Source: Phenylobacterium sp. NIBR 498073 (GTDB lineage Bacteria > Pseudomonadota > Alphaproteobacteria > Caulobacterales > Caulobacteraceae). From it: 64,000 bases of DNA. Below are positions 1 to 64,000 of the stretch, in pieces (position 1 is the first letter of the stretch; every line of letters starts with the position of its first letter). The stretch spans positions 1,550,001 through 1,614,000 of the forward strand of contig NZ_CP114599.1 of NCBI RefSeq assembly GCF_027286305.1, read 5' to 3'. Under the pieces are notes generated by a model. The model saw nothing but the letters and a program-made list of their open reading frames with translations, was not told the origin of the DNA and searched no databases. Both the position numbers and the translations under genes were made by a program.

Positions 1-426
1 GAGGTCGTCGCCGCTGGCCTTCTCGACCTGGACGACCTTGCCGAGGCTGTTGACCACCTCGATGGTCACCTCTGTCGCCTCCCGGTCGAGCTTGTAGGAC
101 CAGTCGGCCTTGCCGGCTGAGAGCTTGGCTTCGTTGTGCAGGGCGCGGACCTCGCGACCCAGCAGGCTGACCGAGGTCTGGATGCCCGAGCCGGTGTTGG
201 TCACGAGCTTTTCGAGCAGATCGTTGGTCAGCAGCTGCTGTTCCACGCCGGTCATCTGGACCAGCTGCTGGGTGAACTGGGTCGAGTCCATTGGTGACAG
301 CGGATCCTGGTTTTTGATCTGCGCGGTCAGGAGGTTCATGAACGTCTCGTAGCTGTCGGCCAGGCGCGTGCGCCCGGTGCTCGAGGCGCTGGCGTTGCCG
401 GCCGCTGCGGTCGCGTCGATCGCCAT
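1..426 (-). CDS. flgD: Flagellar hook assembly (capping) protein FlgD, 3' end outside the window
   Basis: FlgD caps the growing hook so that FlgE subunits polymerise beneath it. The 142 visible residues start at the ATG at 426 and carry the typical N-terminal signature: a flexible Ala/Ser/Thr-rich start, then YETFMNLLTAQIKNQDPLSP and a stretch resembling TQFTQQLVQMTGVEQQL, the FlgD family hallmark. The C-terminal part lies beyond base 1. Its start is only 10 bp after the fliK stop, so it is co-transcribed with fliK, which fits joint use in hook building and length control. It is probably driven by the sigma54-type promoter at 2022-2036. Identity is secure from the N-terminal motif; the missing part is not a truncation of the gene but the window edge. 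Confidence 0.93.
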   Translation of the reverse strand, partial: MAIDATAAAGNASASSTGRTRLADSYETFMNLLTAQIKNQDPLSPMDSTQFTQQLVQMTGVEQQLLTNDLLEKLVTNTGSGIQTSVSLLGREVRALHNEAKLSAGKADWSYKLDREATEVTIEVVNSLGKVVQVEKASGDDL

Positions 427-436
427 GGCGGTCTCC

Positions 437-1939
437 CTAGATCCGAATATCCACGCCGGTCGCGGACCGGCGGGCGTATTGAAGGGCGGCGACGGCCGCG
501 GTCTCGGCCGCCTCGCCGGCGGTGCCGAGCACCGCCTGGAAGGCCCGGCCGCGCGAGGCTCCGTCGTTCTGCTGTTGCTGCTGGCCCAGGCCGCGGCCGT
601 CGTTGCCGCGCTCGCCGTTGACGTCGAAGGACAGGCCGCCGGTCAGGTCGAAGCCGGCCTGCTCGAGGGCGCGCTGCAGCTCGTGCGAACGGGCGCGCAC
701 CTCGGCGGCGGCCTGCGGCGAGTCGAACGACATCGCCGCGGTCATCTTGCCGCTGGCGGCGATTTCGACCGAGACGCTGACATGGCCGAGACCGGCCGGG
801 GTCAGCTCAACGTCGAATTTCGTGGCCCGGCCTTCCAGCTTCTTGCTGATCTGGGCGGTCAGGTTGGCGATGGTCTCGGAGGTGGTGACGCGGCCCGGGG
901 CGGCCTGGCCGCCGACATGGGCGTGGGCGGCGGGAGCTGCATGGGCGGGAAGCTGGACGTCCGGCGCGTCGGCGGCGGCGGCCGGTTCGCTCTTGGCGTC
1001 CTTGGGGGCGGGCGGGGCGAGTTCGGTCTCGAGCGAGGCGGCGGCCTTGCCGGCGTCGCCGGCGCTGGCCGCAGCGGTCACCGCATTGGGCGACACGACG
1101 CCGTCGGCCGTCGGAGCGGGGGCGGCGGCGTGGGCGACGTCGCCGCGACGGCGAGCGTTGTCGGCGTGGCGCGCCGGGCGGGCCGCCTGTTGCGGCTCCT
1201 GCGGCTTGACCTCGTCGGCGATGGCCGGGGTGGCGGCCTCGGCCTGGGCGAGCTGGGCTTGCGGCGCGTCGGTCGCCGCAGCCGCGACGGCCGCCTGGGG
1301 CGCCGGAGTCGGCTGCGCGGCTTGGGTTTGAGGCGCCGGAACCGCAGGGCCGTTCGACTTGGGCTTGGTCTGCGGCTCAGCGGCGACGGCGGGCTTGGCC
1401 TGGGGCGTGACGGCCGCGAGCGTCTCGGCCGTTACCGGCGTCGGCTGAGCGAGGTCGGGAGAGGCCGCTGCCGGCGCATCGGTCTGGACCTTCGACGCGG
1501 CGACGGGCGCTGCATCCGCGGCCGCGAGCGGCGCGAAGGCGGCGGCCGGAGCCGTGGGCGTCGGGGCGGGCGGCTCGCCGGATACCTCGCCGTCGGCGGC
1601 GATCGGCGCCTGGGGTTGCGGCTGGGGGACGACCTGCGGGGCGATGAGCAGGGCGGCCATGGTCATGGCGTCGGGCGCGGCGGCGGTCGTCGGCGCTTCA
1701 GGCTCCGCCTCGCCGGCGGGGGCCAGCTCGCCGTCGGGAGACTCGGACGTCGCGGCGTCGGTGGGAGGCGCGAATAGGCCCGCCGTGGCGCCGGCGCCGG
1801 CGGCGGTCTGATCTGTCGGCCCGAAGAACGCGGCCAGCAGCGCCTCGAAACCGCCCAGCGCGCCCTGGCCGCCGTTGGTGGCGGCGGAGGGCCCGGCGAT
1901 CGGGCTCGTCATCGGCAAATTGAACAGTGGCGCTGTCAT
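437..1939 (-). CDS. fliK: Flagellar hook-length control protein FliK
   Basis: About 500 aa. FliK is secreted through the flagellar export gate, measures hook length and switches export to filament-type substrates. The first three quarters is a low-complexity Ala/Pro/Gln-rich stretch, as expected for the ruler region. The C-terminal ~110 residues match the Flg_hook domain (LTPAGLGHVSVSVEIAASGK followed by an L-x-RALEQAGF-type helix). I chose the ATG at 1939 because GGAAG lies 5-8 nt upstream and because the sigma54-type promoter at 2022-2036 lies upstream of it. An in-frame ATG at 2050 would sit upstream of that promoter. The gene is followed after 10 bp by flgD. Family assignment rests on the C-terminal domain and context; the repeat-rich part is not alignable by eye. 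Confidence 0.88.
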   Translation of the reverse strand: MTAPLFNLPMTSPIAGPSAATNGGQGALGGFEALLAAFFGPTDQTAAGAGATAGLFAPPTDAATSESPDGELAPAGEAEPEAPTTAAAPDAMTMAALLIAPQVVPQPQPQAPIAADGEVSGEPPAPTPTAPAAAFAPLAAADAAPVAASKVQTDAPAAASPDLAQPTPVTAETLAAVTPQAKPAVAAEPQTKPKSNGPAVPAPQTQAAQPTPAPQAAVAAAATDAPQAQLAQAEAATPAIADEVKPQEPQQAARPARHADNARRRGDVAHAAAPAPTADGVVSPNAVTAAASAGDAGKAAASLETELAPPAPKDAKSEPAAAADAPDVQLPAHAAPAAHAHVGGQAAPGRVTTSETIANLTAQISKKLEGRATKFDVELTPAGLGHVSVSVEIAASGKMTAAMSFDSPQAAAEVRARSHELQRALEQAGFDLTGGLSFDVNGERGNDGRGLGQQQQQNDGASRGRAFQAVLGTAGEAAETAAVAALQYARRSATGVDIRI

Positions 1940-2021
1940 GGCTTCCGGTGAATCCGCCCGGCGCGTGTCCGGGCTTATCGATGGGAGCGCTTCTGCGCCG
2001 CGTACATTCGGCGTTCTCCGA

Positions 2022-2036
2022 GCAACCTTTGCGCCA
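2022..2036 (-). promoter_or_regulatory. sigma54 (RpoN) promoter for fliK-flgD
   Basis: On the minus strand the sequence reads TGGCGC-AAAGG-TTGC, matching the -24/-12 consensus TGGCAC-N5-TTGC at every position except one variable base. The predicted start is about 2010, some 70 nt upstream of the fliK ATG. Class III flagellar genes of Caulobacter use sigma54 with the activator FlbD, which supports the call. Confidence 0.85.
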
Positions 2037-2198
2037 ACTGCGCAGAGCATTGATAAATATACGGAAATGTCACTTCCGATGGGGCGGCGAGGTGGTCGGC
2101 GTGGCGTTTTTTGCCGGGCCGAAGCTGCGCGATGGGTCGTCCCTGCCGCCCTGGTCGCGGGAGGTCGCGTGGCATGGGGCGGCGGGGCGCTGCAGAAC

Positions 2199-2213
2199 TG
2201 GCGCCGGTCTTGC
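2199..2213 (+). promoter_or_regulatory. sigma54 (RpoN) promoter for flgK-flgL
   Basis: The plus strand reads TGGCGC-CGGTC-TTGC, again an almost perfect -24/-12 element. The predicted transcription start is near 2225, leaving a leader of about 130 nt before the GTG start of flgK. It is back-to-back with the fliK promoter, with about 160 bp between them for shared activator sites. Apart from these two elements and the palindrome at 2305-2323 I see no gene in the 419-bp region 1940-2358. Confidence 0.87.
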
Positions 2214-2304
2214 GCCGGATCATGGCGGTTCGGCGGGCCTCAAAGCGAGGTTCGTTGAAAAGATTGGATTTTTGCATGGCCCACGCGCGGGCGTTCACCA
2301 GTAT

Positions 2305-2323
2305 CCCGGCAGATTTCGCCGGG
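2305..2323. promoter_or_regulatory. Palindrome in the flgK leader (possible FlbD/ftr-like site)
   Basis: CCCGGC-AGATTTC-GCCGGG is a perfect 6-bp inverted repeat with a 7-nt spacer. It lies about 80 nt downstream of the predicted sigma54 start and 35 bp before flgK. Caulobacter ftr elements bound by FlbD are GC-rich and dyad-like, so this is a candidate. An RNA hairpin in the leader is the alternative. Confidence 0.35.
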
Positions 2324-2358
2324 TCGCGCGTCAGGCTTTGCCGGGCGGAGGGTAAACC

Positions 2359-4455
2359 GTGTCACTGACGGCTATGCTAAAAACGGCTTCGTCCGGGCTG
2401 AACGCGGCCCAGATGAACCTGCGGGTCACGTCGGACAATATCGCCAACGTCAACACGTCCGGCTACGTCCGCAAGCAGGTGGACCAGGCGCCGCTGGTGG
2501 TCGGCGGCAAGGGCATGGGCGTCGACATCGTGGGGGTGCGGCGTATCACCGACCAGTACCTGCAGCTGGCCTCGCTCACCGCCTCTTCGGACGCGGCGCG
2601 ATGGGACGTGTTCTCGCAGTACCTGGACAACGCCCAGAGCCTGTTCGGCAACCCGGGCAAGGAGACCTTTTACTTTTCGCGCCTGGACCAGATCTTCTCG
2701 GCCTTCGCGGCGGCGGCGGACGATCCGTCGTCGAGCCTGCTGCGCAGCCAGGGCATCTCGAAGGTCGAGGATTTCCTGACCGAGACCGGCCGGATCAACT
2801 CCCAGATCAACGAGCTGGGCGAGACGGTGGACGCGCGGATCTCGTCGGATGTGAACCGCATCAACGACCTGCTGCGCCAGATCAATCAGATGAACGCCGA
2901 CATCAGTCGCGCGAAGCTGACCAGCGGCGATGCGTCCGGGTCGGAGAACATCCAGAGCCAGCTTGTCGACGAACTGTCGACCCTGATGAATGTGCAGGTG
3001 GCCCAGCGCGCCAACGGCGGGGTGACCGTCCGCTCGGCCGAAGGGCTGCTGCTGGCCGGCGACGGCAAGGCTGCGACCCTGACCTACAACCGCACTGACG
3101 CCACCAAGGGCTATATCGCGGTCGAGCCGGACGGCGGGGTCGGATTCGCCCAGCCGATCCAGATCTCCGGCGGCGAGATCCGCGGGCTGATGGACCTGCG
3201 CGACGAGACCCTGCCGGGGATGGCCGACCAACTCGGCGAGTTCATCTCGCGCACGGTCGAGCAGATCAACGCCGCGCACAACAAGACCACCGCCTCGCCG
3301 CCGCCCAAGGCGCTGAGCGGCCGCGACACCGGCCTGGACCTGCCGACCGCGGTGGGCGGCTTCACCGGCAAGACCACGGTGGCGATCCTCGACAAGGACG
3401 GCGTGCTGCAAAGCCGCGTCGACATCGATTTCGACGCCGGGACGATGGTCCCGGGCGGCGCGTTCACGCCCGCGAGCTTCCTGACCACGCTCAACACCGC
3501 CATGGGCGGGGCCGCGACGGCGTCGTTCACCGACGGGGCTTTGAGCATCGCCGGGACCGGCGACAACCGGCTGGCCATCGACGAAGGCACGTCGGCCAAG
3601 GCCGGCCGCGGCTTCTCGCATTTCTTCGGCCTCAACGACCTCGTCCGCTCCGGTGGGATGATGAGCTACGAGACCGGCCTGAGGGGGACCGACCCGCACG
3701 GGTTCACCCCCGGCCAGACGATCAGCTTCCGGCTGGCCCAGGCCGACGGCAAGCCGATCCGCGACATGACCTTCACCGTGCCGGGACCGCCGGTCACCTC
3801 AATGAACGATCTGGTCGCCGCCCTGAACGACCCGGCGACCGGGGTCGGCGTCAACGGCGCCTTCAGCCTGGACGCCAAGGGCGCACTGACCTTCACGGGC
3901 TCGGCGCCCCAGAACGCGACGCTGTCGGTGACGCAGGACCAGACACAGCGCGGGGCCACCGGGCCGTCGATGAGCCAGCTGTTCGGCCTGGGCGTGATCG
4001 AACGCAACGCCCGCGCTGGCCGCTTCGAAGTGGACAAGGCGATCGCCCAGGACCCGATGAAGCTCGGCCTGGCGACGCTGGACCTGTCGGTGGCGGCGGG
4101 CAAGCCGGCGGTCACGGCCGGCGACGGCCGCGGCGCGCGGCTGCTGGCGGCGGCGGGCGACGCGACCACGACCTTCTCGCCGGCGGGCACGCTCGGCGCG
4201 GTGACCATGACCCTTTCGCGCTATGCGGCCGAGTTCGGCGGCTCCATCGGCCGCCAGGCCGAGGCGGCCGATAACCGCAAGAGCGCGGCGGAGTCGGTAT
4301 CCAACGAGGCCCAGGCGCGCCGTGACGCGATCGAGGGCGTGAACGTGGACGAGGAACTCGTCCGCCTGACGACTTATCAACAGGCCTTCAACGCTTCGGC
4401 CCGCATGATCCAGGCGGCCAAGGAGCTGTTCGACGTCCTGACGAACATGGTTTAA
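2359..4455 (+). CDS. flgK: Flagellar hook-associated protein FlgK (HAP1)
   Basis: 698 aa. FlgK forms the first ring of the hook-filament junction. The N terminus has the flagellar axial-protein signature (SSGLNAAQMNLRVTSDNIAN then NTSGYVRK). The C terminus ends with the matching Flg_bbr_C helix (GVNVDEELVRLTTYQQAFNA, then SARMIQAAKELFDVL). The variable central region is large and Gly/Ala/Thr-rich, as in other FlgKs. The start is GTG at 2359 with CGGAGGG about 7 nt upstream. flgL follows after 12 bp. Expression is expected from the sigma54-type promoter at 2199-2213. Confidence 0.96.
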   Translation: MSLTAMLKTASSGLNAAQMNLRVTSDNIANVNTSGYVRKQVDQAPLVVGGKGMGVDIVGVRRITDQYLQLASLTASSDAARWDVFSQYLDNAQSLFGNPGKETFYFSRLDQIFSAFAAAADDPSSSLLRSQGISKVEDFLTETGRINSQINELGETVDARISSDVNRINDLLRQINQMNADISRAKLTSGDASGSENIQSQLVDELSTLMNVQVAQRANGGVTVRSAEGLLLAGDGKAATLTYNRTDATKGYIAVEPDGGVGFAQPIQISGGEIRGLMDLRDETLPGMADQLGEFISRTVEQINAAHNKTTASPPPKALSGRDTGLDLPTAVGGFTGKTTVAILDKDGVLQSRVDIDFDAGTMVPGGAFTPASFLTTLNTAMGGAATASFTDGALSIAGTGDNRLAIDEGTSAKAGRGFSHFFGLNDLVRSGGMMSYETGLRGTDPHGFTPGQTISFRLAQADGKPIRDMTFTVPGPPVTSMNDLVAALNDPATGVGVNGAFSLDAKGALTFTGSAPQNATLSVTQDQTQRGATGPSMSQLFGLGVIERNARAGRFEVDKAIAQDPMKLGLATLDLSVAAGKPAVTAGDGRGARLLAAAGDATTTFSPAGTLGAVTMTLSRYAAEFGGSIGRQAEAADNRKSAAESVSNEAQARRDAIEGVNVDEELVRLTTYQQAFNASARMIQAAKELFDVLTNMV

Positions 4456-4467
4456 CGGAGCCTGACG

Positions 4468-5394
4468 ATGTATCGCGTCACGACCGGCGGCAATTACAGC
4501 CTGGTTCTTCGGAACATCATGCTGGCCCAGCAGAAGCAGATGAACGCGGGCGACCGCGTGGCGACCCAGGAAAACGGGGCGAACCTGAAGGATTACTCGC
4601 GCAACGCCGAGATGCTCACGGCCATGCGTTCGGTGGAGACCCGTATCGGCGGCTATCTCGACCAGAACAAACTGATCGCCGACAAGCTGACCACCCAGGA
4701 CTTCGCGATGACCCAGCTGGGCGACGCGGCGGCCGGCACCAAGCAGGCGATCGAGGAGGCCATCGCCACCGGCCGCACCGACACCCTGATGCAGGAGATC
4801 GAGGCGCAGTTCCGCAACGCCGTGTCGTCCATGAACTCGCGGTATGGCGGCAAGTACCTGTTCGCCGGCGGCAAGATCGACACCATGCCGGTCACCGCCG
4901 ACGCGCTGTCGGACCTGACCAACCCGCTGACCCCGCTGATCTCCGACTTCTTCCAGAACGACGACTTCATCACCGAGCACAAGGTCGACGACGCCACCAC
5001 GGTGAAGACAGGACTGCTGGCCGACAACCTGGGGACCGACCTGCTGCAGGCCTTCAAGACCCTGCAGGCGTTCCACGAGGCGACGCCGTTCGGCGGCACG
5101 ATGACCGACGCCCAGCGGACCTTCCTGACCAACGAGCTGGCCAACTGGGACTCGGTGTCCAGCGACATCATCGACAAGACCGCCCGCAACGGGATGGTGC
5201 AGGCGCGGGTGGACGACGTGAAGGTCGATCTGACCGCCCGGCAGAACAGCCTGAAGGGCATGATCGGCGATATCGTCGACGCCAACATGCCGGTGGCCTC
5301 GGTCGAGCTGGAGAAGGCGACGTTGGCGCTGCAGGCCTCGACCCAGGTGTTCATCACCCTGCGCGACTCCTCGCTGCTGAACGCGCTGAAGTAA
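4468..5394 (+). CDS. flgL: Flagellar hook-associated protein FlgL (HAP3)
   Basis: 308 aa, of flagellin-like architecture. FlgL forms the second junction ring and seats the filament. The N-terminal coiled coil (YRVTTGGNYSLVLRNIMLAQ) and the C-terminal helix (VASVELEKATLALQASTQVF) are the conserved D0/D1 halves of the flagellin family. Its place right behind flgK distinguishes it from flagellin. CGGAG lies 8 nt before the ATG. It is co-transcribed with flgK and no further flagellar gene follows. The next gene, mnmA, is unrelated. Confidence 0.92.
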   Translation: MYRVTTGGNYSLVLRNIMLAQQKQMNAGDRVATQENGANLKDYSRNAEMLTAMRSVETRIGGYLDQNKLIADKLTTQDFAMTQLGDAAAGTKQAIEEAIATGRTDTLMQEIEAQFRNAVSSMNSRYGGKYLFAGGKIDTMPVTADALSDLTNPLTPLISDFFQNDDFITEHKVDDATTVKTGLLADNLGTDLLQAFKTLQAFHEATPFGGTMTDAQRTFLTNELANWDSVSSDIIDKTARNGMVQARVDDVKVDLTARQNSLKGMIGDIVDANMPVASVELEKATLALQASTQVFITLRDSSLLNALK

Positions 5395-5449
5395 GGCCGG
5401 CGCGCTCGCGGCCTCGCAAATCGGGGCGCCAACCGCTACATAGCGCGCC

Positions 5450-6607
5450 ATGAACGCGCTTTTCGCAGACGCCGCCGTGGAAGCCGCGCGCGCCGCCGTG
5501 GGCCTGAAGCCCGGCGCGCGGGTGGTCGCGGCCATGTCCGGCGGTGTGGACTCCACCGTCACCGCCGCCCTGCTGGCCAGGGCCGGCTACGACGTGGTGG
5601 GCGTGACGCTGCAGCTCTACGACCACGGCGCGGCGATCCAGAAGAAGGGCGCCTGCTGCGCGGGCCAGGACATCCATGACGCGCGGACCGCCGCCGACGT
5701 CATCGGCATCCCGCACTACGTCCTCGACTACGAAAGCAAGTTCAAACAGCAGGTCATCGAGGACTTCGCCGACGCCTATCTGCGCGGCGAGACCCCGGTC
5801 CCGTGCATCCGCTGCAATCAGACGGTGAAGTTCCGCGACCTTCTGGACGTGGCGCGCGACCTGGGCGCCGAGGCCATGGCGACCGGCCACTATGTCCAGC
5901 GCGCCGAGGGGCGCGACGGGGCGCAGCTGCTGCGCGCCAGCGATCCGGCCCGCGACCAGAGCTACTTCCTGTTCGCGACCACCCGCGAACAGCTCGATTT
6001 CCTGCGCTTTCCGCTGGGCGGCCTGCCCAAGCCGGAGGTGCGGCGGGTGGCGGCGCAGCTCGGTCTCGCCGCGGCGGACAAGCCCGACAGCCAGGACATC
6101 TGCTTCGTGCCGGAAGGCCGCTACACCACGGTGATCGACCGTCTGCGGCCGCAGGGCGCGGAGGCCGGCGATGTCGTGCACATGGACGGCCGCGTGCTCG
6201 GCCGCCACGAGGGGGTGACCCGCTATACGATCGGCCAGCGCCGCGGCCTGAACATCGCGGTCGGCGATCCGCTGTTCGTGGTCAAGATCGACGCCGAAAA
6301 GCGCCAGGTGGTCGTGGGCCCCCGCGAGGTGCTGCTGACCAGCGCGCTGACGCTGAAGGAAACCAACTGGCTGGGCGAAGGCGACGACATGGCCGGCGCC
6401 GCCGGTCGGCCGGTGCTGGCGCGCGTGCGCTCGACCCGCGAGCCGGTCCCTGGCCGCCTGGCCGTGCGCGGCGGCGTCGCGGCGGTCGAGCTCGACACTC
6501 CCGAAGAAGGCGTGGCCCCTGGCCAGGCCTGCGTGCTCTATGCGCCCGAGCAGCCGGAACGGGTGCTGGGCGGCGGCTTCATCGACAAGACCGAGCGGGC
6601 GATCTAG
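5450..6607 (+). CDS. mnmA: tRNA-specific 2-thiouridylase MnmA
   Basis: 385 aa, normal family length. MnmA adenylates U34 of Lys, Glu and Gln tRNAs and inserts sulfur to give the s2U part of mnm5s2U. The PP-loop SGGVDS is at residues 30-35. The two catalytic cysteines lie in PCIRCNQ (Cys120) and QDICFV (Cys219). The GHY and GQR-type RNA-binding motifs are present ([14 protein letters not shown]). The gene follows flgL by 55 bp but is functionally independent. No clear Shine-Dalgarno sequence is seen, but the start fits the family N terminus. Confidence 0.96.
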
Positions 6608-6689
6608 CCCGCCTGTCCTGACCGGCGCCCTTGAGTGCTGACGCTGCGGCAGCATTCCAATTCGCCAGGCGGAGAATTATATCGGCGGT

Positions 6690-7880
6690 ATGACCCAAGC
6701 CGCCGATCCCGTCGTCATCGCTTCCTACGCCCGCACCCCGATGGGGAGCTTCCAGGGCGCGCTGAGCGCGCTCAAGGCTACCGAGCTCGGGGCCGCCGCC
6801 GTGCGCGCGGCGGTCGAGCGGGCAGGGGTCTCGCCCGAGGCGGTAGAGCAGATCTTCATGGGCTGCGTGTTGCCCGCCGGCCTTGGCCAGGCGCCGGCCC
6901 GCCAGGCGGCGCTGGGCGCGGGACTGCCGAAGTCGGTCGAGGCCACGACCCTGAACAAGATGTGCGGTTCAGGGATGCAGGCGGCGATCATGGCCCATGA
7001 CGCCCTGGCGGCCGGCAGCGCGGACATCATCATCGCCGGGGGCATGGAGAGCATGACCAACGCGCCGTACCTGCTGAACAAGCACCGCGGCGGCGCGCGC
7101 ATCGGTCACGACACGGCCTTCGACCACATGTACCTGGACGGCCTGGAAGACGCCTACGAACCGGGCCGGCTGATGGGCTCGTTCGCCGACGAGACGGCGC
7201 GCGCCTACCAGTTCACCCGCGAGGCGATGGACGAGTTCGCGATTTCGTCGCTGGCCCGCGCCCGGGCCGCGACCGAGAGCGGGGCGTTCGCGCGCGAGAT
7301 CGTTCCGGTCGAGGTCGTGAGCCGCAAGGGCAGCGAGACGGTGGCGACCGACGAGCAGCCGTTGAAGGCCGATCCGGCCAAGATCCCGACCCTGAAGCCG
7401 GCGTTCGGCAAGGACGGCGCGATCACCGCGGCCAACGCATCGTCGATCTCGGACGGCGCGGCGGCGCTGGTGATGACCCGCGCCTCGGTCGCCGAGAAGC
7501 TGGGCCTGACGGTGGTCGCCAAGGTGGTGAGCCACGCGGCCCACGCCCATCAGCCGGGGCTGTTCACCACTGCTCCGGTGCCGGCGATGCAGAAGGCGCT
7601 GAAGAAGGCGGGCTGGAGCGTGGGCGACGTCGACCTGTTCGAGGTCAACGAGGCCTTCGCGGTGGTGGCGATGATCGCCGAGCGTGAACTGGGCATCGAC
7701 CGCGCCAAGCTGAACGTCAACGGCGGCGCCTGCGCGCTGGGCCACCCGATCGGGGCCAGCGGCGCACGCATCCTGGCCACCCTGATCGCCGCCCTGGAAG
7801 CCCGCGGCGGCAAGCGTGGAGTCGCCAGCCTGTGCATCGGCGGCGGCGAGGCCACCGCCATGGCGGTGGAACTGGTCTAG
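6690..7880 (+). CDS. Acetyl-CoA acetyltransferase (thiolase)
   Basis: 396 aa. It catalyses condensation of two acetyl-CoA to acetoacetyl-CoA or the reverse thiolysis, in the cytoplasm. The acylated cysteine is in NKMCGSGMQA (Cys92). The general-base pair is in ALGHPIGASG (His352) and CIGGGEA (Cys382), and the NEAF motif is also present. All catalytic residues are intact. The sequence looks more like a biosynthetic thiolase (AtoB/PhaA type) than FadA, but substrate length cannot be fixed by reading. It has no pathway partners next to it. The ATG at 6690 matches the family start. Confidence 0.93.
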   Translation: MTQAADPVVIASYARTPMGSFQGALSALKATELGAAAVRAAVERAGVSPEAVEQIFMGCVLPAGLGQAPARQAALGAGLPKSVEATTLNKMCGSGMQAAIMAHDALAAGSADIIIAGGMESMTNAPYLLNKHRGGARIGHDTAFDHMYLDGLEDAYEPGRLMGSFADETARAYQFTREAMDEFAISSLARARAATESGAFAREIVPVEVVSRKGSETVATDEQPLKADPAKIPTLKPAFGKDGAITAANASSISDGAAALVMTRASVAEKLGLTVVAKVVSHAAHAHQPGLFTTAPVPAMQKALKKAGWSVGDVDLFEVNEAFAVVAMIAERELGIDRAKLNVNGGACALGHPIGASGARILATLIAALEARGGKRGVASLCIGGGEATAMAVELV

Positions 7881-7903
7881 AGGCTGGCGGACGGCGCCGA
7901 ACG

Positions 7904-8179
7904 ATGAGCAGCGAACTTCGCGATAACAAGGTCGAGCAGCGGTTCGAGATGACCGAGCAGGGCATGACCTCCTGGGCCGACTATCGCCTGGCCGGCGACC
8001 GGCTGTTCATCGATCATGTCGAAAGCCCGGTCCCGCTGCGCGGCACGGGCGCGTCAGGCCGGCTGATGGCGGCGCTAGCCGCCGACGCCCGCGCGCGCGG
8101 CCTGAAGATCGTGCCGATCTGCGGGTTCGCCGCCGCCTGGCTGCGGCGTAGTCACGAGTTTCGGGGCCTGTTGGCTTAG
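7904..8179 (+). CDS. Small GNAT-fold N-acetyltransferase-like protein (YjdJ/GtcR-type, ~91 aa)
   Basis: A short member of the GNAT superfamily (Acetyltransf_CG type). The sequence contains the acetyl-CoA-binding loop RGTGASGRLM and the family C-terminal signature KIVPICGFAAAWLRRSHEF. These mini-GNATs consist of little more than the CoA-binding core, and their substrates are unknown. The ATG at 7904 was chosen because the upstream in-frame extension lies inside the thiolase gene. The gene is 23 bp behind the thiolase. Its stop overlaps by 2 bp the stop of the convergent gene at 8176. Confidence 0.85.
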   Translation: MSSELRDNKVEQRFEMTEQGMTSWADYRLAGDRLFIDHVESPVPLRGTGASGRLMAALAADARARGLKIVPICGFAAAWLRRSHEFRGLLA

Positions 8180-8472
8180 GTTCGGCCGGCCAGCGCCTTG
8201 ATTGTGTTGCCGCTGGCCTCGCACTCGGCCGACAGCCGTCGGGCGATCTCACGCACCCCGACCGGATAGGCCTCGCCGCCGTCGGCGATCTCGCCCGACA
8301 GCCGTTCGACCTCGGCCATGGCGGCTTCCAGCGCGGCAATATGCTCGCGCGCCAGACTCCGTGCTTGAGCCTGCAGGCGGCCGATCCGGTCGGCGAGGCT
8401 GGGCGCCGCCGCCGCGGCTTGATGTCCGGCCACCACGCTGAGGGCCGCTGACGCACGCATCCGATTGACCAT
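8176..8472 (-). CDS. Conserved small protein, paralog A of a tandem pair
   Basis: 98 aa, function unknown. The core is a predicted helical stretch: IGRLQAQARSLAREHI, then EVERLSGEIADGGEAYP, then VREIARRLSAECEA. The same layout occurs in the neighbouring gene at 8534-8824, so the two are products of a local duplication. The ATG at 8472 has GGGAG about 8 nt upstream; an ATG 12 bp further in is possible. There is no signal peptide or membrane segment. The invariant DGGEAYP suggests a helix break or ligand-contact element. I do not recognise the family and give no function. Confidence 0.78.
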   Translation of the reverse strand: MVNRMRASAALSVVAGHQAAAAAPSLADRIGRLQAQARSLAREHIAALEAAMAEVERLSGEIADGGEAYPVGVREIARRLSAECEASGNTIKALAGRT

Positions 8473-8533
8473 CTGACGCTCCCAATGCTGCACAGTCCGG
8501 AAGCGCTGCTGCAGAATGCGGGCCAAAGACGGG

Positions 8534-8824
8534 TCAGACGCGTGAGGAGATCGCCTCGAGGGTCTGCACCTTGGCTTCGCAATCCTCGGCCATGCGGCGA
8601 GCAAGTTCTCGGACGCCCGCGGGATAGGCCTCGCCGCCGTCGGAGATCTCGGCCGAGAGGCGCTCGACCTCGATCAGGGCCAGGCTCAGGGCCTGGATAT
8701 GCTCGCGAGCCAGGGACTTGGCTTCCGCCTGGAGCCGCCGAATGCGTTCGGACAGCTCACGGCCAGTAAGCGGCTTTGACTTGTCGGCCGAGTTGTCGGC
8801 CACCACGGAAAGCGGAGGCGTCAT
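8534..8824 (-). CDS. Conserved small protein, paralog B of a tandem pair
   Basis: 96 aa, function unknown. It aligns along its length with the downstream paralog: IRRLQAEAKSLAREHIQAL, EVERLSAEISDGGEAYP, VRELARRMAEDCEA. The N-terminal ~30 residues differ between the two (Ala-rich in A, Asp/Lys/Thr-rich in B). The ATG at 8824 is preceded by AGGGAA at good spacing. Paralog A begins 61 bp further on, so the two are probably co-transcribed. The 229 bp upstream, to uvrB, hold no recognisable gene. Confidence 0.78.
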   Translation of the reverse strand: MTPPLSVVADNSADKSKPLTGRELSERIRRLQAEAKSLAREHIQALSLALIEVERLSAEISDGGEAYPAGVRELARRMAEDCEAKVQTLEAISSRV

Positions 8825-9053
8825 GGGGTGTTCCCTAGGCGGAGCATCCTGCCCGCGGCCCCCGTCGGACCACCTCGACAGCGCTCCCCAATCGACAGCA
8901 CTACGCACGAAGCGGGGCCGTGGTTCCGACGACCCGAAACTTAACGATAGGGGCCTGTTGCACTGTGGAGTTTGGGTGACAGGCGTGCGGTCAAGCTGGC
9001 GCCACGCTCGGTTGTTTTTCGAGCCGGTACAAGGGGTTGTCCCTATTGCGGGC

Positions 9054-11321
9054 CTAGCGTTTCCCCTTGCGGAACCGCTCCTGAGCTTCGGCCCGGGCCT
9101 CGGCGCGGACCTTCTTGACCACCTCGCGGTCGGCGGTCTCGCCCTCGCCGGTGAGGGCGTCGTTGGCGAACTCCAGGTCGAGCAGCTTGAGACGCTTGAT
9201 CTCGTCGCGCAGGCGCGCGGCGGTCTCGAACTCCAGGTCGGCGGCGGCCTGGCGCATCTTGGCCTCGAGGTCGCGCAGGGTGGCCTTGAAGTTGTCGCCC
9301 AGGAACGGCTTGCCGGCCTCCTCGGCGACGCCGGCCGGGACCAGCACGCGGTCCTTCTCGTAGGGGGAGGCGAGGATCTCCTTGATCTGGCTCTTCACGC
9401 TCTCGGGCGTGATGCCGTGCTCGAGGTTGTAGGCCTCCTGCTTCTCGCGGCGGCGCTGGGTCTCGGCCATGGCCCGTTCCATCGAGCCGGTGATGTGGTC
9501 GGCGTAGAGGATGACCTTGCCGTCGACGTTCCGGGCTGCGCGGCCGATGGTCTGGATCAGCGAGGTCTCCGAGCGCAGGAAGCCTTCCTTGTCGGCGTCG
9601 AGGATGGCGACCAGCCCGACCTCGGGGATGTCGAGGCCCTCGCGCAGCAGGTTGATGCCGATCAGCACGTCGAACGCCCCGAGCCGCAGGTCGCGGATGA
9701 TCTCGATGCGCTCCATGGTGTCGATGTCCGAGTGCATGTAGCGCACGCGCAGGCCCTGCTCGTGCATGTACTCGGTCAGGTCCTCGGCCATCTTCTTCGT
9801 CAGGACGGTGATCAGGGTGCGGTAGCCGCGGGCGATCGTGTCGCGCGCCTCGGCGATGACGTCGTCGACCTGGCTGTGATTGTCCTTGGAGACCGGGCGC
9901 ACCTCGACCGGCGGGTCGATCAGGCCGGTGGGGCGGATCACCTGCTCGGCGAAGACGCCACCGGACCGCTCCAGCTCCCAGGCCGCCGGGGTGGCCGAGA
10001 CGTTGACCGTCTGCGGCCGCATCGCGTCCCACTCCTCGAACTTGAGCGGGCGGTTGTCGAGGCAGGAGGGCAGGCGGAAGCCGTACTCGGCCAGGGTGAA
10101 CTTGCGCCGGTAGTCGCCGCGGTACATGGCCCCGATCTGCGGCACCGCCTGGTGGCTTTCGTCGATGAACAGCAGGGCGTTCTCGGGAATGTACTCGAAG
10201 AAGGTCGGCGGCGGCTCGCCCGGTCGGCGGCCGGAGAGGAAGCGGCTGTAGTTCTCGATGCCGGCGCAGGAGCCGGTGGCCTGGATCATCTCCAGGTCGA
10301 AGGTGGTGCGCTGTTCCAGCCGCTGGGCTTCCAGCAGCTTGCCGTTGGCGACCAGCCAGTCGAGCCGTTCCTTGAGCTCGTCGCGGATCTGAATGACTGC
10401 CTGGTTGAGCGTGGGGCGCGGCGTGACGTGGTGGCTGTTGGCGTAGATCTTGATGCCTTCGAGGTCGGCGGTCTTCTTGCCGGTCAGCGGGTCGAACTCG
10501 CTGATCGCCTCGACCTCGTCGCCGAACAGGGAGATGCGCCAGGCGCGGTCCTCATAGTGGGCGGGGAAGACTTCGATGGTGTCGCCGCGGCGGCGGAACG
10601 AGCCGCGCTCGAACGCCTGATCGTTGCGCTTGTACTGCAGGGCCACCAGGTCGGCCATGAGCTGCTTCTCGTCGAGCCGCTGGCCGGGCTCGATGGTGAA
10701 GGTCATGGCGGTATAGGTCTCGACCGAGCCGATGCCGTAGATGCAGCTGACGCTGGCCACGACGATGACGTCGTCGCGTTCGAGGATCGCGCGGGTGGCC
10801 GAGTGGCGCATCCGGTCGATCTGCTCGTTAATCGACGAGTCCTTCTCGATGTAGGTGTCGGTCCGCGGCACGTAGGCCTCGGGCTGATAGTAGTCGTAGT
10901 ACGAGACGAAGAACTCGACGGCGTTGTCGGGGAAAAAGGCCTTGAACTCGGAATAGAGCTGGGCGGCCAGGGTCTTGTTGGGCGCGAGGATCAGCGCCGG
11001 TCGCTGGGTCTCCTCGATCACCTTGGCCATGGTGAAGGTCTTGCCCGAGCCGGTGACGCCCAGCAGCACCTGGTCCTGCTCGCGGCCCTCCAGGCCGGCC
11101 ACGAGGTCGGCGATAGCGGTCGGCTGGTCGCCGGCCGGCTGGAAGTCGCTGACCAGCTTGAACCGCTTGCCGCCTTCGGACTTCTCCGGGCGGGCGGGCC
11201 GGTGCGGCTTCCACAGCATCGGCATGGCGGTTTCGTCGTAGTCGAAGCTCGCCGACATGTCGGCGACGCCGGGGCCTGGAGCAACTGAGCGGGGCATGGA
11301 CGCCAAGGTAGGATCGTTCAT
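9054..11321 (-). CDS. uvrB: Excinuclease ABC subunit UvrB
   Basis: 755 aa. UvrB is the damage-verifying helicase-like subunit of nucleotide excision repair. Walker A GVTGSGKT is at residues 88-95. The beta-hairpin region ([20 protein letters not shown]) that clamps DNA follows, then LLFIDESH, the helicase motif VI region (QTIGRAARN) and a C-terminal UVR motif ([16 protein letters not shown]) that contacts UvrA/UvrC. The family core begins near residue 54 ([14 protein letters not shown]), so the N terminus is long. Internal ATGs at 11258, 11225 or 11219 are possible starts; no Shine-Dalgarno sequence decides between them. Confidence 0.97.
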
Positions 11322-11397
11322 GGTCCGATGCTAGCGGGAGCGGGCGCCAGAACCTGTCAGCAGGCTGTCAGCCGGCGGAGCCCTCGACCCTGTTGAT

Positions 11398-11426
11398 CCC
11401 AGTTGGCTTGATTCAAGCCCACTGGG
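11398..11426 (-). terminator. Hairpin after the gene at 11434-11841
   Basis: A 13-bp stem with one mismatch and an ATT loop lies just beyond the stop of the leftward gene. There is no U-run on the minus strand after it, so it may slow or protect the transcript end rather than act as a strong intrinsic terminator. Confidence 0.5.
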
Positions 11427-11433
11427 ACAGGGG

Positions 11434-11841
11434 CTAGCGCTCGGCGCGCTGGGCGCGGCGTTCGAGCGCCTCGCACCTGGCGGGCGTCACCTGCGGCCAG
11501 GGGCCGGGATCGGCGCCGATGCGGCGCAGCGCCTCGTCTTCGCTGATCCGCTCGCTGATGGCGAGCTGCGCGGCTGCGCGGTCGGCGAAGGCGCGGCCTG
11601 AGCGCATGGCGCTGTCGAACTGCGCGCGGGCCGCGGCGTCCTCGCGACGGGCGACCGCGACGCGGGCCCCGCCAGTCGAGACGGTGGTGGCCTCGCGGCC
11701 CCAGGTCGAGCTCGGGAAGGCCGGCGTCGCCCGAAGATAGCGTTGCATCGCGCAGGCCTGCTGCACCCGCCAGTTCGGCGCGGCGACGGCGGGCGTCGCG
11801 AGCCCGACCGCAGCGGTCAGCAGGATGATGAGCTTCAGCAT
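11434..11841 (-). CDS. Secreted protein of unknown function
   Basis: 135 aa. The first ~20 residues (MLKLIILLTAAVGLATPAVA) form a clear Sec signal peptide with an AVA-A cleavage site. The mature part is basic and helical, with two cysteines (one in RVQQACAMQRYL, one in TPARCEALERR) that could form a disulfide bridge in the periplasm. I do not recognise a family. The ATG at 11841 is chosen because the signal peptide begins there; an in-frame upstream extension to 11913 would hide it. No operon partner is evident. Confidence 0.72.
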   Translation of the reverse strand: MLKLIILLTAAVGLATPAVAAPNWRVQQACAMQRYLRATPAFPSSTWGREATTVSTGGARVAVARREDAAARAQFDSAMRSGRAFADRAAAQLAISERISEDEALRRIGADPGPWPQVTPARCEALERRAQRAER

Positions 11842-12050
11842 CGGCGTCAGTTTGAGATCAGAATTGGGGCGCGGCCGTGGCGAACTGCGCCTTCGCGGGC
11901 TGCAGGTTGGCATGCGCGCGCGCCGTTAACCAGACTCCGTTCGACGAACGCTGGCTGAAAGCGGCGGGTGCGCGCCGCGTCAGGCGGGGAAGACCCCGCC
12001 CTCGCGGCGCGCGGGCGATCCTTTCCGGGGGGAGAGGATCCTGTTGGTGA

Positions 12051-12233
12051 CTACTTGTCGGCCGCCTTGCTCACGACGGTGCCTGCGGCCGCGCCGGCGA
12101 CCGCGCCGACCGGTCCGCCGACCACCGCGCCCGCCGCCGCGCCGGTGGCTGCGCGCTGCTCGACGTTATGTCCGCAGGCCGCCAGCGTCAGGGCGAGGCC
12201 TGTGGCGGCGAGCAGGGCGAGGGACTTGCGCAT
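12051..12233 (-). CDS. Small Gly-zipper lipoprotein
   Basis: 60 aa. The N terminus is a lipoprotein signal (MRKSLALLAATGLALTLAAC, lipobox LAAC). After about ten residues a Gly/Ala repeat (GAAAGAVVGGPVGAVAG) follows. It resembles the glycine-zipper proteins that insert in or oligomerise at membranes (SmpA/YMGG-like). The mature protein would be a tiny envelope lipoprotein of 41 residues. The specific role is unknown. It is divergent from the cell-wall hydrolase at 12459, which also suggests an envelope theme. Confidence 0.8.
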   Translation of the reverse strand: MRKSLALLAATGLALTLAACGHNVEQRAATGAAAGAVVGGPVGAVAGAAAGTVVSKAADK

Positions 12234-12458
12234 GAGGTGACGTCTCCGCGTTCTGAAAGCTTCGCAGCCGGAACGGCGGGACCTGCTGGAGGTTCCCTGC
12301 GCGGGTTCGCGTCGTTAACGAAACCTGAAAAAAATCGCGTGCTGCGACGCAATATCCCATTGCGAATCCGCTCGGCGATGGTCATAAACCACCTCAACTT
12401 CGCCGTAGCCTGTCACTCCACGTGTAATCGACAGGCTCTCAGTCGCGCCGCCGCCAGC

Positions 12459-13601
12459 ATGAGCAGGGGCCCCGCGACGACGATGTCGGGGGGCGGTTTC
12501 GCCCTCGCCACACGGGACACGATCTTCTTGAAATTCAATGGTAAGGCTCGCGCCGAATGGCGTGCGCCCGCATGCGCCGCATTGATCGGTTCAGGCATTG
12601 GCCTGGCCCTGGGCGCGACATACATGGCCGGCGGCTTGGCCCGCACGGCGGCCGACGACGCTCGCAACGCGCGTATCGCGCAGGCGGCGGCGGGCGGCTT
12701 CTCGGAAGCCACGCTGCAGGCCGCCGCCATGGACCCCGGGGTCCTGCGCGTCGCCACCCGGCATGATCCGCTCAACGCCGGCGGCACGGCCCAACGCGAT
12801 CGCCAGAGCGCGATCCTGGCGGCGCGGCTGGAGAAGGCGCCCAGCGCCAAGCCGGACATCCCGCTGCGCGGCGTGATCGACGCGGCGCTGCCGGTCGCTG
12901 CGCCGTTCCGGCTGGCCGGCGCGCTGGAAAGCTCGCGCGAGCTCGAATGCCTGACCCAGGCCGTCTACTTCGAAGCCCGCGGCGAGACCCCGGCCGGCCA
13001 GGCCGCGGTCGCCCAGGTAGTGCTCAACCGGGTTCGTCATCCGTCGTTCCCCAACAGCGTATGCGGCGTGGTCTTCCAGGGCGCCGGCAAACGGGTCGGC
13101 TGCCAGTTCAGCTTCGCCTGCGACGGCTCGATGCGGCGCGGCCGCGAGGTCGCGGCCTGGAACCGAGCCCGGAAAGTCGCCTCCAAGGCGCTGGCGGGCG
13201 GCGTCATGGCGTCGATCGGCGACGCCACCCACTTTCACACCACCAACGTCGCTCCGAACTGGGGCCCGCGCCTGGTGCGCACGGCCGAGGTCGGGATGCA
13301 CGTCTTCTATCGCCTCGGACGTGGCGGCGGCGCTGCGCCGAAGGCGCAGGACCGCGTCTACTACGCCAGCTATGCGGCGACCCCGGCGCCGGCGGCGATC
13401 GAGGTGACGGGCGACATGCGCGCGGCGCTGATGAAGACCGAGCGCAAGCCGGACGCCGTCGGCCAGGCCGACCTGAAGCCGGAACTGCTCAAGGAAGCCG
13501 ACACGGCGGCGCCGAAGCTGCTGCCGATCGCGGCCCATCCGGCCAAGGGGCCGGCCTCGCGGCCGGCCGCCGAGGCCGAGGCGATGGTCGGAGACGACTG
13601 A
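12459..13601 (+). CDS. Cell-wall hydrolase, SleB (Hydrolase_2) family, membrane-anchored
   Basis: About 380 aa from the ATG at 12459; an ATG at 12483 is equally possible and neither has a good Shine-Dalgarno sequence. A transmembrane or signal-anchor segment (ALIGSGIGLALGATYMAGGL) is near the N terminus. The middle carries the SleB/CwlJ lytic domain: LECLTQAVYFEARGE with the catalytic Glu, then QVVLNRVRHPSFPNSVCGVV, CQFSFACDG and ATHFHT. Enzymes of this family cleave peptidoglycan glycan strands. The C-terminal ~100 residues are a low-complexity Ala/Pro/Lys tail. A paralog lies at 24131-25363. Confidence 0.88.
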   Translation: MSRGPATTMSGGGFALATRDTIFLKFNGKARAEWRAPACAALIGSGIGLALGATYMAGGLARTAADDARNARIAQAAAGGFSEATLQAAAMDPGVLRVATRHDPLNAGGTAQRDRQSAILAARLEKAPSAKPDIPLRGVIDAALPVAAPFRLAGALESSRELECLTQAVYFEARGETPAGQAAVAQVVLNRVRHPSFPNSVCGVVFQGAGKRVGCQFSFACDGSMRRGREVAAWNRARKVASKALAGGVMASIGDATHFHTTNVAPNWGPRLVRTAEVGMHVFYRLGRGGGAAPKAQDRVYYASYAATPAPAAIEVTGDMRAALMKTERKPDAVGQADLKPELLKEADTAAPKLLPIAAHPAKGPASRPAAEAEAMVGDD

Positions 13602-13606
13602 TCGCG

Positions 13607-13630
13607 CGGGCCCGAAGGGGCCCGTTCTCC
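13607..13630 (+). terminator. Terminator after the SleB-type hydrolase gene
   Basis: CGGGCCC-GAAG-GGGCCCG is a perfect 7-bp stem with a stable tetraloop, 5 bp after the stop codon, followed by TTCTCCT. The T-tract is weak but the position is right. Confidence 0.6.
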
Positions 13631-13635
13631 TCGGC

Positions 13636-13682
13636 CTCGCCCTGAGCCATGCTCCATCATACTGGAGCAGGCCCAGGGCGAG
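13636..13682. repeat. Long imperfect inverted repeat before the DUF1003 gene
   Basis: CTCGCCCTG...GCTCCA at 13636-13655 pairs with TGGAGC...CAGGGCGAG at 13663-13682, with small bulges and a TCATAC loop. It lies 16 bp before the ATG at 13699 and includes no obvious T-run, so it may be a 5' leader structure or the end of an intergenic repeat. Confidence 0.5.
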
Positions 13683-13698
13683 TCGAGCGAGGTGCGTA

Positions 13699-14259
13699 AT
13701 GAGCGATGCGGCGGCGCGTGACGAGCTGGCCCGGGGCCTGCTCAACTGCAGCTATGACGACCTCAATCCGGTCCAGAAGAGCGTCATCGACCTCATCGTC
13801 ACCGAAACCCCCAGCCGGGCGCCGGGGCTGACCCGCGACGATCGGCGGTTCGGCGAGCGGCTGGCCGACAGGGTCGCGGCCTTTGGCGGCTCCTGGGCCT
13901 TCATCATCGGCTTCGGCGTCGCATTGCTGCTCTGGATGGGGTGGAACGTCGCGACCCGCTCGCTGCACCTGGCCTTCGACCCCTATCCGTTCATTTTCCT
14001 GAACCTGGTGCTCTCGACGCTGGCGGCCTTGCAGGCCCCGGTGATCATGATGAGCCAGAACCGGCAGAGCGTGACCGACCGCAAGGCGGCCGAGTACGAC
14101 TACGTGGTCAATCTGCGGGCCGAGCTGGAGATTCTGCGGCTGCACGACAAGCTTGACGCGCTGCGCGGCGAGGAACTGGCGGCGTTGCTGGTGGAGCAGG
14201 GCGACCGGATCGAACGGCTGAGCCGCGAGGTCGCCGCGCTGTCGGACGCACGCCGCTAG
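13699..14259 (+). CDS. DUF1003 family membrane protein
   Basis: 186 aa. The sequence has a soluble N-terminal part and two transmembrane helices (WAFIIGFGVALLLWMGWNVA and FIFLNLVLSTLAALQAPVIM), followed by the family signature MSQNRQ...DRKAAEYDY. It ends with a long charged coiled coil (NLRAELEILRLHDKLDALR). DUF1003 proteins are widespread inner-membrane proteins of unclear function. Length and order match the family. Its stop overlaps the stop of the convergent regulator gene at 14256 by 4 bp. Confidence 0.9.
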   Translation: MSDAAARDELARGLLNCSYDDLNPVQKSVIDLIVTETPSRAPGLTRDDRRFGERLADRVAAFGGSWAFIIGFGVALLLWMGWNVATRSLHLAFDPYPFIFLNLVLSTLAALQAPVIMMSQNRQSVTDRKAAEYDYVVNLRAELEILRLHDKLDALRGEELAALLVEQGDRIERLSREVAALSDARR

Positions 14260-15197
14260 GCGCGCGCGGCCCGGCGCAGGGCCTGGGGCGGCTGACCGAA
14301 GGCGCGCAGGAACGCCCGCCGCATGCGCTCGGGATCGCCGAAGCCGGTCGCTGCGGCTACCCGGTCGATAGGGTCGGCCGAGCCCTCGACGCGCTCGCGG
14401 GCGGTCTCCAGGCGCAGGCGCTCAACCGCCTTGGCTGGGGTCATGCCGGTCTCGGCTGCGAACGCGCGGGCGAAATGGCGCGGGCTCATCGCCGCCTGAT
14501 CGGCCAACCGCTCGACGCCGAGCGGTTCGGCGAGCCGCTCGCGAATCCAGTCCAGCAGGCCCGCGAACCGGCCGCCCTGGCCGCCCATCTCCAGCAAGGC
14601 CGAGAACTGCGACTGGCCCCCGGGGCGGCGATGATAGACCACGAGTTGCTGGGCCACCGCGCGCGCCAACTCCTCGCCGTGGTCGTCGGCGACCAGGGCC
14701 AGCGACAGATCGATGCCGGCGGTGATCCCGGCCGACGACCAGACGTCCCCGTCGCGGACGAAAATCCGGTCCGGCTCCAGCCGCACCTTGGGATAGCGGC
14801 GTGCGAAATCGGGGCAGCGCTGCCAGTGGGTGGTGGCCCGCCGCCCGTCGAGCAGCCCGGCCTCGGCCAGGATATAGGCGCCTGAGCAGACGCTGGCGGT
14901 GCGCCGGGCCTGCGCCGCGGCGCTGCGCACCCAGTCGAGGGTGCGTGCGCAGATCGCCGGCCCGCGGGTGCCTTCGCCGCCGGCGACCACCAGGGTGTCG
15001 AGCGGCGCGCTGGTCATCGGCGCGGCCAGCACCTGAACGCCGGAACTGGACGTCACCGGACCCGGATCGCGCGCCACCAGTTGCAGCGCGTAGGCGCCCG
15101 GCACGAAGCGCGCCGCGATCTCGAACACCGCCACCGGGCCGGTGGCGTCGAGGATCTGGAAGTCCGGAAAGACGAGCAGTCCGACAGTGCGGGTCAT
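14256..15197 (-). CDS. GlxA-family transcriptional regulator (DJ-1/PfpI domain plus AraC helix-turn-helix)
   Basis: 313 aa. Residues ~1-170 are a DJ-1/PfpI-like amidotransferase domain (LLVFPDFQILDATGPVAVFE, then TASVCSGAYILAEAGLLDGR with the nucleophile-elbow Cys, then ATTHW). The C-terminal ~100 residues are a double HTH of AraC type (MSPRHFARAFAAETGMTPAK, GFGDPERMRRAFLRAFG). Such proteins act as regulators sensing small nitrogenous compounds. The ATG at 15197 gives the usual N terminus. It is divergent from a DJ-1 enzyme at 15279 with 81 bp between, a likely regulator-target arrangement. Confidence 0.9.
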   Translation of the reverse strand: MTRTVGLLVFPDFQILDATGPVAVFEIAARFVPGAYALQLVARDPGPVTSSSGVQVLAAPMTSAPLDTLVVAGGEGTRGPAICARTLDWVRSAAAQARRTASVCSGAYILAEAGLLDGRRATTHWQRCPDFARRYPKVRLEPDRIFVRDGDVWSSAGITAGIDLSLALVADDHGEELARAVAQQLVVYHRRPGGQSQFSALLEMGGQGGRFAGLLDWIRERLAEPLGVERLADQAAMSPRHFARAFAAETGMTPAKAVERLRLETARERVEGSADPIDRVAAATGFGDPERMRRAFLRAFGQPPQALRRAARA

Positions 15198-15278
15198 GGC
15201 GTGAAACGAGGGATGTTTGTCATTTCGGCCGGAGGCTAGGTCGCGCACAGTCGGTCGTCAAATCTCTTTGGAGGCCGC

Positions 15279-15968
15279 ATGCCCAAGCTGCAGATCGTCA
15301 TCGCGCTCTATCCGGGCGTCACCCACCTCGACTTCACCGGGCCGCATCAGGTGTTGTCGCGGCTGCCGAACGCCGATGTCGTGGTCGCCTCGCTCGGCGG
15401 CCAGGACATCGAGGCCGAGGGGCTGACCTTCGCCAAGCTGGCCGACCTTGCGGCGCTCGAGCGTTGCGACGTGCTGTGCGTGCCTGGCGGGCTGGGCACG
15501 ACCGACGCCATGCAGGACGAGGCCTTCATGGCGCAGATCCGGCGGCTGGGCGCGGGCGCGACGTACCTCACCAGCGTCTGCACCGGGTCGCTGATCCTGG
15601 CCGCGGCCGGGTTCCTGAAGGGCAAGCGCGCCGCCTGTCACTGGGCCTGGCGCGAGTTGCTGGTCCCGTTCGGCGCCATCGTCGACGAAAGCCGAGTGGC
15701 GCGGGACGGGAACATCATCACCGGCGGCGGGGTGACGGCGGGCCTGGACTTCGCCTTCGTGCTGATGGCCGAGCTGGCCGGCGAGACCCTGGCCAAGTCG
15801 GTGCAACTGGGCCTCGAATATGCGCCGGCGCCGCCGTTCGCCTCCGGCCGGCCGGAGCTGGCCTCGCCCGAGATCGTGGCGGCGGTCAGGGCGCGCATGG
15901 AGCCGCTGGCCGGCGGCCGACGCGAGGCCGTCGAAGCGATGGCGGCGCGCCTGGAGGCCGCCGTCTAG
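15279..15968 (+). CDS. DJ-1/PfpI family protein (isonitrile hydratase-like)
   Basis: 229 aa. The fold signature is complete: LYPGVTHLDFTGPHQVLSRL, VPGGLGTTDAM, the nucleophile elbow TSVCTGSLILAAAGFLKGKRA with Cys, then ACHWAW and a GGGVTAGLDFAF motif. The combination resembles Pseudomonas isonitrile hydratase InhA, which hydrates isonitriles to N-substituted formamides. Substrate is inferred only from family similarity. The gene is divergent from a GlxA-type regulator carrying the same fold, which probably controls it. Confidence 0.85.
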   Translation: MPKLQIVIALYPGVTHLDFTGPHQVLSRLPNADVVVASLGGQDIEAEGLTFAKLADLAALERCDVLCVPGGLGTTDAMQDEAFMAQIRRLGAGATYLTSVCTGSLILAAAGFLKGKRAACHWAWRELLVPFGAIVDESRVARDGNIITGGGVTAGLDFAFVLMAELAGETLAKSVQLGLEYAPAPPFASGRPELASPEIVAAVRARMEPLAGGRREAVEAMAARLEAAV

Positions 15969-15970
15969 GT

Positions 15971-17656
15971 TCAGGCCGCCAGGGCGCGAACCAGGGCGGA
16001 GGGCTCGATCGGCTTGCTCAGATAGCCATTGAAGCCGAGCGCCAGCAGGCGCTCGCGCTCGCCGGTCATGGCGTCGGCGGTCAGGGCGACGACCGGCAGC
16101 GCCTGGCGGCCGGCGGCGCGGATGGCCGCCAGCGTCTCGATGCCGTTCATCTCCGGCATGTGAATGTCCATCAGCACAACGTCGAAGTCGGCGTCCTCCA
16201 ACCGCGCGAGGCCTTCGGCCCCGCTGGACGCGGTGGCGACGCTGGCGCCGATGGCCTCCAGCAGGGCGCGGGCGACCTCCCGGTTGGTCGAGTTGTCGTC
16301 GACGACGAGCACCCGCAGGGCCGCTTCCAGGTCGCCGGGGGCGTCGGCGAACTCGTCCTGCGCCTCGACCTGCGGCAGCGGCAGTTGGAGCGTGAATCGG
16401 GCGCCGTCGCCGAGCCGGCTTTCGACAGTGAGATCGCCGCCCATCAGCCTGGCCAACTCGCGCGATATGGCCAGGCCGAGCCCGGTCCCGCCGAACCGGC
16501 GCGAGATGCTGCTGTCGGCCTGGGTGAAGCCATGAAACAGGCGCGCCTGGGTCGCTGCGTCGAGACCTGGGCCGGTGTCCGAGACGGTGAAGGCGAGACC
16601 CGAAGCGGTGCGCTCGATGGTCAGCCGCACCTCGCCCGAGGCCGTGAACTTGACGGCGTTGGACAGCAGGTTCTGCAGGATCTGGCGCAGGCGGGCGTCA
16701 TCGCCGGAGACCCAGCGCGGGATGTCGGCGGGGGCGTCACAGGTCAGTGACAGGCCTTTGTCCTCGGCCGTGTGGGTCCAAAGGTCGAGGGTGCGGGCGA
16801 CCGTCTGGTGCAGGTTGAAAGGGCGCGTATCGATGTCGAACTTGCCCGCCTCGATCTTAGCCAGGTCGAGGACGTCGTTGAGGATGGTCATCAGCCCGCC
16901 GCCGGAACGCAGCAGGGTCTTCACGTACTGGGCCTGGCGCGCGTCCAGGTCGGTGCGGTCGAGCGCGTGGGCCATGCCGAGCACGCCGTTCATCGGCGTA
17001 CGCAGTTCGTGGCTCATCATCGCCAGGAAGGTCGACTTGGCCTCGCTGGCCGCGCGGGCCGCGCGGGTCTGTTCCTCAAGATCGCTCAGGGCGGCGCTCA
17101 ACTGGCGCGAGGCGGCCACGCCGCGGGCGGCCGAGATGACCGCGTAGCCCACATAGACCATCACCCCGAGCGTCACGAAAGCCTGCTGCGGGCCATGGAA
17201 GCGGGGGAGGATCAGCGGCGAGAGCAGGATGCACAGGCCGCTCGGCGCGCCGAAGACCAGCGAGGCGAGGGGGGAGCGGTAGGCGTGGCTCATGCCGTTG
17301 AACAACAGGGCCGACCAGACCAGCAGCGCGAAGTACTCCGAGCCTGGGAAGTCGGCCATCCAGTAGGCGACGCCGAGCCCGACCCAGACGCCGTTGATGG
17401 CGATGGCCGAGCCGAGATACGAGATGCGCTGAGCGCGGGTCGGAACGCCCCGCGCGTGCGGGGCGGTGGCGATCATCGTCCAGACCTCGGCGAGGGCGAA
17501 GGACGCGACCCATCCGACGGCTATGGCCGGCGACAGGGTCCAGGCGACCAGGATGGCGTAGACCGCCACCGTGATCCATCGCGACGGCGCCATCCTGCGG
17601 GCCGCCCGTGCGACGCCGTCGAAGCCCTCGTCAAACTCAAAAACCGGTAACTTCAT
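15971..17656 (-). CDS. Membrane-bound hybrid sensor histidine kinase/response regulator
   Basis: 561 aa. Four to six hydrophobic helices fill residues ~28-180. A HisKA domain follows with the phospho-acceptor His216 in [12 protein letters not shown], then a HATPase_c domain ([10 protein letters not shown]-box, DTGPGL G1, [10 protein letters not shown]2). The C-terminal receiver domain starts near residue 447 ([11 protein letters not shown]), with phospho-acceptor Asp497 in [12 protein letters not shown] and the Lys in SKPIEP. The N-terminal domain has no recognisable ligand motif. No dedicated partner response regulator is adjacent, so it likely feeds a phosphorelay via a separate HPt protein. 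Confidence 0.93.
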
Positions 17657-17701
17657 TACGCCGCCCGACCAACTAGGGCGCAGCTTGCAAAGAAAATGCG
17701 C

Positions 17702-17720
17702 AAAAGAGGCTTAACGCCTC
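17702..17720 (-). terminator. Short terminator-like hairpin after the 69-aa gene
   Basis: On the minus strand GAGGC-GTTAA-GCCTC is followed by TTTT. The stem is only 5 bp, but it lies 42 bp after the stop of the leftward small gene and its U-run is correctly placed. Confidence 0.45.
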
Positions 17721-17761
17721 AAAAGTGGTCTTTGCGGAACGGTGCTATCCAGGGGCGAGCG

Positions 17762-17971
17762 TCAGCGATCCTGGGTGCGGGCATGCACGGTGTCGACGTT
17801 CTGATGAAGGTTGCCTTGCCGGCCCTGGCTCTTGAGGTTGAAGTCGTCGCCATGGCCGGGCGAGAAGACGCCGGTCTTGGCGTCGCGGCGGTCGCGGGCG
17901 TCGCCCTGGATGTCAGGCCGCTGTCCGCGGAAGGACCGTTGTTCCTTGGGGATCGGGGGCGCCTTGCTCAT
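17762..17971 (-). CDS. Conserved small hydrophilic protein (69 aa)
   Basis: 69 aa, very rich in Arg, Gln, Asp and Gly, with no hydrophobic core. It starts SKAPPIPKEQRSFRGQRPDI and contains NLKSQGRQGNLHQNV near the end. I recognise this as a small family of proteobacterial proteins annotated only as hypothetical. The AAGGAG seven nt before the ATG is one of the best ribosome-binding sites in the window, suggesting strong translation. The composition implies an intrinsically disordered or nucleic-acid-associated protein, which is inference only. Confidence 0.8.
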   Translation of the reverse strand: MSKAPPIPKEQRSFRGQRPDIQGDARDRRDAKTGVFSPGHGDDFNLKSQGRQGNLHQNVDTVHARTQDR

Positions 17972-18028
17972 GGGAGGCTCCTTTCCGTGATCTGGAAGGA
18001 ACCGCGCGAGGGCCGGCTTGTTCCCCGC

Positions 18029-18874
18029 TCAGACCGCGTCGAGGCCGATATCGAGCACGCTGGCCGAATGGGTGAGGGCCCCGACGCTGATCACCTGCAC
18101 GCCACTGGCGGCGATGCCGCGTACGGTCTGCAGGTTGACCCCGCCGGAGGCCTCCAGGGTGGTGCGGCCGCCGGTCATGGCGACGGCCTTGGCCAGGTCC
18201 TCGAGGCTGAAATTGTCGAGCATGATCACGTCGGGACGATGGGGCAGGGCCTCTTCGAGCTGGGCCAGGCTGTCGACCTCGACCTCGATCTTCATGAGGT
18301 GGCCCGCCGCCGCCCGCGCCCGGCGCAGGGCTTCGCCGACCCCGCCGCAGGCCGCAACATGGTTGTCCTTGATCAGGATTGCGTCATCCAGGCCGAAGCG
18401 GTGGTTGATCCCGCCGCCGCAGCGCACGGCGTATTTTTCCAGGTGACGCAGGCCGGGAGTCGTCTTGCGGGTGTCGGCGATGCGCGCGCCGCTTCCGGCG
18501 ACGGCCTGGACGTAGTCGCGGGTCAGGGTGGCGACGCCCGACAGCCGGCCAAGAAGGTTCAGGGCGGTGCGCTCGGCCGACAGCAGCGCGCGGGCGTTGG
18601 CCTCGACCTTGGCCAGGACCTCGCCCGGCTGAACCTCGTAGCCGTCGGCGACCATGGCCTCGAACTTCGCTGCGGGGTCGAGGGCCAGGACCGCCAGGCG
18701 CGCGCAGGCCAGGCCCGCGACTACTCCGTTCTGGCGGGCGGCGAACACAGCGGTGAGGCGCGCATGGGCCTCGATGCAGGCCTGGGCGGTGACGTCGCCC
18801 GCGCGGCCGAGGTCTTCGGCCAGGGCGGCGGACACCACCGGCTGGATGAGCAGGTCAGGGATGGGAGCGATCAT
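18029..18874 (-). CDS. nadC: Nicotinate-nucleotide diphosphorylase (carboxylating) NadC
   Basis: 281 aa, normal length. NadC converts quinolinate and PRPP to nicotinate mononucleotide, CO2 and PPi. Recognisable motifs are AERTALNLLGRLSGVATLT, the substrate loop DTRKTTPGLRHLEKYAVRCG, and LIKDNH with the conserved Lys, plus EVEVDSLAQLEEAL and LEASGGVNL in the barrel. Its ATG overlaps the nadB stop (ATGA), so translation is coupled. It is the last gene of nadA-nadB-nadC, and nothing else of the pathway follows. Confidence 0.96.
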   Translation of the reverse strand: MIAPIPDLLIQPVVSAALAEDLGRAGDVTAQACIEAHARLTAVFAARQNGVVAGLACARLAVLALDPAAKFEAMVADGYEVQPGEVLAKVEANARALLSAERTALNLLGRLSGVATLTRDYVQAVAGSGARIADTRKTTPGLRHLEKYAVRCGGGINHRFGLDDAILIKDNHVAACGGVGEALRRARAAAGHLMKIEVEVDSLAQLEEALPHRPDVIMLDNFSLEDLAKAVAMTGGRTTLEASGGVNLQTVRGIAASGVQVISVGALTHSASVLDIGLDAV

Positions 18875-20382
18875 TCGGCGGCGAGGCTGGCGGCCGGGGA
18901 GGCCAGGTTGAGAAACGTGCGGACCGGTGCGGCGTCGGGCGGGCCGTCGGCGCGGAAGTGGGCGCCCAGGCTGGCGGGACGGTCGAGCGCGGCCTGGGCG
19001 ACCAGGCGGGCGGCGACCAGCGGCGGCGCCTGGCCGTGGGCGGCCTCCAAAGCGTCGATCAGGCCGATCAGGCGGGTCAGGCCGGCGGCGTCGCGCACCA
19101 CGCCGGCGTCGCGGCTCATGGCCGCGCGCAGCTCTGCCAGCGCAGCGTCCGGCAGGTCGGGGGCGGCGGCCGCGCGCAGCGGCCGGGTCTTGGGATCCTC
19201 GAACGCGACGGCGGCGCGGCCGGCGCGGGCGCCGAACACCGCCGCTTCGAGCAGCGAATTCGAGGCCAGACGGTTGGCGCCGTGGACCCCGGTCGAGGCG
19301 CACTCGCCGGCGGCGTAGAGGCCGGGCAGGCTGGTCGCGCCGTCGGCGTCGGTGACGATGCCGCCCATATGGTAGTGGCAGGCGGGCGCCACCGGGATCG
19401 GCTGCACGCGGGGATCCACGCCGCCGGAGAGGCAGGCGGCGAACACCGCGGGGAACTCGTCGGGGAAGTGGGCGCCGACGGCGGTGCGGGCGTCGAGGAA
19501 GGCGCCGCGACCGGCCTCGCGCTCGGCGTGGATGGCGCGGGCCACCACGTCGCGCGGCGCCAGCTCGGCGTCGGGATGATAGCGGGCCATGAACGCCTCG
19601 CCGGCCCCGTCGATGAGCTTGGCGCCTTCGCCGCGCAGGGCTTCCGTCGCCAGCGGCGCCGGATCGCGGCCGATGTCGATGGCTGTCGGGTGGAATTGCA
19701 CGAACTCGGGATCGGCGATCATCGCCCCGGCCAGGGCGGCCAGGGCCAGGCCTTCGCCCTTCAGTTCGGGCGGGGTGGTGGTCACGCCATAGAGGCCGCC
19801 GACGCCGCCGGTCGCCAGGATGACGGCGGGCGCGACGAACTCGATCAACTGGCCGTCCTCCTCGGCCAGCACGCCGCGCACGCGGCCCTCGGCGTCGCGC
19901 AGCAGGCCGCGCAGCCGGCAGCCGGCGCGGACCTTGACGTGGCGGGCCGAGAGGGTGGCGGCGATCACCGCGTCCATGATCGCGCGGCCGGCCTGGTCGC
20001 CCTTGACCCGGGCGACGCGGGCGCGCGAATGAGCGGCCTCAAGGCTGGTGGCGAAGTCGCCGTCGGCGGTGCGGTCGAACGGCGCGCCAAGCGCGGCCAG
20101 GGCGCGGACGGCCTGCGGCCCTTCCTGCGCCAGGATCGCGGCCATGGCCGGATCGACTAGGCCTGCGCCGGCTGCAACGGTGTCGGCCGCGTGCAACTCG
20201 GGCGCGTCCTCGCCGCTGAGGGCGGCGGCCATGCCGCCCTGCGCCCAGGCCGACGAGCAGCCTTGGCTCAGCGGAGCGCCGGTCAGGACCAGAGCCTTTC
20301 GCGGCGCGGCGGCCAGAGCTGCGGAGAGCCCGGCCAGGCCGGCGCCGACGATCAGCACGCCGTCGTGCTTGATCCGCTCCAT
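18871..20382 (-). CDS. nadB: L-aspartate oxidase NadB
   Basis: 503 aa. NadB is an FAD enzyme that oxidises L-aspartate to iminoaspartate for quinolinate synthesis. The N-terminal dinucleotide fold is VGAGLAGLSAALAA. Other landmarks are SSAWAQGGMAAAL, ATGGVGGLY, VQFHPTAI and the flavin-binding GVHGANRLASNSLLEA. The C-terminal helical domain is shorter than in Escherichia coli, as in many alphaproteobacteria. The start at 20382 is 2 bp after the nadA stop and the stop overlaps nadC, so the three form a tight operon. Confidence 0.96.
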   Translation of the reverse strand: MERIKHDGVLIVGAGLAGLSAALAAAPRKALVLTGAPLSQGCSSAWAQGGMAAALSGEDAPELHAADTVAAGAGLVDPAMAAILAQEGPQAVRALAALGAPFDRTADGDFATSLEAAHSRARVARVKGDQAGRAIMDAVIAATLSARHVKVRAGCRLRGLLRDAEGRVRGVLAEEDGQLIEFVAPAVILATGGVGGLYGVTTTPPELKGEGLALAALAGAMIADPEFVQFHPTAIDIGRDPAPLATEALRGEGAKLIDGAGEAFMARYHPDAELAPRDVVARAIHAEREAGRGAFLDARTAVGAHFPDEFPAVFAACLSGGVDPRVQPIPVAPACHYHMGGIVTDADGATSLPGLYAAGECASTGVHGANRLASNSLLEAAVFGARAGRAAVAFEDPKTRPLRAAAAPDLPDAALAELRAAMSRDAGVVRDAAGLTRLIGLIDALEAAHGQAPPLVAARLVAQAALDRPASLGAHFRADGPPDAAPVRTFLNLASPAASLAAE

Positions 20383-20384
20383 GG

Positions 20385-21467
20385 TCAGATCAACTCGACG
20401 TCCACGTGGTGACGAGCCTTCACCAGATCGTAGCGGGCCGGAACCGCCGGCGGCGGCAGGTCGACCATGCGCTGGACGGCCAGGCGCGCGCGCTCGGCGA
20501 TCGCCGGATCGACGGTGACCTCGAAGCGGTTGTGCAGCAGCGCCTCGTAGATGTTCTGGAGGCTGATCTTCTTCATGTGCGGGCAGAGGTTGCACGGGCG
20601 CACGAACTCGGTCCCGACCGCGTCGGCGGCGACGTTGTCGGCCATTGAGCACTCGGTGATCAGCACCACCTGCTTGGGTTTGCGCTGCAGGACGTAGTCG
20701 TTCATCGCCGCGGTGGAGCCGGCGAAATCGGACACTTCCAGCACTTCGGCCGGGCATTCCGGGTGGGCCAGGATCTCGGCGTTCGGATAGGACGCCTTGA
20801 GCTCCAGGATGTCTTCGGCCGTGAAGCGCTCGTGCACCTCGCAGCGGCCCTTCCAGGCGATGATGCCGACGTCCGTCTGGCGCGCGACGTTGCGGGCCAG
20901 GAACTCGTCGGGGATCAGGATGACGCGGTCGACGCCCCATTCCTTGGCGACGTGCTCGACCACCTGCACCGCGTTGGCGCTGGTGCAGCACACGTCGGTC
21001 TCGGCCTTCACGTCGGCGGTGGTGTTGACGTAGGTGACGACCGGCAGGCCCGGATAGCGCTGCTTGATCAGCCGCACGTCAGCGCCGGTGATCGAAGAGG
21101 CGAGGCTGCAGCCGGCGGTCAGGTCCGGGATCAGGATGGTCTTTTCCGGCGACAGGATCTTCGAGGTCTCGGCCATGAAGTGCACGCCGGCCTGGACGAT
21201 GATCGCCGCATCCGACTTGGCCGCTTCCTTGGCCAGGCCCAGGCTGTCGCCGACATAGTCGCCGACCCCGTGGAAGATCTCAGGCGTCATGTAGTTGTGC
21301 GCCAGGATGACCGCGTTCTTCTCGCGCTTCAGGCGATTGATCTCGGCGATCAGCGGGGCGTGGAGGCGCCACTCCATCGGAGTGACGTGATGCTTCACCT
21401 TCTCCCACATGGGCGAGGTAGCGGCTTCGACAGCAGGCGTGAACGCGAATTGCGAACCGTCAGCCAT
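20385..21467 (-). CDS. nadA: Quinolinate synthase NadA
   Basis: 360 aa, long-type NadA. It condenses iminoaspartate with dihydroxyacetone phosphate to quinolinate using a [4Fe-4S] cluster. The three expected cluster cysteines are in [18 protein letters not shown] and CNLCPHMKK. Other motifs are [17 protein letters not shown] and [21 protein letters not shown] lies 5 nt before the ATG, an excellent ribosome-binding site that fixes the start. Upstream are two ATGCTCAA/TTGAGCAT-type operators. First gene of the nadABC operon. Confidence 0.97.
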
Positions 21468-21480
21468 TGTATCCCTCCTT

Positions 21481-21497
21481 ATGCTCAAATTGAGCAT
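21481..21497. promoter_or_regulatory. Operator-like palindrome 1 upstream of nadA (NadQ-type candidate)
   Basis: ATGCTCAA-A-TTGAGCAT is a perfect 8-bp dyad about a single base, located 14 bp upstream of the nadA ATG and overlapping the leader. Similar GCTCA/TGAGC dyads precede NAD genes in Alphaproteobacteria carrying the repressor NadQ; this assignment is from memory of that regulon. Confidence 0.7.
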
Positions 21498-21555
21498 TTC
21501 GTCGGCCTCAAAAAACGCCGCGGGATGTCTGCAGCGCCCCGTCGGCGTCCTGATT

Positions 21556-21572
21556 ATGCTCAAAACGAGCAA
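21556..21572. promoter_or_regulatory. Operator-like palindrome 2 upstream of nadA
   Basis: ATGCTCAA-A-ACGAGCAA is a degenerate copy of the site at 21481, with identical spacing. It lies exactly 75 bp further upstream, about seven helical turns, so both would face the same side of the DNA. This suggests cooperative binding or looping. Confidence 0.6.
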
Positions 21573-21650
21573 AACCGATGACTGTTGATATAGACCCGCG
21601 TCCCGGCGCGCACAAGCCCACAATATCTTGAAGCCCTGTGAGGGAAGGCG

Positions 21651-24005
21651 TCAGGCGGCCGGGATCCGCGGGGCGACGTTTTCGGCCAGGGCGCGGCCCA
21701 GGGTGTCGGCGGCGTAAGGCTTTCGCAGCAGCGGCCAGGGCGTTTCGGCGGCGAGCGGCTGGGCCTCGCCGGCATAGCCGGTCGAGAGGATGACCGACAG
21801 GCCTGGGCGCCGCTCGCTGACCGTGGCGGCCAGATCGAGGCCCGAGCGGCCGCCCGGCATCACAAGGTCGGTGAGCACCACGTCCAGCTCCGGATGGCGG
21901 TCGAGGGCGGCCAGCGCCTGGTCGACGTCGACGGCGCGGACGACCGCATGGCCGAGTTCGGCGAGCATGGCGCTGACCATCGCTCCGACCTCGGCGTCGT
22001 CCTCGACCAGCAGCACGTTCAGCCGCCGTGCGGGCGGGGCTTGCGCGCGCTCGGACTCGGCGGGCGCGGACTGGGCTGGGCCCTCGCCGCAACGGGGCAG
22101 GTAGAGGCTGACGACCGTCCCCTGGCCGGGGGCGGTCTGGATCGCGACGCCGCCGCCGCTCTGGCGCGCAAAGCCGTAGGCCTGAGAGAGGCCGAGCCCC
22201 GTGCCCTTGCCGATCTCCTTGGTGGTGAAGAAGGGCTCGAAGGCGCGGGCGAGGACATCGGGGGCCATGCCGACGCCGTCGTCACGCACCTCCACGCGGA
22301 CATAGTCGCCGGTCGCGACGTCCTGCACCTCGCCGTCGGCGAGGGCGCAGGCCTCGGTGCGGATTTCGATCGCGCCGCCCTGACCCACGGCGTCGCGCGC
22401 ATTGACCACCAAGTTCATGATCGCCGCGTCGAACTGGCCCTGGTCGATCATGGCCACGGCCTGCGGCGCGCCGGCCGTCAGGGTGAGCTGGACGGCCTCG
22501 CCGACCGCCCGGCGCAGCAGCGGTTCGCTTTCGGTCAGCAGGTCGTCGATGCGCACCGCCGCGGGCTTGAGCGCCTGGCGGCGGGAGAAGGCGAGCAACT
22601 GGTGGGTCAGGCGCTCGCCGCGCCGCGCCGCGCCCAGCGCCGCCTCGATCATCCGATCGCGACGCTCGACGTCGTCGGGCCGGCGCTGGATCAGGTCCAG
22701 CGCGCCGGTGATGACGGTCAGCAGGTTGTTGAAGTCGTGCGCTACGCCGCCGGTGAGCTGGCCGACGGCCTCCAGCTTCTGGGCGTGATGCAGCCGGGCC
22801 TGCGCCTCGTCGCGCTCGGCCAGGGCCGCTGCGACGCGTTCAGCCAGCAGGTCGTTGATGTCCTGCAGGTCGTGCTCGGCCTCCTTGACGTCGGTGATGT
22901 CGATGCCGATGCCGATGAAGCCGGAGAAGGTCCCGTCCGGTCCGAAGCGCGGTTGCGAGACCGAGCGGATCCAGCACCACTCGCCGGTCTTGCGCCGATA
23001 GCGCGCCTCCAGCCGGAACGGCTTGCGGGAAGCCTCGCCGGCCACCTGCTCCTCCAGGATCCGCTGCAGGTCGTCCGGGTGGAGCGCCTCGCGCCAGTCG
23101 AACTCAAGGGCCTGCTCGTAGGGCCGCCCGAGATAGTCGACATAGGCTTGGTTGACGAACTCCCGGCGGCCGTCGGGCCGGGAGACCCAGAGCAGGGCCG
23201 GAGCGCTGTCGGCCAGGACCCGGAAGCGTTCTTCGCTTTCGCGAAGTTTTTCAAAAGCATGGCGGCGATCTGTGATGTCGATGTTGACGCCGACGGCGCG
23301 CACGGCTCGCCCCATGCCGTTGACCAGCACCTCGCCGCGCGAGAGCAGCCAGCGGATTTCGCCGTCCGGCCGGACGATGCGGTACTCGCAGGGCGCCATC
23401 TGGCCGCTGCGGATCGCCGCCATGTTGTTCTGGCGCACCCGCTCGCGGTCTTCAGGGTGGACCACGTCGAGCAGCTTGCGCACGCCGGCCCGGGTGCCGA
23501 TCGGCAGCCCGAGATTGCGATAGAGGGCCGGCGACCAGAAGCCTTCGCCGCTCTCGGCGTCCCAGTCCCAGAGCCCGACATCGCCGGCGTTCTGGGCCAT
23601 CTGCAGCCGCGCCTCGCTGCGGTCCAGCGCGGCCTGGGCCTCGTCGAGGCGCAGGACGATCTCGCGCAGGGTGGCGGCCACGAACACCGTGACCGCTCCG
23701 GAGAGCACGTAGAGGACCGCGCCGGCCCGGATCGCCGGATCGGTCGGCACGCCGCCGCGCACCGCCAGCGAGGTCGCCAAGGCGGCGACGAGGCTGATCC
23801 AGCCCCAGCGCTGGCCGGCGAACAGGGTGGCGACGATGAATGCGGGGAAGTGGGTGACCGAGAGGGCGAAGGCGGTGTCCCAGCCGGCGAACAGGCCGCG
23901 GATCGCGACGGCGGCGGCCATCGCCCCGAAGCTGATGGCCAGCGCGGCGAGCAGCGGCGGCGAGCGTCGCGGTATGAAACGCAGCTGTGATCCGACGGGC
24001 GTCAT
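21651..24005 (-). CDS. Membrane PAS-PAS hybrid histidine kinase/response regulator
   Basis: 784 aa from the ATG at 24005. The N terminus has several hydrophobic helices resembling the DUF4118/KdpD-type membrane module (LAALAISFGAMAAAVAIRGL onward). Two PAS domains follow, each ending in a PAC motif (VGVNIDITDRR, IGIGIDITDVKEAE). The kinase core is of the HDFNNLL type (GGVAHDFNNLLTVI), with MNLVVNARDAV as N-box and GTGLGLSQAYGF as G2. The C-terminal receiver has VLLVEDDAEVG, DVVLTDLVMPGG and LRKPY. It resembles soluble-signal or light/redox-type sensors, but the ligand is unknown. Confidence 0.93.
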   Translation of the reverse strand: MTPVGSQLRFIPRRSPPLLAALAISFGAMAAAVAIRGLFAGWDTAFALSVTHFPAFIVATLFAGQRWGWISLVAALATSLAVRGGVPTDPAIRAGAVLYVLSGAVTVFVAATLREIVLRLDEAQAALDRSEARLQMAQNAGDVGLWDWDAESGEGFWSPALYRNLGLPIGTRAGVRKLLDVVHPEDRERVRQNNMAAIRSGQMAPCEYRIVRPDGEIRWLLSRGEVLVNGMGRAVRAVGVNIDITDRRHAFEKLRESEERFRVLADSAPALLWVSRPDGRREFVNQAYVDYLGRPYEQALEFDWREALHPDDLQRILEEQVAGEASRKPFRLEARYRRKTGEWCWIRSVSQPRFGPDGTFSGFIGIGIDITDVKEAEHDLQDINDLLAERVAAALAERDEAQARLHHAQKLEAVGQLTGGVAHDFNNLLTVITGALDLIQRRPDDVERRDRMIEAALGAARRGERLTHQLLAFSRRQALKPAAVRIDDLLTESEPLLRRAVGEAVQLTLTAGAPQAVAMIDQGQFDAAIMNLVVNARDAVGQGGAIEIRTEACALADGEVQDVATGDYVRVEVRDDGVGMAPDVLARAFEPFFTTKEIGKGTGLGLSQAYGFARQSGGGVAIQTAPGQGTVVSLYLPRCGEGPAQSAPAESERAQAPPARRLNVLLVEDDAEVGAMVSAMLAELGHAVVRAVDVDQALAALDRHPELDVVLTDLVMPGGRSGLDLAATVSERRPGLSVILSTGYAGEAQPLAAETPWPLLRKPYAADTLGRALAENVAPRIPAA

Positions 24006-24130
24006 GTCGGCGGACGCTCTGCTGATTCCGGCCCCGAACGGGTCGTTACCAGGACCATGCGAGCCTGGGCGCATGGGTGCAACACTCGATCTTGGCGGGT
24101 TTGGCCCCTATCTTGCCAGTTTCCGGCTGC

Positions 24131-25363
24131 ATGGAGCCGGGACTGAAACAGATCGGGACTTCGCCGCTGCCACTGTCGCAGATCATCTCCCAACGCGGCC
24201 TGATTGCGGCCCTGGCGGCGACCTGCGGGTTGGCGGTGATACTGCTTGCCTGCGCGAACCCCCGCTACGCCGATGGTAGCGACGGGCGGTCGCAGGGCCT
24301 GGCGCAGGTGGCGCGGACCTTCTCCGAACGTGGGCTGACGCGGCTGACCGCCGACATGGACCCGGCGATGCTGGCCCTGGCCAAGCGGCACGATCCGCTG
24401 GCCCGGCAAGCCGATCCGTGGGGGCGGACGGTCGGGTGGACCAGCCTCGACATCTCCAAGATTCCCGACCTCGGGCTCGACACCAGTTCGGTGGAGACGG
24501 CCGAGGAGATCAACGCCATGCGGGCGTTTTCCAAGCTGCCGATCCGCCCGATGCGGCCGTTCGTGCTGCACGCCGGCGGCCAGGACGCAGGCCGGGCGCT
24601 GAAGTGCCTGTCGGAGGCGGTCTATTACGAAAGCGCGCGCGAGCCGCGGCTCGGCCAGGAGGCGGTGGCCCAGGTGGTGCTGAACCGGGTGCGTCATCCG
24701 GCCTATCCGAAGTCGGTCTGCGGCGTGGTCTATCAGGGCTCGGCCCGGACCACCGGCTGCCAGTTCAGCTTCACCTGCGACGGCTCGCTCCGCTACGCGC
24801 CGGAACCGGGCCTGTGGCGGCAGGCGCAGGAGGTGGCCCGGCGCGCCCTGGCCGGCCACGTCAACAAGACCGTCGGCTCGGCCACCCATTATCACGCCGA
24901 GTATGTCGCGCCGTACTGGGCGCCGACCCTGGTCAAGATGAAACAGGTCGGGCTGCACATCTTCTACCGCTGGACCGGCCCTTGGGGGGAGCCGCCGGCC
25001 TTCACCGGCCGTTATGCCGGCGGCGAGGCCTTCATCTCGCCGGCGATCCTCGGCGGGCTGGACGCGCGCACCAACGGATTGCTCAACCCTGAGACCCAGG
25101 GGATCGGCGGCGGCCGGCAGGTCACCCTGGCCGTGGCCGGCGAGGTGCGGACCTACAATGTCGCCGACGCGTCCGCGGCGGGCGGCGAACGGACCCGGGT
25201 GCTCGGCACGCTCTACGCCCCGCGGCGCAAGCCGACCGCCCAGGAGATCCAGGAGATCAACCGCTCGCTGGCGGCCATGGAGACCAAGGACGACGCCGGC
25301 GTGGCCGACGCCCCTGCGCACAAGACCTCGCCCGATACTGGCGCAGGCGCGCTGCAGGAGTAA
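24131..25363 (+). CDS. Cell-wall hydrolase, SleB (Hydrolase_2) family, second copy
   Basis: About 410 aa from the ATG at 24131; a GTG at 24077 is an alternative. A hydrophobic segment near the N terminus (GLIAALAATCGLAVILLACA) could be a signal anchor or lipoprotein signal. The lytic domain follows: LKCLSEAVYYESAREPRLGQ, QVVLNRVRHPAYPKSVCGVV, CQFSFTCDG and ATHYHAEYVAPYW. Compared with the paralog at 12459 the catalytic region is conserved and the flanks are not. The C terminus ends in a low-complexity tail. It is divergent from the hybrid kinase gene, with only ~125 bp between. Confidence 0.87.
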   Translation: MEPGLKQIGTSPLPLSQIISQRGLIAALAATCGLAVILLACANPRYADGSDGRSQGLAQVARTFSERGLTRLTADMDPAMLALAKRHDPLARQADPWGRTVGWTSLDISKIPDLGLDTSSVETAEEINAMRAFSKLPIRPMRPFVLHAGGQDAGRALKCLSEAVYYESAREPRLGQEAVAQVVLNRVRHPAYPKSVCGVVYQGSARTTGCQFSFTCDGSLRYAPEPGLWRQAQEVARRALAGHVNKTVGSATHYHAEYVAPYWAPTLVKMKQVGLHIFYRWTGPWGEPPAFTGRYAGGEAFISPAILGGLDARTNGLLNPETQGIGGGRQVTLAVAGEVRTYNVADASAAGGERTRVLGTLYAPRRKPTAQEIQEINRSLAAMETKDDAGVADAPAHKTSPDTGAGALQE

Positions 25364-25374
25364 GCTTGGCGGTC

Positions 25375-26154
25375 ATGACCGCCGTTCTCGCGATCCACGC
25401 GCATCCCGACGATATCGAAACCCTCTGCGCCGGCACGCTCGCCGTGCTGGCCGCGGCGGGGCATCAGGTTCGCATCGCCACCGTCACTGGCGGGGATCTC
25501 GGCTCGACGGTCACCGCGCCGCATGAGACCTCGGCCATTCGTCAGGCCGAGGCGGCGCGGGCCGCCGCCCTGATCGGCGCGGAGTACCGCTGCGGCGGGG
25601 TTCCCGATCTCGGCGTCTTCAACGACGACCCGACCCGTCGCCGGGTGACCGAGCTGATCCGCTGGGCCCAGGCCGAGGTGGTGATCACGGCCTCGCCGGC
25701 CGACTACCATCCCGACCACGAGGCCGTGAGCCAGCTGGTGCGCGATGCGTGCTTCGCCGCCTCGGTGCCGAACTATGCGACCGGCGAGGCGGCGCCGTTG
25801 GCGGCCATTCCGCACCTCTACTTCATGGACCCGATCGGCGGGCGCGACCGCGAGGGCGTCTGGACGGATCCCGACTTCGGCGCCGACGTCGCCGCCGTGT
25901 TCGAGACCAAGCGCGCGATGCTGGCCTGCCATGTCAGCCAGGACGCCTGGGTGGCGCGCCAGCACGACATTCCCGACCACCTGGCCTCGATGGAGAGGTG
26001 GACCCGCCGCCGCGCCCGCGATTTCGGGGCCGAGCTGGCCGAGGGCTTCCGCCAGTATCGGCACCACCCCTATCCAAAGACCCCGCTGCTGCAGGAGATG
26101 CTGGGCGCGAGCCTGCTGGCGCCGCCGCCTCAGGCTCCGCGCGCGGCGTCGTAG
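25375..26154 (+). CDS. PIG-L family (LmbE-like) deacetylase
   Basis: 259 aa. The family's zinc site is visible: AIHAHPDDIE (His-x-Asp-Asp near residue 10) and the distal His in DYHPDHEAVSQLV. PIG-L enzymes remove N-acetyl groups from GlcNAc-containing conjugates or related small molecules. The ATG at 25375 was chosen over a TTG three codons upstream. It begins 11 bp after the SleB-type gene. Its tail overlaps by 25 bp the tail of the convergent oxidoreductase at 26130. The acetylated substrate cannot be read from the sequence. Confidence 0.88.
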   Translation: MTAVLAIHAHPDDIETLCAGTLAVLAAAGHQVRIATVTGGDLGSTVTAPHETSAIRQAEAARAAALIGAEYRCGGVPDLGVFNDDPTRRRVTELIRWAQAEVVITASPADYHPDHEAVSQLVRDACFAASVPNYATGEAAPLAAIPHLYFMDPIGGRDREGVWTDPDFGADVAAVFETKRAMLACHVSQDAWVARQHDIPDHLASMERWTRRRARDFGAELAEGFRQYRHHPYPKTPLLQEMLGASLLAPPPQAPRAAS

Positions 26155-27287
26155 CGCGCCCACATCGGGCCGCAGTCGAGCATCTCGCCGGTCTGCATCG
26201 CCTCGTCGATGGCCATGACCGTGAGGCCGGCCTCCATCGACTCGAACGGCGTCACCGGGAAGTCCTGACGCCCTTCCAGGGTCGCCAGCAGATCGCGGGC
26301 CATGGCCTGGTCGGCACCGTTGTGGCTGTCCTCGGTGCGTCCGCCGTAGTCGATGCGCTCGGGCTTGCCGCGGTCCATGGCGCGGCGGACCATCAGCTTG
26401 TTGCGCACCAGATCGGCGATCAGCGTGCCCTCGGTCCCGGCCACGTACCAGCGGCGCTCGGGCAGGGCGACGTGGCTGTTGGCGTGGAACGACAGCCGCA
26501 CGCCGTTCTCGTACTGCACCAGGGCGTTCTGGTGGTCGGTGACGTCCATGTCGGAGTGGAAGGCGTCGTTGGCGCTGGCCCAGCCGGCGTCGCGCAGGGC
26601 GTAGGCGAGCTGGCCGTCGCTGTAGGCGTAGTGGCCGGCGCGGTCGGGGGTGAAGATGTCGCGGCCGCCGAAGCTGGCGACCTTGGCCGGCCGCGAGCGG
26701 GTCAGGCGGCCGAAGATATCGAAGTCGTGGCAGACCTTGTCGAGCAGGTACGATCCGCCATAGGCCTGCTTGCGCCGCCAGTTGCGGGCCAGATAGCCGC
26801 CGTGCTCGGGCGGCAGGTGCTCGGTGGCGTCGATGGAGATCACCTGGCCGAGCTGGCCGCCGTCGACCCGCGCGATCGTCTCACGCACGATCGACATCGA
26901 GCGCATGACGAGGCCGATATAGAGCGGCGGACCGCCGCCGGCGGCCAGTCGATGGGCCAGGGCCAGGGTCTCGGACTGGGTCCGCACGATCGGCTTCTCG
27001 GCGAAGATCGGCCAGCCGGCGTCGAGGGCCAGGTTGAGGTGCTCGAAGTGCAGGTGGTTGGGCGAGCCGATCATCACCAGGTCGTAGGGGCCCTGGGCGA
27101 GCAGCGCGGCGGCGTCGGGGAGTGCCGGGCCGGGATCGATGCCGGCGGCCGCCAGGATCGGCGCGCCGACTGGGGCCGGATCGGCGTGCGCGACGACCTG
27201 CAGGCTCCAGCCGACCTCCTGCATCGCCGCCAGCACATGAGCGATGCGCTGGCCCAGTCCGATGACGCCGATACGGTAGGTTTTCAT
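26130..27287 (-). CDS. Gfo/Idh/MocA family NAD(P)-dependent oxidoreductase
   Basis: 385 aa. The Rossmann start is IGVIGLGQRIAHVL, and the family's catalytic EKP motif is in WPIFAEKPIVRT. The C-terminal alpha/beta domain follows the pattern NWRRKQAYGGSYLLDKVCHDFDI, with the Lys and His expected of the active site. Members oxidise sugars, inositols or their derivatives. The convergent PIG-L gene suggests a shared amino-sugar substrate, but opposite orientation makes this weak. The start at 27287 fits the family. Confidence 0.9.
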   Translation of the reverse strand: MKTYRIGVIGLGQRIAHVLAAMQEVGWSLQVVAHADPAPVGAPILAAAGIDPGPALPDAAALLAQGPYDLVMIGSPNHLHFEHLNLALDAGWPIFAEKPIVRTQSETLALAHRLAAGGGPPLYIGLVMRSMSIVRETIARVDGGQLGQVISIDATEHLPPEHGGYLARNWRRKQAYGGSYLLDKVCHDFDIFGRLTRSRPAKVASFGGRDIFTPDRAGHYAYSDGQLAYALRDAGWASANDAFHSDMDVTDHQNALVQYENGVRLSFHANSHVALPERRWYVAGTEGTLIADLVRNKLMVRRAMDRGKPERIDYGGRTEDSHNGADQAMARDLLATLEGRQDFPVTPFESMEAGLTVMAIDEAMQTGEMLDCGPMWARYDAARGA

Positions 27288-27340
27288 GGCCGCCTTCCAG
27301 AAAGCTGACGGCGCGAGCTTAGCGCGGACGCGGCGGCCGG

Positions 27341-27838
27341 CTAGTGGCCTTCGCCGCCGCCGAAGGCGTCCGGGTAGGCGACCAGCAGGGGACCGTCGAG
27401 CGCCCCGTCCTCAAGCGCCAGGGCCATGAAGGCCGGACTGCCGGAGTAGGGCGACTTCACCTGGGCGGCGGCCTGAGCGCTGAAGCCGAACTTCGGATAG
27501 TACTCGGGATGGCCCAGCACGATGACCGCGTGGGCGCCGAAGTCCTTGGCGGTCTCGATCGAGGCGGCGGTCAGGCGCTTGCCGACGCCGTCGCGCTGGC
27601 GGTCCGGGCGCACGGCGAGCGGTGCGAGCGCGGCGTAGAGGTTCACGCTGTCGGCCCACAGCCGGCTGTAGAGGATGTGGCCGACGACCTCGCCGTTCTC
27701 CTCCTCGACCAGTTCGAACATCACGTCGTCGGCGGCGCGCAGCCGCTCGACGAGGTCGGCCTCGTCGGCTTGCCCGAAGGCGGCGGCGACGATCTCGCGG
27801 ATGGCGGCGTGGTCGGCGGGGCGGGCGTGGCGGATCAT
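27341..27838 (-). CDS. GNAT N-acetyltransferase (YhbS-like)
   Basis: 165 aa. The protein starts directly with the GNAT fold (IRHARPADHAAIREIVAAAF). The acetyl-CoA pyrophosphate-binding loop is in PLAVRPDRQRDGVGKRLTAA (R-x-x-x-G-x-G/K). The characteristic YhbS tail is LGHPEYYPKFGFSAQAA. Substrate is unknown. There are 53 bp to the oxidoreductase upstream region and 20 bp to the AraC gene at 27859, both on the minus strand, so it may be the last gene of that transcript. Confidence 0.88.
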   Translation of the reverse strand: MIRHARPADHAAIREIVAAAFGQADEADLVERLRAADDVMFELVEEENGEVVGHILYSRLWADSVNLYAALAPLAVRPDRQRDGVGKRLTAASIETAKDFGAHAVIVLGHPEYYPKFGFSAQAAAQVKSPYSGSPAFMALALEDGALDGPLLVAYPDAFGGGEGH

Positions 27839-27858
27839 GCCGCCAGACTAGGCCGCTT

Positions 27859-28704
27859 TCACTTCAGGGGAAGGCAGATTTCAGTAAGCAACTCGGCTGG
27901 CGGCGTATTGCTAGGATTGTTCAGGTTGACCTCGAACAGCGGGGCGTCGGCGGGCTCCTCGCCGCTGGCCGTGAGCCAGGCGAACAAGGCGTCGTAGGTG
28001 CGGGGCAACTCGGCGTAGGGGCCCTTGTGCAGGGCGACGGCGTGCTTGCCGCCGGGGATGTCGTGGATCGCGACTCCATCGCTCCCGGCGATGGCCGGGC
28101 CGACGGTCAGGCCGACGAGGACGTGCCGGCCGGGGGGCGGGGCGTTGCAGTGATCCCCCTCGGGGTAGACCGCCACGCCATACGACGTCGAACCGAGCAT
28201 GCCGCGAGGTCCGGCCCAGGCGGCGAGGCGCTGGAAACTGCGGCCGATCTCGGCGTAGGGCCCGGCGTGCTCGATGGCGGCGATGCGCAGGGGCGGGAGG
28301 TCCCTGACCTCAATGGTCATGATGCGGGCTCCTTGAGACATGCGGGCGGCCAGATTCAGGCGGTGCGACTTGCGGAAAGCGTCGGGCGGCTGGCCGTAGG
28401 CGGCGGAGAACGCGCGACTGAAGGCGGCGTCAGACCCGTAGCCGGCGCGGCGGCGGACGTCGGCGACTGGAAATGCGGTGCGCGCCAGGTCGGTTGCGGC
28501 CCGGGCGAGACGCAGGCGCGTCAGAGTCTCGGCCGCCGTTTCGCCCATCGCGGCCCGGTAGACGCGGTGGAAATGATGGGGCGAGTAGCAGGCGATCTGC
28601 GCCAGCCGGGCCAAGTCAAGCGGCGCGTCCAGATTGGCCGCGATGTGGTCCGCCACCCGTTGCAGGCGGCGTCCGTAGTCGAGGCTGGTGTTGGCTCTCT
28701 GCAT
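27859..28704 (-). CDS. AraC-type regulator with GyrI-like effector-binding domain
   Basis: 281 aa. Residues ~8-105 are an AraC double helix-turn-helix (DLARLAQIACYSPHHFHRVY, then RRRAGYGSDAAFSRAFSAAY). Residues ~125-281 match the GyrI-like/SOUL small-molecule-binding domain (VRDLPPLRIAAIEHAGPYAE ... GKHAVALHKGPYAELPRTYD). This layout is that of Rob/SoxS-like multidrug-response regulators such as those near DNA-gyrase inhibitors. The ATG at 28704 gives the normal N terminus. Its target genes are unknown; the flanking GNAT is a candidate. Confidence 0.9.
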   Translation of the reverse strand: MQRANTSLDYGRRLQRVADHIAANLDAPLDLARLAQIACYSPHHFHRVYRAAMGETAAETLTRLRLARAATDLARTAFPVADVRRRAGYGSDAAFSRAFSAAYGQPPDAFRKSHRLNLAARMSQGARIMTIEVRDLPPLRIAAIEHAGPYAEIGRSFQRLAAWAGPRGMLGSTSYGVAVYPEGDHCNAPPPGRHVLVGLTVGPAIAGSDGVAIHDIPGGKHAVALHKGPYAELPRTYDALFAWLTASGEEPADAPLFEVNLNNPSNTPPAELLTEICLPLK

Positions 28705-28754
28705 GAAGAGACCATACCGCGCCGCGGTTGATCGCGATTGCGGACTATCGAGGC

Positions 28755-30488
28755 CTACTCCGCGGCCAGGGCCGTGGGCGCGGCCTGCGGGCCGCGGATC
28801 AGCTTGCCGGGCATTTCGCCGGTGGCCTCTCCGTGCTCGAAGGTGATCACCCCGTCGACGACCGTGGCGCGATAGCCGCTGGCCCGCTGGACGAGCCGGC
28901 GGCCGTCGGCCGGCAGGTCGAAAACCATCTCCGGCGCGTGGATCTGCAGCGCGTCGAAGTCGATGACGTTGAGGTCGGCCTTCATTCCCGGCGCGATGAC
29001 CCCGCGGTCGTTCAGCCCGTAGAACTGGGCCGTCTCGCGGGTCTGCATGGAGACCACCTTTTCCAGCGGCAGGCGCTGGCCGCGCGAGCGGTCCCGCACC
29101 CAGTAGGTCAGCATGTAGGTCGGGAAGCTGGCGTCGCAGATCACCCCGCAGTGCGCGCCGCCGTCCGACAGGCTGAGCACGGTGTTGGGGTCGTGCATCA
29201 TCTCGACGATGTGGTCGAAGCTGTGCTCGGCGTAGTTCAGCAGGGGCAGGTAGATGTACCCGGCGCCGTCGTTCTCCATGAGCATGTCGTAGACGGCGGC
29301 CTCGGGCGTGACGCCCTGGCGGGCGGCCTCGGCGGCGACGGAATCCTCGGCGCGCGGCTCGTAGTCGAGCCGGCCCTCGCGCTCCAGGCGGAACATGTTG
29401 CCGAAGTCCTGCAGCAGCGCGCCCATGGCCGGAGCCTGGGGCGTCACCTCGGTGATGATCGCCTCGCGGACCGTCGGATCGCGCAGGCGCTCCAGCCGCT
29501 CTGCGAAGGGCAGGGCGGCGATCGCCCGATAGGCGGTCTTGCGGATGAACGGGTGCACCGTCGACTGCCAGCCCAGCACCATGCCGGTGGGGCGACAGGC
29601 GATGCCGGCCTTGATGTTGGCGCCCTCGGCCTGGGCCTTGGCGGTCAGGGCCAGCATGTCGCGCCACTTGTTGGGCTGGAACGGCGACTGCAGCAGGCTG
29701 TAGTTGACCGGCAGGCCGGTCTCCTTGGCGAACGCAGCCATCCAGGCGAATTCGTCCTCGGGGATGGTCATGTCGGAGGCCAGCTCGAACACGCCATGGC
29801 CGGCCTCGCCGAGGGCGCGGCCGATGCCGATCATCTCGTCGGCGCCGGCGAAGGTGCCGGGGATGACCTCACCGTCCTTGGTCCGGTGCAGGGCCGTGCG
29901 CGAGGTCGAGAAGCCGACCGCGCCGGCCTGGACCGCCTCGCGGGTGATGCGGGCCATCTCGGCGATGTCCTCGGGGGTGGCCACCTCGTTACGCGCGCCG
30001 CGTTCGTCCATGACATAGGCGCGGATGGCGCTGTGCGGGGCCTGGGCGGCGACGTCGAGGACGCGCGGCTTGCGCTCGAGGCTGTCGAGATATTCGGGGA
30101 AGGTCTCCCAATCCCATTTCATGCCCTCGGCCAGGGCTGCGCCGGGGATGTCCTCGACCGCCTCCATGATGCCGATCAGCCACTCGTGGCGGTCGGGCCG
30201 GGCGGGGGCGAAGCCGACGCCGCAGTTGCCCATGACCACCGTGGTGACCCCGTGCCAGCAGGAGGGGCTGAGGTAGGGATCCCAGGTCACCTGGCCGTCG
30301 TAGTGAGTGTGGATGTCGACCCAGCCCGGAGTGACCAACAGCCCGTCTGCGTCGATCTCGCGGCGGCCCTTCTCTGGAACAGCGCCGACCTTGTCGATGA
30401 CGCCGCCGGACACCGCGACATTGGCCTGACGGGGCGGAGAACCCGTACCGTCGACCACCAGACCACGCCGAATGACCAGATCGTACAT
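28755..30488 (-). CDS. N-acyl-D-amino-acid deacylase family amidohydrolase
   Basis: 577 aa. It is a metal-dependent amidohydrolase of the D-aminoacylase type (Amidohydrolase_3). The metal site starts with GWVDIHTHYDGQ, followed by the bridging-Cys motif MGNCGVGFAP, and later LSDGGAHCGVICDAS with the catalytic Asp. The N- and C-terminal strands form the small beta-sandwich domain typical of the superfamily (LVIRRGLVVDGTG, ATVVDGVITFEHG). Predicted to release D-amino acids or similar from N-acyl conjugates. Upstream is a 145-bp gap without a gene. Confidence 0.9.
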   Translation of the reverse strand: MYDLVIRRGLVVDGTGSPPRQANVAVSGGVIDKVGAVPEKGRREIDADGLLVTPGWVDIHTHYDGQVTWDPYLSPSCWHGVTTVVMGNCGVGFAPARPDRHEWLIGIMEAVEDIPGAALAEGMKWDWETFPEYLDSLERKPRVLDVAAQAPHSAIRAYVMDERGARNEVATPEDIAEMARITREAVQAGAVGFSTSRTALHRTKDGEVIPGTFAGADEMIGIGRALGEAGHGVFELASDMTIPEDEFAWMAAFAKETGLPVNYSLLQSPFQPNKWRDMLALTAKAQAEGANIKAGIACRPTGMVLGWQSTVHPFIRKTAYRAIAALPFAERLERLRDPTVREAIITEVTPQAPAMGALLQDFGNMFRLEREGRLDYEPRAEDSVAAEAARQGVTPEAAVYDMLMENDGAGYIYLPLLNYAEHSFDHIVEMMHDPNTVLSLSDGGAHCGVICDASFPTYMLTYWVRDRSRGQRLPLEKVVSMQTRETAQFYGLNDRGVIAPGMKADLNVIDFDALQIHAPEMVFDLPADGRRLVQRASGYRATVVDGVITFEHGEATGEMPGKLIRGPQAAPTALAAE

Positions 30489-30633
30489 GGCTTCCTCCCA
30501 GGAAATTTTTGGAAGGCTAGGTACGGTGACGCAACGTCATTCAAGAGGGCGCGGCGGGCGCTGTGGGACGGTCTGCTGAACCCACGTCCTCCGGGCGCGT
30601 TCCACAAGACCAGCGCAACTCGAGAGGGGCGAC

Positions 30634-31143
30634 ATGTCCATCAACAACCGCCGCGAACTCAGCCTGCTCAACCACGACGAAGGCGAACTGATCCGGGCCT
30701 CGCACCATCCGGCCATCGCCCAGCTCGACGCCAAGGATCTGGCCGAGACGCGCAAGCGTCTGCGGGCGATGCGCGATAAGGAGCGCACCCTGGCCCGGCA
30801 GAAGGTCCGCGAGGTCCGCGGCAAGGGCGAGCCGCGCGGCGGCGGCACGGCTGAGCATCTGCAGGAGCGCAAGCAGGTGTTCGCCAGCGCCCTGCGGCGG
30901 GTGAACAAGCAGGCGCACCGGATGGAGGTCGAAGAGGCGCGGGCCGCGCATGTCGAGGCCGCGAAGAAGGCCCTGGCGATGCGCCGGGCGGCCGGCGCAT
31001 CGTCGCGTCCGGCCCCAGGCAAGACCGCCAGCGCCGGGATGAACCCGGTCGCGAACCAGAAGACCGCCTCCAAGGTCGCCCCGGCCAAGGTCGGCAGCGT
31101 CTCGCAGGCGACCAAGAACGCCCAAGCCAAGCGGGATAACTGA
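30634..31143 (+). CDS. Conserved hypothetical basic coiled-coil protein
   Basis: 169 aa, unusually rich in Lys, Arg, Ala and Gln. The first ~105 residues look like a helical coiled coil (LDAKDLAETRKRLRAMRDKE, QERKQVFASALRRVNKQAHR). The last ~60 residues are a Lys/Ala/Pro/Ser-rich tail that should be disordered. It has no signal peptide. The composition would fit a nucleoid- or RNA-associated protein, but no domain is recognised. GAGAGGGG precedes the ATG at good spacing. It is followed by an intergenic palindromic repeat. Confidence 0.82.
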   Translation: MSINNRRELSLLNHDEGELIRASHHPAIAQLDAKDLAETRKRLRAMRDKERTLARQKVREVRGKGEPRGGGTAEHLQERKQVFASALRRVNKQAHRMEVEEARAAHVEAAKKALAMRRAAGASSRPAPGKTASAGMNPVANQKTASKVAPAKVGSVSQATKNAQAKRDN

Positions 31144-31152
31144 ATTGCCGCG

Positions 31153-31266
31153 AATTGCTCCCCCTACGGGGGAGCTGTCGGCCGAATGGCCGGCTGAGGG
31201 GGATTGCTGAGTCAGCGAGCCCCCTCCGTTGCGCTGCGCGCGCCACCTCCCCCAGGGGAGGAATTA
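31153..31266. repeat. Intergenic palindromic repeat element
   Basis: The element begins AATTGCTCCCCCT and ends with a near-inverted copy, reading GGGGAGGAATT on the plus strand. Inside it has further G/C-rich arms (CTACGGGGGAG, GGCCGAATGGCCGGC, GAGGGGG, CCCCCTCC). The layout is that of dispersed intergenic repeats (REP/MITE-like) seen across Alphaproteobacteria. It fills almost the whole gap between two convergent genes and may also terminate both. Confidence 0.75.
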
Positions 31267-31273
31267 GGTTGCG

Positions 31274-32572
31274 TCAGTCGCCGGCGACCCAGCTGACGTC
31301 GGCGCCGAGGGCGTTGAGGTTCTCGACGAACTTCGGGTGGGCGCGCTGGATCGGCGAGGCGTTGAGGATGGTGCTCTCGCCCTCGATGCTGGCGGCCAGC
31401 ATGAAGAGGGCGATGGCGACGCGGATGATGTAGGGGCTCTCGACCGTCGCCGGGGTCAGCGGCTTGCCGCCCCAGGTGATCAGGCGGTGCGGGTCGCAGA
31501 GCAGGGCGTGGGCGCCGAACTTGCCGAGCTCCGAGTGCCAGCCGAGCGCGCCGTCATAGACCTTGTTCCAGAACATCACCTGGCCTTCGGCGCGCACGCC
31601 GAGCGCGACGAAGATCGGCAGCAGGTCGGCCGGGACATAGGGCCAGGGCGCGGCCTCGACCTTGGTCAGGATGTTCGACGTGAAGGGCTCGCGCACCTTC
31701 AGCTTGCCGTCGACGCGGGCGCGGCTGAAGCCGTTCTCGTGGGTCACCTCGACGCCGAACTTGGCGAAGGTGCGGTCCAGCAGCGGGAACTGTTCGACCG
31801 AGCCGTTCTGGACGGCGATCTCGCCGCCGGTGATCGCGCCCATGGCCAGAAAGGTGGCGACCTCGTGGAAGTCGTCGGCGAAGGTGAACTCGACCCCGCC
31901 CAGGCTGTCTACGCCCGAGACGGTCAGGCGCGAGCCGCCGACGCCCTGGATGCGCGCGCCCATGCCGGCCAGGAACTCGCAGAACTCCTGGACGTGCGGC
32001 TCGCAGGCGGCGTTGGTCAGGCGCGAGAGGCCCTTGGCGGTAGCCGCGCAGAGCACGAAGTTCTCGGTGGTGGTCACCGAGGCGTAGTCGAGCCAGTGCT
32101 GGGTGGCGGTGAAGCCCTTGTCGGCGTTGATCACCGTCGCGCCGGGTTCGCTGGTGACCTCGGCCCCGAAGGCGCGGAACACCTCGATGTGCGGGTCGAT
32201 CTCACGCGAGCCGAGGGTGCAGCCGGTGACGTCCTCTTCCAGGCTGGCGCGGCCGAAGCGGTGCAGCAGGGCCGGGATCAGCATGATCGACGAACGCATG
32301 CCCAGCGGCAGGTGCGCCGACTTCGGGTCCAGGTCGCGGCCGTGGTGCAGCCGCAGCGTGCCGGTGGCGTAGTCCATCTCGACCGACGAGCCGAGCTTTC
32401 CGAAGAAATCCAGCAGCTTGCGGACGTCGGTGATGTCCGGCACCCGGTGCAGGATGATCGGCTCGTCGCTGAGCAGGGTGGCGCAGAGCACCGGCAGGAC
32501 GGCGTTCTTGTTGGCGGACGGCGTAATGGTTCCACGCAAGGCGCGGCCGCCTCGCACGATCAGGTTCGTCAT
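31274..32572 (-). CDS. murA: UDP-N-acetylglucosamine 1-carboxyvinyltransferase-like protein (divergent MurA)
   Basis: 432 aa, of EPSP-synthase fold. MurA transfers enolpyruvate from PEP to UDP-GlcNAc in the first step of peptidoglycan synthesis. Lys-Asn of the substrate site is retained in TPSANKNAVLP. The PEP-adduct cysteine is present in TGCTLGSREIDPH, where classical MurA has a GGCAIGxRPVDLH-type motif. The catalytic Asp is in YVPADLLPIF and an Arg in VESPYIIRVA. The C-terminal third departs from classical MurA, which has a DLRASAALV-type motif there. This could be a second, specialised paralog rather than the essential enzyme. Confidence 0.82.
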   Translation of the reverse strand: MTNLIVRGGRALRGTITPSANKNAVLPVLCATLLSDEPIILHRVPDITDVRKLLDFFGKLGSSVEMDYATGTLRLHHGRDLDPKSAHLPLGMRSSIMLIPALLHRFGRASLEEDVTGCTLGSREIDPHIEVFRAFGAEVTSEPGATVINADKGFTATQHWLDYASVTTTENFVLCAATAKGLSRLTNAACEPHVQEFCEFLAGMGARIQGVGGSRLTVSGVDSLGGVEFTFADDFHEVATFLAMGAITGGEIAVQNGSVEQFPLLDRTFAKFGVEVTHENGFSRARVDGKLKVREPFTSNILTKVEAAPWPYVPADLLPIFVALGVRAEGQVMFWNKVYDGALGWHSELGKFGAHALLCDPHRLITWGGKPLTPATVESPYIIRVAIALFMLAASIEGESTILNASPIQRAHPKFVENLNALGADVSWVAGD

Positions 32573-32652
32573 GGCGGCGCGTGGCCTCGTCTTTCGGGAT
32601 GGGGCGGCCGGCGGCCGCCCGCTAAGTTGAACTCGTGGGCGCTGTCAGAATG

Positions 32653-33660
32653 TCACCAGGCGCCGATGCGCTGGGCCTCGTTATGGCTGATCGGGTGCTT
32701 GGCCTTCTCGTGATCCTCTTCGGCCAGCAGTCTTACCGCTTCCAGCGCCGCCATGCAGCCCATGCCGGCGGCGGTGACGGCCTGGCGGTAGACGTCGTCG
32801 GTGACGTCGCCCGCGGCGTAGACGCCCTTGATCGCGGTCGCGGCGCTGCCGGGGACGACCTTCAGATAGCCCGAGCCGTCCATCTCCAGTTGGCCCTTGA
32901 AGAGTTCGGAAGCCGGGGCGTGGCCGATGGCGATGAAGACGCCGTCGGCGGGGATTTCGCGGACGTCGCCGGTGTTCACGTCCTTCAGCTTGACGCCGGT
33001 GACGCCGAGCGGCTCGGAAGTGCCGACCACCTCGTCGATGGCGACGTTCCAGATCACCTCGATCTTCGGGTGGGCGAACAGGCGCTCCTGCAGGATCTTC
33101 TCGGCGCGGAACTCGTCGCGGCGGTGCACGACGGTGACCTTGGAGGCGAAGTTGGTCAGGAACAGCGCTTCCTCGACGGCGGTGTTGCCGCCGCCGACCA
33201 CCACGACCTCCTTGCCGCGATAGAAGAAGCCGTCGCAGGTGGCGCAGGCCGAGACGCCGAACCCCTGGAACTTCTGCTCGGTCTCCAGGCCCAGCCACTT
33301 GGCCTGGGCGCCGGTGGCGATGATCAGGGTCTCGGCCAGCCAGACCTCGCCGGAGTCGCATTCCAGGCGGAACGGGCGTTGGCTGAGGTCGGCCTTGACG
33401 ACGATGTCGTTGATGATCTCGGTGCCGACATGGGCCGCCTGGGCCTGCATCTGCTCCATCAGCCACGGGCCCTGGATGACGTCGGCGAAGCCCGGATAGT
33501 TCTCGACGTCGGTCGTGATCGTCAGCTGGCCGCCGGGCTGGATGCCGGCGATCAGCACCGGTTTGAGCAGGGCGCGCGCGGCGTAGATGGCGGCGGTGTA
33601 GCCGGCCGGGCCGGAGCCCAGGACGAGGCAGCGGGTGGTGCGAGGAGCATTCTGCGACAT
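32653..33660 (-). CDS. trxB: Thioredoxin-disulfide reductase TrxB
   Basis: 335 aa. It reduces thioredoxin with NADPH through FAD and a redox disulfide. The FAD fold is LVLGSGPAGYTAAIYAARA. The active-site CATC is in SACATCDGFFY, the NADPH fold is VVVGGGNTAVEEALFL and the second FAD motif is GVYAAGDVTDD. All features of a functional low-molecular-weight TrxB are present. It stands alone; the neighbours on both sides are unrelated cell-wall and sugar genes. Confidence 0.97.
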   Translation of the reverse strand: MSQNAPRTTRCLVLGSGPAGYTAAIYAARALLKPVLIAGIQPGGQLTITTDVENYPGFADVIQGPWLMEQMQAQAAHVGTEIINDIVVKADLSQRPFRLECDSGEVWLAETLIIATGAQAKWLGLETEQKFQGFGVSACATCDGFFYRGKEVVVVGGGNTAVEEALFLTNFASKVTVVHRRDEFRAEKILQERLFAHPKIEVIWNVAIDEVVGTSEPLGVTGVKLKDVNTGDVREIPADGVFIAIGHAPASELFKGQLEMDGSGYLKVVPGSAATAIKGVYAAGDVTDDVYRQAVTAAGMGCMAALEAVRLLAEEDHEKAKHPISHNEAQRIGAW

Positions 33661-33736
33661 GGCGTCTATGTAGGGGAGATTCTGAGCCGTTGCGACAGGC
33701 GCCGGGCGCGGTCGGTCAGCGCACGGCTGCGCGGCC

Positions 33737-34792
33737 TCAGACGCCGGGATCGCGGGCGGCCAGCCGCGGGGCGGAGATCACTTCCAGCAGAGCTTCGGCG
33801 GCGCGCTCGGCGCCCCGGCCGTCGCAGAGCTCCAGGCTGGCGGCGGTCAGGCGCGTGCGGGTGGCGGTGTCGTTGAGCAGCCGTACGGCGGCCCGGTCGA
33901 ACGCGGCGGCGAAATCCGGATCAGCGGCGTCGACCACCAGGGCCGCGTCACGGTCGGCCAGGGCGCGGGCGGCCGGGCGCTGGTTCTCGGCCAGCACCAG
34001 CAGCACGGAAGGCAGGCCCAGGGTGCAGCGCTCCCAGGTGGTCGATCCGCCGGCCCCGAAGGCGACGTCGGCCTCCAGCGTCAGGCGAGCCATGTCCTGG
34101 GCGTCGATGTGCAGCATGACGCGCGGATCGTGAGCGGCGACGCGGGTGAGGCCGGGCAGGCTGGGCGCCTCGGAGCCGAGCACCACGTCGAAGGCGAGGT
34201 GGCCGTTGCGCTGGCGCAAGCGGTCGAGCACCCGCGAGGTGACGCCGCCGACGTCGGTGAGGCCCAGGGCGACCAGCACCCGCTGCACAGGCCCGCCGCG
34301 GCGAGCGATCGCGGCCTCGCGCAGGGCGGCGAACTCCGGCCGCAGCGGCGCATAGCGCGGACCGAGCAGAAGGCGCGCGCCGCCAGCGAGGTCGGCGTAG
34401 TCTTCCTCTGTGCGGGCCGGGCCGGAATCGAGCACCACGTCGGCGGCCAGCGGCCGGTCGGCGAGGTCGTCGATGACCAGGGTCGGGCGGCCTTGGGCGA
34501 TGAACTGGTGATCGGCGCGGCCCAAGCCGTAGTGGTCGAACACCACGGCGTCGAAGGCCAGGCCGGCGACTGCGGCGGGCAGGTCCGCGGCGGCGACCGA
34601 GGCCACCGCCTCACGGCTCATGTCTGGTGCGAAGGCGTCGAGGATGCCGGCGACGACCGGCGGGGCCAGGAACACGCACTCCGCGCCGTGCTCGCCCAGC
34701 GCCCTGGCCAGGCTGAGTGAGCGCATCACATGCCCGCCGCCGACCGCCGGGCCGGCGTTGGCGATGAAGAGGATGCGTGGTCGCAGAATCAT
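33737..34792 (-). CDS. pseG: UDP-2,4-diacetamido-2,4,6-trideoxy-beta-L-altropyranose hydrolase PseG
   Basis: 351 aa. PseG releases the free 6-deoxy-AltdiNAc sugar from UDP in pseudaminic acid synthesis; in Caulobacter-type bacteria this sugar glycosylates flagellin. The N-terminal UDP-sugar loop RILFIANAGPAVGGGHVMRS has the catalytic His of the G-G-G-H-x-x-R family motif. The MurG/GT-B-like C-terminal half has VAFGAGGSTTWERCTLGLPS. No other pse genes are in the window. It is the last of a minus-strand row greA-ELM1-GNAT-pseG. Confidence 0.88.
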   Translation of the reverse strand: MILRPRILFIANAGPAVGGGHVMRSLSLARALGEHGAECVFLAPPVVAGILDAFAPDMSREAVASVAAADLPAAVAGLAFDAVVFDHYGLGRADHQFIAQGRPTLVIDDLADRPLAADVVLDSGPARTEEDYADLAGGARLLLGPRYAPLRPEFAALREAAIARRGGPVQRVLVALGLTDVGGVTSRVLDRLRQRNGHLAFDVVLGSEAPSLPGLTRVAAHDPRVMLHIDAQDMARLTLEADVAFGAGGSTTWERCTLGLPSVLLVLAENQRPAARALADRDAALVVDAADPDFAAAFDRAAVRLLNDTATRTRLTAASLELCDGRGAERAAEALLEVISAPRLAARDPGV

Positions 34793-34840
34793 CTTGCAAC
34801 CATGGGACGCCGAAAGCTGCGGCTTGGAAAGGGGCGGAGC

Positions 34841-35272
34841 TCAGCGCGGCAGGCGCACGAAGAACAGCTCGGGATCGCCGGGATCCAGGTGGTCGACCTG
34901 CCCGGCCGGCAGGTAGCCGCGCGCGAGCAGAAGGGCGCGCATGATCGCGTTGGAGACATTGGTCGAGACGAACAGCTTCTCGGCGGCGTGCTTCCGCTCG
35001 ATCTCGTCCAGCAGCGCGCTGGCCACCCCGCGGCGCCGGAACCGCGGATCGGTGACGATCAGGTCCAGGAAGGGGTTGCTGAAGAACCGGCCCATCACGG
35101 CGAACCCGGCAGGTCGGCCGTCGAGATAGGCCATCTGCGCCCCGCGGCCTTGCTCCCCGGCGAAGGCGCGGCGCAACCAGTCGGCGCGGTGGGCGCTGGT
35201 CGCGGCGGCCGGATCGATCGCCAGGGCGATGGCGGCGTCGTCGGCTCCGGCCAGGCGGATCGCGACGGCCAT
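34841..35272 (-). CDS. GNAT N-acetyltransferase
   Basis: 143 aa. A minimal GNAT domain: IRLAGADDAAIALAIDPAAA at the N terminus and the acetyl-CoA loop DPRFRRRGVASALLDEIERK. The gene lies 3 bp after the ELM1-family gene and 48 bp before pseG. PseH, the enzyme that N-acetylates the sugar made before PseG, is also a GNAT, so a role in the same pathway is plausible. The sequence is shorter than typical PseH, and I cannot confirm this. Confidence 0.82.
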   Translation of the reverse strand: MAVAIRLAGADDAAIALAIDPAAATSAHRADWLRRAFAGEQGRGAQMAYLDGRPAGFAVMGRFFSNPFLDLIVTDPRFRRRGVASALLDEIERKHAAEKLFVSTNVSNAIMRALLLARGYLPAGQVDHLDPGDPELFFVRLPR

Positions 35273-35275
35273 GGT

Positions 35276-36292
35276 TCAGGCCTTGCGGGCGTCCAAGCGG
35301 CGCAGCACCTCGTCGGCCGCGCGCTCGGTCTCGGCCAGCGGCTCGTAGGTCCAGCGGTGGAAGGCGCCGCCGAACGGTCGGGCCGCGCCCAGGCGCTCCA
35401 GGTCCTCGTGGAACAGCCGGAACTTCAGGCTCTCGCCGTCCATCTTCATCACGAACACCGGCTTGCCGGTCGAGGCGGCGTCGGTGGCCAGGTTGGTCGA
35501 GTCCTCGGTGACCAGGATGTAGTCGGCCGCCGCCAGGTAGGCGAAGTAGGGATTGTCGCCTTCGCCGTCCCAGATGACGCCGGGCAGGTGTCTGAGGCGG
35601 GCCTCGAGGAGGTTCTTGGCCGGCTCGGGGGTGCGGCGGGTGAAGCTGACCATCACCGAGCCGCCTTCCTGAACGACCGGCAGCTCGATCTCGCGGGCCA
35701 TGGCGGCGGCGCGCTCGGGCGAGATGTCATGGGCCTTGGACTTGCCGCCGATGATCACCGCCACGCGCGGGCGGGGCAGAGCGTCCAGCTGTGCCTGAAA
35801 GCGCTGCAGGTCGACGGCCATGCGCTCGGCGTTCACGCGACCGGGCGAGCCGGTGATCGGAAAGACGTTGTCGCCCTCCAGCCGGTCATGCCGGGGCGGA
35901 ATGACCAGATCGAACAGCCGGGTCGGCATGCGCGGGTCCTGGACCTGGACGACATAGGTCCGGCGGCCCGACCAGCGTCTCATGCGGATCGACAGCGGCA
36001 GGGTCGCGCGGCCGGCGGCGATCCAGAGGTCGGGCCAGGGGGGGGCGATGTCGCTCTGCGGGGTCAGCAGCCGGCGCGGAAAAGGCGTCAGCCACCACGG
36101 TAGGCGGCCGATCCAGCTCTTCCAGCCGATCTGCTTGACGACGACCTGGGCGGGGCGCTTGCGCGCGATCGCATTGGCCAGACCGACGACTTGGGCCTCG
36201 ATGCCCGCGCGCCCGTCGGACACCGCCCAGATGACGAGCGGCGCGGTGGGCGGCGGGTTTTGAGCTGACAAGCCGGGAGGGCCTAGATCCAC
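35276..36292 (-). CDS. ELM1/GtrOC1 family protein (predicted nucleoside-diphosphate-sugar enzyme)
   Basis: 338 aa. It belongs to the family named after plant mitochondrial fission factor ELM1, common in Alphaproteobacteria. Family motifs are [51 protein letters not shown] and [20 protein letters not shown]. The last resembles the GT-B sugar-nucleotide site, so an envelope-sugar role is likely; function is otherwise unknown. Its start overlaps greA by 10 bp. It is followed after 3 bp by a GNAT. Confidence 0.86.
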
Positions 36293-36756
36293 TCGACCTT
36301 GAGGATCTCGTAGGCCTTGCCGCCGCCGGGGGTGTTCACCTCGACGACGTCGCCGGTTTCCTTGCCGATCATGGCGCGGGCCAGGGGCGAGACGATGGAG
36401 ATCTTGCCCTGTTTCACGTCGGCCTCATGTTCGCCGACGATCTGGTAGCGGGCCTCTTCCTCGGTGTCCTCGTCGACCACCGAGACGGTGGCGCCGAACT
36501 TCACCTGAGTGCCGGAGAGCTTGGATACGTCGATGACCTGAGCGCGGGCCATCTTGTCCTCGATCTCGGCGATCTGGCCTTCGATCCAGCCCTGGCGCTC
36601 CTTGGCGGCATGGTACTCGGCGTTCTCGGAGAGGTCGCCATGCGAGCGTGCTTCAGCGATCGCAGCGATCACAGCGGGACGCTCGATAGTCTTCAAACGC
36701 TTCAGTTCATCGTCGAGAGCTTGCCAGCCCTCGGCGGTCATCGGGACTTTTTCCAT
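36283..36756 (-). CDS. greA: Transcription elongation factor GreA
   Basis: 157 aa. GreA rescues backtracked RNA polymerase by stimulating transcript cleavage. The N-terminal coiled coil is intact ([35 protein letters not shown]), with the acidic tip D-L-S-E-N-A-E. The C-terminal FKBP-like domain is [20 protein letters not shown], then [21 protein letters not shown]. It leads the row greA-ELM1-GNAT-pseG. A 172-bp gap upstream is without a gene and probably holds its promoter. Confidence 0.97.
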
Positions 36757-36928
36757 CGTGGATGAGGACTCGGATTCGCCCTTTTGGGAGTTCGTTGCCG
36801 GCCGCGGGCGCAGGCGTCCGGGGGGCTAGAGATTAGATGTCGCAGCAGAAAAACTCAAGGGTGCGCGGGCAGGCGGCCCCTGGAACTGGGTTCGAAAGCT
36901 GTTGAGAAGCGTGCGGGACGCTACGGAG

Positions 36929-37429
36929 TCAGGTGCTTTCGGAGACGATTGCGCCTTGCAGCTCGCTGGCGTCGGGCGCCTCGAACACTCCTTCGATGAA
37001 GTCGAACATCTCTGGCGTCACCCCGATGGCGAAGGTCTCGCCGCGGACCTCGTTGCGCTCGAGCACGCGCGCGCGGCGCACCTCTTCTGGGGCGGTCACG
37101 AAGTGGAACTGTATCGGCAATTCCACGGCCTGGGCGATCTCGGCCACGCGGGCGCGGTCGGAGCGCCGCAGCAGGCCGAGGTCAAGCACCACCGAGGTTC
37201 CGGCGGCGATGACGCCAGCAGCGGTGGACCAGATCTGGGCTTCGCAGCGTTCGACCCGCTCCATCATCCAGTGATATTCGATCGGCTCGGGCATGTCGGC
37301 CGCGAACAGCCGCGCCATCCAGTCGTCGATGGCGAAGTGGACCGCCGGTTCGCGCCGGGCCAGTTCCTTGGCGTAGGTGGACTTTCCGGCCCCCGAAGGG
37401 CCATAGACGACGTGAAGCATGGCGGTCAT
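36929..37429 (-). CDS. P-loop kinase-like ATPase (AAA_33 type)
   Basis: 166 aa from the ATG at 37429; ATGs at 37447 and 37420 are alternatives. Walker A GPSGAGKST is near the N terminus, and FAIDDWMARLF resembles the acceptor-site motif of small-molecule kinases. The rest fits the AAA_33/zeta-toxin-like kinase fold, with the LID-like stretch ERNEVRGETFAIGVTP. The substrate is unknown. A 22-bp palindrome lies just upstream. Antitoxin-like partners are absent, so a toxin role is not supported. Confidence 0.82.
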   Translation of the reverse strand: MTAMLHVVYGPSGAGKSTYAKELARREPAVHFAIDDWMARLFAADMPEPIEYHWMMERVERCEAQIWSTAAGVIAAGTSVVLDLGLLRRSDRARVAEIAQAVELPIQFHFVTAPEEVRRARVLERNEVRGETFAIGVTPEMFDFIEGVFEAPDASELQGAIVSEST

Positions 37430-37444
37430 GCCCCGCCCGTAGAA

Positions 37445-37466
37445 CATTTCCGCCGGGGCGGAAATG
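37445..37466. promoter_or_regulatory. 22-bp perfect palindrome between SDR and P-loop kinase genes
   Basis: CATTTCCGCC-GG-GGCGGAAATG: 10-bp arms around GG. It lies between the SDR stop (37490) and the kinase start (37429), both on the minus strand. Without a T-run it is more likely an operator or mRNA hairpin than an intrinsic terminator. Confidence 0.5.
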
Positions 37467-37489
37467 CCGAACGGTCGGGGCCGCCGCGA

Positions 37490-38287
37490 CTATTTCACCG
37501 AGAGGCCGCCGTCGATGACCAGTTCGGCGCCGGTGACGTAGCGGCTCTCGTCCGAGGCCAGCCACAGCACGCCGTTGGCGATGTCTTCCGGATAGCCCTT
37601 CACGCCGAGCGGCACGCCTTCGGCGCTCATGGCGTCCAGCGCCGCGCCGCGAGGCGGACGGGCGTTGTCGCCGACCTCGCCGGTCCCGACGATGGTGTCC
37701 CAGATCGGGGTCTCGATGATGCCGGGGTGAACCGAATTCACGCGCACGCCGTCCTTGGCCGCCGCGCATTCCATGGCCACGGCCTTGGTGAACAGGCGCA
37801 CCCCGCCCTTGGTGGCGCAGTAGCCGGCCAGGATGGCCGAGCCCTTGAGGCCGGCGACCGAGGACATGTTGATGATCGAGCCGCCGCCGTTCTCGCGCAT
37901 CAGCGGGATCGAGTGCTTCACGCCGAGGAAAACGCCGTCGAGATTGACCGCGGTCTGCTTCTGGAAGTCGGCGAGGGTCATGGTCAGCACCGAGCCGCCG
38001 ATGCCGATACCGGCATTGTTGACCAGGATGTCGAGCCGGCCGTGCTTGGCCTTCACCGACGCCACCGCGTCGATCCAGGCCTGCTCGGAGGTGACGTCGT
38101 GGTGCAGGTAGCTGGCCTTGCCGCCCATCGCCTCGATGGCGGCGACGGTCTGGGCGCCCTTGTCGTCCTGAAGGTCGGTGACGACCACCACGGCGCCTTC
38201 CTGAGCCAGCCGTTCGGCGCAGCCGCGCCCGATCCCGCTCGCCCCGCCGGTGACCAGCGCGACCTTACCCTCGACCCGACCGGCCAT
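37490..38287 (-). CDS. Short-chain dehydrogenase/reductase (SDR)
   Basis: 265 aa, classical SDR. The cofactor loop is VTGGASGIGRG, then NNAGIGIGG, the catalytic Ser in IINMSSVAG, and Tyr-x-x-x-Lys in YCATKGG. The acidic residue in VVVTDLQDDKG after the second strand predicts NAD+ preference. Closest to cyclohexanol or 3-alpha/20-beta-hydroxysteroid dehydrogenase-like enzymes, but the substrate cannot be named. The ATG at 38287 begins the core. The next gene downstream on the same strand is the P-loop kinase. Confidence 0.9.
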   Translation of the reverse strand: MAGRVEGKVALVTGGASGIGRGCAERLAQEGAVVVVTDLQDDKGAQTVAAIEAMGGKASYLHHDVTSEQAWIDAVASVKAKHGRLDILVNNAGIGIGGSVLTMTLADFQKQTAVNLDGVFLGVKHSIPLMRENGGGSIINMSSVAGLKGSAILAGYCATKGGVRLFTKAVAMECAAAKDGVRVNSVHPGIIETPIWDTIVGTGEVGDNARPPRGAALDAMSAEGVPLGVKGYPEDIANGVLWLASDESRYVTGAELVIDGGLSVK

Positions 38288-38389
38288 GCTTCGACTCCCT
38301 AAGTGATCGTTGTTCAGTTTTCTTACGCCTAGCCTAGCTTGGCGATTGAGGCCAGCCTCCCGACCCAGTGAAAGATTCGGAGTTACGGT

Positions 38390-38908
38390 ATGTCGATCAG
38401 CATTCGTCCCTGCGTATCCGGCGACGAGGCGGCCCTGGCCCTGGTCGGGCAGGCGACGTTCCTGGAGACCTACGCCGGCGCGCTGCCGGCCGGCGACATC
38501 ATCGCCCACTGCCGCACCCAGCACGCCGAGACGCTCTACGCGCAATGGCTGGGCAAGCCCGGCTATCGGCTGTGGCTGGCAGAGATGGAGGAGGGCGGGG
38601 CGCCGGTCGGCTATGCGGCGCTGACGCCGCCCGACCTGCCGGTGGCGACCGGGGAGGGCGATGTGGAGCTGAAGCGGATCTACCTGCTCAACCGCTTCCA
38701 CGGCACGGGGCTGGGCGGTCGGCTTATGGCGACGGCGCTGGACAGCGCAGCGCATGCGGGCTTCACCCGCATGCTGCTGGGCGTGTTCGGCGGCAACGCG
38801 CGCGCAATCGCCTTCTACGCGCGCCAAGGCTATGTCGAGGCGGGCGTGCGCAAGTTCCGCGTGGGCGCCAACGAGTACGACGACCTGGTCCTGGCTAGAG
38901 CGCTCTGA
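38390..38908 (+). CDS. GNAT N-acetyltransferase
   Basis: 172 aa. The domain begins ISIRPCVSGDEAALALVGQA, has the acetyl-CoA loop LNRFHGTGLGGRLMATAL, then the terminal strand NARAIAFYARQGYVEAGVRK. The pattern resembles the RimI-like or YjaB group of GNATs. Substrate is unknown. It is a monocistronic gene; 102 bp without a gene separate it from the divergent SDR gene. A good Shine-Dalgarno-like GGAG precedes the ATG. Confidence 0.87.
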   Translation: MSISIRPCVSGDEAALALVGQATFLETYAGALPAGDIIAHCRTQHAETLYAQWLGKPGYRLWLAEMEEGGAPVGYAALTPPDLPVATGEGDVELKRIYLLNRFHGTGLGGRLMATALDSAAHAGFTRMLLGVFGGNARAIAFYARQGYVEAGVRKFRVGANEYDDLVLARAL

Positions 38909-38940
38909 CCGGCGCCGTACTCGCGTTTAGGGTTGGCGTC

Positions 38941-39105
38941 CTACCAGGTGACCTTGCCGTTGGCGGTGAGCAGGCCAATCAGCATGGCCGCGCCGAGAGC
39001 GATGATCAGACCCACAACGATAAGGTCTGTGTACCCCTCGAAGCGCTCCAGCAGGTGCTTGTTCTTGTGATGGTGGACCTCACCTTCGTGGTGTCCGGAT
39101 TGCAT
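38941..39105 (-). CDS. Small single-span membrane protein (possible cytochrome aa3 subunit IV-like)
   Basis: 54 aa. The N-terminal half is His/Glu/Lys-rich (MQSGHHEGEVHHHKNKHLLE) and the C-terminal half is one transmembrane helix (LIVVGLIIALGAAMLIGLLT). The His-rich head and single helix recall the short aa3-type oxidase subunit IV of Alphaproteobacteria, but the match is weak. AAGGGAA precedes the ATG at proper spacing and supports this start. No other respiratory genes are nearby. Confidence 0.68.
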   Translation of the reverse strand: MQSGHHEGEVHHHKNKHLLERFEGYTDLIVVGLIIALGAAMLIGLLTANGKVTW

Positions 39106-39368
39106 GGCGTTTCCCTTCGCACACTGAGACAGAGGACACGTCCTCGCCAGACTGCGACAGGCGCCCATGCGGGCCGACCGGCTGGTCATCAGGGGCCGCC
39201 GGAACGCGCCCACTACGCGCCTGCAAAAGCATGGCGACGCTCTGAGGTTGCGCCCCGGAATAACGTCGGTCAATCAGCAAATGCGCGTAAGTGTTTCACA
39301 AGCTTGCGCTTGCGAGGCGCTCGCATGCAGCGTCTTCGCGCTTAGATAGAGGTCTGAGGTCGGGACAG

Positions 39369-39995
39369 ATGATGGATCGCAAGACCTATCTGAGACTTCT
39401 GCGCGGCGCCCAGGGGCGAACGCGTCGCGCCGGCGAAGCCGAGGACCTGCTTCAGGCCGCGCTGCTTTGCGCGGTCGAGGCCGGGCGTGGCGATATGAGC
39501 GCGAGCGAGAACCGGCGCTGGCTTGGCGGGGTGTTGCGCAACCGGGCCCTGCACGAAGCCCGTTCCGCCGCTCGCCGACGTCGACGTGAAGCCGACTACG
39601 CACTCGACGCCGCAGCGGAGGCGGAGGCGGGGGCCAGCGCCACCGATCCGGCCGACTTCATCGCGACGCTACCGCCCGGTCTGCGGACGACGGCCCTGCT
39701 CGTCGTGACCGGTCATACGAAGCCGGAGATCGCCTGGTTGCTGAATCTGTCGGACGTCGCCCTGCGCCAGCGGATCAGCGAGTTGAAGCGGCGCTGCCTG
39801 CAATTGGGCCTGCGCGGCGCGATCGGGGGCCGGGCCTTGCTGGGGGATCTGCCGTTCGGCCTTCTGCGCCGAGCCCTGATCGGCGTGGTTCGCCTGGTCG
39901 CGACCGAATTCGGAACGCACGACCCAGACGGGCATCTGTTCGTCGTGTCCTCACAAATCGACGTTGCGCGGCAACTAGGGGCGTCCAACATCTGA
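39369..39995 (+). CDS. Sigma factor-like protein (ECF-related)
   Basis: 208 aa from the ATG at 39369. Residues ~1-80 look like a sigma region 2 (QGRTRRAGEAEDLLQAALLC, RRWLGGVLRNRALHEARSAA). A region 4-like HTH follows after an Ala/Glu linker (FIATLPPGLRTTALLVVTGH, LSDVALRQRISELKRRC). The C-terminal ~65 residues do not belong to a normal ECF factor. It may act as a divergent sigma factor or just as a DNA-binding regulator. The VOC gene follows after 13 bp, so they form one unit. Confidence 0.75.
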   Translation: MMDRKTYLRLLRGAQGRTRRAGEAEDLLQAALLCAVEAGRGDMSASENRRWLGGVLRNRALHEARSAARRRRREADYALDAAAEAEAGASATDPADFIATLPPGLRTTALLVVTGHTKPEIAWLLNLSDVALRQRISELKRRCLQLGLRGAIGGRALLGDLPFGLLRRALIGVVRLVATEFGTHDPDGHLFVVSSQIDVARQLGASNI

Positions 39996-40008
39996 AAGGG
40001 AGAGACAC

Positions 40009-40404
40009 ATGTTCGGCAAAGTGCGGATTGGGACCGTCTGCTTCTATGTCACCGATATAGCGCGAACCGAAAAATTCTACCGTGACGTACTCGGGCTCGA
40101 CGTCACCAACATGGGGGACGACGGCGCCGGGAACGACTGGCTTCAGGCCAACACCGTGGGCGGCGTTGAGCTGATCTTCTTCAAGGCGGAGTGCCGGCCG
40201 GGCAACTCGCCGATCATCGTCTTCGATCTGGCTGAAGGCGGCATCGACACCGTCGTCGCCGCGCTCGCCGAAAAGGGGGCGACGATCGTAACGCCGGTCA
40301 GTCATGCGCCAGGCGGATGGTCGGCGGAGATTTCCGACCCGGATGGGCACATGATTTCCATGTACCAGTCCGAGGAGGCTCCGCGGGCGATGGTCTCTGC
40401 GTAG
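40009..40404 (+). CDS. VOC family (glyoxalase/bleomycin resistance-like) protein
   Basis: 131 aa, single vicinal-oxygen-chelate domain. The paired beta-alpha-beta-beta-beta modules are visible: VCFYVTDIARTEKFYRDVLG at the start and SAEISDPDGHMISMYQ at the end, with metal-ligand-type Glu and His positions. Members bind a divalent metal and act on diverse small molecules. It shares a transcript with the sigma-like gene ahead of it. AAAGGGAGAG nine nt before the ATG is a strong ribosome-binding site. Confidence 0.88.
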   Translation: MFGKVRIGTVCFYVTDIARTEKFYRDVLGLDVTNMGDDGAGNDWLQANTVGGVELIFFKAECRPGNSPIIVFDLAEGGIDTVVAALAEKGATIVTPVSHAPGGWSAEISDPDGHMISMYQSEEAPRAMVSA

Positions 40405-40408
40405 AGTT

Positions 40409-40443
40409 CGGCCGCGAGAGGCGTTCTTCGCCTCTCGCGGCCG
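40409..40443. terminator. Bidirectional hairpin terminator between the VOC gene and carB
   Basis: A perfect 15-bp stem (CGGCCGCGAGAGGCG) with a TTCTT loop sits between the two convergent stop codons (40404 and 40449). It is the strongest hairpin in the window and would serve both transcripts, though the T-tracts are short. Confidence 0.85.
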
Positions 40444-40448
40444 GTCTG

Positions 40449-43745
<3,297 letters not shown>

Positions 43746-43904
43746 TCGCGCGCATGGGCGGTCGCACTCTTCAAGCGCGCCCGGTCCCGGTCAATCTGCA
43801 GGTTAAGGGGGCCGTTTAGAGGGGGAGTCGCCCGCGCGCAAGCGGCGATGGCGGCAATCTCGCCGCAGGCGGCCGCTTCCGGCCCGTCACGGACGACGCA
43901 TACG

Positions 43905-43932
43905 AAAACGGGCCGGCGTTTCCGCCGGCCCG
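43905..43932 (-). terminator. Intrinsic terminator of the cold-shock gene
   Basis: On the minus strand CGGGCCGGCG-GAAA-CGCCGGCCCG forms a 10-bp stem followed by TTTT, 45 bp beyond the stop of the gene at 43977. A textbook intrinsic terminator. Confidence 0.88.
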
Positions 43933-43976
43933 CAGCCGTTTCGATGCAAGGGCCCAGGGGCCGTTTGCGGAACCGC

Positions 43977-44183
43977 TTAGACTTGCAGGTTGCCGGCGGC
44001 CATCTTGCCGCTGCGACGGTCCTGCTCGAGTTCGTAGGTGATCTTTTGGCCTTCGTTCAGGCTGCGGAGTCCGGCGCGTTCAACGGCCGAGATGTGAACG
44101 AAGATGTCCGCGCCGCCATCGTCGGGTTGGATGAAGCCATAGCCCTTGGTTCCGTTGAACCATTTAACAGTGCCGGTAGCCAT
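43977..44183 (-). CDS. cspA: Cold-shock domain protein
   Basis: 68 aa, one cold-shock domain that binds single-stranded RNA and DNA. RNP-1 is in GTKGYGFIQP and RNP-2 in DIFVHISAV, preceded by the family start MATGTVKWFN. The ATG at 44183 is preceded by AAGGAC at correct spacing, whereas an upstream in-frame ATG adds an unusual 11-residue extension. The intrinsic terminator at 43905-43932 follows. Whether it is cold-induced cannot be read. The leader is about 265 bp to the next gene. Confidence 0.95.
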   Translation of the reverse strand: MATGTVKWFNGTKGYGFIQPDDGGADIFVHISAVERAGLRSLNEGQKITYELEQDRRSGKMAAGNLQV

Positions 44184-44448
44184 AGAAGTGTCGTCCTTGG
44201 GTAAGTCGTTCCGCAACCCAAGCCTTTTGAGTCACGCATCAAATTTCGGGAGGGTCGGGGAGCAGGTTCGGTGCGCCAGGAATGTGGAGCGTCGAAAATC
44301 AGCCGAACCATACGAGTTTGACGGACTGAGCCTAGCGCGCTTCAAAGCCCCTCGCAAGGCGCTCCATGGAACGGCGCTCTGCCTCGTGAAGCGAACCCCA
44401 GCAAGCGATCCCGGCCCTTTCCTGCCGGCGCGAAGTGCGGCAGCTTCG

Positions 44449-45021
44449 GTGGTCTTCACGGTAGGGACCGCCGCAATCGCCACGCCTGACCCCTTGGCCG
44501 AGCTGATGCTGCAGATCGCGGCGGGCGATCGCACGGCGATGCGCCGGCTCTATGACGCCACCTCCGCGAAGCTTTTCGGCGTCTGCCTGCGTATCCTCTC
44601 CGACAAGGACGAGAGCGAAGACGTGCTGCAGGAGGTCTATCTCACCATCTGGCGACGGGCCGACCGCTACGAGGCCGAGCGGGCCAGCGTCATGGCGTGG
44701 ATCTCGACCATCGCCCGCAACCGCGCCATCGACCGGCTGCGGGCGCGGGGCCCGCTCGCCTACGCCGAGCCGGTGGAGGACCTGCAGCTTGAGGACGGGG
44801 CTCCGCGGGCCGAGGCGCTGCTGGAGGCGGCCCAGGACGGCCAGGCGCTGGCCCGCTGTCTCGACGAACTGGACCCCAGGACCCGGGGTGCGATCCGCAC
44901 CGCCTTCTTCGAGGGGCTGACCTATGAGGCCCTGGCCAGCCGACTGGACGCGCCGCTGGGCACGGTGAAGAGCTGGATTCGGCGCGGCCTGCTGAAGTTG
45001 AGGGGTTGTTTGGAGCGATGA
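44449..45021 (+). CDS. RNA polymerase ECF-type sigma factor
   Basis: About 190 aa from a GTG at 44449; the start is uncertain, and an ATG at 44506 would remove the conserved D-P-L-A-E-L preceding region 2. Region 2 is intact (MRRLYDATSAKLFGVCLRIL, SEDVLQEVYLTIWRRA, IARNRAIDRLR). Region 4 is LTYEALASRLDAPLGTVKSW. The stop overlaps the start of a RskA-type anti-sigma gene (ATGA). Together they look like a SigK/RskA-type stress pair that responds to the envelope. The promoter is not visible. Confidence 0.9.
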   Translation: MVFTVGTAAIATPDPLAELMLQIAAGDRTAMRRLYDATSAKLFGVCLRILSDKDESEDVLQEVYLTIWRRADRYEAERASVMAWISTIARNRAIDRLRARGPLAYAEPVEDLQLEDGAPRAEALLEAAQDGQALARCLDELDPRTRGAIRTAFFEGLTYEALASRLDAPLGTVKSWIRRGLLKLRGCLER

Positions 45022-45743
45022 GCGACCTCGGCCCCGAACTGCCGGACGACGAAGCCCTGGCGGCCGAACATGCGCTTGGCGTGCTGACCGCGCAGGAGCG
45101 TGCGGCCGCCGAGCAGCGGATGGCGCGAGACCCGGCCTTCGCGGCGCAGGTGCTGGCTTGGCGCGCGCGACTGGCGCCGCTGGCTTCGGAGACGGCGCCG
45201 GCAGCGCCGCCCGCCGGCCTGTGGCCGCGGATCGAGCGGCGGCTGGCGGTCAACGACAACGCCGCCGGCGTGCGCCGGCGGCTGCGGTTCTGGCGCGCGG
45301 CGACGCTCGGCTCGATGGCGGTCACGGCGGCCAGCCTGGCGGCGGTGGCGTTCCTGGCCGCCCGCCCGCCCGAGCTGGTCACCCAGCCGCGGCCGCCGAT
45401 GGGACCGATGATGAACGCCCGGCTGATGAGCGGCGGCGGCCAGCCGATGTTCCTGGCCGCCTACGATCCGGAGCGGAAGGCGATCATGGTGGCCTCGCTG
45501 GTCCCGCCGGGGGCCGATCCCGGCCACAGCCACGAGCTGTGGCTGATCCCCGCCGACGGAAGGCCGCGCTCGCTGGGGCTCATCGACCCCGGCGCCTCCA
45601 AGGCTATGCCGATGTCCGAGCCGATGGCGGAGATGACCAAGGAGGGGGTTTCCCTGGCCGTCACGGTCGAACCGCGCGGCGGTTCGCGCCGGGACGGGCC
45701 GTCCGGGCCGATGGCGGCCGTCGGCAAGCTCACGCGGCTCTAG
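45018..45743 (+). CDS. RskA-type anti-sigma factor
   Basis: 241 aa. The cytoplasmic N terminus (LPDDEALAAEHALGVLTAQE, then ARDPAFAAQVLAWRARLAPL) matches the sigma-binding ASD of the RskA family. One membrane helix (AATLGSMAVTAASLAAVAFL) leads to a periplasmic RskA domain (PGADPGHSHELWLIPADGRP). It should hold the sigma factor encoded by the overlapping upstream gene at the membrane. Proteolysis or a periplasmic signal would free it. The ATGA overlap shows translational coupling. Confidence 0.92.
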   Translation: MSDLGPELPDDEALAAEHALGVLTAQERAAAEQRMARDPAFAAQVLAWRARLAPLASETAPAAPPAGLWPRIERRLAVNDNAAGVRRRLRFWRAATLGSMAVTAASLAAVAFLAARPPELVTQPRPPMGPMMNARLMSGGGQPMFLAAYDPERKAIMVASLVPPGADPGHSHELWLIPADGRPRSLGLIDPGASKAMPMSEPMAEMTKEGVSLAVTVEPRGGSRRDGPSGPMAAVGKLTRL

Positions 45744-45745
45744 AA

Positions 45746-45770
45746 CAAGATCCGATTGGATCGGATCTTG
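45746..45770 (+). terminator. Hairpin after the anti-sigma gene
   Basis: CAAGATCCGAT-TGG-ATCGGATCTTG is a perfect 11-bp stem 3 bp after the stop. It lacks a T-run and may instead be part of a dispersed intergenic repeat. Confidence 0.55.
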
Positions 45771-45790
45771 CTCAGGACTCGTCGAAATTG

Positions 45791-45838
45791 GGACATTTTC
45801 TTCGCCAAACCAGGAAGCCCTGCGGTGAAAAATGCTCT
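45791..45838. repeat. Imperfect inverted repeat, intergenic
   Basis: GGGACATTTTCTTCGCC and the inverted GCGGTGAAAAATGCTC around a 15-nt centre recall the GAGCATTTT/AAAATGCTC dispersed repeats of Alphaproteobacteria. Arms are imperfect, so the call is tentative. The 161-bp gap between the anti-sigma and YbjN genes holds only this and the hairpin at 45746. Confidence 0.4.
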
Positions 45839-45904
45839 AGCGGCGCTGGTGCGGCGCGGGCGAAGCGCCCTATGTTCGCCGTCCAGTTGAGAGGTTTCTA
45901 GTCC

Positions 45905-46375
45905 ATGAGAATGAGTCTGCTTGCGGCGAGCGCCGCGGCCCTGCTGCTGTCGGCCGGCGCAGCGTCGGCGGCCCCCGAACTGCACAAGGACGGCATGACG
46001 GTGAAGGAGATCCAGGCCTGGCTGCTGGAGAGCGGCTACAAGGCCGAGCTGAAGAAGGACGACGGCGAAGGCTACGTCTCCAGCTCCGCGGAGGGCGTCA
46101 GCTTCGAGGTCTATCCCAACGACTGCGACGCCGGCCGCTGCGCCTCGATGCAGATGGTTGCGGCCTTCAACGTGAAGACCAAGCTGAACGCCGAGAAGGC
46201 GAACGAGTGGAACTCGGCCAAGCGCTATGTCGACTGCTACATCGACGACGAGGGCGATCCCTGGTTCACCTACGACATCAATGTCAGCCCGGGCGGCACG
46301 CGCGCGTCGCTCGACGACGACTTCAGCGTCTGGCTGAGCTTCCTGCCCGACATCAAGGAACACATCGGGTGGTAG
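45905..46375 (+). CDS. Secreted YbjN domain protein
   Basis: 156 aa. A Sec signal peptide (MRMSLLAASAAALLLSAGAA, cleavage after ASA) precedes a YbjN/DUF1790-like domain. Its pattern is VKEIQAWLLESGYKAELKKD, then AEGVSFEVYPNDCDAGRCAS, then NSAKRYVDCYIDDEGDPWF. YbjN resembles type III secretion chaperones and is linked in Escherichia coli to stress tolerance. Here it is predicted to be periplasmic, which is an unusual but recurring version. Two cysteine pairs could form disulfides. A hairpin terminator follows. Confidence 0.85.
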   Translation: MRMSLLAASAAALLLSAGAASAAPELHKDGMTVKEIQAWLLESGYKAELKKDDGEGYVSSSAEGVSFEVYPNDCDAGRCASMQMVAAFNVKTKLNAEKANEWNSAKRYVDCYIDDEGDPWFTYDINVSPGGTRASLDDDFSVWLSFLPDIKEHIGW

Positions 46376-46380
46376 AACGA

Positions 46381-46410
46381 GAAAGGCCGGCGCCTGAGCG
46401 CCGGCCTTTC
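46381..46410. terminator. Bidirectional terminator between the YbjN gene and carA
   Basis: GAAAGGCCGGCGC-CTGA-GCGCCGGCCTTTC is a perfect 13-bp stem, flanked by A/T-rich edges on both sides, between convergent stops at 46375 and 46439. Confidence 0.85.
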
Positions 46411-46438
46411 GTCTATTTCGGCGGCGTTTCGCCGGGGC

Positions 46439-47611
46439 CTATTTCTTCGCGGCGTCCATGTAGCCGGCGAAGCGCTCGAACAGGTAGAGCGAGTCCGTCG
46501 GGCCGGGGGACGCTTCCGGGTGGTGCTGGACGCTGAACACCGGGCGGTCCTTCAGGGCGATGCCGGCGTTGGTGCCGTCGAACAGCGAGACGTGGGTCTC
46601 GACCACCGGCTCGGGCAGGCTGTCGCGGTCCACGGTGAAGCCGTGGTTCATCGAGACGATCTCGACCTTGCCGGTCGTCACGTCCTTCACCGGGTGGTTC
46701 GCGCCGTGGTGGCCCTGTTCCATCTTGACGGTCTTGGCGCCCAGGGCGCGGGCCATCATCTGGTGGCCCAGGCAGATGCCGAACACCGGCACGCCGCTCT
46801 CGACCAGCTTCTTGATCTCCGGAACGGCGTATTCGCCGGTCGCGGCCGGGTCGCCTGGACCGTTCGACAGCAGCACGCCGTCCGGCTTACGGGCCAGGAC
46901 CTCCTCGGCGGTGGTCTTGGCCGGCACGACGGTGACCCGGGCGCCGATCGAGGTCAGGGCGCGCAGGATGTTGCGCTTCACGCCGTAGTCCAGGACCACG
47001 ACCTCGTACTTGGCCTCCGGCACGGGCTTGGCGTAGCCCACGGGCCAGTTCCACAGGCCCTCGTCATAGACGAACGGCTGCAGGCAGGAGGCGTCCTTGG
47101 CCAGGTCCGCACCTTCGAGGCCGGCCCAGGCCTTGGCCTTTTCGACCAGGGCGGGAATGTCGAACTTGCCGTCCGGATCATGGGCGATGACGCCGTGCGG
47201 CATGCCGTTCTCGCGGATCGAGCGGGTCAGGGCGCGGGTGTCGACGCCGGCCAAGCCGATGACGCCGCGGCGCTTCATCCAGGTGTCGAGGTCGCCGTCG
47301 GCGCGCCAGTTGGCTGGCGCGGTGGGCACGTCGCGGAAGATCGCGCCGCGCGCCGCGGTTTCGGCTGAGCCGGACATCTGCTCGATGTCTTCGACGTTCA
47401 CCCCGACATTGCCCATGTGCGGGAAGGTGAAGGCGACGATCTGCGACATGTAGGAGGGGTCCGTCAGGATCTCCTGATAGCCGGTCATGGCGGTGTTGAA
47501 GCAGACCTCGCCGACCGCGTCGCCGGTCGCGCCGACGCCGACGCCCTGCAATACGGTTCCATTGGCGAGAACCAGAACGCCCGTGACACCCGGGAGCAGT
47601 TCAACAGTCAT
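46439..47611 (-). CDS. carA: Carbamoyl-phosphate synthase small (glutaminase) subunit CarA
   Basis: 390 aa. CarA hydrolyses glutamine and passes ammonia to CarB. The N-terminal domain is [20 protein letters not shown]. The class I glutaminase triad has Cys in [11 protein letters not shown] and His and Glu in [12 protein letters not shown], with the oxyanion-type LSNGPGDPA. The ATG at 47611 has GGAG seven nt upstream. The leader carries a terminator-like hairpin and a 29-codon open frame. It is separated from carB by four genes. Confidence 0.97.
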
Positions 47612-47690
47612 CTGGCGTCTCCATTAGAGGGGGCATGCTCGCAAAAAGACGGGCCAGGGAGAACCCCGCCCGTTCTTCAACTGTCCGCAT
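47601..47690 (-). CDS. Putative carA leader peptide (29 aa)
   Basis: A minus-strand frame from ATG at 47690 codes for [20 protein letters not shown] and 9 more residues, and stops at 47601, overlapping the first codons of carA. The terminator-like hairpin at 47642-47673 lies inside it. The geometry is that of a transcription-translation-coupled attenuator such as pyrBI. There is no clear ribosome-binding site for it, and codon use is not tested, so the call is speculative. Confidence 0.3.
47642..47673 (-). terminator. Terminator/attenuator hairpin in the carA leader
   Basis: On the minus strand ACGGGC-GGGG-TTCT-CCCTG-GCCCGT is followed by CTTTTT. The 3' edge is 31 bp before the carA ATG. It could end the upstream kinase transcript or regulate carA by attenuation. 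Confidence 0.7.
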
Positions 47691-47776
47691 GTTTCGGCAA
47701 ACGGCCGCGTACCTACTGACTCGCGCCGGGCGGGTCAATGCGGCGCGCCGGCCTTCCGTCGGGTTTCGCCTCGAGG

Positions 47777-48889
47777 TCAGCCGGTCAGCACGCCGGAGAT
47801 CGCCTCGAACAGGGCGTCGGCGCGCACCGGCTTGCCGATGTGCCGGTCGGCGCCGGCTTCGGTCGAGGACCTCAGATCATCCGGCGAGGTGTTGGCGCTG
47901 ATCACGATGATCGGCGCGCGGGGCAGGCCGTGGCCCTCGGCCTTGCGGATCGCGCGGATCGCGGTCAGGCCGTCCATCACCGGCATCCGCAGGTCCATCA
48001 GCACCAGGTCGAAGCCGCCGCGCCGCCAGGCCTCGACCGCCTGCTCGCCGTTCTCGACGCTGGTCACCTCCGCGCCGGCCGCACCCAGCATCAGCTCGAG
48101 CACCTTGCGATTGGTCGGGTTGTCGTCGGCGGCCAGGATCCGCAGGGCAGGGGCCTCGCCGTCCTGGATCGGGGCCTGGGCGGCGTCGGTCTCATGCGCG
48201 GCGTCGCCGTAGTCCAGCAGGCCGCCGACAAGCCGGTCGAGCTGGCGCGCCGAGCCCCGGATGTCGGCGATCAGGCCGTGCTGCTCGGCGGTGAGCGACG
48301 TGCGTTCGAGCGCCGCGATCAGGCCCAGGACGCCGTTCAGCGGCGTGCGCAACTCGTGGCTCATGTCGGCGACGAACTCGGTCTTGGCGCGGCTGGCGAC
48401 CTCGGCGCGGTGCAGCGCGTCCTCCAGCGCCGCGGCCTGGCGCTTCATCTCCGTGATGTCGACCCGCAGGCCGATCACCCCGCCGTCGGCGGTGCGCCGT
48501 TCCTCGATCATCAGCCAGCGGCCGTCGGCGAGACGCTGTTCGTGACGCTCGCCGGTGGGGTTCTTCAGCTTGGCCAGGCGCGCAGCCAGCCATTCCTCTT
48601 CGCGACCGACGGCGTCGGGATAGTCGCCGCGGGCGACGCCCGTGCGCAGGGTGTCGGCCAGGGTGACCTGCGACGAGAACAGGTCGGCTGAGCGATGGTA
48701 GATTTCGGCGTAGCGCTTGTTCCAGAGCAGGTAGCGCCCGTCAGCGTCGAGGAAGACGATGCCTTCGGGCAGCAGGTCGAGCGCCTCGCGCAGGCGCTGG
48801 CCGGCGATGACGGCCTGCGCGTTGGCGGCGGCCAGCGCCCGCCCGCCCAGCAGGCGGGCGATCCGTTCCCGAAGTCTGACCTTCGGCAT
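47777..48889 (-). CDS. PAS-HisKA-receiver protein lacking a HATPase domain
   Basis: 370 aa. A PAS (PAS_7-like) domain covers residues ~33-148 (EALDLLPEGIVFLDADGRYL onward). HisKA follows at ~168-228 with the phospho-acceptor His178 in [12 protein letters not shown]. The receiver domain starts at ~249 (RILAADDNPTN), with Asp299 in VLMDLRMPVMDG and the Lys in IGKPVRA. Only about 20 residues separate the two, so there is no ATP-binding domain; the N, G1 and G2 boxes are absent. The open frame is uninterrupted, so this looks like a real architecture. It may serve as a phosphotransfer or scaffold protein. Confidence 0.9.
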   Translation of the reverse strand: MPKVRLRERIARLLGGRALAAANAQAVIAGQRLREALDLLPEGIVFLDADGRYLLWNKRYAEIYHRSADLFSSQVTLADTLRTGVARGDYPDAVGREEEWLAARLAKLKNPTGERHEQRLADGRWLMIEERRTADGGVIGLRVDITEMKRQAAALEDALHRAEVASRAKTEFVADMSHELRTPLNGVLGLIAALERTSLTAEQHGLIADIRGSARQLDRLVGGLLDYGDAAHETDAAQAPIQDGEAPALRILAADDNPTNRKVLELMLGAAGAEVTSVENGEQAVEAWRRGGFDLVLMDLRMPVMDGLTAIRAIRKAEGHGLPRAPIIVISANTSPDDLRSSTEAGADRHIGKPVRADALFEAISGVLTG

Positions 48890-49044
48890 CTCGCTCCCCG
48901 ACGACTCGCTCCAAGACGCCCATGAAGCGCCGATCGTCCTGTCGCCATGCTCACGGAGGCGCGTGGGAGCGAGGATCGCGCGTTAAGCCCAAGCTTTGGG
49001 CGCCGGGGTTCGCTTTTCGCGCGCGAGCGTCTATTTCGGCGGCC

Positions 49045-49740
49045 ATGAGCATTACCACGGTCGGCCTCGATGCCGATGACACCCTCTGGCACAACGAGAC
49101 GATTTTCCGGCTGACCCATGACCGGTTCAGCGAGCTGTTGTCCGACGTCGCCGACAAGGCGACGCTGGAGACGCGGCTGGCCGAGGTCGAGAAGCGCAAT
49201 CTGCGGCTCTATGGCTACGGGGTGAAGGGCTTCACCCTGTCGATGATCGAGACGGCCATGGAGATGACCGGCGGCGAGGCGCCCGGCCACGTGATCCGCG
49301 AGATCCTGGCGGTCGGCCGCGAGATGCTGAGCGAGCCGGTCGAGCCGTTGCCCGGGGTCGACGACACCCTGGCTGAGCTTTCCAAGCGTTACCGGCTGGT
49401 GCTGATCACCAAGGGCGACCTGCTGCACCAGGAGCAGAAGCTGGCCGCCTCGGGCCTCGGCGACCTGTTCGCGGCCGTCGAGATCGTCAGCGAGAAGGAC
49501 GCCTCGACCTATAGCCGCGTCTTCGCCCGCCACGGCACCGGCGCCGAGCAGGCGGTGATGTGCGGCAACTCCATGCGCTCTGACATCCTGCCGGCGATCG
49601 AGGCCGGGGCCTACGGCGCCTATGTGCCCTATCCGCTGGTCTGGGCGCACGAGATGGCCGACGCGCCGGAGGGGCATGCGCGCTTCGCCGAACTGGCCAG
49701 CATCCGCGACCTGCCGGCCTGGATCGACGGGCTGGACTGA
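49045..49740 (+). CDS. HAD superfamily hydrolase
   Basis: 231 aa. Motif I is DADDTLWHNE with the nucleophilic Asp and the acid/base Asp two residues on. Motif II is LVLITKGD and motifs III/IV are in SEKDASTYSR and CGNSMRSDILPAIEAG. The cap domain is C1-like (LTHDRFSELLSDVADKATLE). It should be a phosphatase of small metabolites; the substrate is unknown. The ATG at 49045 matches the conserved start. An ECF41-type promoter and operon follow at once. Confidence 0.9.
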   Translation: MSITTVGLDADDTLWHNETIFRLTHDRFSELLSDVADKATLETRLAEVEKRNLRLYGYGVKGFTLSMIETAMEMTGGEAPGHVIREILAVGREMLSEPVEPLPGVDDTLAELSKRYRLVLITKGDLLHQEQKLAASGLGDLFAAVEIVSEKDASTYSRVFARHGTGAEQAVMCGNSMRSDILPAIEAGAYGAYVPYPLVWAHEMADAPEGHARFAELASIRDLPAWIDGLD

Positions 49741-49750
49741 CGATTTTTTC

Positions 49751-49774
49751 GTCGCCGGCGTCACAGCCGGCGAC
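49751..49774. promoter_or_regulatory. Perfect inverted repeat over the ECF41 -35 element
   Basis: GTCGCCGGC-GTCACA-GCCGGCGAC has 9-bp arms. It begins 10 bp after the HAD stop codon and encloses the promoter's TCACA. It may be an operator, or a hairpin at the end of the HAD transcript, though no T-run follows. Confidence 0.55.
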
Positions 49775-49785
49775 GCCGGGCCGTC
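49759..49785 (+). promoter_or_regulatory. ECF41-type promoter upstream of the 4-TM/AhpD-like/ECF41 operon
   Basis: CGTCACA (49759-49765), 16 nt, then CGTC (49782-49785). As I recall, the reported ECF41 target motif is TGTCACA-N16-CGTC, so six of seven -35 bases, the spacer and the full -10 agree. The start would be near 49793, 21 nt before the first ATG. Confidence 0.7.
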
Positions 49786-49813
49786 CTTAGGGGCGATGGT
49801 TCGGAGAAATCAC

Positions 49814-50206
49814 ATGTCGCGCATTCTCGTCGGCGCCTTGGCGCTGCTGCTGGGCCTCAACGCCCTGGCCATGCTGTTTGCGTCCTTCTGGTGGTACAAC
49901 GCCGTGCCGGGCGTCATCGCCACCGGCCCCTACAATCCCCATTTCGTCCGTGACATCGGGGCGACCTATCTGGTCGTCGCCGGCGGCTTGGCCTGGTTCG
50001 CCATGAGGCCGGTCCAGGGCTGGCCGGCGCTGGTCGCCGGCGCCGCCTTCCTGGTGCTGCACGCCGCCGTCCACGTGTTCGACGCCAGCTGTTCGGCCGA
50101 TCCGATCGCCGATCTGATCCGCGACCTGCCGGGCGTGTTCGCCCCGGCGCTGATCGCCGCCGCCGTCGCCGTCTTCAACCGCCCCGCCAGGACAGGAGCC
50201 GCCTGA
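49814..50206 (+). CDS. Four-helix membrane protein of unknown function (ECF41 operon, gene 1)
   Basis: 130 aa with four hydrophobic segments (VGALALLLGLNALAMLFASF, IGATYLVVAGGLAWFAM, VQGWPALVAGAAFLVLHAAV, LPGVFAPALIAAAVAVF). The layout resembles small DoxX-like or DUF4345-like inner-membrane proteins. The TGATG overlap with the next gene couples translation. It is the first gene after the ECF41-type promoter, which suggests it is part of the sigma factor's regulon. No Shine-Dalgarno stronger than GGAG is visible. Confidence 0.82.
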   Translation: MSRILVGALALLLGLNALAMLFASFWWYNAVPGVIATGPYNPHFVRDIGATYLVVAGGLAWFAMRPVQGWPALVAGAAFLVLHAAVHVFDASCSADPIADLIRDLPGVFAPALIAAAVAVFNRPARTGAA

Positions 50207-50757
50207 TGCTGAAAGCCCTGCTCGCCCGCCAGATCGGCAAGATGGAACGCCGCTGGGGCTATGACGCCAGCTATCTGCGCCATGTCCTGGCCGCCAATAC
50301 CGCCAGCCTGTTGCGGTTCGGGCTGGTCGGTTCGATGGTCGACGCCAAGGCCGCGCCCGCCTCGGCCATCGCGGCGGCCAAGCTGGTCGGGACCCTGGCC
50401 GAGGACTGCGGACCCTGCACCCAGATCGTCGTCGACATGGCTTCGGCCGGGGGCGTCTCGCCGCAGATCCTGCGCGCCCTGCTGGCGGGCGACGAGGCGG
50501 CGATGGGCGAGGAGGCGGCCCTGGCCTGGCGCTTCGCCCGCGCCAGCCTGGCCCGCGACATGCCCGTCGCCGACCCGCTGCGGGACGAAATCGTCCGCCG
50601 CTGGGGCGACCAGGGGCTGGTGGCGCTGGGCCTCGCCCTGACGACCGCACGCATGTACCCGACGCTCAAATACGCGCTCGGCTACGGCAAGAGCTGTTCA
50701 AAGGTGACCGTGGGCGGCCAGGCCGCTCCGGTGGCCCACGCCACGCTGGCGGCGTAG
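50206..50757 (+). CDS. AhpD/carboxymuconolactone decarboxylase-like protein with CGPC (ECF41 operon, gene 2)
   Basis: 183 aa. The centre has a redox-type CxxC in LAEDCGPCTQIVVDMA (Cys68 and Cys71) within a helical AhpD-like fold. Around it are VDAKAAPASAIAAAKLVGTL and RDEIVRRWGDQGLVALGLAL. AhpD and carboxymuconolactone decarboxylase-like proteins are the usual partners of ECF41 sigma factors. It begins 1 bp into the preceding stop (TGATG) and is followed after 10 bp by the sigma gene. A thiol-peroxidase or disulfide-reducing role is plausible. Confidence 0.8.
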   Translation: MLKALLARQIGKMERRWGYDASYLRHVLAANTASLLRFGLVGSMVDAKAAPASAIAAAKLVGTLAEDCGPCTQIVVDMASAGGVSPQILRALLAGDEAAMGEEAALAWRFARASLARDMPVADPLRDEIVRRWGDQGLVALGLALTTARMYPTLKYALGYGKSCSKVTVGGQAAPVAHATLAA

Positions 50758-50767
50758 GGTCCCGTCC

Positions 50768-51637
50768 ATGGTCGCCGACGTCGAAACCTTCGAGACCCAG
50801 CGCCAGCGCCTGACCCGGCTGGCCTATCGCATGCTGGGCTCGGTCGCCGAGGCCGAGGATGTGGTCCAGGACGCATGGCTGCGCTGGACGCGGACGGACG
50901 AGGAGGTCCGCGATCCCGCCGGCTGGCTGGTGCGGGTGACCAGCCGGCTGTGCATCGACCGTCTGCGCTCGGCCAAGGTTCAGCGGGAGGCCTATCGTGG
51001 CCCCTGGCTGCCCGAGCCGCTGATCGAGGAACTGAGCGTCGATCCGCTCGAGCGGGCCGAGGACGTTTCGGTCGCCTTCCTGTTGGCGCTTGAGCGGCTG
51101 TCGCCGCTGGAGCGGGCGGTGTTCCTGCTGCACGACGTGTTCGACGAGGACTACGCCTCGGTCGCCGAGACCCTGGGACGCAACGAAGCGGCGGTGCGTC
51201 AGCTGGCCGCTCGCGCTCGCACCCACGTCAAGGACAGCAAGCCGCGCTTCAACGTCAGCCAGGAAGACGCGGCCAAGCTCGCCGCCGCCTTCATGGCCGC
51301 GGCCGCCCAGGGCGATATGAAGGCGCTGTCGGCCGTGCTCGCCGAGGACGCGGTGCTGATCTCGGACGGCGGCGGCAAGCGCACTGCGGCGCTGCGGCCG
51401 ATGAGCGGGCGCGAGGACATCATCCGCCTGCTGGAGGGCCTCGCCTGGCGTGCAGGCGGTTCGCCCCTGTGGCCGGTCAGCTTCCGCGCGGTGCGGATCA
51501 ACGGCTATCCCGGCGTGATCATGGAACGCGAGGACGGCCCGATGACGGTGGCGTTCCAGCCGGGGGAGGACGGCAAGCTGGCGGCGATCTACCTGGTGCG
51601 CAATCCCGACAAGCTGGCGCGCCTGCCGACCTCCTAG
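50768..51637 (+). CDS. ECF41-family sigma factor with fused SnoaL-like C-terminal domain
   Basis: 289 aa. Region 2 is residues ~8-75 (RLAYRMLGSVAEAEDVVQDA, VTSRLCIDRLR). The ECF41 linker signature WLPEP is at 80-84, and region 4 follows (YASVAETLGRNEAAVRQLAA). The ~120-residue NTF2/SnoaL-like extension has the group's DGGGK at 200-204 and NPDKL at 279-283. In characterised members this extension acts like a built-in anti-sigma factor and also contacts core polymerase. No separate anti-sigma gene is present, as expected. The operon's promoter matches its own recognition motif. Confidence 0.93.
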   Translation: MVADVETFETQRQRLTRLAYRMLGSVAEAEDVVQDAWLRWTRTDEEVRDPAGWLVRVTSRLCIDRLRSAKVQREAYRGPWLPEPLIEELSVDPLERAEDVSVAFLLALERLSPLERAVFLLHDVFDEDYASVAETLGRNEAAVRQLAARARTHVKDSKPRFNVSQEDAAKLAAAFMAAAAQGDMKALSAVLAEDAVLISDGGGKRTAALRPMSGREDIIRLLEGLAWRAGGSPLWPVSFRAVRINGYPGVIMEREDGPMTVAFQPGEDGKLAAIYLVRNPDKLARLPTS

Positions 51638-51647
51638 TGCAAATTCT

Positions 51648-52589
51648 CTAGTGCGCAGCGGCGTTGCGCTTCGGCGCCAGGTGCAGGACGCCGGCGATGA
51701 TCGCGCCGATCACGGAGCCGACGATCGCCGAGCCGACGGCGAAGGTCAGCCAGCCGGTGACCGGCCCGATCGCCGGAACCTGGCCGGCCCAGTGCGCCGC
51801 GCCTTCGACCCAGACCGGAATCGGCGTCAGGTGGAAGTGCTCCAGGCCGTGGACGATGATGCCGCCGCCCACCCACAGCATGGCCGCGGTGCCGATGACG
51901 GTCAGCCAACTCATGACCACCGGCATGCCCTTGACGAGGCCGCGCCCCAGGGCCCGGCCGCCGCGCGACTTGCCGCGGGCCATGTGCAGGCCGATGTCGT
52001 CCATCTTCACGATCAGGCCCACCACGCCATAGACCGCCGCGGTGATGAGGATCCCGACCAGCAGCAGCGCGCCGGCCTGGACGCCGATCGGGCGGTCGGC
52101 GACGTCGGCCAAGGCGATGGCCATGATTTCGGCCGAGAGGATGAAGTCGGTGCGGATGGCGCCGGCGACCTTCAGGTTCTCGAGATCCTTGGCGCTGAGC
52201 GCCAGTTCCTCGGGCTCGTCGGCTTCGTCGTGACCGCTGATCGCCTCGATGATCTTCTCGGTGGCCTCGAAGCAGAGATAGGCGCCGCCCAGCATCAGCA
52301 GGGGCGTCACCGCCCAGGCGGCGAAGGCGCTGAGCAGCAGCGCGCCCGGCAGCAGGAACAGCAGCTTGTTGCGCAGGGAGCCGACCGCGATGCGCATGAC
52401 AATCGGCAGTTCGCGGTCCGGCGTGAAGCCCATGGCGTAGCCCGGCGTCACCGCCGTGTCGTCGACCACAACCCCGACCGCCTTGGCCCCGGCCTTGCCG
52501 GCGGCGGCGCCGACGTCGTCGATCGAGGCGGCGGCGACCTTGGCTATGCCTGCGACGTCGTCGAGCAGCGCGACAAGTCCGGAAGCCAT
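51648..52589 (-). CDS. DUF808 family membrane protein (YedI-like)
   Basis: 313 aa. The family start is GLVALLDDVAGIAKVAAASI, followed by DDTAVTPGYAMGFTPDRELP, ATEKIIEAISGHDEADEPE and SAEIMAIALADVADRP. Several long hydrophobic segments are spaced through the protein, with the pattern of a multi-pass inner-membrane protein. The function is unknown, although DUF808 genes occur next to transporters in some genomes. Its stop is 11 bp from the convergent ECF41 sigma stop. Confidence 0.92.
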   Translation of the reverse strand: MASGLVALLDDVAGIAKVAAASIDDVGAAAGKAGAKAVGVVVDDTAVTPGYAMGFTPDRELPIVMRIAVGSLRNKLLFLLPGALLLSAFAAWAVTPLLMLGGAYLCFEATEKIIEAISGHDEADEPEELALSAKDLENLKVAGAIRTDFILSAEIMAIALADVADRPIGVQAGALLLVGILITAAVYGVVGLIVKMDDIGLHMARGKSRGGRALGRGLVKGMPVVMSWLTVIGTAAMLWVGGGIIVHGLEHFHLTPIPVWVEGAAHWAGQVPAIGPVTGWLTFAVGSAIVGSVIGAIIAGVLHLAPKRNAAAH

Positions 52590-52710
52590 CGGGAACCTCT
52601 GCTGATTGAAAGACTTGAGCCAGTACCATGGGTCGGTACGAGCTAACCGCGCGAGCGTAAAGGCCGCTTCGCTCCTCCGTCCCGGCGGGCTGTGGATGGG
52701 ATTGGTTTCG

Positions 52711-53781
52711 ATGCAACGGCCGAGCAAGGATCGAGATCCTGCGCCGTTTGTGGTCGGCGACAGTCGGATGATCCGGCTGGTGCGCGAGTTCGACTGGGCG
52801 GCGACGTCGCTCGGCGCGGCTTCCGGCTGGCCGCCCGAGCTCAAGACGATGGTCAACTTCATCCTGGAGTCGCAGTTTCCGGCCGCCATCGTGTGGGGCA
52901 AGGATCTGACGACGATCTACAATGACGCCTTCCTGCCGATCCTCGGCGACAAGCCTGAGGCGCTGGGGCGCTCGTTCGCCGACGTCTGGGCCGAGGTCTG
53001 GGACCAGATCGGACCCATCCTGGATCGCGCCTTCGCGGGCGAGGCTACGTTCATCAAGGACTATCCGTTGATCGTGAACCGTTCTGAGCTGCCTGAGCAG
53101 GCCTGGTTCACCTTCTGCTACAGCCCCTTGCGCCTGGCGAGCGGCGACATCTGCGGCGTGGTCGACACGGTGGTCGAGACCACCGCGACCGTCCGGGCGC
53201 ATGCCGATGTGGACCTCCTGGCCCAGGAGATGAGCCACCGTCTCAAGAACACCATGGCCACTGTCCAGGCGCTGGCCGCCCAGTCGCTGAAGGAGGTGGT
53301 GGAGCGCAGCGTGGTCGAGGAGTTCCTCGATCGCATCGTCACCCTCGGCAACGCGCACGACGTGTTGTTCCGCCAGAACTGGCAGGCAGTGCCGCTGCGC
53401 CGGGTGGCAGAGGCGACGCTGGCGCCGATCGACGGGCTTGGCCAGATCCACATGAAGGGGCGCGAGGTGCAGATCGGCGTGCGCACGACCATGACCCTGT
53501 CGCTGCTGTTGCACGAACTGGCTACCAACGCCGCCAAGTACGGAGCGCTCTCGACGCCGCAGGGCCGTGTCGACCTGGAATGGGGCGTGCGGGCCGGGAC
53601 CTTCCGCCTGCGCTGGCGCGAATGCGGCGGCCCGCCGGTGCGCCCGCCCGCCCATACAGGCTTCGGCTCCCGGCTAATCGACCTGGGGCTCACGCCGGAC
53701 GGCTCGGTGGAGCGGCGCTACGGCGCCCAGGGCGTCGAGGTCGACATCGAAGCGCCTGTGCACGGATTGCTGGATCAGTAA
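52711..53781 (+). CDS. HWE-family sensor histidine kinase with N-terminal PAS-like domain
   Basis: 356 aa; an ATG at 52696 is equally possible. The N terminus is a PAS-like domain of the type seen in light/redox kinases (LESQFPAAIVWGKDLTTIYN ... FTFCYSPLRLASGDICGVVD). The HWE core follows: H-box QEMSHRLKNTMATVQALAAQ, N-box LLLHELATNAAKYGALS and the diagnostic W-x-E in RWRECGGPPV. HWE kinases are common in Alphaproteobacteria and often feed the general stress response. No response regulator or NepR/EcfG genes are nearby. A 121-bp gap lies upstream. Confidence 0.92.
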   Translation: MQRPSKDRDPAPFVVGDSRMIRLVREFDWAATSLGAASGWPPELKTMVNFILESQFPAAIVWGKDLTTIYNDAFLPILGDKPEALGRSFADVWAEVWDQIGPILDRAFAGEATFIKDYPLIVNRSELPEQAWFTFCYSPLRLASGDICGVVDTVVETTATVRAHADVDLLAQEMSHRLKNTMATVQALAAQSLKEVVERSVVEEFLDRIVTLGNAHDVLFRQNWQAVPLRRVAEATLAPIDGLGQIHMKGREVQIGVRTTMTLSLLLHELATNAAKYGALSTPQGRVDLEWGVRAGTFRLRWRECGGPPVRPPAHTGFGSRLIDLGLTPDGSVERRYGAQGVEVDIEAPVHGLLDQ

Positions 53782-53825
53782 GCTAGGGGCTACGCCGAAG
53801 CCTCGCGCGCTGTATCATCGCCGCC

Positions 53826-55727
53826 GTGCGGGTCGACGAACATTTCCTGGATGAGATCAAATCGCGCCTCCGCCCGTCGGATGTGATCGGGCGGACGGTG
53901 AAGCTGCGTAAGCAGGGCCGCGAGTATGTCGGCCTGTCGCCGTTCAACAAGGAAAAGACGCCGTCGTTCTATGTGAACGACGAGAAGGGTCAGTTCTTCG
54001 ATTTCTCGTCGGGCAAGAACGGCGACCTGATCACCTTCCTCCAGGAGACCGAGCGCCTGACCTTCATGGAGGCGGTCGAGCGGCTGGCCGCCGAGGCGGG
54101 CCTGTCGATGCCGGAGGTCGACGCCCGTTCGGCCGAGCAGGAGCGCCAGCGCCAGGGCCTGTCCGACTGGATGGAGGCGGCCGCCCAATGGTTCGAGGGC
54201 GCCCTGCGCCGGCCCGAGGGCAAGGAAGCCCGCGCCTATCTGGAACGTCGCGGCCTGCCGGAGTCAGAGTGGGCCCGATTTCGCCTCGGCTTTTCGCCGC
54301 CGGGCCGGACGGCGCTGAAGGACTATCTGGTCACCAAGGGCGCGCGACCGGGGGAGCTGGTCGAGGCCGGCCTGCTGATCGCGCCGGAGGAGGGCGGGGC
54401 GCCCTATGACCGTTTCCGCGACCGGATCATCTTTCCGATCTCCGACCACCGTGGCCGGATCCTGTCGTTCGGGGGGCGGGCGATGGACCCGCAGGCCCGC
54501 GCCAAGTACCTGAACGGTCCGGAAAGCCCGCTGTTTCACAAGGGGCGTACGCTCTACGGCGTAGGCGAGGCCCGCAAGATCCTCGGCGCGGCCCCCAGCG
54601 GCGAGAACCCGTCCCTCGTCGTGGTCGAAGGCTATATGGACGCGATCGCCTGCCAGCGGGCCGGGATCGCCGCGGTGGCTCCGCTGGGCACTGCGCTCAC
54701 CGAAGAGCAGATGGAGATGCTCTGGCGGCTGCACGGCGAGCCGACCCTCTCGTTCGACGGCGACCGGGCCGGGCGCCAGGCGGCCTCGCGATCCATCGAC
54801 CGGGCGCTGCCGCTGCTCAAGCCCGGTAAGAGCTTCAAATTCGCGATCGTCGAAGGCGGCAAGGATCCCGACGAGGTGCTGCGCGAGCAGGGCGCGCCGG
54901 CGCTCCGCGCCCAGTTGTCGCAGACCACGGCGTTCGTCGATGCGCTGTTCACCCGCGAACACGATCTCGAACCGCTGGACACGCCCGAGCGGCGAGCCGG
55001 CTTCAAGAACCGCCTGCGCAACGCCGCCGGGCAGATCGCCGACAAGGACCTGCAGCAGGCCTATCGTGAAGCGTTGATGGAACGGTTCGACGCGACCGGC
55101 CCGAAGGCGCGCGCGGCCCCCGAGCAAGGCGCCCGGCCGCAACGTGGAAATGCAGGCGGTTCAAGAGGTTGGCGCGGCGGCGGGCGCGAATGGATCGACC
55201 CGGCGCCGACCGAGGCCGGGCGCGAGGCGGCGCGCCGGCTGGCCGTGTCGATCGACCCGGTGGCGGCCGCCCTCGCCAAGTATGCGATCGCCGATCCGGG
55301 CGTTCTGGACGAACATCTGGAGAACTCGTTCCTCGCCAAAGGCTTCGGTGTGGAAGCTCTAGCGAAGCTGACGGGCGAGACCATTGGTTTCAGATTGGAA
55401 GCTGATCATCTTGACAGCGCGACTCTCGCACGCCATCTGGCGTCTTGCGGGTTTAATGCGCTGCTGACAGACATCGACCGGGCCGCTGCGAAATCGGGCG
55501 CGCCCATCTTGAAACCGGATGTCTCCCTCGACGTCGCTAGATCCCAGTGGTCGCAAGCTTTCGCAGGCCTTTCACGGCTTGCGGCGCTCGACGAGGCTAT
55601 TGCGTCCGCAAAGGGTAACCTTAGCGGTCGTTCCGATATGGAAGCTCTCGAGCGTCTGAAAGGCGAACGCGACACACTGAAACGCGCGATCAGAACGGGA
55701 ACGATTTGGGCGGGAGAAGGGTCGTAA
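53826..55727 (+). CDS. dnaG: DNA primase DnaG (zinc ligands substituted)
   Basis: 633 aa from a GTG start. DnaG makes RNA primers at the replication fork. The N-terminal CHC2 region is recognisable (KLRKQGREYVGLSPFNKEKT, then FFDFSSGKNGDLITFLQ), but the four zinc ligands are replaced: Ser38, Asn41, Asp59 and Ser62 align with Cys, His, Cys, Cys. The TOPRIM core is intact (VVVEGYMDAIACQRAG, SFDGDRAGRQAASRSI). The C-terminal DnaB-binding domain is present. The last ~130 codons are less GC-biased than the rest. Confidence 0.95.
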   Translation: MRVDEHFLDEIKSRLRPSDVIGRTVKLRKQGREYVGLSPFNKEKTPSFYVNDEKGQFFDFSSGKNGDLITFLQETERLTFMEAVERLAAEAGLSMPEVDARSAEQERQRQGLSDWMEAAAQWFEGALRRPEGKEARAYLERRGLPESEWARFRLGFSPPGRTALKDYLVTKGARPGELVEAGLLIAPEEGGAPYDRFRDRIIFPISDHRGRILSFGGRAMDPQARAKYLNGPESPLFHKGRTLYGVGEARKILGAAPSGENPSLVVVEGYMDAIACQRAGIAAVAPLGTALTEEQMEMLWRLHGEPTLSFDGDRAGRQAASRSIDRALPLLKPGKSFKFAIVEGGKDPDEVLREQGAPALRAQLSQTTAFVDALFTREHDLEPLDTPERRAGFKNRLRNAAGQIADKDLQQAYREALMERFDATGPKARAAPEQGARPQRGNAGGSRGWRGGGREWIDPAPTEAGREAARRLAVSIDPVAAALAKYAIADPGVLDEHLENSFLAKGFGVEALAKLTGETIGFRLEADHLDSATLARHLASCGFNALLTDIDRAAAKSGAPILKPDVSLDVARSQWSQAFAGLSRLAALDEAIASAKGNLSGRSDMEALERLKGERDTLKRAIRTGTIWAGEGS

Positions 55728-55761
55728 GGAAGTACGACCGTCTTATCGCTATTGGAGCATC

Positions 55762-55792
55762 TTCGGCCCGCGCCTTGCATGGCGCAGCCGAA
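55762..55792 (+). other. Hairpin in the rpoD leader
   Basis: TTCGG-CCC-GCGCC-TTGCAT-GGCGC-AG-CCGAA folds as a two-part stem in the 79-bp dnaG-rpoD gap, 15 bp before the rpoD ATG. It could influence rpoD translation, or be a relic of a terminator; there is no T-run. Confidence 0.4.
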
Positions 55793-55806
55793 ATCCGGAG
55801 ACCTAG

Positions 55807-57750
<1,944 letters not shown>

Positions 57751-57776
57751 GACTATCCGGCGCTGGCAGCGCCCTG

Positions 57777-57809
57777 ACGCCCCCGACCGGAAGCGGTCGG
57801 GGGCGTTTT
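57777..57809 (+). terminator. Intrinsic terminator of rpoD
   Basis: ACGCCCCCGACC-GGAAGC-GGTCGGGGGCGT is a perfect 12-bp stem followed by TTT, 27 bp after the rpoD stop. Confidence 0.93.
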
Positions 57810-57885
57810 CGTGTCCGCCAATCGGCAGCGGTGACAGAACGCCGATAGGCGAGCAAGCTTGGCTCATCAGAATGAGGTGGGCGAC

Positions 57886-58779
57886 ATGCGCCGGACGATG
57901 CTCGGGTTCGCTTTGGGACTGACCCTCACCGCGGGGGCGCAGGCGCAGACGGTGGTCCCGCCGCCCAAGATGAGCCAGGTCGAAGGTGTCCAACTGTTCG
58001 AGGCTGGGGGGTTCAAGGTCGCCGGCGGCAAGGCGATCAATGTCTGCGGGACGGCCTCGCAGCCGAAGTTCGCTTTCATGGACCTGAACGGCGACGGGGC
58101 GCTGGAGGCCGCCGCCGTCGACAAGAACCCGTCCTGCTACGGCGGCGACGGACTGTGGTTCACGCTGCTCGCCAAGGGCGGCGACGGTCGTTGGCGCGCT
58201 ATTGCGCGGGATAGTGGAGCCCTGGGCTTCGAAACCTCACGAACGAACGGTTGGCTGGACGTCCGCGTGACCGGCGATTGTGTGCGTATCTGGAAGCATG
58301 CCGGCGACGGCTATCGGCGTCCCGCCGCCTGTGCGCCGGCCTCGTTCGCAAAGGCCCAGACCGCCACCGGCGTCACCGCCGCCGACCGCGCCGCGGCCTT
58401 GCGGGCTGCGGGGTTCGTCTCCCAGGGCGGGCGCTGGCTGGGCGGCGAGGGCCATTGCGAAGCGGCGATCGAGCCCAGCGACATCCGCGACCTCAACGGC
58501 GACGGTCGCCAGGAGATCGTCATCACCGAGACCGGGACCTTCTGCTACGGCAATACCGGCCAGGGATTCTACGTCATGGAACGCGCCGGAAACGGCTGGC
58601 GCACGCTGTTCCAGTCCCAGGGAATTCCGGAGTTCCTGCCGACCAAGGGCGCCGGCGGCTGGCCGGACATCGTGCTGGGCGGCCCGGGCTTCTGCTTCCC
58701 GGTGGTCCGCTTCAACGGCAAGGCCTACGCCAATCACCGCCAGAAGGAAGAACAGCCCGGCGCCTGCTCGGGCCGCTAG
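57886..58779 (+). CDS. Secreted protein with two Asp-x-Asn-Gly-Asp repeats
   Basis: 297 aa. A Sec signal peptide (MRRTMLGFALGLTLTAGAQA) precedes two similar halves, each with an FG-GAP/VCBS-like calcium loop: FAFMDLNGDGALEAAAVDKN and IRDLNGDGRQEIVITETGTF. Each loop is followed by a Cys and Tyr-Gly. The second half also has a WPDIVLGGPGFCFPVVRFNG end motif. Eight cysteines could make disulfides. GAGGTGGG upstream fixes the ATG at 57886. Probably periplasmic or exported; ligand unknown. Confidence 0.83.
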   Translation: MRRTMLGFALGLTLTAGAQAQTVVPPPKMSQVEGVQLFEAGGFKVAGGKAINVCGTASQPKFAFMDLNGDGALEAAAVDKNPSCYGGDGLWFTLLAKGGDGRWRAIARDSGALGFETSRTNGWLDVRVTGDCVRIWKHAGDGYRRPAACAPASFAKAQTATGVTAADRAAALRAAGFVSQGGRWLGGEGHCEAAIEPSDIRDLNGDGRQEIVITETGTFCYGNTGQGFYVMERAGNGWRTLFQSQGIPEFLPTKGAGGWPDIVLGGPGFCFPVVRFNGKAYANHRQKEEQPGACSGR

Positions 58780-59396
58780 CGCCAAGCGTAGTTGAAGCTG
58801 ACCGAGATCCGTTCCTTGCGCGCGGCGTTGGCCGGAACTTCGTGGCGCAGCCAGCTTTCCCACATCAGGACCGTGCCGGGCTCGGGCTGGAGGTAGATGA
58901 AGCTGCGGGCGTCCTCAGGGGCGTCGGTTTCGCGTGGCGGCGCGGCCATCATCAGCGGCAGGCGCGGGTCTTCCAGCTTCAGCGCGCTGGCCCCCTTGGG
59001 GATCGCGACATAGACGGTGCCCGACAGCACGCTGTGCGGATGGATATGGCCCGAATGGGCGGCGCCGGGCTTGAGGATATTGACCCACAGGCTGTCCAGC
59101 TTCAGCCGGCGGCGGCCGAGGTCGAGGTGCAGCGCCTTGGCGTAGGCGGCCGCGTGCTTGTCGAGCTTGCGCTTGAGGTCCTCGAAGATGCTGGCGCGCA
59201 TCGGCAGGTCGTCGAGCGAGGCGTAGGAGGTGTAGCCTCCATAGCCGTGCTCGCGGCACCACGCCTGGCCGGCGATGTCCTCGTCGGCCAGCATCCGGCA
59301 GGCGTCTTCAAGTTCGGCGTTGAAGTCGGTGAAACCGCGCTCGCCGGCGAGGCTGGCTTCATAGACCTGGGTGACGAAGAGGGTGCGCAGGCTCAT
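58776..59396 (-). CDS. 2-oxoglutarate/Fe(II) oxygenase-like protein (TIGR02466 family)
   Basis: 206 aa. The double-stranded beta-helix core is recognisable. The N terminus is LRTLFVTQVYEASLAG, iron-site residues may be in HSGHIHPHSVLSGTVYV and LRHEVPANAARKERISVSFN, and the arginine expected to bind the co-substrate is in the last motif. Members are annotated as putative 2OG-Fe(II) oxygenases of the prolyl-hydroxylase type; the substrate is unknown. Its stop overlaps by 4 bp the convergent secreted-protein stop. Confidence 0.85.
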   Translation of the reverse strand: MSLRTLFVTQVYEASLAGERGFTDFNAELEDACRMLADEDIAGQAWCREHGYGGYTSYASLDDLPMRASIFEDLKRKLDKHAAAYAKALHLDLGRRRLKLDSLWVNILKPGAAHSGHIHPHSVLSGTVYVAIPKGASALKLEDPRLPLMMAAPPRETDAPEDARSFIYLQPEPGTVLMWESWLRHEVPANAARKERISVSFNYAWR

Positions 59397-59433
59397 GGCC
59401 CGGCGCTAATGCCCCGCGCGCCGGATGTCAAAG

Positions 59434-59655
59434 CTAGGCGAGGATGTCCAACAGTTCGCCGGTCATGTCCTGGGCGCTGCGGATCACCGCGGCGTTGGCG
59501 GCGAAGGCGGTCTTTGCGGTGATCTGCTCAGCGATTTCCGCCGGCAGGTCGACGGCTTCGCCTTCGACGCCCATCCGGGCCGTGCGGCTGGCCGAGGCGT
59601 CGAACCGGCGGCTGGCGGCCAGCATGCCGTACTGAGCGGTGGCGATCGGATCCAT
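59434..59655 (-). CDS. Miniature flagellar axial (rod/hook)-like protein
   Basis: 73 aa. The N terminus (IATAQYGMLAASRRFDASAS) resembles the Flg_bb_rod start of flagellar rod and hook proteins (consensus like SGMLAASRRLDASAxNIAN). The C terminus (EIAEQITAKTAFAANAAVIR, then SAQDMTGELLDIL) matches the Flg_bbr_C helix. The whole central region of a normal rod or hook protein is missing, so the two coiled-coil halves are joined directly. No other flagellar gene is within 50 kb on this side. It may be a dedicated small axial protein or a decayed paralog. Confidence 0.8.
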   Translation of the reverse strand: MDPIATAQYGMLAASRRFDASASRTARMGVEGEAVDLPAEIAEQITAKTAFAANAAVIRSAQDMTGELLDILA

Positions 59656-59801
59656 GGCGAGCCCCTTCCACCGTGGATCCTGCGCCTTGGGCGGTTAAGC
59701 CTTCGCGCAGCGACATGATGAAGAGGCCGCTCACCATGCGGCGCCTGAAACCCGCCACGCTCGGCGCGTGTTATGGTCAAGTCGAACTGGAGGTTAGTCC
59801 G

Positions 59802-60161
59802 ATGATCCGCACCACCCTGATCGCCGCCGCGGCGTTTGTCGCCGCCGTGGGCGCGGCCTCCGCCCAGGCCCCGCTGTCGCAGAACCCGCCGACCCAGACC
59901 ATCATCTGCCTGGACGTGAACGGCCAGACCCTGCCGGTTTCGTGCAAGGTGCCGGCCAGCCGTCTCGACAAGCGCGAGGACTTTTGCACCTGCCGCACCG
60001 GCATGCAGGTCGACATCGCGATCTGCCCCGACGGCGTGAAGCCGCCGGCCGAAAACCGCGCCTACGAGAAGGCCCGCAAGGCCGCCGTGAAGAGCGGCAG
60101 CCTGCTTGGCGCCACCTATGAGGGGCGGCCGATGTGCGTCACCGGCCGCAACACCTACTAG
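59802..60161 (+). CDS. Secreted Cys-containing protein of unknown function
   Basis: 119 aa. A Sec signal peptide (MIRTTLIAAAAFVAAVGAAS, cleavage near AQA) precedes a short mature domain with five cysteines. One pair, in EDFCTCRTGMQ, is closely spaced. The sequence also has QTIICLDVNGQTLPVSCKVP. The function is unknown. GGAGG lies about 9 nt before the ATG at 59802 and supports that start over in-frame upstream ATGs. It ends 11 bp before the stop of the convergent serine hydrolase gene. Confidence 0.78.
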   Translation: MIRTTLIAAAAFVAAVGAASAQAPLSQNPPTQTIICLDVNGQTLPVSCKVPASRLDKREDFCTCRTGMQVDIAICPDGVKPPAENRAYEKARKAAVKSGSLLGATYEGRPMCVTGRNTY

Positions 60162-60171
60162 AGCGGCCCTT

Positions 60172-61428
60172 CTAAAGCGGCTTGCCGAGCGCGGCGTAGG
60201 TCAGTTTCTGGAACACGGGCAGGGCGGCGCGCCCGCCCATCCGCTGCCCGGTGGCCAGCTGCGAGGCGGCCTCCGGCTCCAGCGGGATCGAGTTCTGGAT
60301 CAGGTAGATCATGACCATGTCCTCGACGGGGTCGGCCTGCCACCAGGTGCCGAACGCGCCGGGCCAACCGAACGAGCCCTCAGAGCCTGCGCCCATCCAG
60401 GCCTGCTTTTCCGGGTCGGTGATCACCGAGACGCCGAGCCCGAAGCCCTGGCCCAGCCAGAACGGGATGCCCATGAACGGCACATCGCGCTGGGCCGGCG
60501 TCAGGCGGTTCTCGCGCATCGCCTCGAGCGTCTCGCGCTTGACGTAGCGCACGCCGTCCAACTCGCCGCCGTTCAGCATCATGCGGGCGAAGCGCAGGTA
60601 GTCGTCGGCGGTCGAGATCAGGCCGCCGCCGCCGGCGCAGAACTCCGGCGGACCCGGCAGATGCGGGAAGGAGATGTCCTCCATCGCGTCGGTCTTGGGA
60701 TTGATCCGGTAGAGCTTGGCCATCCGGTCGCGCTTCTCGGGCGGGCACCAGAAGTCGGTGTCGTGCATGCCCAGCGGCTTTAGGATCCGCTCCATGATGA
60801 ACTCGCGATAGTCCTGGCCGGCCACGCGGCCGACCAGGAAACCGAGCACGTCGGTGGCGTGGCTGTAGTGGAAGCGCGCGCCCGGCTGGTAGGAAAGCGG
60901 AAGCTCGCCCAGCGCCTTCAGCCATTGGTCGGGGCTGAGGTGGCCGCCTAGCGGCGAGCCCAGCGCGGTCTCATGGGCCTGGGCGATCGGGCCCATCGAG
61001 GTGAAGGCGTAGGCCAGGCCCGAGCGGTGGGTCATCAGGTCGTCGACAGTGATCTCGCGCGCGGCCGGGACGGTGTCGTCGACCGGGCCGGTGGCCGATT
61101 TCAGGACCCGCATGTCCTTGAATTCGGGCATCCATTTGGTGATCGGGTCGTCGAGCCGAAGCTTGCCTTCCTCCATCAGCATCAGGGTGGCGATCGAGGT
61201 GATCGGCTTGGTCATCGAGGCGATGCGGAACAGGGTGTCGCGGGTCATCGGCGCTTTGCCCGCCACGTCGCGGTAGCCGAGCGTATTGACCTGGGCGACT
61301 TCGCCCTTGCGCCACAGCAGGGTGACGAAGCCCGACAGGTCGCCAGCGTCGACGATCGGCTGCAGCGCCGCGGGGATCGCCGCCAGACCGTTGGAAGAAA
61401 AGCCGCCCAGAGCCAGATCGCCGTCCAT
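60172..61428 (-). CDS. Serine hydrolase, beta-lactamase/esterase family (class C-like)
   Basis: 418 aa. The active-site SxxK is in FRIASMTKPITS (Ser71, Lys74). The second motif is Y-S-x, in FHYSHATDVLG, where class C beta-lactamases have Y-x-N, so here it is YSH. The fold continues with LAYAFTSMGPIA and PGAFGTWWQADP as the third motif. There is no signal peptide. These proteins hydrolyse esters or D-amino peptides more often than antibiotics. A beta-lactamase role is not supported by sequence alone. Confidence 0.9.
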   Translation of the reverse strand: MDGDLALGGFSSNGLAAIPAALQPIVDAGDLSGFVTLLWRKGEVAQVNTLGYRDVAGKAPMTRDTLFRIASMTKPITSIATLMLMEEGKLRLDDPITKWMPEFKDMRVLKSATGPVDDTVPAAREITVDDLMTHRSGLAYAFTSMGPIAQAHETALGSPLGGHLSPDQWLKALGELPLSYQPGARFHYSHATDVLGFLVGRVAGQDYREFIMERILKPLGMHDTDFWCPPEKRDRMAKLYRINPKTDAMEDISFPHLPGPPEFCAGGGGLISTADDYLRFARMMLNGGELDGVRYVKRETLEAMRENRLTPAQRDVPFMGIPFWLGQGFGLGVSVITDPEKQAWMGAGSEGSFGWPGAFGTWWQADPVEDMVMIYLIQNSIPLEPEAASQLATGQRMGGRAALPVFQKLTYAALGKPL

Positions 61429-61526
61429 GTCGCCTCGCCAGATGATCCGCCGAGGTCCGATGCCAGGGCGTTTTCCCAGCTATGCCCTGGCTGACGTGGA
61501 GCCCGTCAACATACTTTTTGTTCGAA

Positions 61527-62072
61527 CTATTGGCGGGCCGGCGCTTCGTAGGTGGCCATCATCTCGCCTTGGGCGATGGTGTGGCCCTTAAAGATGTTCA
61601 GCAGCTCGTGCAGCGGGGTGTCGGGCCCCACCTCCAGCTGCTGGTCCAGGGCGAAGACCTGGAAGTAGTAGCGGTGCACGCCATGGCCGACCGGCGGCCG
61701 CGGCCCGAACCAGCCATAGTCGCCGTCGTCATTGCGGCCCTGGATGATCGGGTGCGGCGGGTCGATGTACTGGACCTGGGGCACGCCCTCGGGAAGGCCG
61801 CCGGCCTCCGCTGGAATGTTCCAGATCATCCAGTGGACGTAGGGCTTCTCCATCGGGGCGTCGGGGTCTTCGACGATCAGCGCGTAGCTCTTGGCGCCTG
61901 CGACCTCGGTCCAGGTCAGGGGCGGGGAGAGGTTCTCGTGATAGGCCGAGTGGCGGTCGGCGAGCCGTCCGTCCGGGTCCTGGGACGGAGACATCACGAC
62001 CAGGCCGCCCGGGGCTCGGGGCTCGACCTTGAAGATGGCGATGGTTTCACCGGAATGGGCGGGTGACGGCAT
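61527..62072 (-). CDS. YbhB/YbcL family Raf kinase inhibitor-like (PEBP) protein
   Basis: 181 aa. The PEBP signature is ENLSPPLTWTEVAGAKSYAL, VEDPDAPMEKPYVHWMIWNI and GPRPPVGHGVHRYYFQVFAL. These residues form the anion-binding pocket of phosphatidylethanolamine-binding proteins. Bacterial members are of unknown cellular role. There is no signal peptide, so it is likely cytoplasmic. AAGGAGC seven nt upstream of the ATG at 62072 fixes the start. It lies divergently from the alpha/beta hydrolase gene. Confidence 0.93.
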   Translation of the reverse strand: MPSPAHSGETIAIFKVEPRAPGGLVVMSPSQDPDGRLADRHSAYHENLSPPLTWTEVAGAKSYALIVEDPDAPMEKPYVHWMIWNIPAEAGGLPEGVPQVQYIDPPHPIIQGRNDDGDYGWFGPRPPVGHGVHRYYFQVFALDQQLEVGPDTPLHELLNIFKGHTIAQGEMMATYEAPARQ

Positions 62073-62157
62073 CGGGCTGCTCCTTTTCCCCCCAGGCAGA
62101 AGCGCGCCGCCTACGGCTTGGTTGCGGCGATCCGGAAAAGGCCCTAGCCGGTGGCGC

Positions 62158-63033
62158 ATGATCCTGCGTCACGTGTCCGCTTCGGTTCGCCTTGCCGTCA
62201 TCGCCGTCCTGGCGGGCGCCTGCGCGGCCTGCACGCCGCTCGGGGTGTTCGCAACCTTCACGCCGCGCGATCCGGCGATCCTGACCGCGCATGACCAGCC
62301 CTACGGCCCCGGCGGGCGCCAGAGCCTCGACGTCTACGCGCCGCGGCGGATGGATGCGGCCCGGCCGGTGGCGGTGTTCCTCTACGGCGGCGGCTGGAAG
62401 CGGGGGCGCAAGTGGGACTATGGCTGGGTCGCCCAGGCCCTGGCCGCGCGCGGCTATGTGGTGGTGCTGCCGGACTACCGGCTCTATCCGCAGGTGCGGT
62501 TTCCCGAGTTCCTGAACGATAGCGCCCAGGCCGTGCGTTGGGCCGTCGATCACGCCGCCGCCTATGGGGGCGATCCCTCGCGCATCGTGCTGCTGGGGCA
62601 CTCGGCCGGAGCCTACAATGCGGTGATGCTGGGATTGGAGCCGAATTATCTGCGCCAGGCGGGCGTCGATCCGGCCCGCGTCGCCGGCGTGGTCGGCATT
62701 GCGGGGCCCTACGATTTCGTCCCCCTGAAGGGCCACATGGCCGATGTGTTCGGGACGGGCGATCCGTCCGCCACCCAGCCTGTGCGGCTGGCGCGCGCCG
62801 ACGCGCCGCCGATGCTGCTGGTCACTGGATCGGCGGATGCGATCGTCGATCCGCGGGAGACCGCCTCGCTGGACGCCGCCCTGCGCGCGGCCGGCGCCCA
62901 GGTCGAGAGCCGCAGCTATCCCGGCGTCGGCCACAACGAGATCATGGCGGCGATGTCGCGCCCGTTCCGCGACCGGGCGAGCGTGCTGGACGACGTCACC
63001 GCGTTCATGGCTCAGGTCGCTCACGTCCCGTAA
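62158..63033 (+). CDS. Alpha/beta hydrolase, predicted exported (lipoprotein-like)
   Basis: 291 aa. The N terminus is a hydrophobic signal (VRLAVIAVLAGACAACTPLG) with cysteines near its end, possibly a lipoprotein site. The hydrolase fold has the oxyanion HGGG-like YGGGW in VFLYGGGWKRGR, the nucleophile elbow LGHSAGAYNA, an Asp in TGSADAIVDPRE and the His in GVGHNEIM. This is the arrangement of carboxylesterase/BD-FAE-type hydrolases. It has 85 bp between its ATG and the divergent YbhB gene. Confidence 0.9.
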   Translation: MILRHVSASVRLAVIAVLAGACAACTPLGVFATFTPRDPAILTAHDQPYGPGGRQSLDVYAPRRMDAARPVAVFLYGGGWKRGRKWDYGWVAQALAARGYVVVLPDYRLYPQVRFPEFLNDSAQAVRWAVDHAAAYGGDPSRIVLLGHSAGAYNAVMLGLEPNYLRQAGVDPARVAGVVGIAGPYDFVPLKGHMADVFGTGDPSATQPVRLARADAPPMLLVTGSADAIVDPRETASLDAALRAAGAQVESRSYPGVGHNEIMAAMSRPFRDRASVLDDVTAFMAQVAHVP

Positions 63034-63264
63034 GCTCACGGGTTTGTCACCGGCGACGCTTCATGATCCAGCGTCGGATAATTTTGAAGCAAGTCCCGGA
63101 ATAAGTGAGCAAAATGCCTGTTCGTGGAGCGTTGTTCGTCCGCGACATATTGCCGTTAGGTCAACCTTGCTGCGCCGCCGCAATTGTGGTGATCCCCATT
63201 CGACGCTATATCCGGCGGCCCTTCGTTTTTGAAGGTTTGTGCGCCGCAGTTAGAAGGACCGCCC

Positions 63265-63621
63265 ATGCTGGTGACCCTGATGAAGGCCAAGCTTCACCGC
63301 GCCACGGTGACCCAGGCCGATCTCGAGTACGAAGGCTCGATCGCGATTGACCGCGATCTGCTGGACGCCTCGGGCATCCTTCCCCATGAGCAAGTCGACG
63401 TTCTGAACATCACTACGGGCGCGCGGTTCACCACCTACGCCATCGAGGCGCCGCGCGGATCCAAGGTGATCGGCGTCAACGGCGCGGCGGCGCGTCTGGT
63501 CCAGAAGGGCGACAAGGTGATCGTGGTCACCTACGGCATGCTGCCGGCCGAGGAAGCCCGCAACTATTCGCCGAGCGTCGTGCTGCTCGACGACGGCAAC
63601 GAGATCAAGCAGGCCGCCTGA
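63265..63621 (+). CDS. panD: Aspartate 1-decarboxylase PanD
   Basis: 118 aa. PanD is a pyruvoyl enzyme that makes beta-alanine from aspartate for pantothenate and CoA. The self-cleavage site is Gly24-Ser25 in [12 protein letters not shown], and the family motif [16 protein letters not shown] follows. The ATG at 63265 is preceded by GAAGGA at good spacing. In-frame ATG upstream at 63229 would add an unusual extension. Its stop overlaps the next gene by one base (TGATG). The 231-bp gap before it shows no gene. Confidence 0.97.
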
Positions 63622-64000
63622 TGCGCGCCCTGGCCGCCGCGCTGGGCTTGTCCGTCGCGGTTCTGGCCGCCTGTTCGCCGACTGCGCCCAAGGGGGTGGA
63701 CAAGGCCGTCCTCGACGAAGCCGTCTCGCGCGCCATCGGCGACCCTGGCACCTGCCTGCTGATCGCTGAGGGCGGCAAGACGGTCTACCAATACGGCACG
63801 CATATGGTGTGCGGCCGCTCGCTGCCGACCTGCGAAGGGGCCGGGACGCAGACGCTTGAGCAGTTGCTGAAGGCGACGCCGGCCGACGCCGAGCGCAAGA
63901 CCGCCAGCTGCCGCAGCAATTCTGAAGGCACCCGCATCGTCGCTTGGGCCAGCGGGCCGGTCGAAGGACGCGCCGGCATGACCTATGCGGCCGTGATGGA
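63621..64000 (+). CDS. Lipoprotein of unknown function, 3' end outside the window
   Basis: 126 visible residues. The N terminus is a lipoprotein signal ([18 protein letters not shown]) with lipobox LAAC. The mature part holds several cysteines (GTCLLIAEGG, MVCGRSLPTCEGAG, TASCRSNSEG) that could pair in the periplasm. No domain is recognised. It overlaps the panD stop, so it is translationally coupled to it. The gene continues past base 64000. Confidence 0.75.
   Translation, partial: MRALAAALGLSVAVLAACSPTAPKGVDKAVLDEAVSRAIGDPGTCLLIAEGGKTVYQYGTHMVCGRSLPTCEGAGTQTLEQLLKATPADAERKTASCRSNSEGTRIVAWASGPVEGRAGMTYAAVM

Follow-up and report, generated by a model that had tools for sequence, protein, structure and literature searches.

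A conserved ECF41 sigma factor operon in Phenylobacterium sp. NIBR 498073 and its probable distant target promoters

Introduction

The ECF41 group of sigma factors is widespread, and its signal and its job are obscure. The marks of the group, including the WLPEP motif, and a consensus target promoter, TGTCACA-n16-CGTC, have been published (PMC3426412). In published ECF41 factors the C-terminal extension holds activity down, and its partial removal makes them far more active. Apparently no second protein is needed, and an ECF41 protein moved to a foreign host is still governed by its own C-terminal domain (PMC3426412). The ECF41 literature consulted on the group names no inducer for any member. 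The factors of B. licheniformis, R. sphaeroides and S. meliloti (RpoE9) each showed one target, and look-alike promoters assayed in B. licheniformis gave no response. The window analysed here, a stretch of 64,000 nucleotides from the 4.29 Mb, single-contig genome of Phenylobacterium sp. NIBR 498073, carries a three-gene operon ending in a sigma factor gene of this type. It raises the question of which genes the factor serves and what its two partner proteins contribute.

Results

The third gene of the operon (50768..51637, forward strand) encodes a sigma factor of 289 aa with a fused C-terminal SnoaL-like regulatory domain. Its assignment to ECF41, proposed in the initial annotation from three short motifs, was confirmed. 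Both the sigma2 and the sigma4 region scored above cut-off (PF04542 and PF08281), and the WLPEP motif (residues 80-84) is located in the linker between them and is invariant across 20 homologues. The C-terminal extension of approximately 100 aa carries conserved motifs; most positions of DGGGK (at 200) and NPDKL (at 279) are likewise invariant across 20 homologues. The protein matched the NCBIfam SigJ subfamily model NF007214 with 362 bits (cut-off 271) and M. tuberculosis SigJ (PDB 5xe7) with an E-value of 1.6e-67. As the latter match spans profile positions 4-283, it includes the fused C-terminal domain; the homology to SigJ is thus whole-length, in a comparison of the proteins alone and across different organisms. 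No anti-sigma family match was present at the locus, and the neighbouring gene is AhpD-like by fold only. A fused regulatory domain in place of an anti-sigma gene, as initially proposed, is likely; the 5xe7 match extends over the C terminus, and the Pfam score for SnoaL_2 in this domain taken alone is below cut-off. The factor is the sole ECF41-type sigma factor in this genome.

The first gene (49814..50206, forward strand) encodes a 130-aa protein with four transmembrane segments (4-TM) and weak DUF4345/DoxX-like similarity, and the second (50206..50757, forward strand) a 183-aa protein with a CGPC motif at residues 68-71 and an AhpD/CMD-like predicted fold. The description of the operon as overlapping holds for these two genes, which share 1 nt (TGATG), and not for the sigma factor gene, which starts 10 bp beyond the CGPC stop codon. 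Two kinase-type genes were noted in the vicinity. One (47777-48889, reverse strand) encodes a PAS-HisKA-receiver protein that resembles a histidine kinase lacking its catalytic domain, Pfam having detected no HATPase domain in it. The other (52606-53781, forward strand) encodes a PAS-containing histidine kinase of the HWE family, a class linked to alphaproteobacterial general stress signalling.

An ECF41-type promoter, CGTCACA-N16-CGTC, precedes the operon at 49759..49785 on the forward strand. It consists of a −35 element (CGTCACA, 49759-49765), a spacer of 16 bp and a −10 element (CGTC, 49782-49785). The first ATG (49814) follows 28 nt past the CGTC, and the predicted transcript start falls at approximately 49792-49794. 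The window holds a single copy of the motif, where chance would give 0.08, and the motif takes the same position, with no more than one mismatch, at each of the 20 homologous loci in the family genomes. TGTCACA-N16-CGTC is exact in 18 of these loci, the other two being the window (CGTCACA) and L049 (TGTCACG); the window thus holds a one-base variant of the published target promoter and its relatives the consensus. In a wider scan of 80 loci, the promoter was found at 72, with a 16-bp spacer at 71. Its first base was T in 69 and C in three, so that the C of the window can be regarded as a tolerated variant. The claim of an own-type promoter ahead of the operon was borne out by the sequence and by this conserved position.

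The CGPC gene is present in 20 of 99 family genomes, and in every one of the 20 the sigma factor gene is adjacent and the promoter lies upstream of the operon. Nineteen of these carriers also have the 4-TM gene; in the remaining one (L038) it is cut to 22 codons, with the sigma factor gene and the promoter retained. The wider scan covered loci from Caulobacteraceae and, more rarely, from other Alphaproteobacteria, Nevskia, Myxococcales and Acidobacteria, and recovered all three genes at 66 of the 80. CGPC and sigma factor genes without the 4-TM gene were found at six loci, with the promoter kept at L139/L038 (22 codons left), L166, L173, L176 and L177; the sixth locus is L169. Two acidobacterial loci (L160 and L172) have the 4-TM and CGPC genes without a sigma factor gene, and the remaining loci showed either CGPC without a detected sigma factor gene or an arrangement broken by contig ends. 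In a phylum-wide sample of 398 genomes, 16 encoded the 4-TM protein. All three genes occurred together in 11 of these (L241, L242, L243, L244, L245, L248, L249, L250, L252, L253 and L256), and the 4-TM gene stood alone in three (L246, L254 and L255). At L247 it directly precedes the sigma factor gene, with no CGPC gene. At L251 (G320:C4) the 4-TM and CGPC domains form a single uninterrupted reading frame, with neither a sigma factor gene nor an ECF41 promoter. All 12 loci of this sample that combine the 4-TM and sigma factor genes have the promoter, none deviating by more than one base. The 4-TM gene, which had been called unexpected, proved to belong to the operon regularly in Alphaproteobacteria. 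The conservation of promoter and operon supports the proposed autoregulation, by which the sigma factor would drive its own transcript. The locus represents a known type of system, that of the ECF41 sigma factors, and is an evolutionarily conserved, putative switch for a bacterial stress response.

The second protein had been named as the AhpD-like partner that such operons are expected to contain. At the level of fold, this description stood. The AlphaFold model (pLDDT 94) retrieved the AhpD/CMD fold in all of its best 13 Foldseek matches (probability 0.85-1.0, TM-scores of about 0.54-0.64), with weak E-values of 0.07 to 1.1. Profile comparison with the canonical CMD protein of the same genome aligned CGPC over CAFC (P=1.8e-4, probability 48%). 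Predicted structure, Foldseek and profile comparison agree on an AhpD-like, all-helical fold with a CxxC motif. At the level of Pfam, the description failed: the protein of the window has no PF02627 match, and only five of 20 homologues match, with a best E-value of 0.012. A sequence search against solved structures also returned no match, and matches to Adeno_PIX (Pfam) and BREX PglZ (NCBIfam) were discarded as sub-threshold noise. Members of the AhpD/CMD superfamily (PF02627; 2gmy, 6e8l and Bmp8, 6ohi) thus resemble the CGPC protein in predicted fold and in the position of the CxxC, but the latter remains below the Pfam cut-off and has an additional cysteine, Cys164, which is conserved in its homologues. 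No histidine is invariant across 40 homologues; the canonical CMD has a catalytic one four residues past the CxxC, and peroxidase activity is uncertain because this conserved AhpD histidine is missing. The CGPC protein is not a plain member of the CMD/AhpD family, although its mode of action may resemble that of AhpD-type thiol proteins.

The model of the 4-TM protein consists of four long helices (pLDDT 91), and neither a sequence search against solved structures nor a fold search gave a meaningful match. It resembles DUF4345/DoxX_2 membrane proteins in its 4-TM size and in the weak similarity of some homologues: nine of 19 matched DUF4345 (PF14248) weakly, with a best E-value of 3.5e-4, and some touched DoxX_2 weakly. 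It differs from them in having no Pfam match of its own and in a signature, NxHF(V/I)RDIG, that is conserved among its homologues.

The initial annotation had suggested that this membrane protein signals to the C-terminal domain of the sigma factor. As a sensor it would relay an envelope signal to the SnoaL-like domain, in keeping with its place as the first, co-regulated gene at 66 of 80 loci and with its position immediately ahead of the sigma factor gene at L247, where CGPC is absent. The gene is, however, absent beside intact CGPC and sigma factor genes at L139/L038, L166, L169, L173, L176 and L177, and the 4-TM protein is therefore not a required signal transmitter. It also occurs with CGPC and without the sigma factor at L160, L172 and, as a fusion without the motif, at L251, and the published factors obey their own C-terminal domain, foreign hosts included. 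We consider a sensor role very improbable, and the suggested signalling was not supported. The fusion and the sigma-less pairs place the 4-TM protein on the effector side, together with the CGPC protein, and judged by gene arrangement it is better read as one half of a putative membrane-thiol effector, although L247 demonstrates that the pairing is not obligatory.

A related alternative would make the CGPC protein a redox-sensing anti-sigma factor or co-sensor, anchored by the 4-TM protein. The location of its gene, mostly between those for the 4-TM protein and the sigma factor, would suit such a role, as would the conservation of the CGPC motif and Cys164 and the existence of a natural fusion. 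A sigma factor gene is lacking, however, at that same fusion locus and at several others, L247 retains the sigma factor though CGPC is absent, and co-expression of the CMD protein left the activity of the B. licheniformis ECF41 factor unaltered in published work. We regard this alternative as improbable and retain the candidate effector pair.

The genome contains four exact YGTCACA-N16-CGTC sites, a number close to the expectation from base composition; only placement and conservation are unusual. One is the operon promoter. A second precedes a CMD gene (PF02627; 3446011, forward strand) by 32 nt to the ATG, and a third a PEP_mutase gene (PF13714; 290374-291168, reverse strand) by 28 nt. The fourth (2915487, reverse strand), inside the ribosomal protein L2 gene, was rejected as a chance occurrence. 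All six CMD homologues found among the 20 carriers of the operon are preceded by the motif, which deviates at no more than one base and has a spacing of 15 or 16 bp. The PEP_mutase gene had the motif in six of nine carriers (absent in G022, G059 and G070) and in none of seven operon-less genomes (Fisher p=0.010); other ECF41-like factors occur in four of these seven and are lacking in the other three. Nine further Phenylobacterium genomes hold 19 perfect TGTCACA-N16-CGTC sites, 18 of them ahead of the operon (9), a CMD gene (7) or a PEP_mutase gene (2); since these genomes were picked as operon carriers, the operon sites were expected and the nine distant sites are the informative part. The search for other sites with the promoter motif thus yielded two conserved distant ones. 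The circuit, thought to be complete in itself, does have its own operon and promoter, but it is probably not confined to them.

It could be argued that the operon alone depends on the sigma factor, with the CMD and PEP_mutase motifs being relics or belonging to another regulator. The three published single-target cases would fit this reading, and several carriers have the operon site only. The distant motifs are nevertheless conserved across diverged species and at promoter distance, the PEP_mutase motif is missing where the operon is missing, and no other ECF41 factor is encoded in this genome. We therefore hold the single-target explanation to be unlikely. The rule that the promoter occurs only at the transcript of the sigma factor and its own COE does not describe this genome, and on motif placement and conservation three units are probable targets of the sigma factor: the operon, the CMD gene and the PEP_mutase gene. 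What is new here is this probable set of three, more targets than had been expected of the ECF41 type.

Several further features of these upstream regions were recorded. In P. haematophilum, a second CMD paralogue with 41% identity (L196; G102:C2:805295, reverse strand) also has a perfect ECF41-type promoter. Upstream of the PEP_mutase gene in L091-L099, L221, L223 and L224, a second conserved element (approximately GTCCGnnTTCCGCCAG) lies ahead of the ECF41 site; as it persists where that site is absent, another regulator may act at this gene. At the operon, a perfect 10-bp inverted repeat, CGTCGCCGGC-gtcaca-GCCGGCGACG (49750..49775), surrounds the −35 element. It is reduced to 9 bp in the closest relative (L102), with a paired T-A to C-G change, and is absent from most other relatives. 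Post hoc, the −35 elements of all three ECF41-type sites in the genome were seen to lie within GC-rich perfect inverted repeats (49750-49775; L055, 2444-2468; L056, reverse strand, ~2698-2724), with arms of 10, 12 and 7 bp, respectively. The palindrome at the CMD site is kept in close relatives through paired changes (C-G to T-A in G101, C-G to G-C in G102) and is absent from most other relatives. A general operator was rejected, given that the repeat is missing in most relatives and its centre moves between sites, and so was a classical terminator, since the T run precedes the hairpin instead of trailing it. The repeats possibly overlap a 3'-end hairpin of the preceding gene.

Discussion

We consider it likely, from conserved sequence features, that this ECF41 sigma factor regulates itself and drives a small redox/stress regulon of three target units. 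By analogy with other ECF41 members, the fused C-terminal SnoaL-like domain would restrain the factor when no signal is present, and release would probably occur through a ligand or a redox change sensed by that domain. The released factor would then initiate transcription at TGTCACA/CGTCACA-N16-CGTC promoters. At its own operon, this would supply more sigma factor together with the 4-TM/CGPC effector pair, in which the CGPC thiol protein probably acts at the membrane with the DUF4345-like 4-TM protein. The distant canonical CMD/AhpD-type gene and the distant gene of the PEP-mutase/isocitrate-lyase family would be the second and third targets. The output would fit a response to thiol or peroxide stress best.

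The operon has its nearest described counterparts in RSP_0606-ecf41 of R. sphaeroides and SMb20029-rpoE9 of S. meliloti. They share an alphaproteobacterial ECF41 sigma factor with a fused C-terminal domain, an AhpD/CMD-type gene upstream in the same transcript and the TGTCACA-N16-CGTC promoter. The operon described here differs in its additional first gene for a 4-TM protein and in a diverged CGPC partner outside PF02627. In contrast to the one target of each counterpart, its genome has two distant, conserved, predicted target promoters. An Azospirillum ECF41 factor reportedly affects motility, so the restriction to a single target may not hold throughout the group. Wecke et al. drew hypothetical genes with the promoter near some ECF41 genes (PMC3426412), and a gene of the 4-TM type may therefore be among them, unnamed.

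We lean towards the fuller description of an ECF41 factor whose multi-unit regulon would deploy a new membrane-thiol couple (4-TM and CGPC proteins, sometimes fused), a canonical AhpD protein and an enzyme of the PEP-mutase family. For a widespread group with an obscure signal and job, the predicted three-unit regulon offers read-outs and candidate substrates. The 4-TM/CGPC pair, of which a natural fusion exists, adds a new candidate membrane-linked thiol enzyme, and its biochemistry may show what the sigma factor senses.
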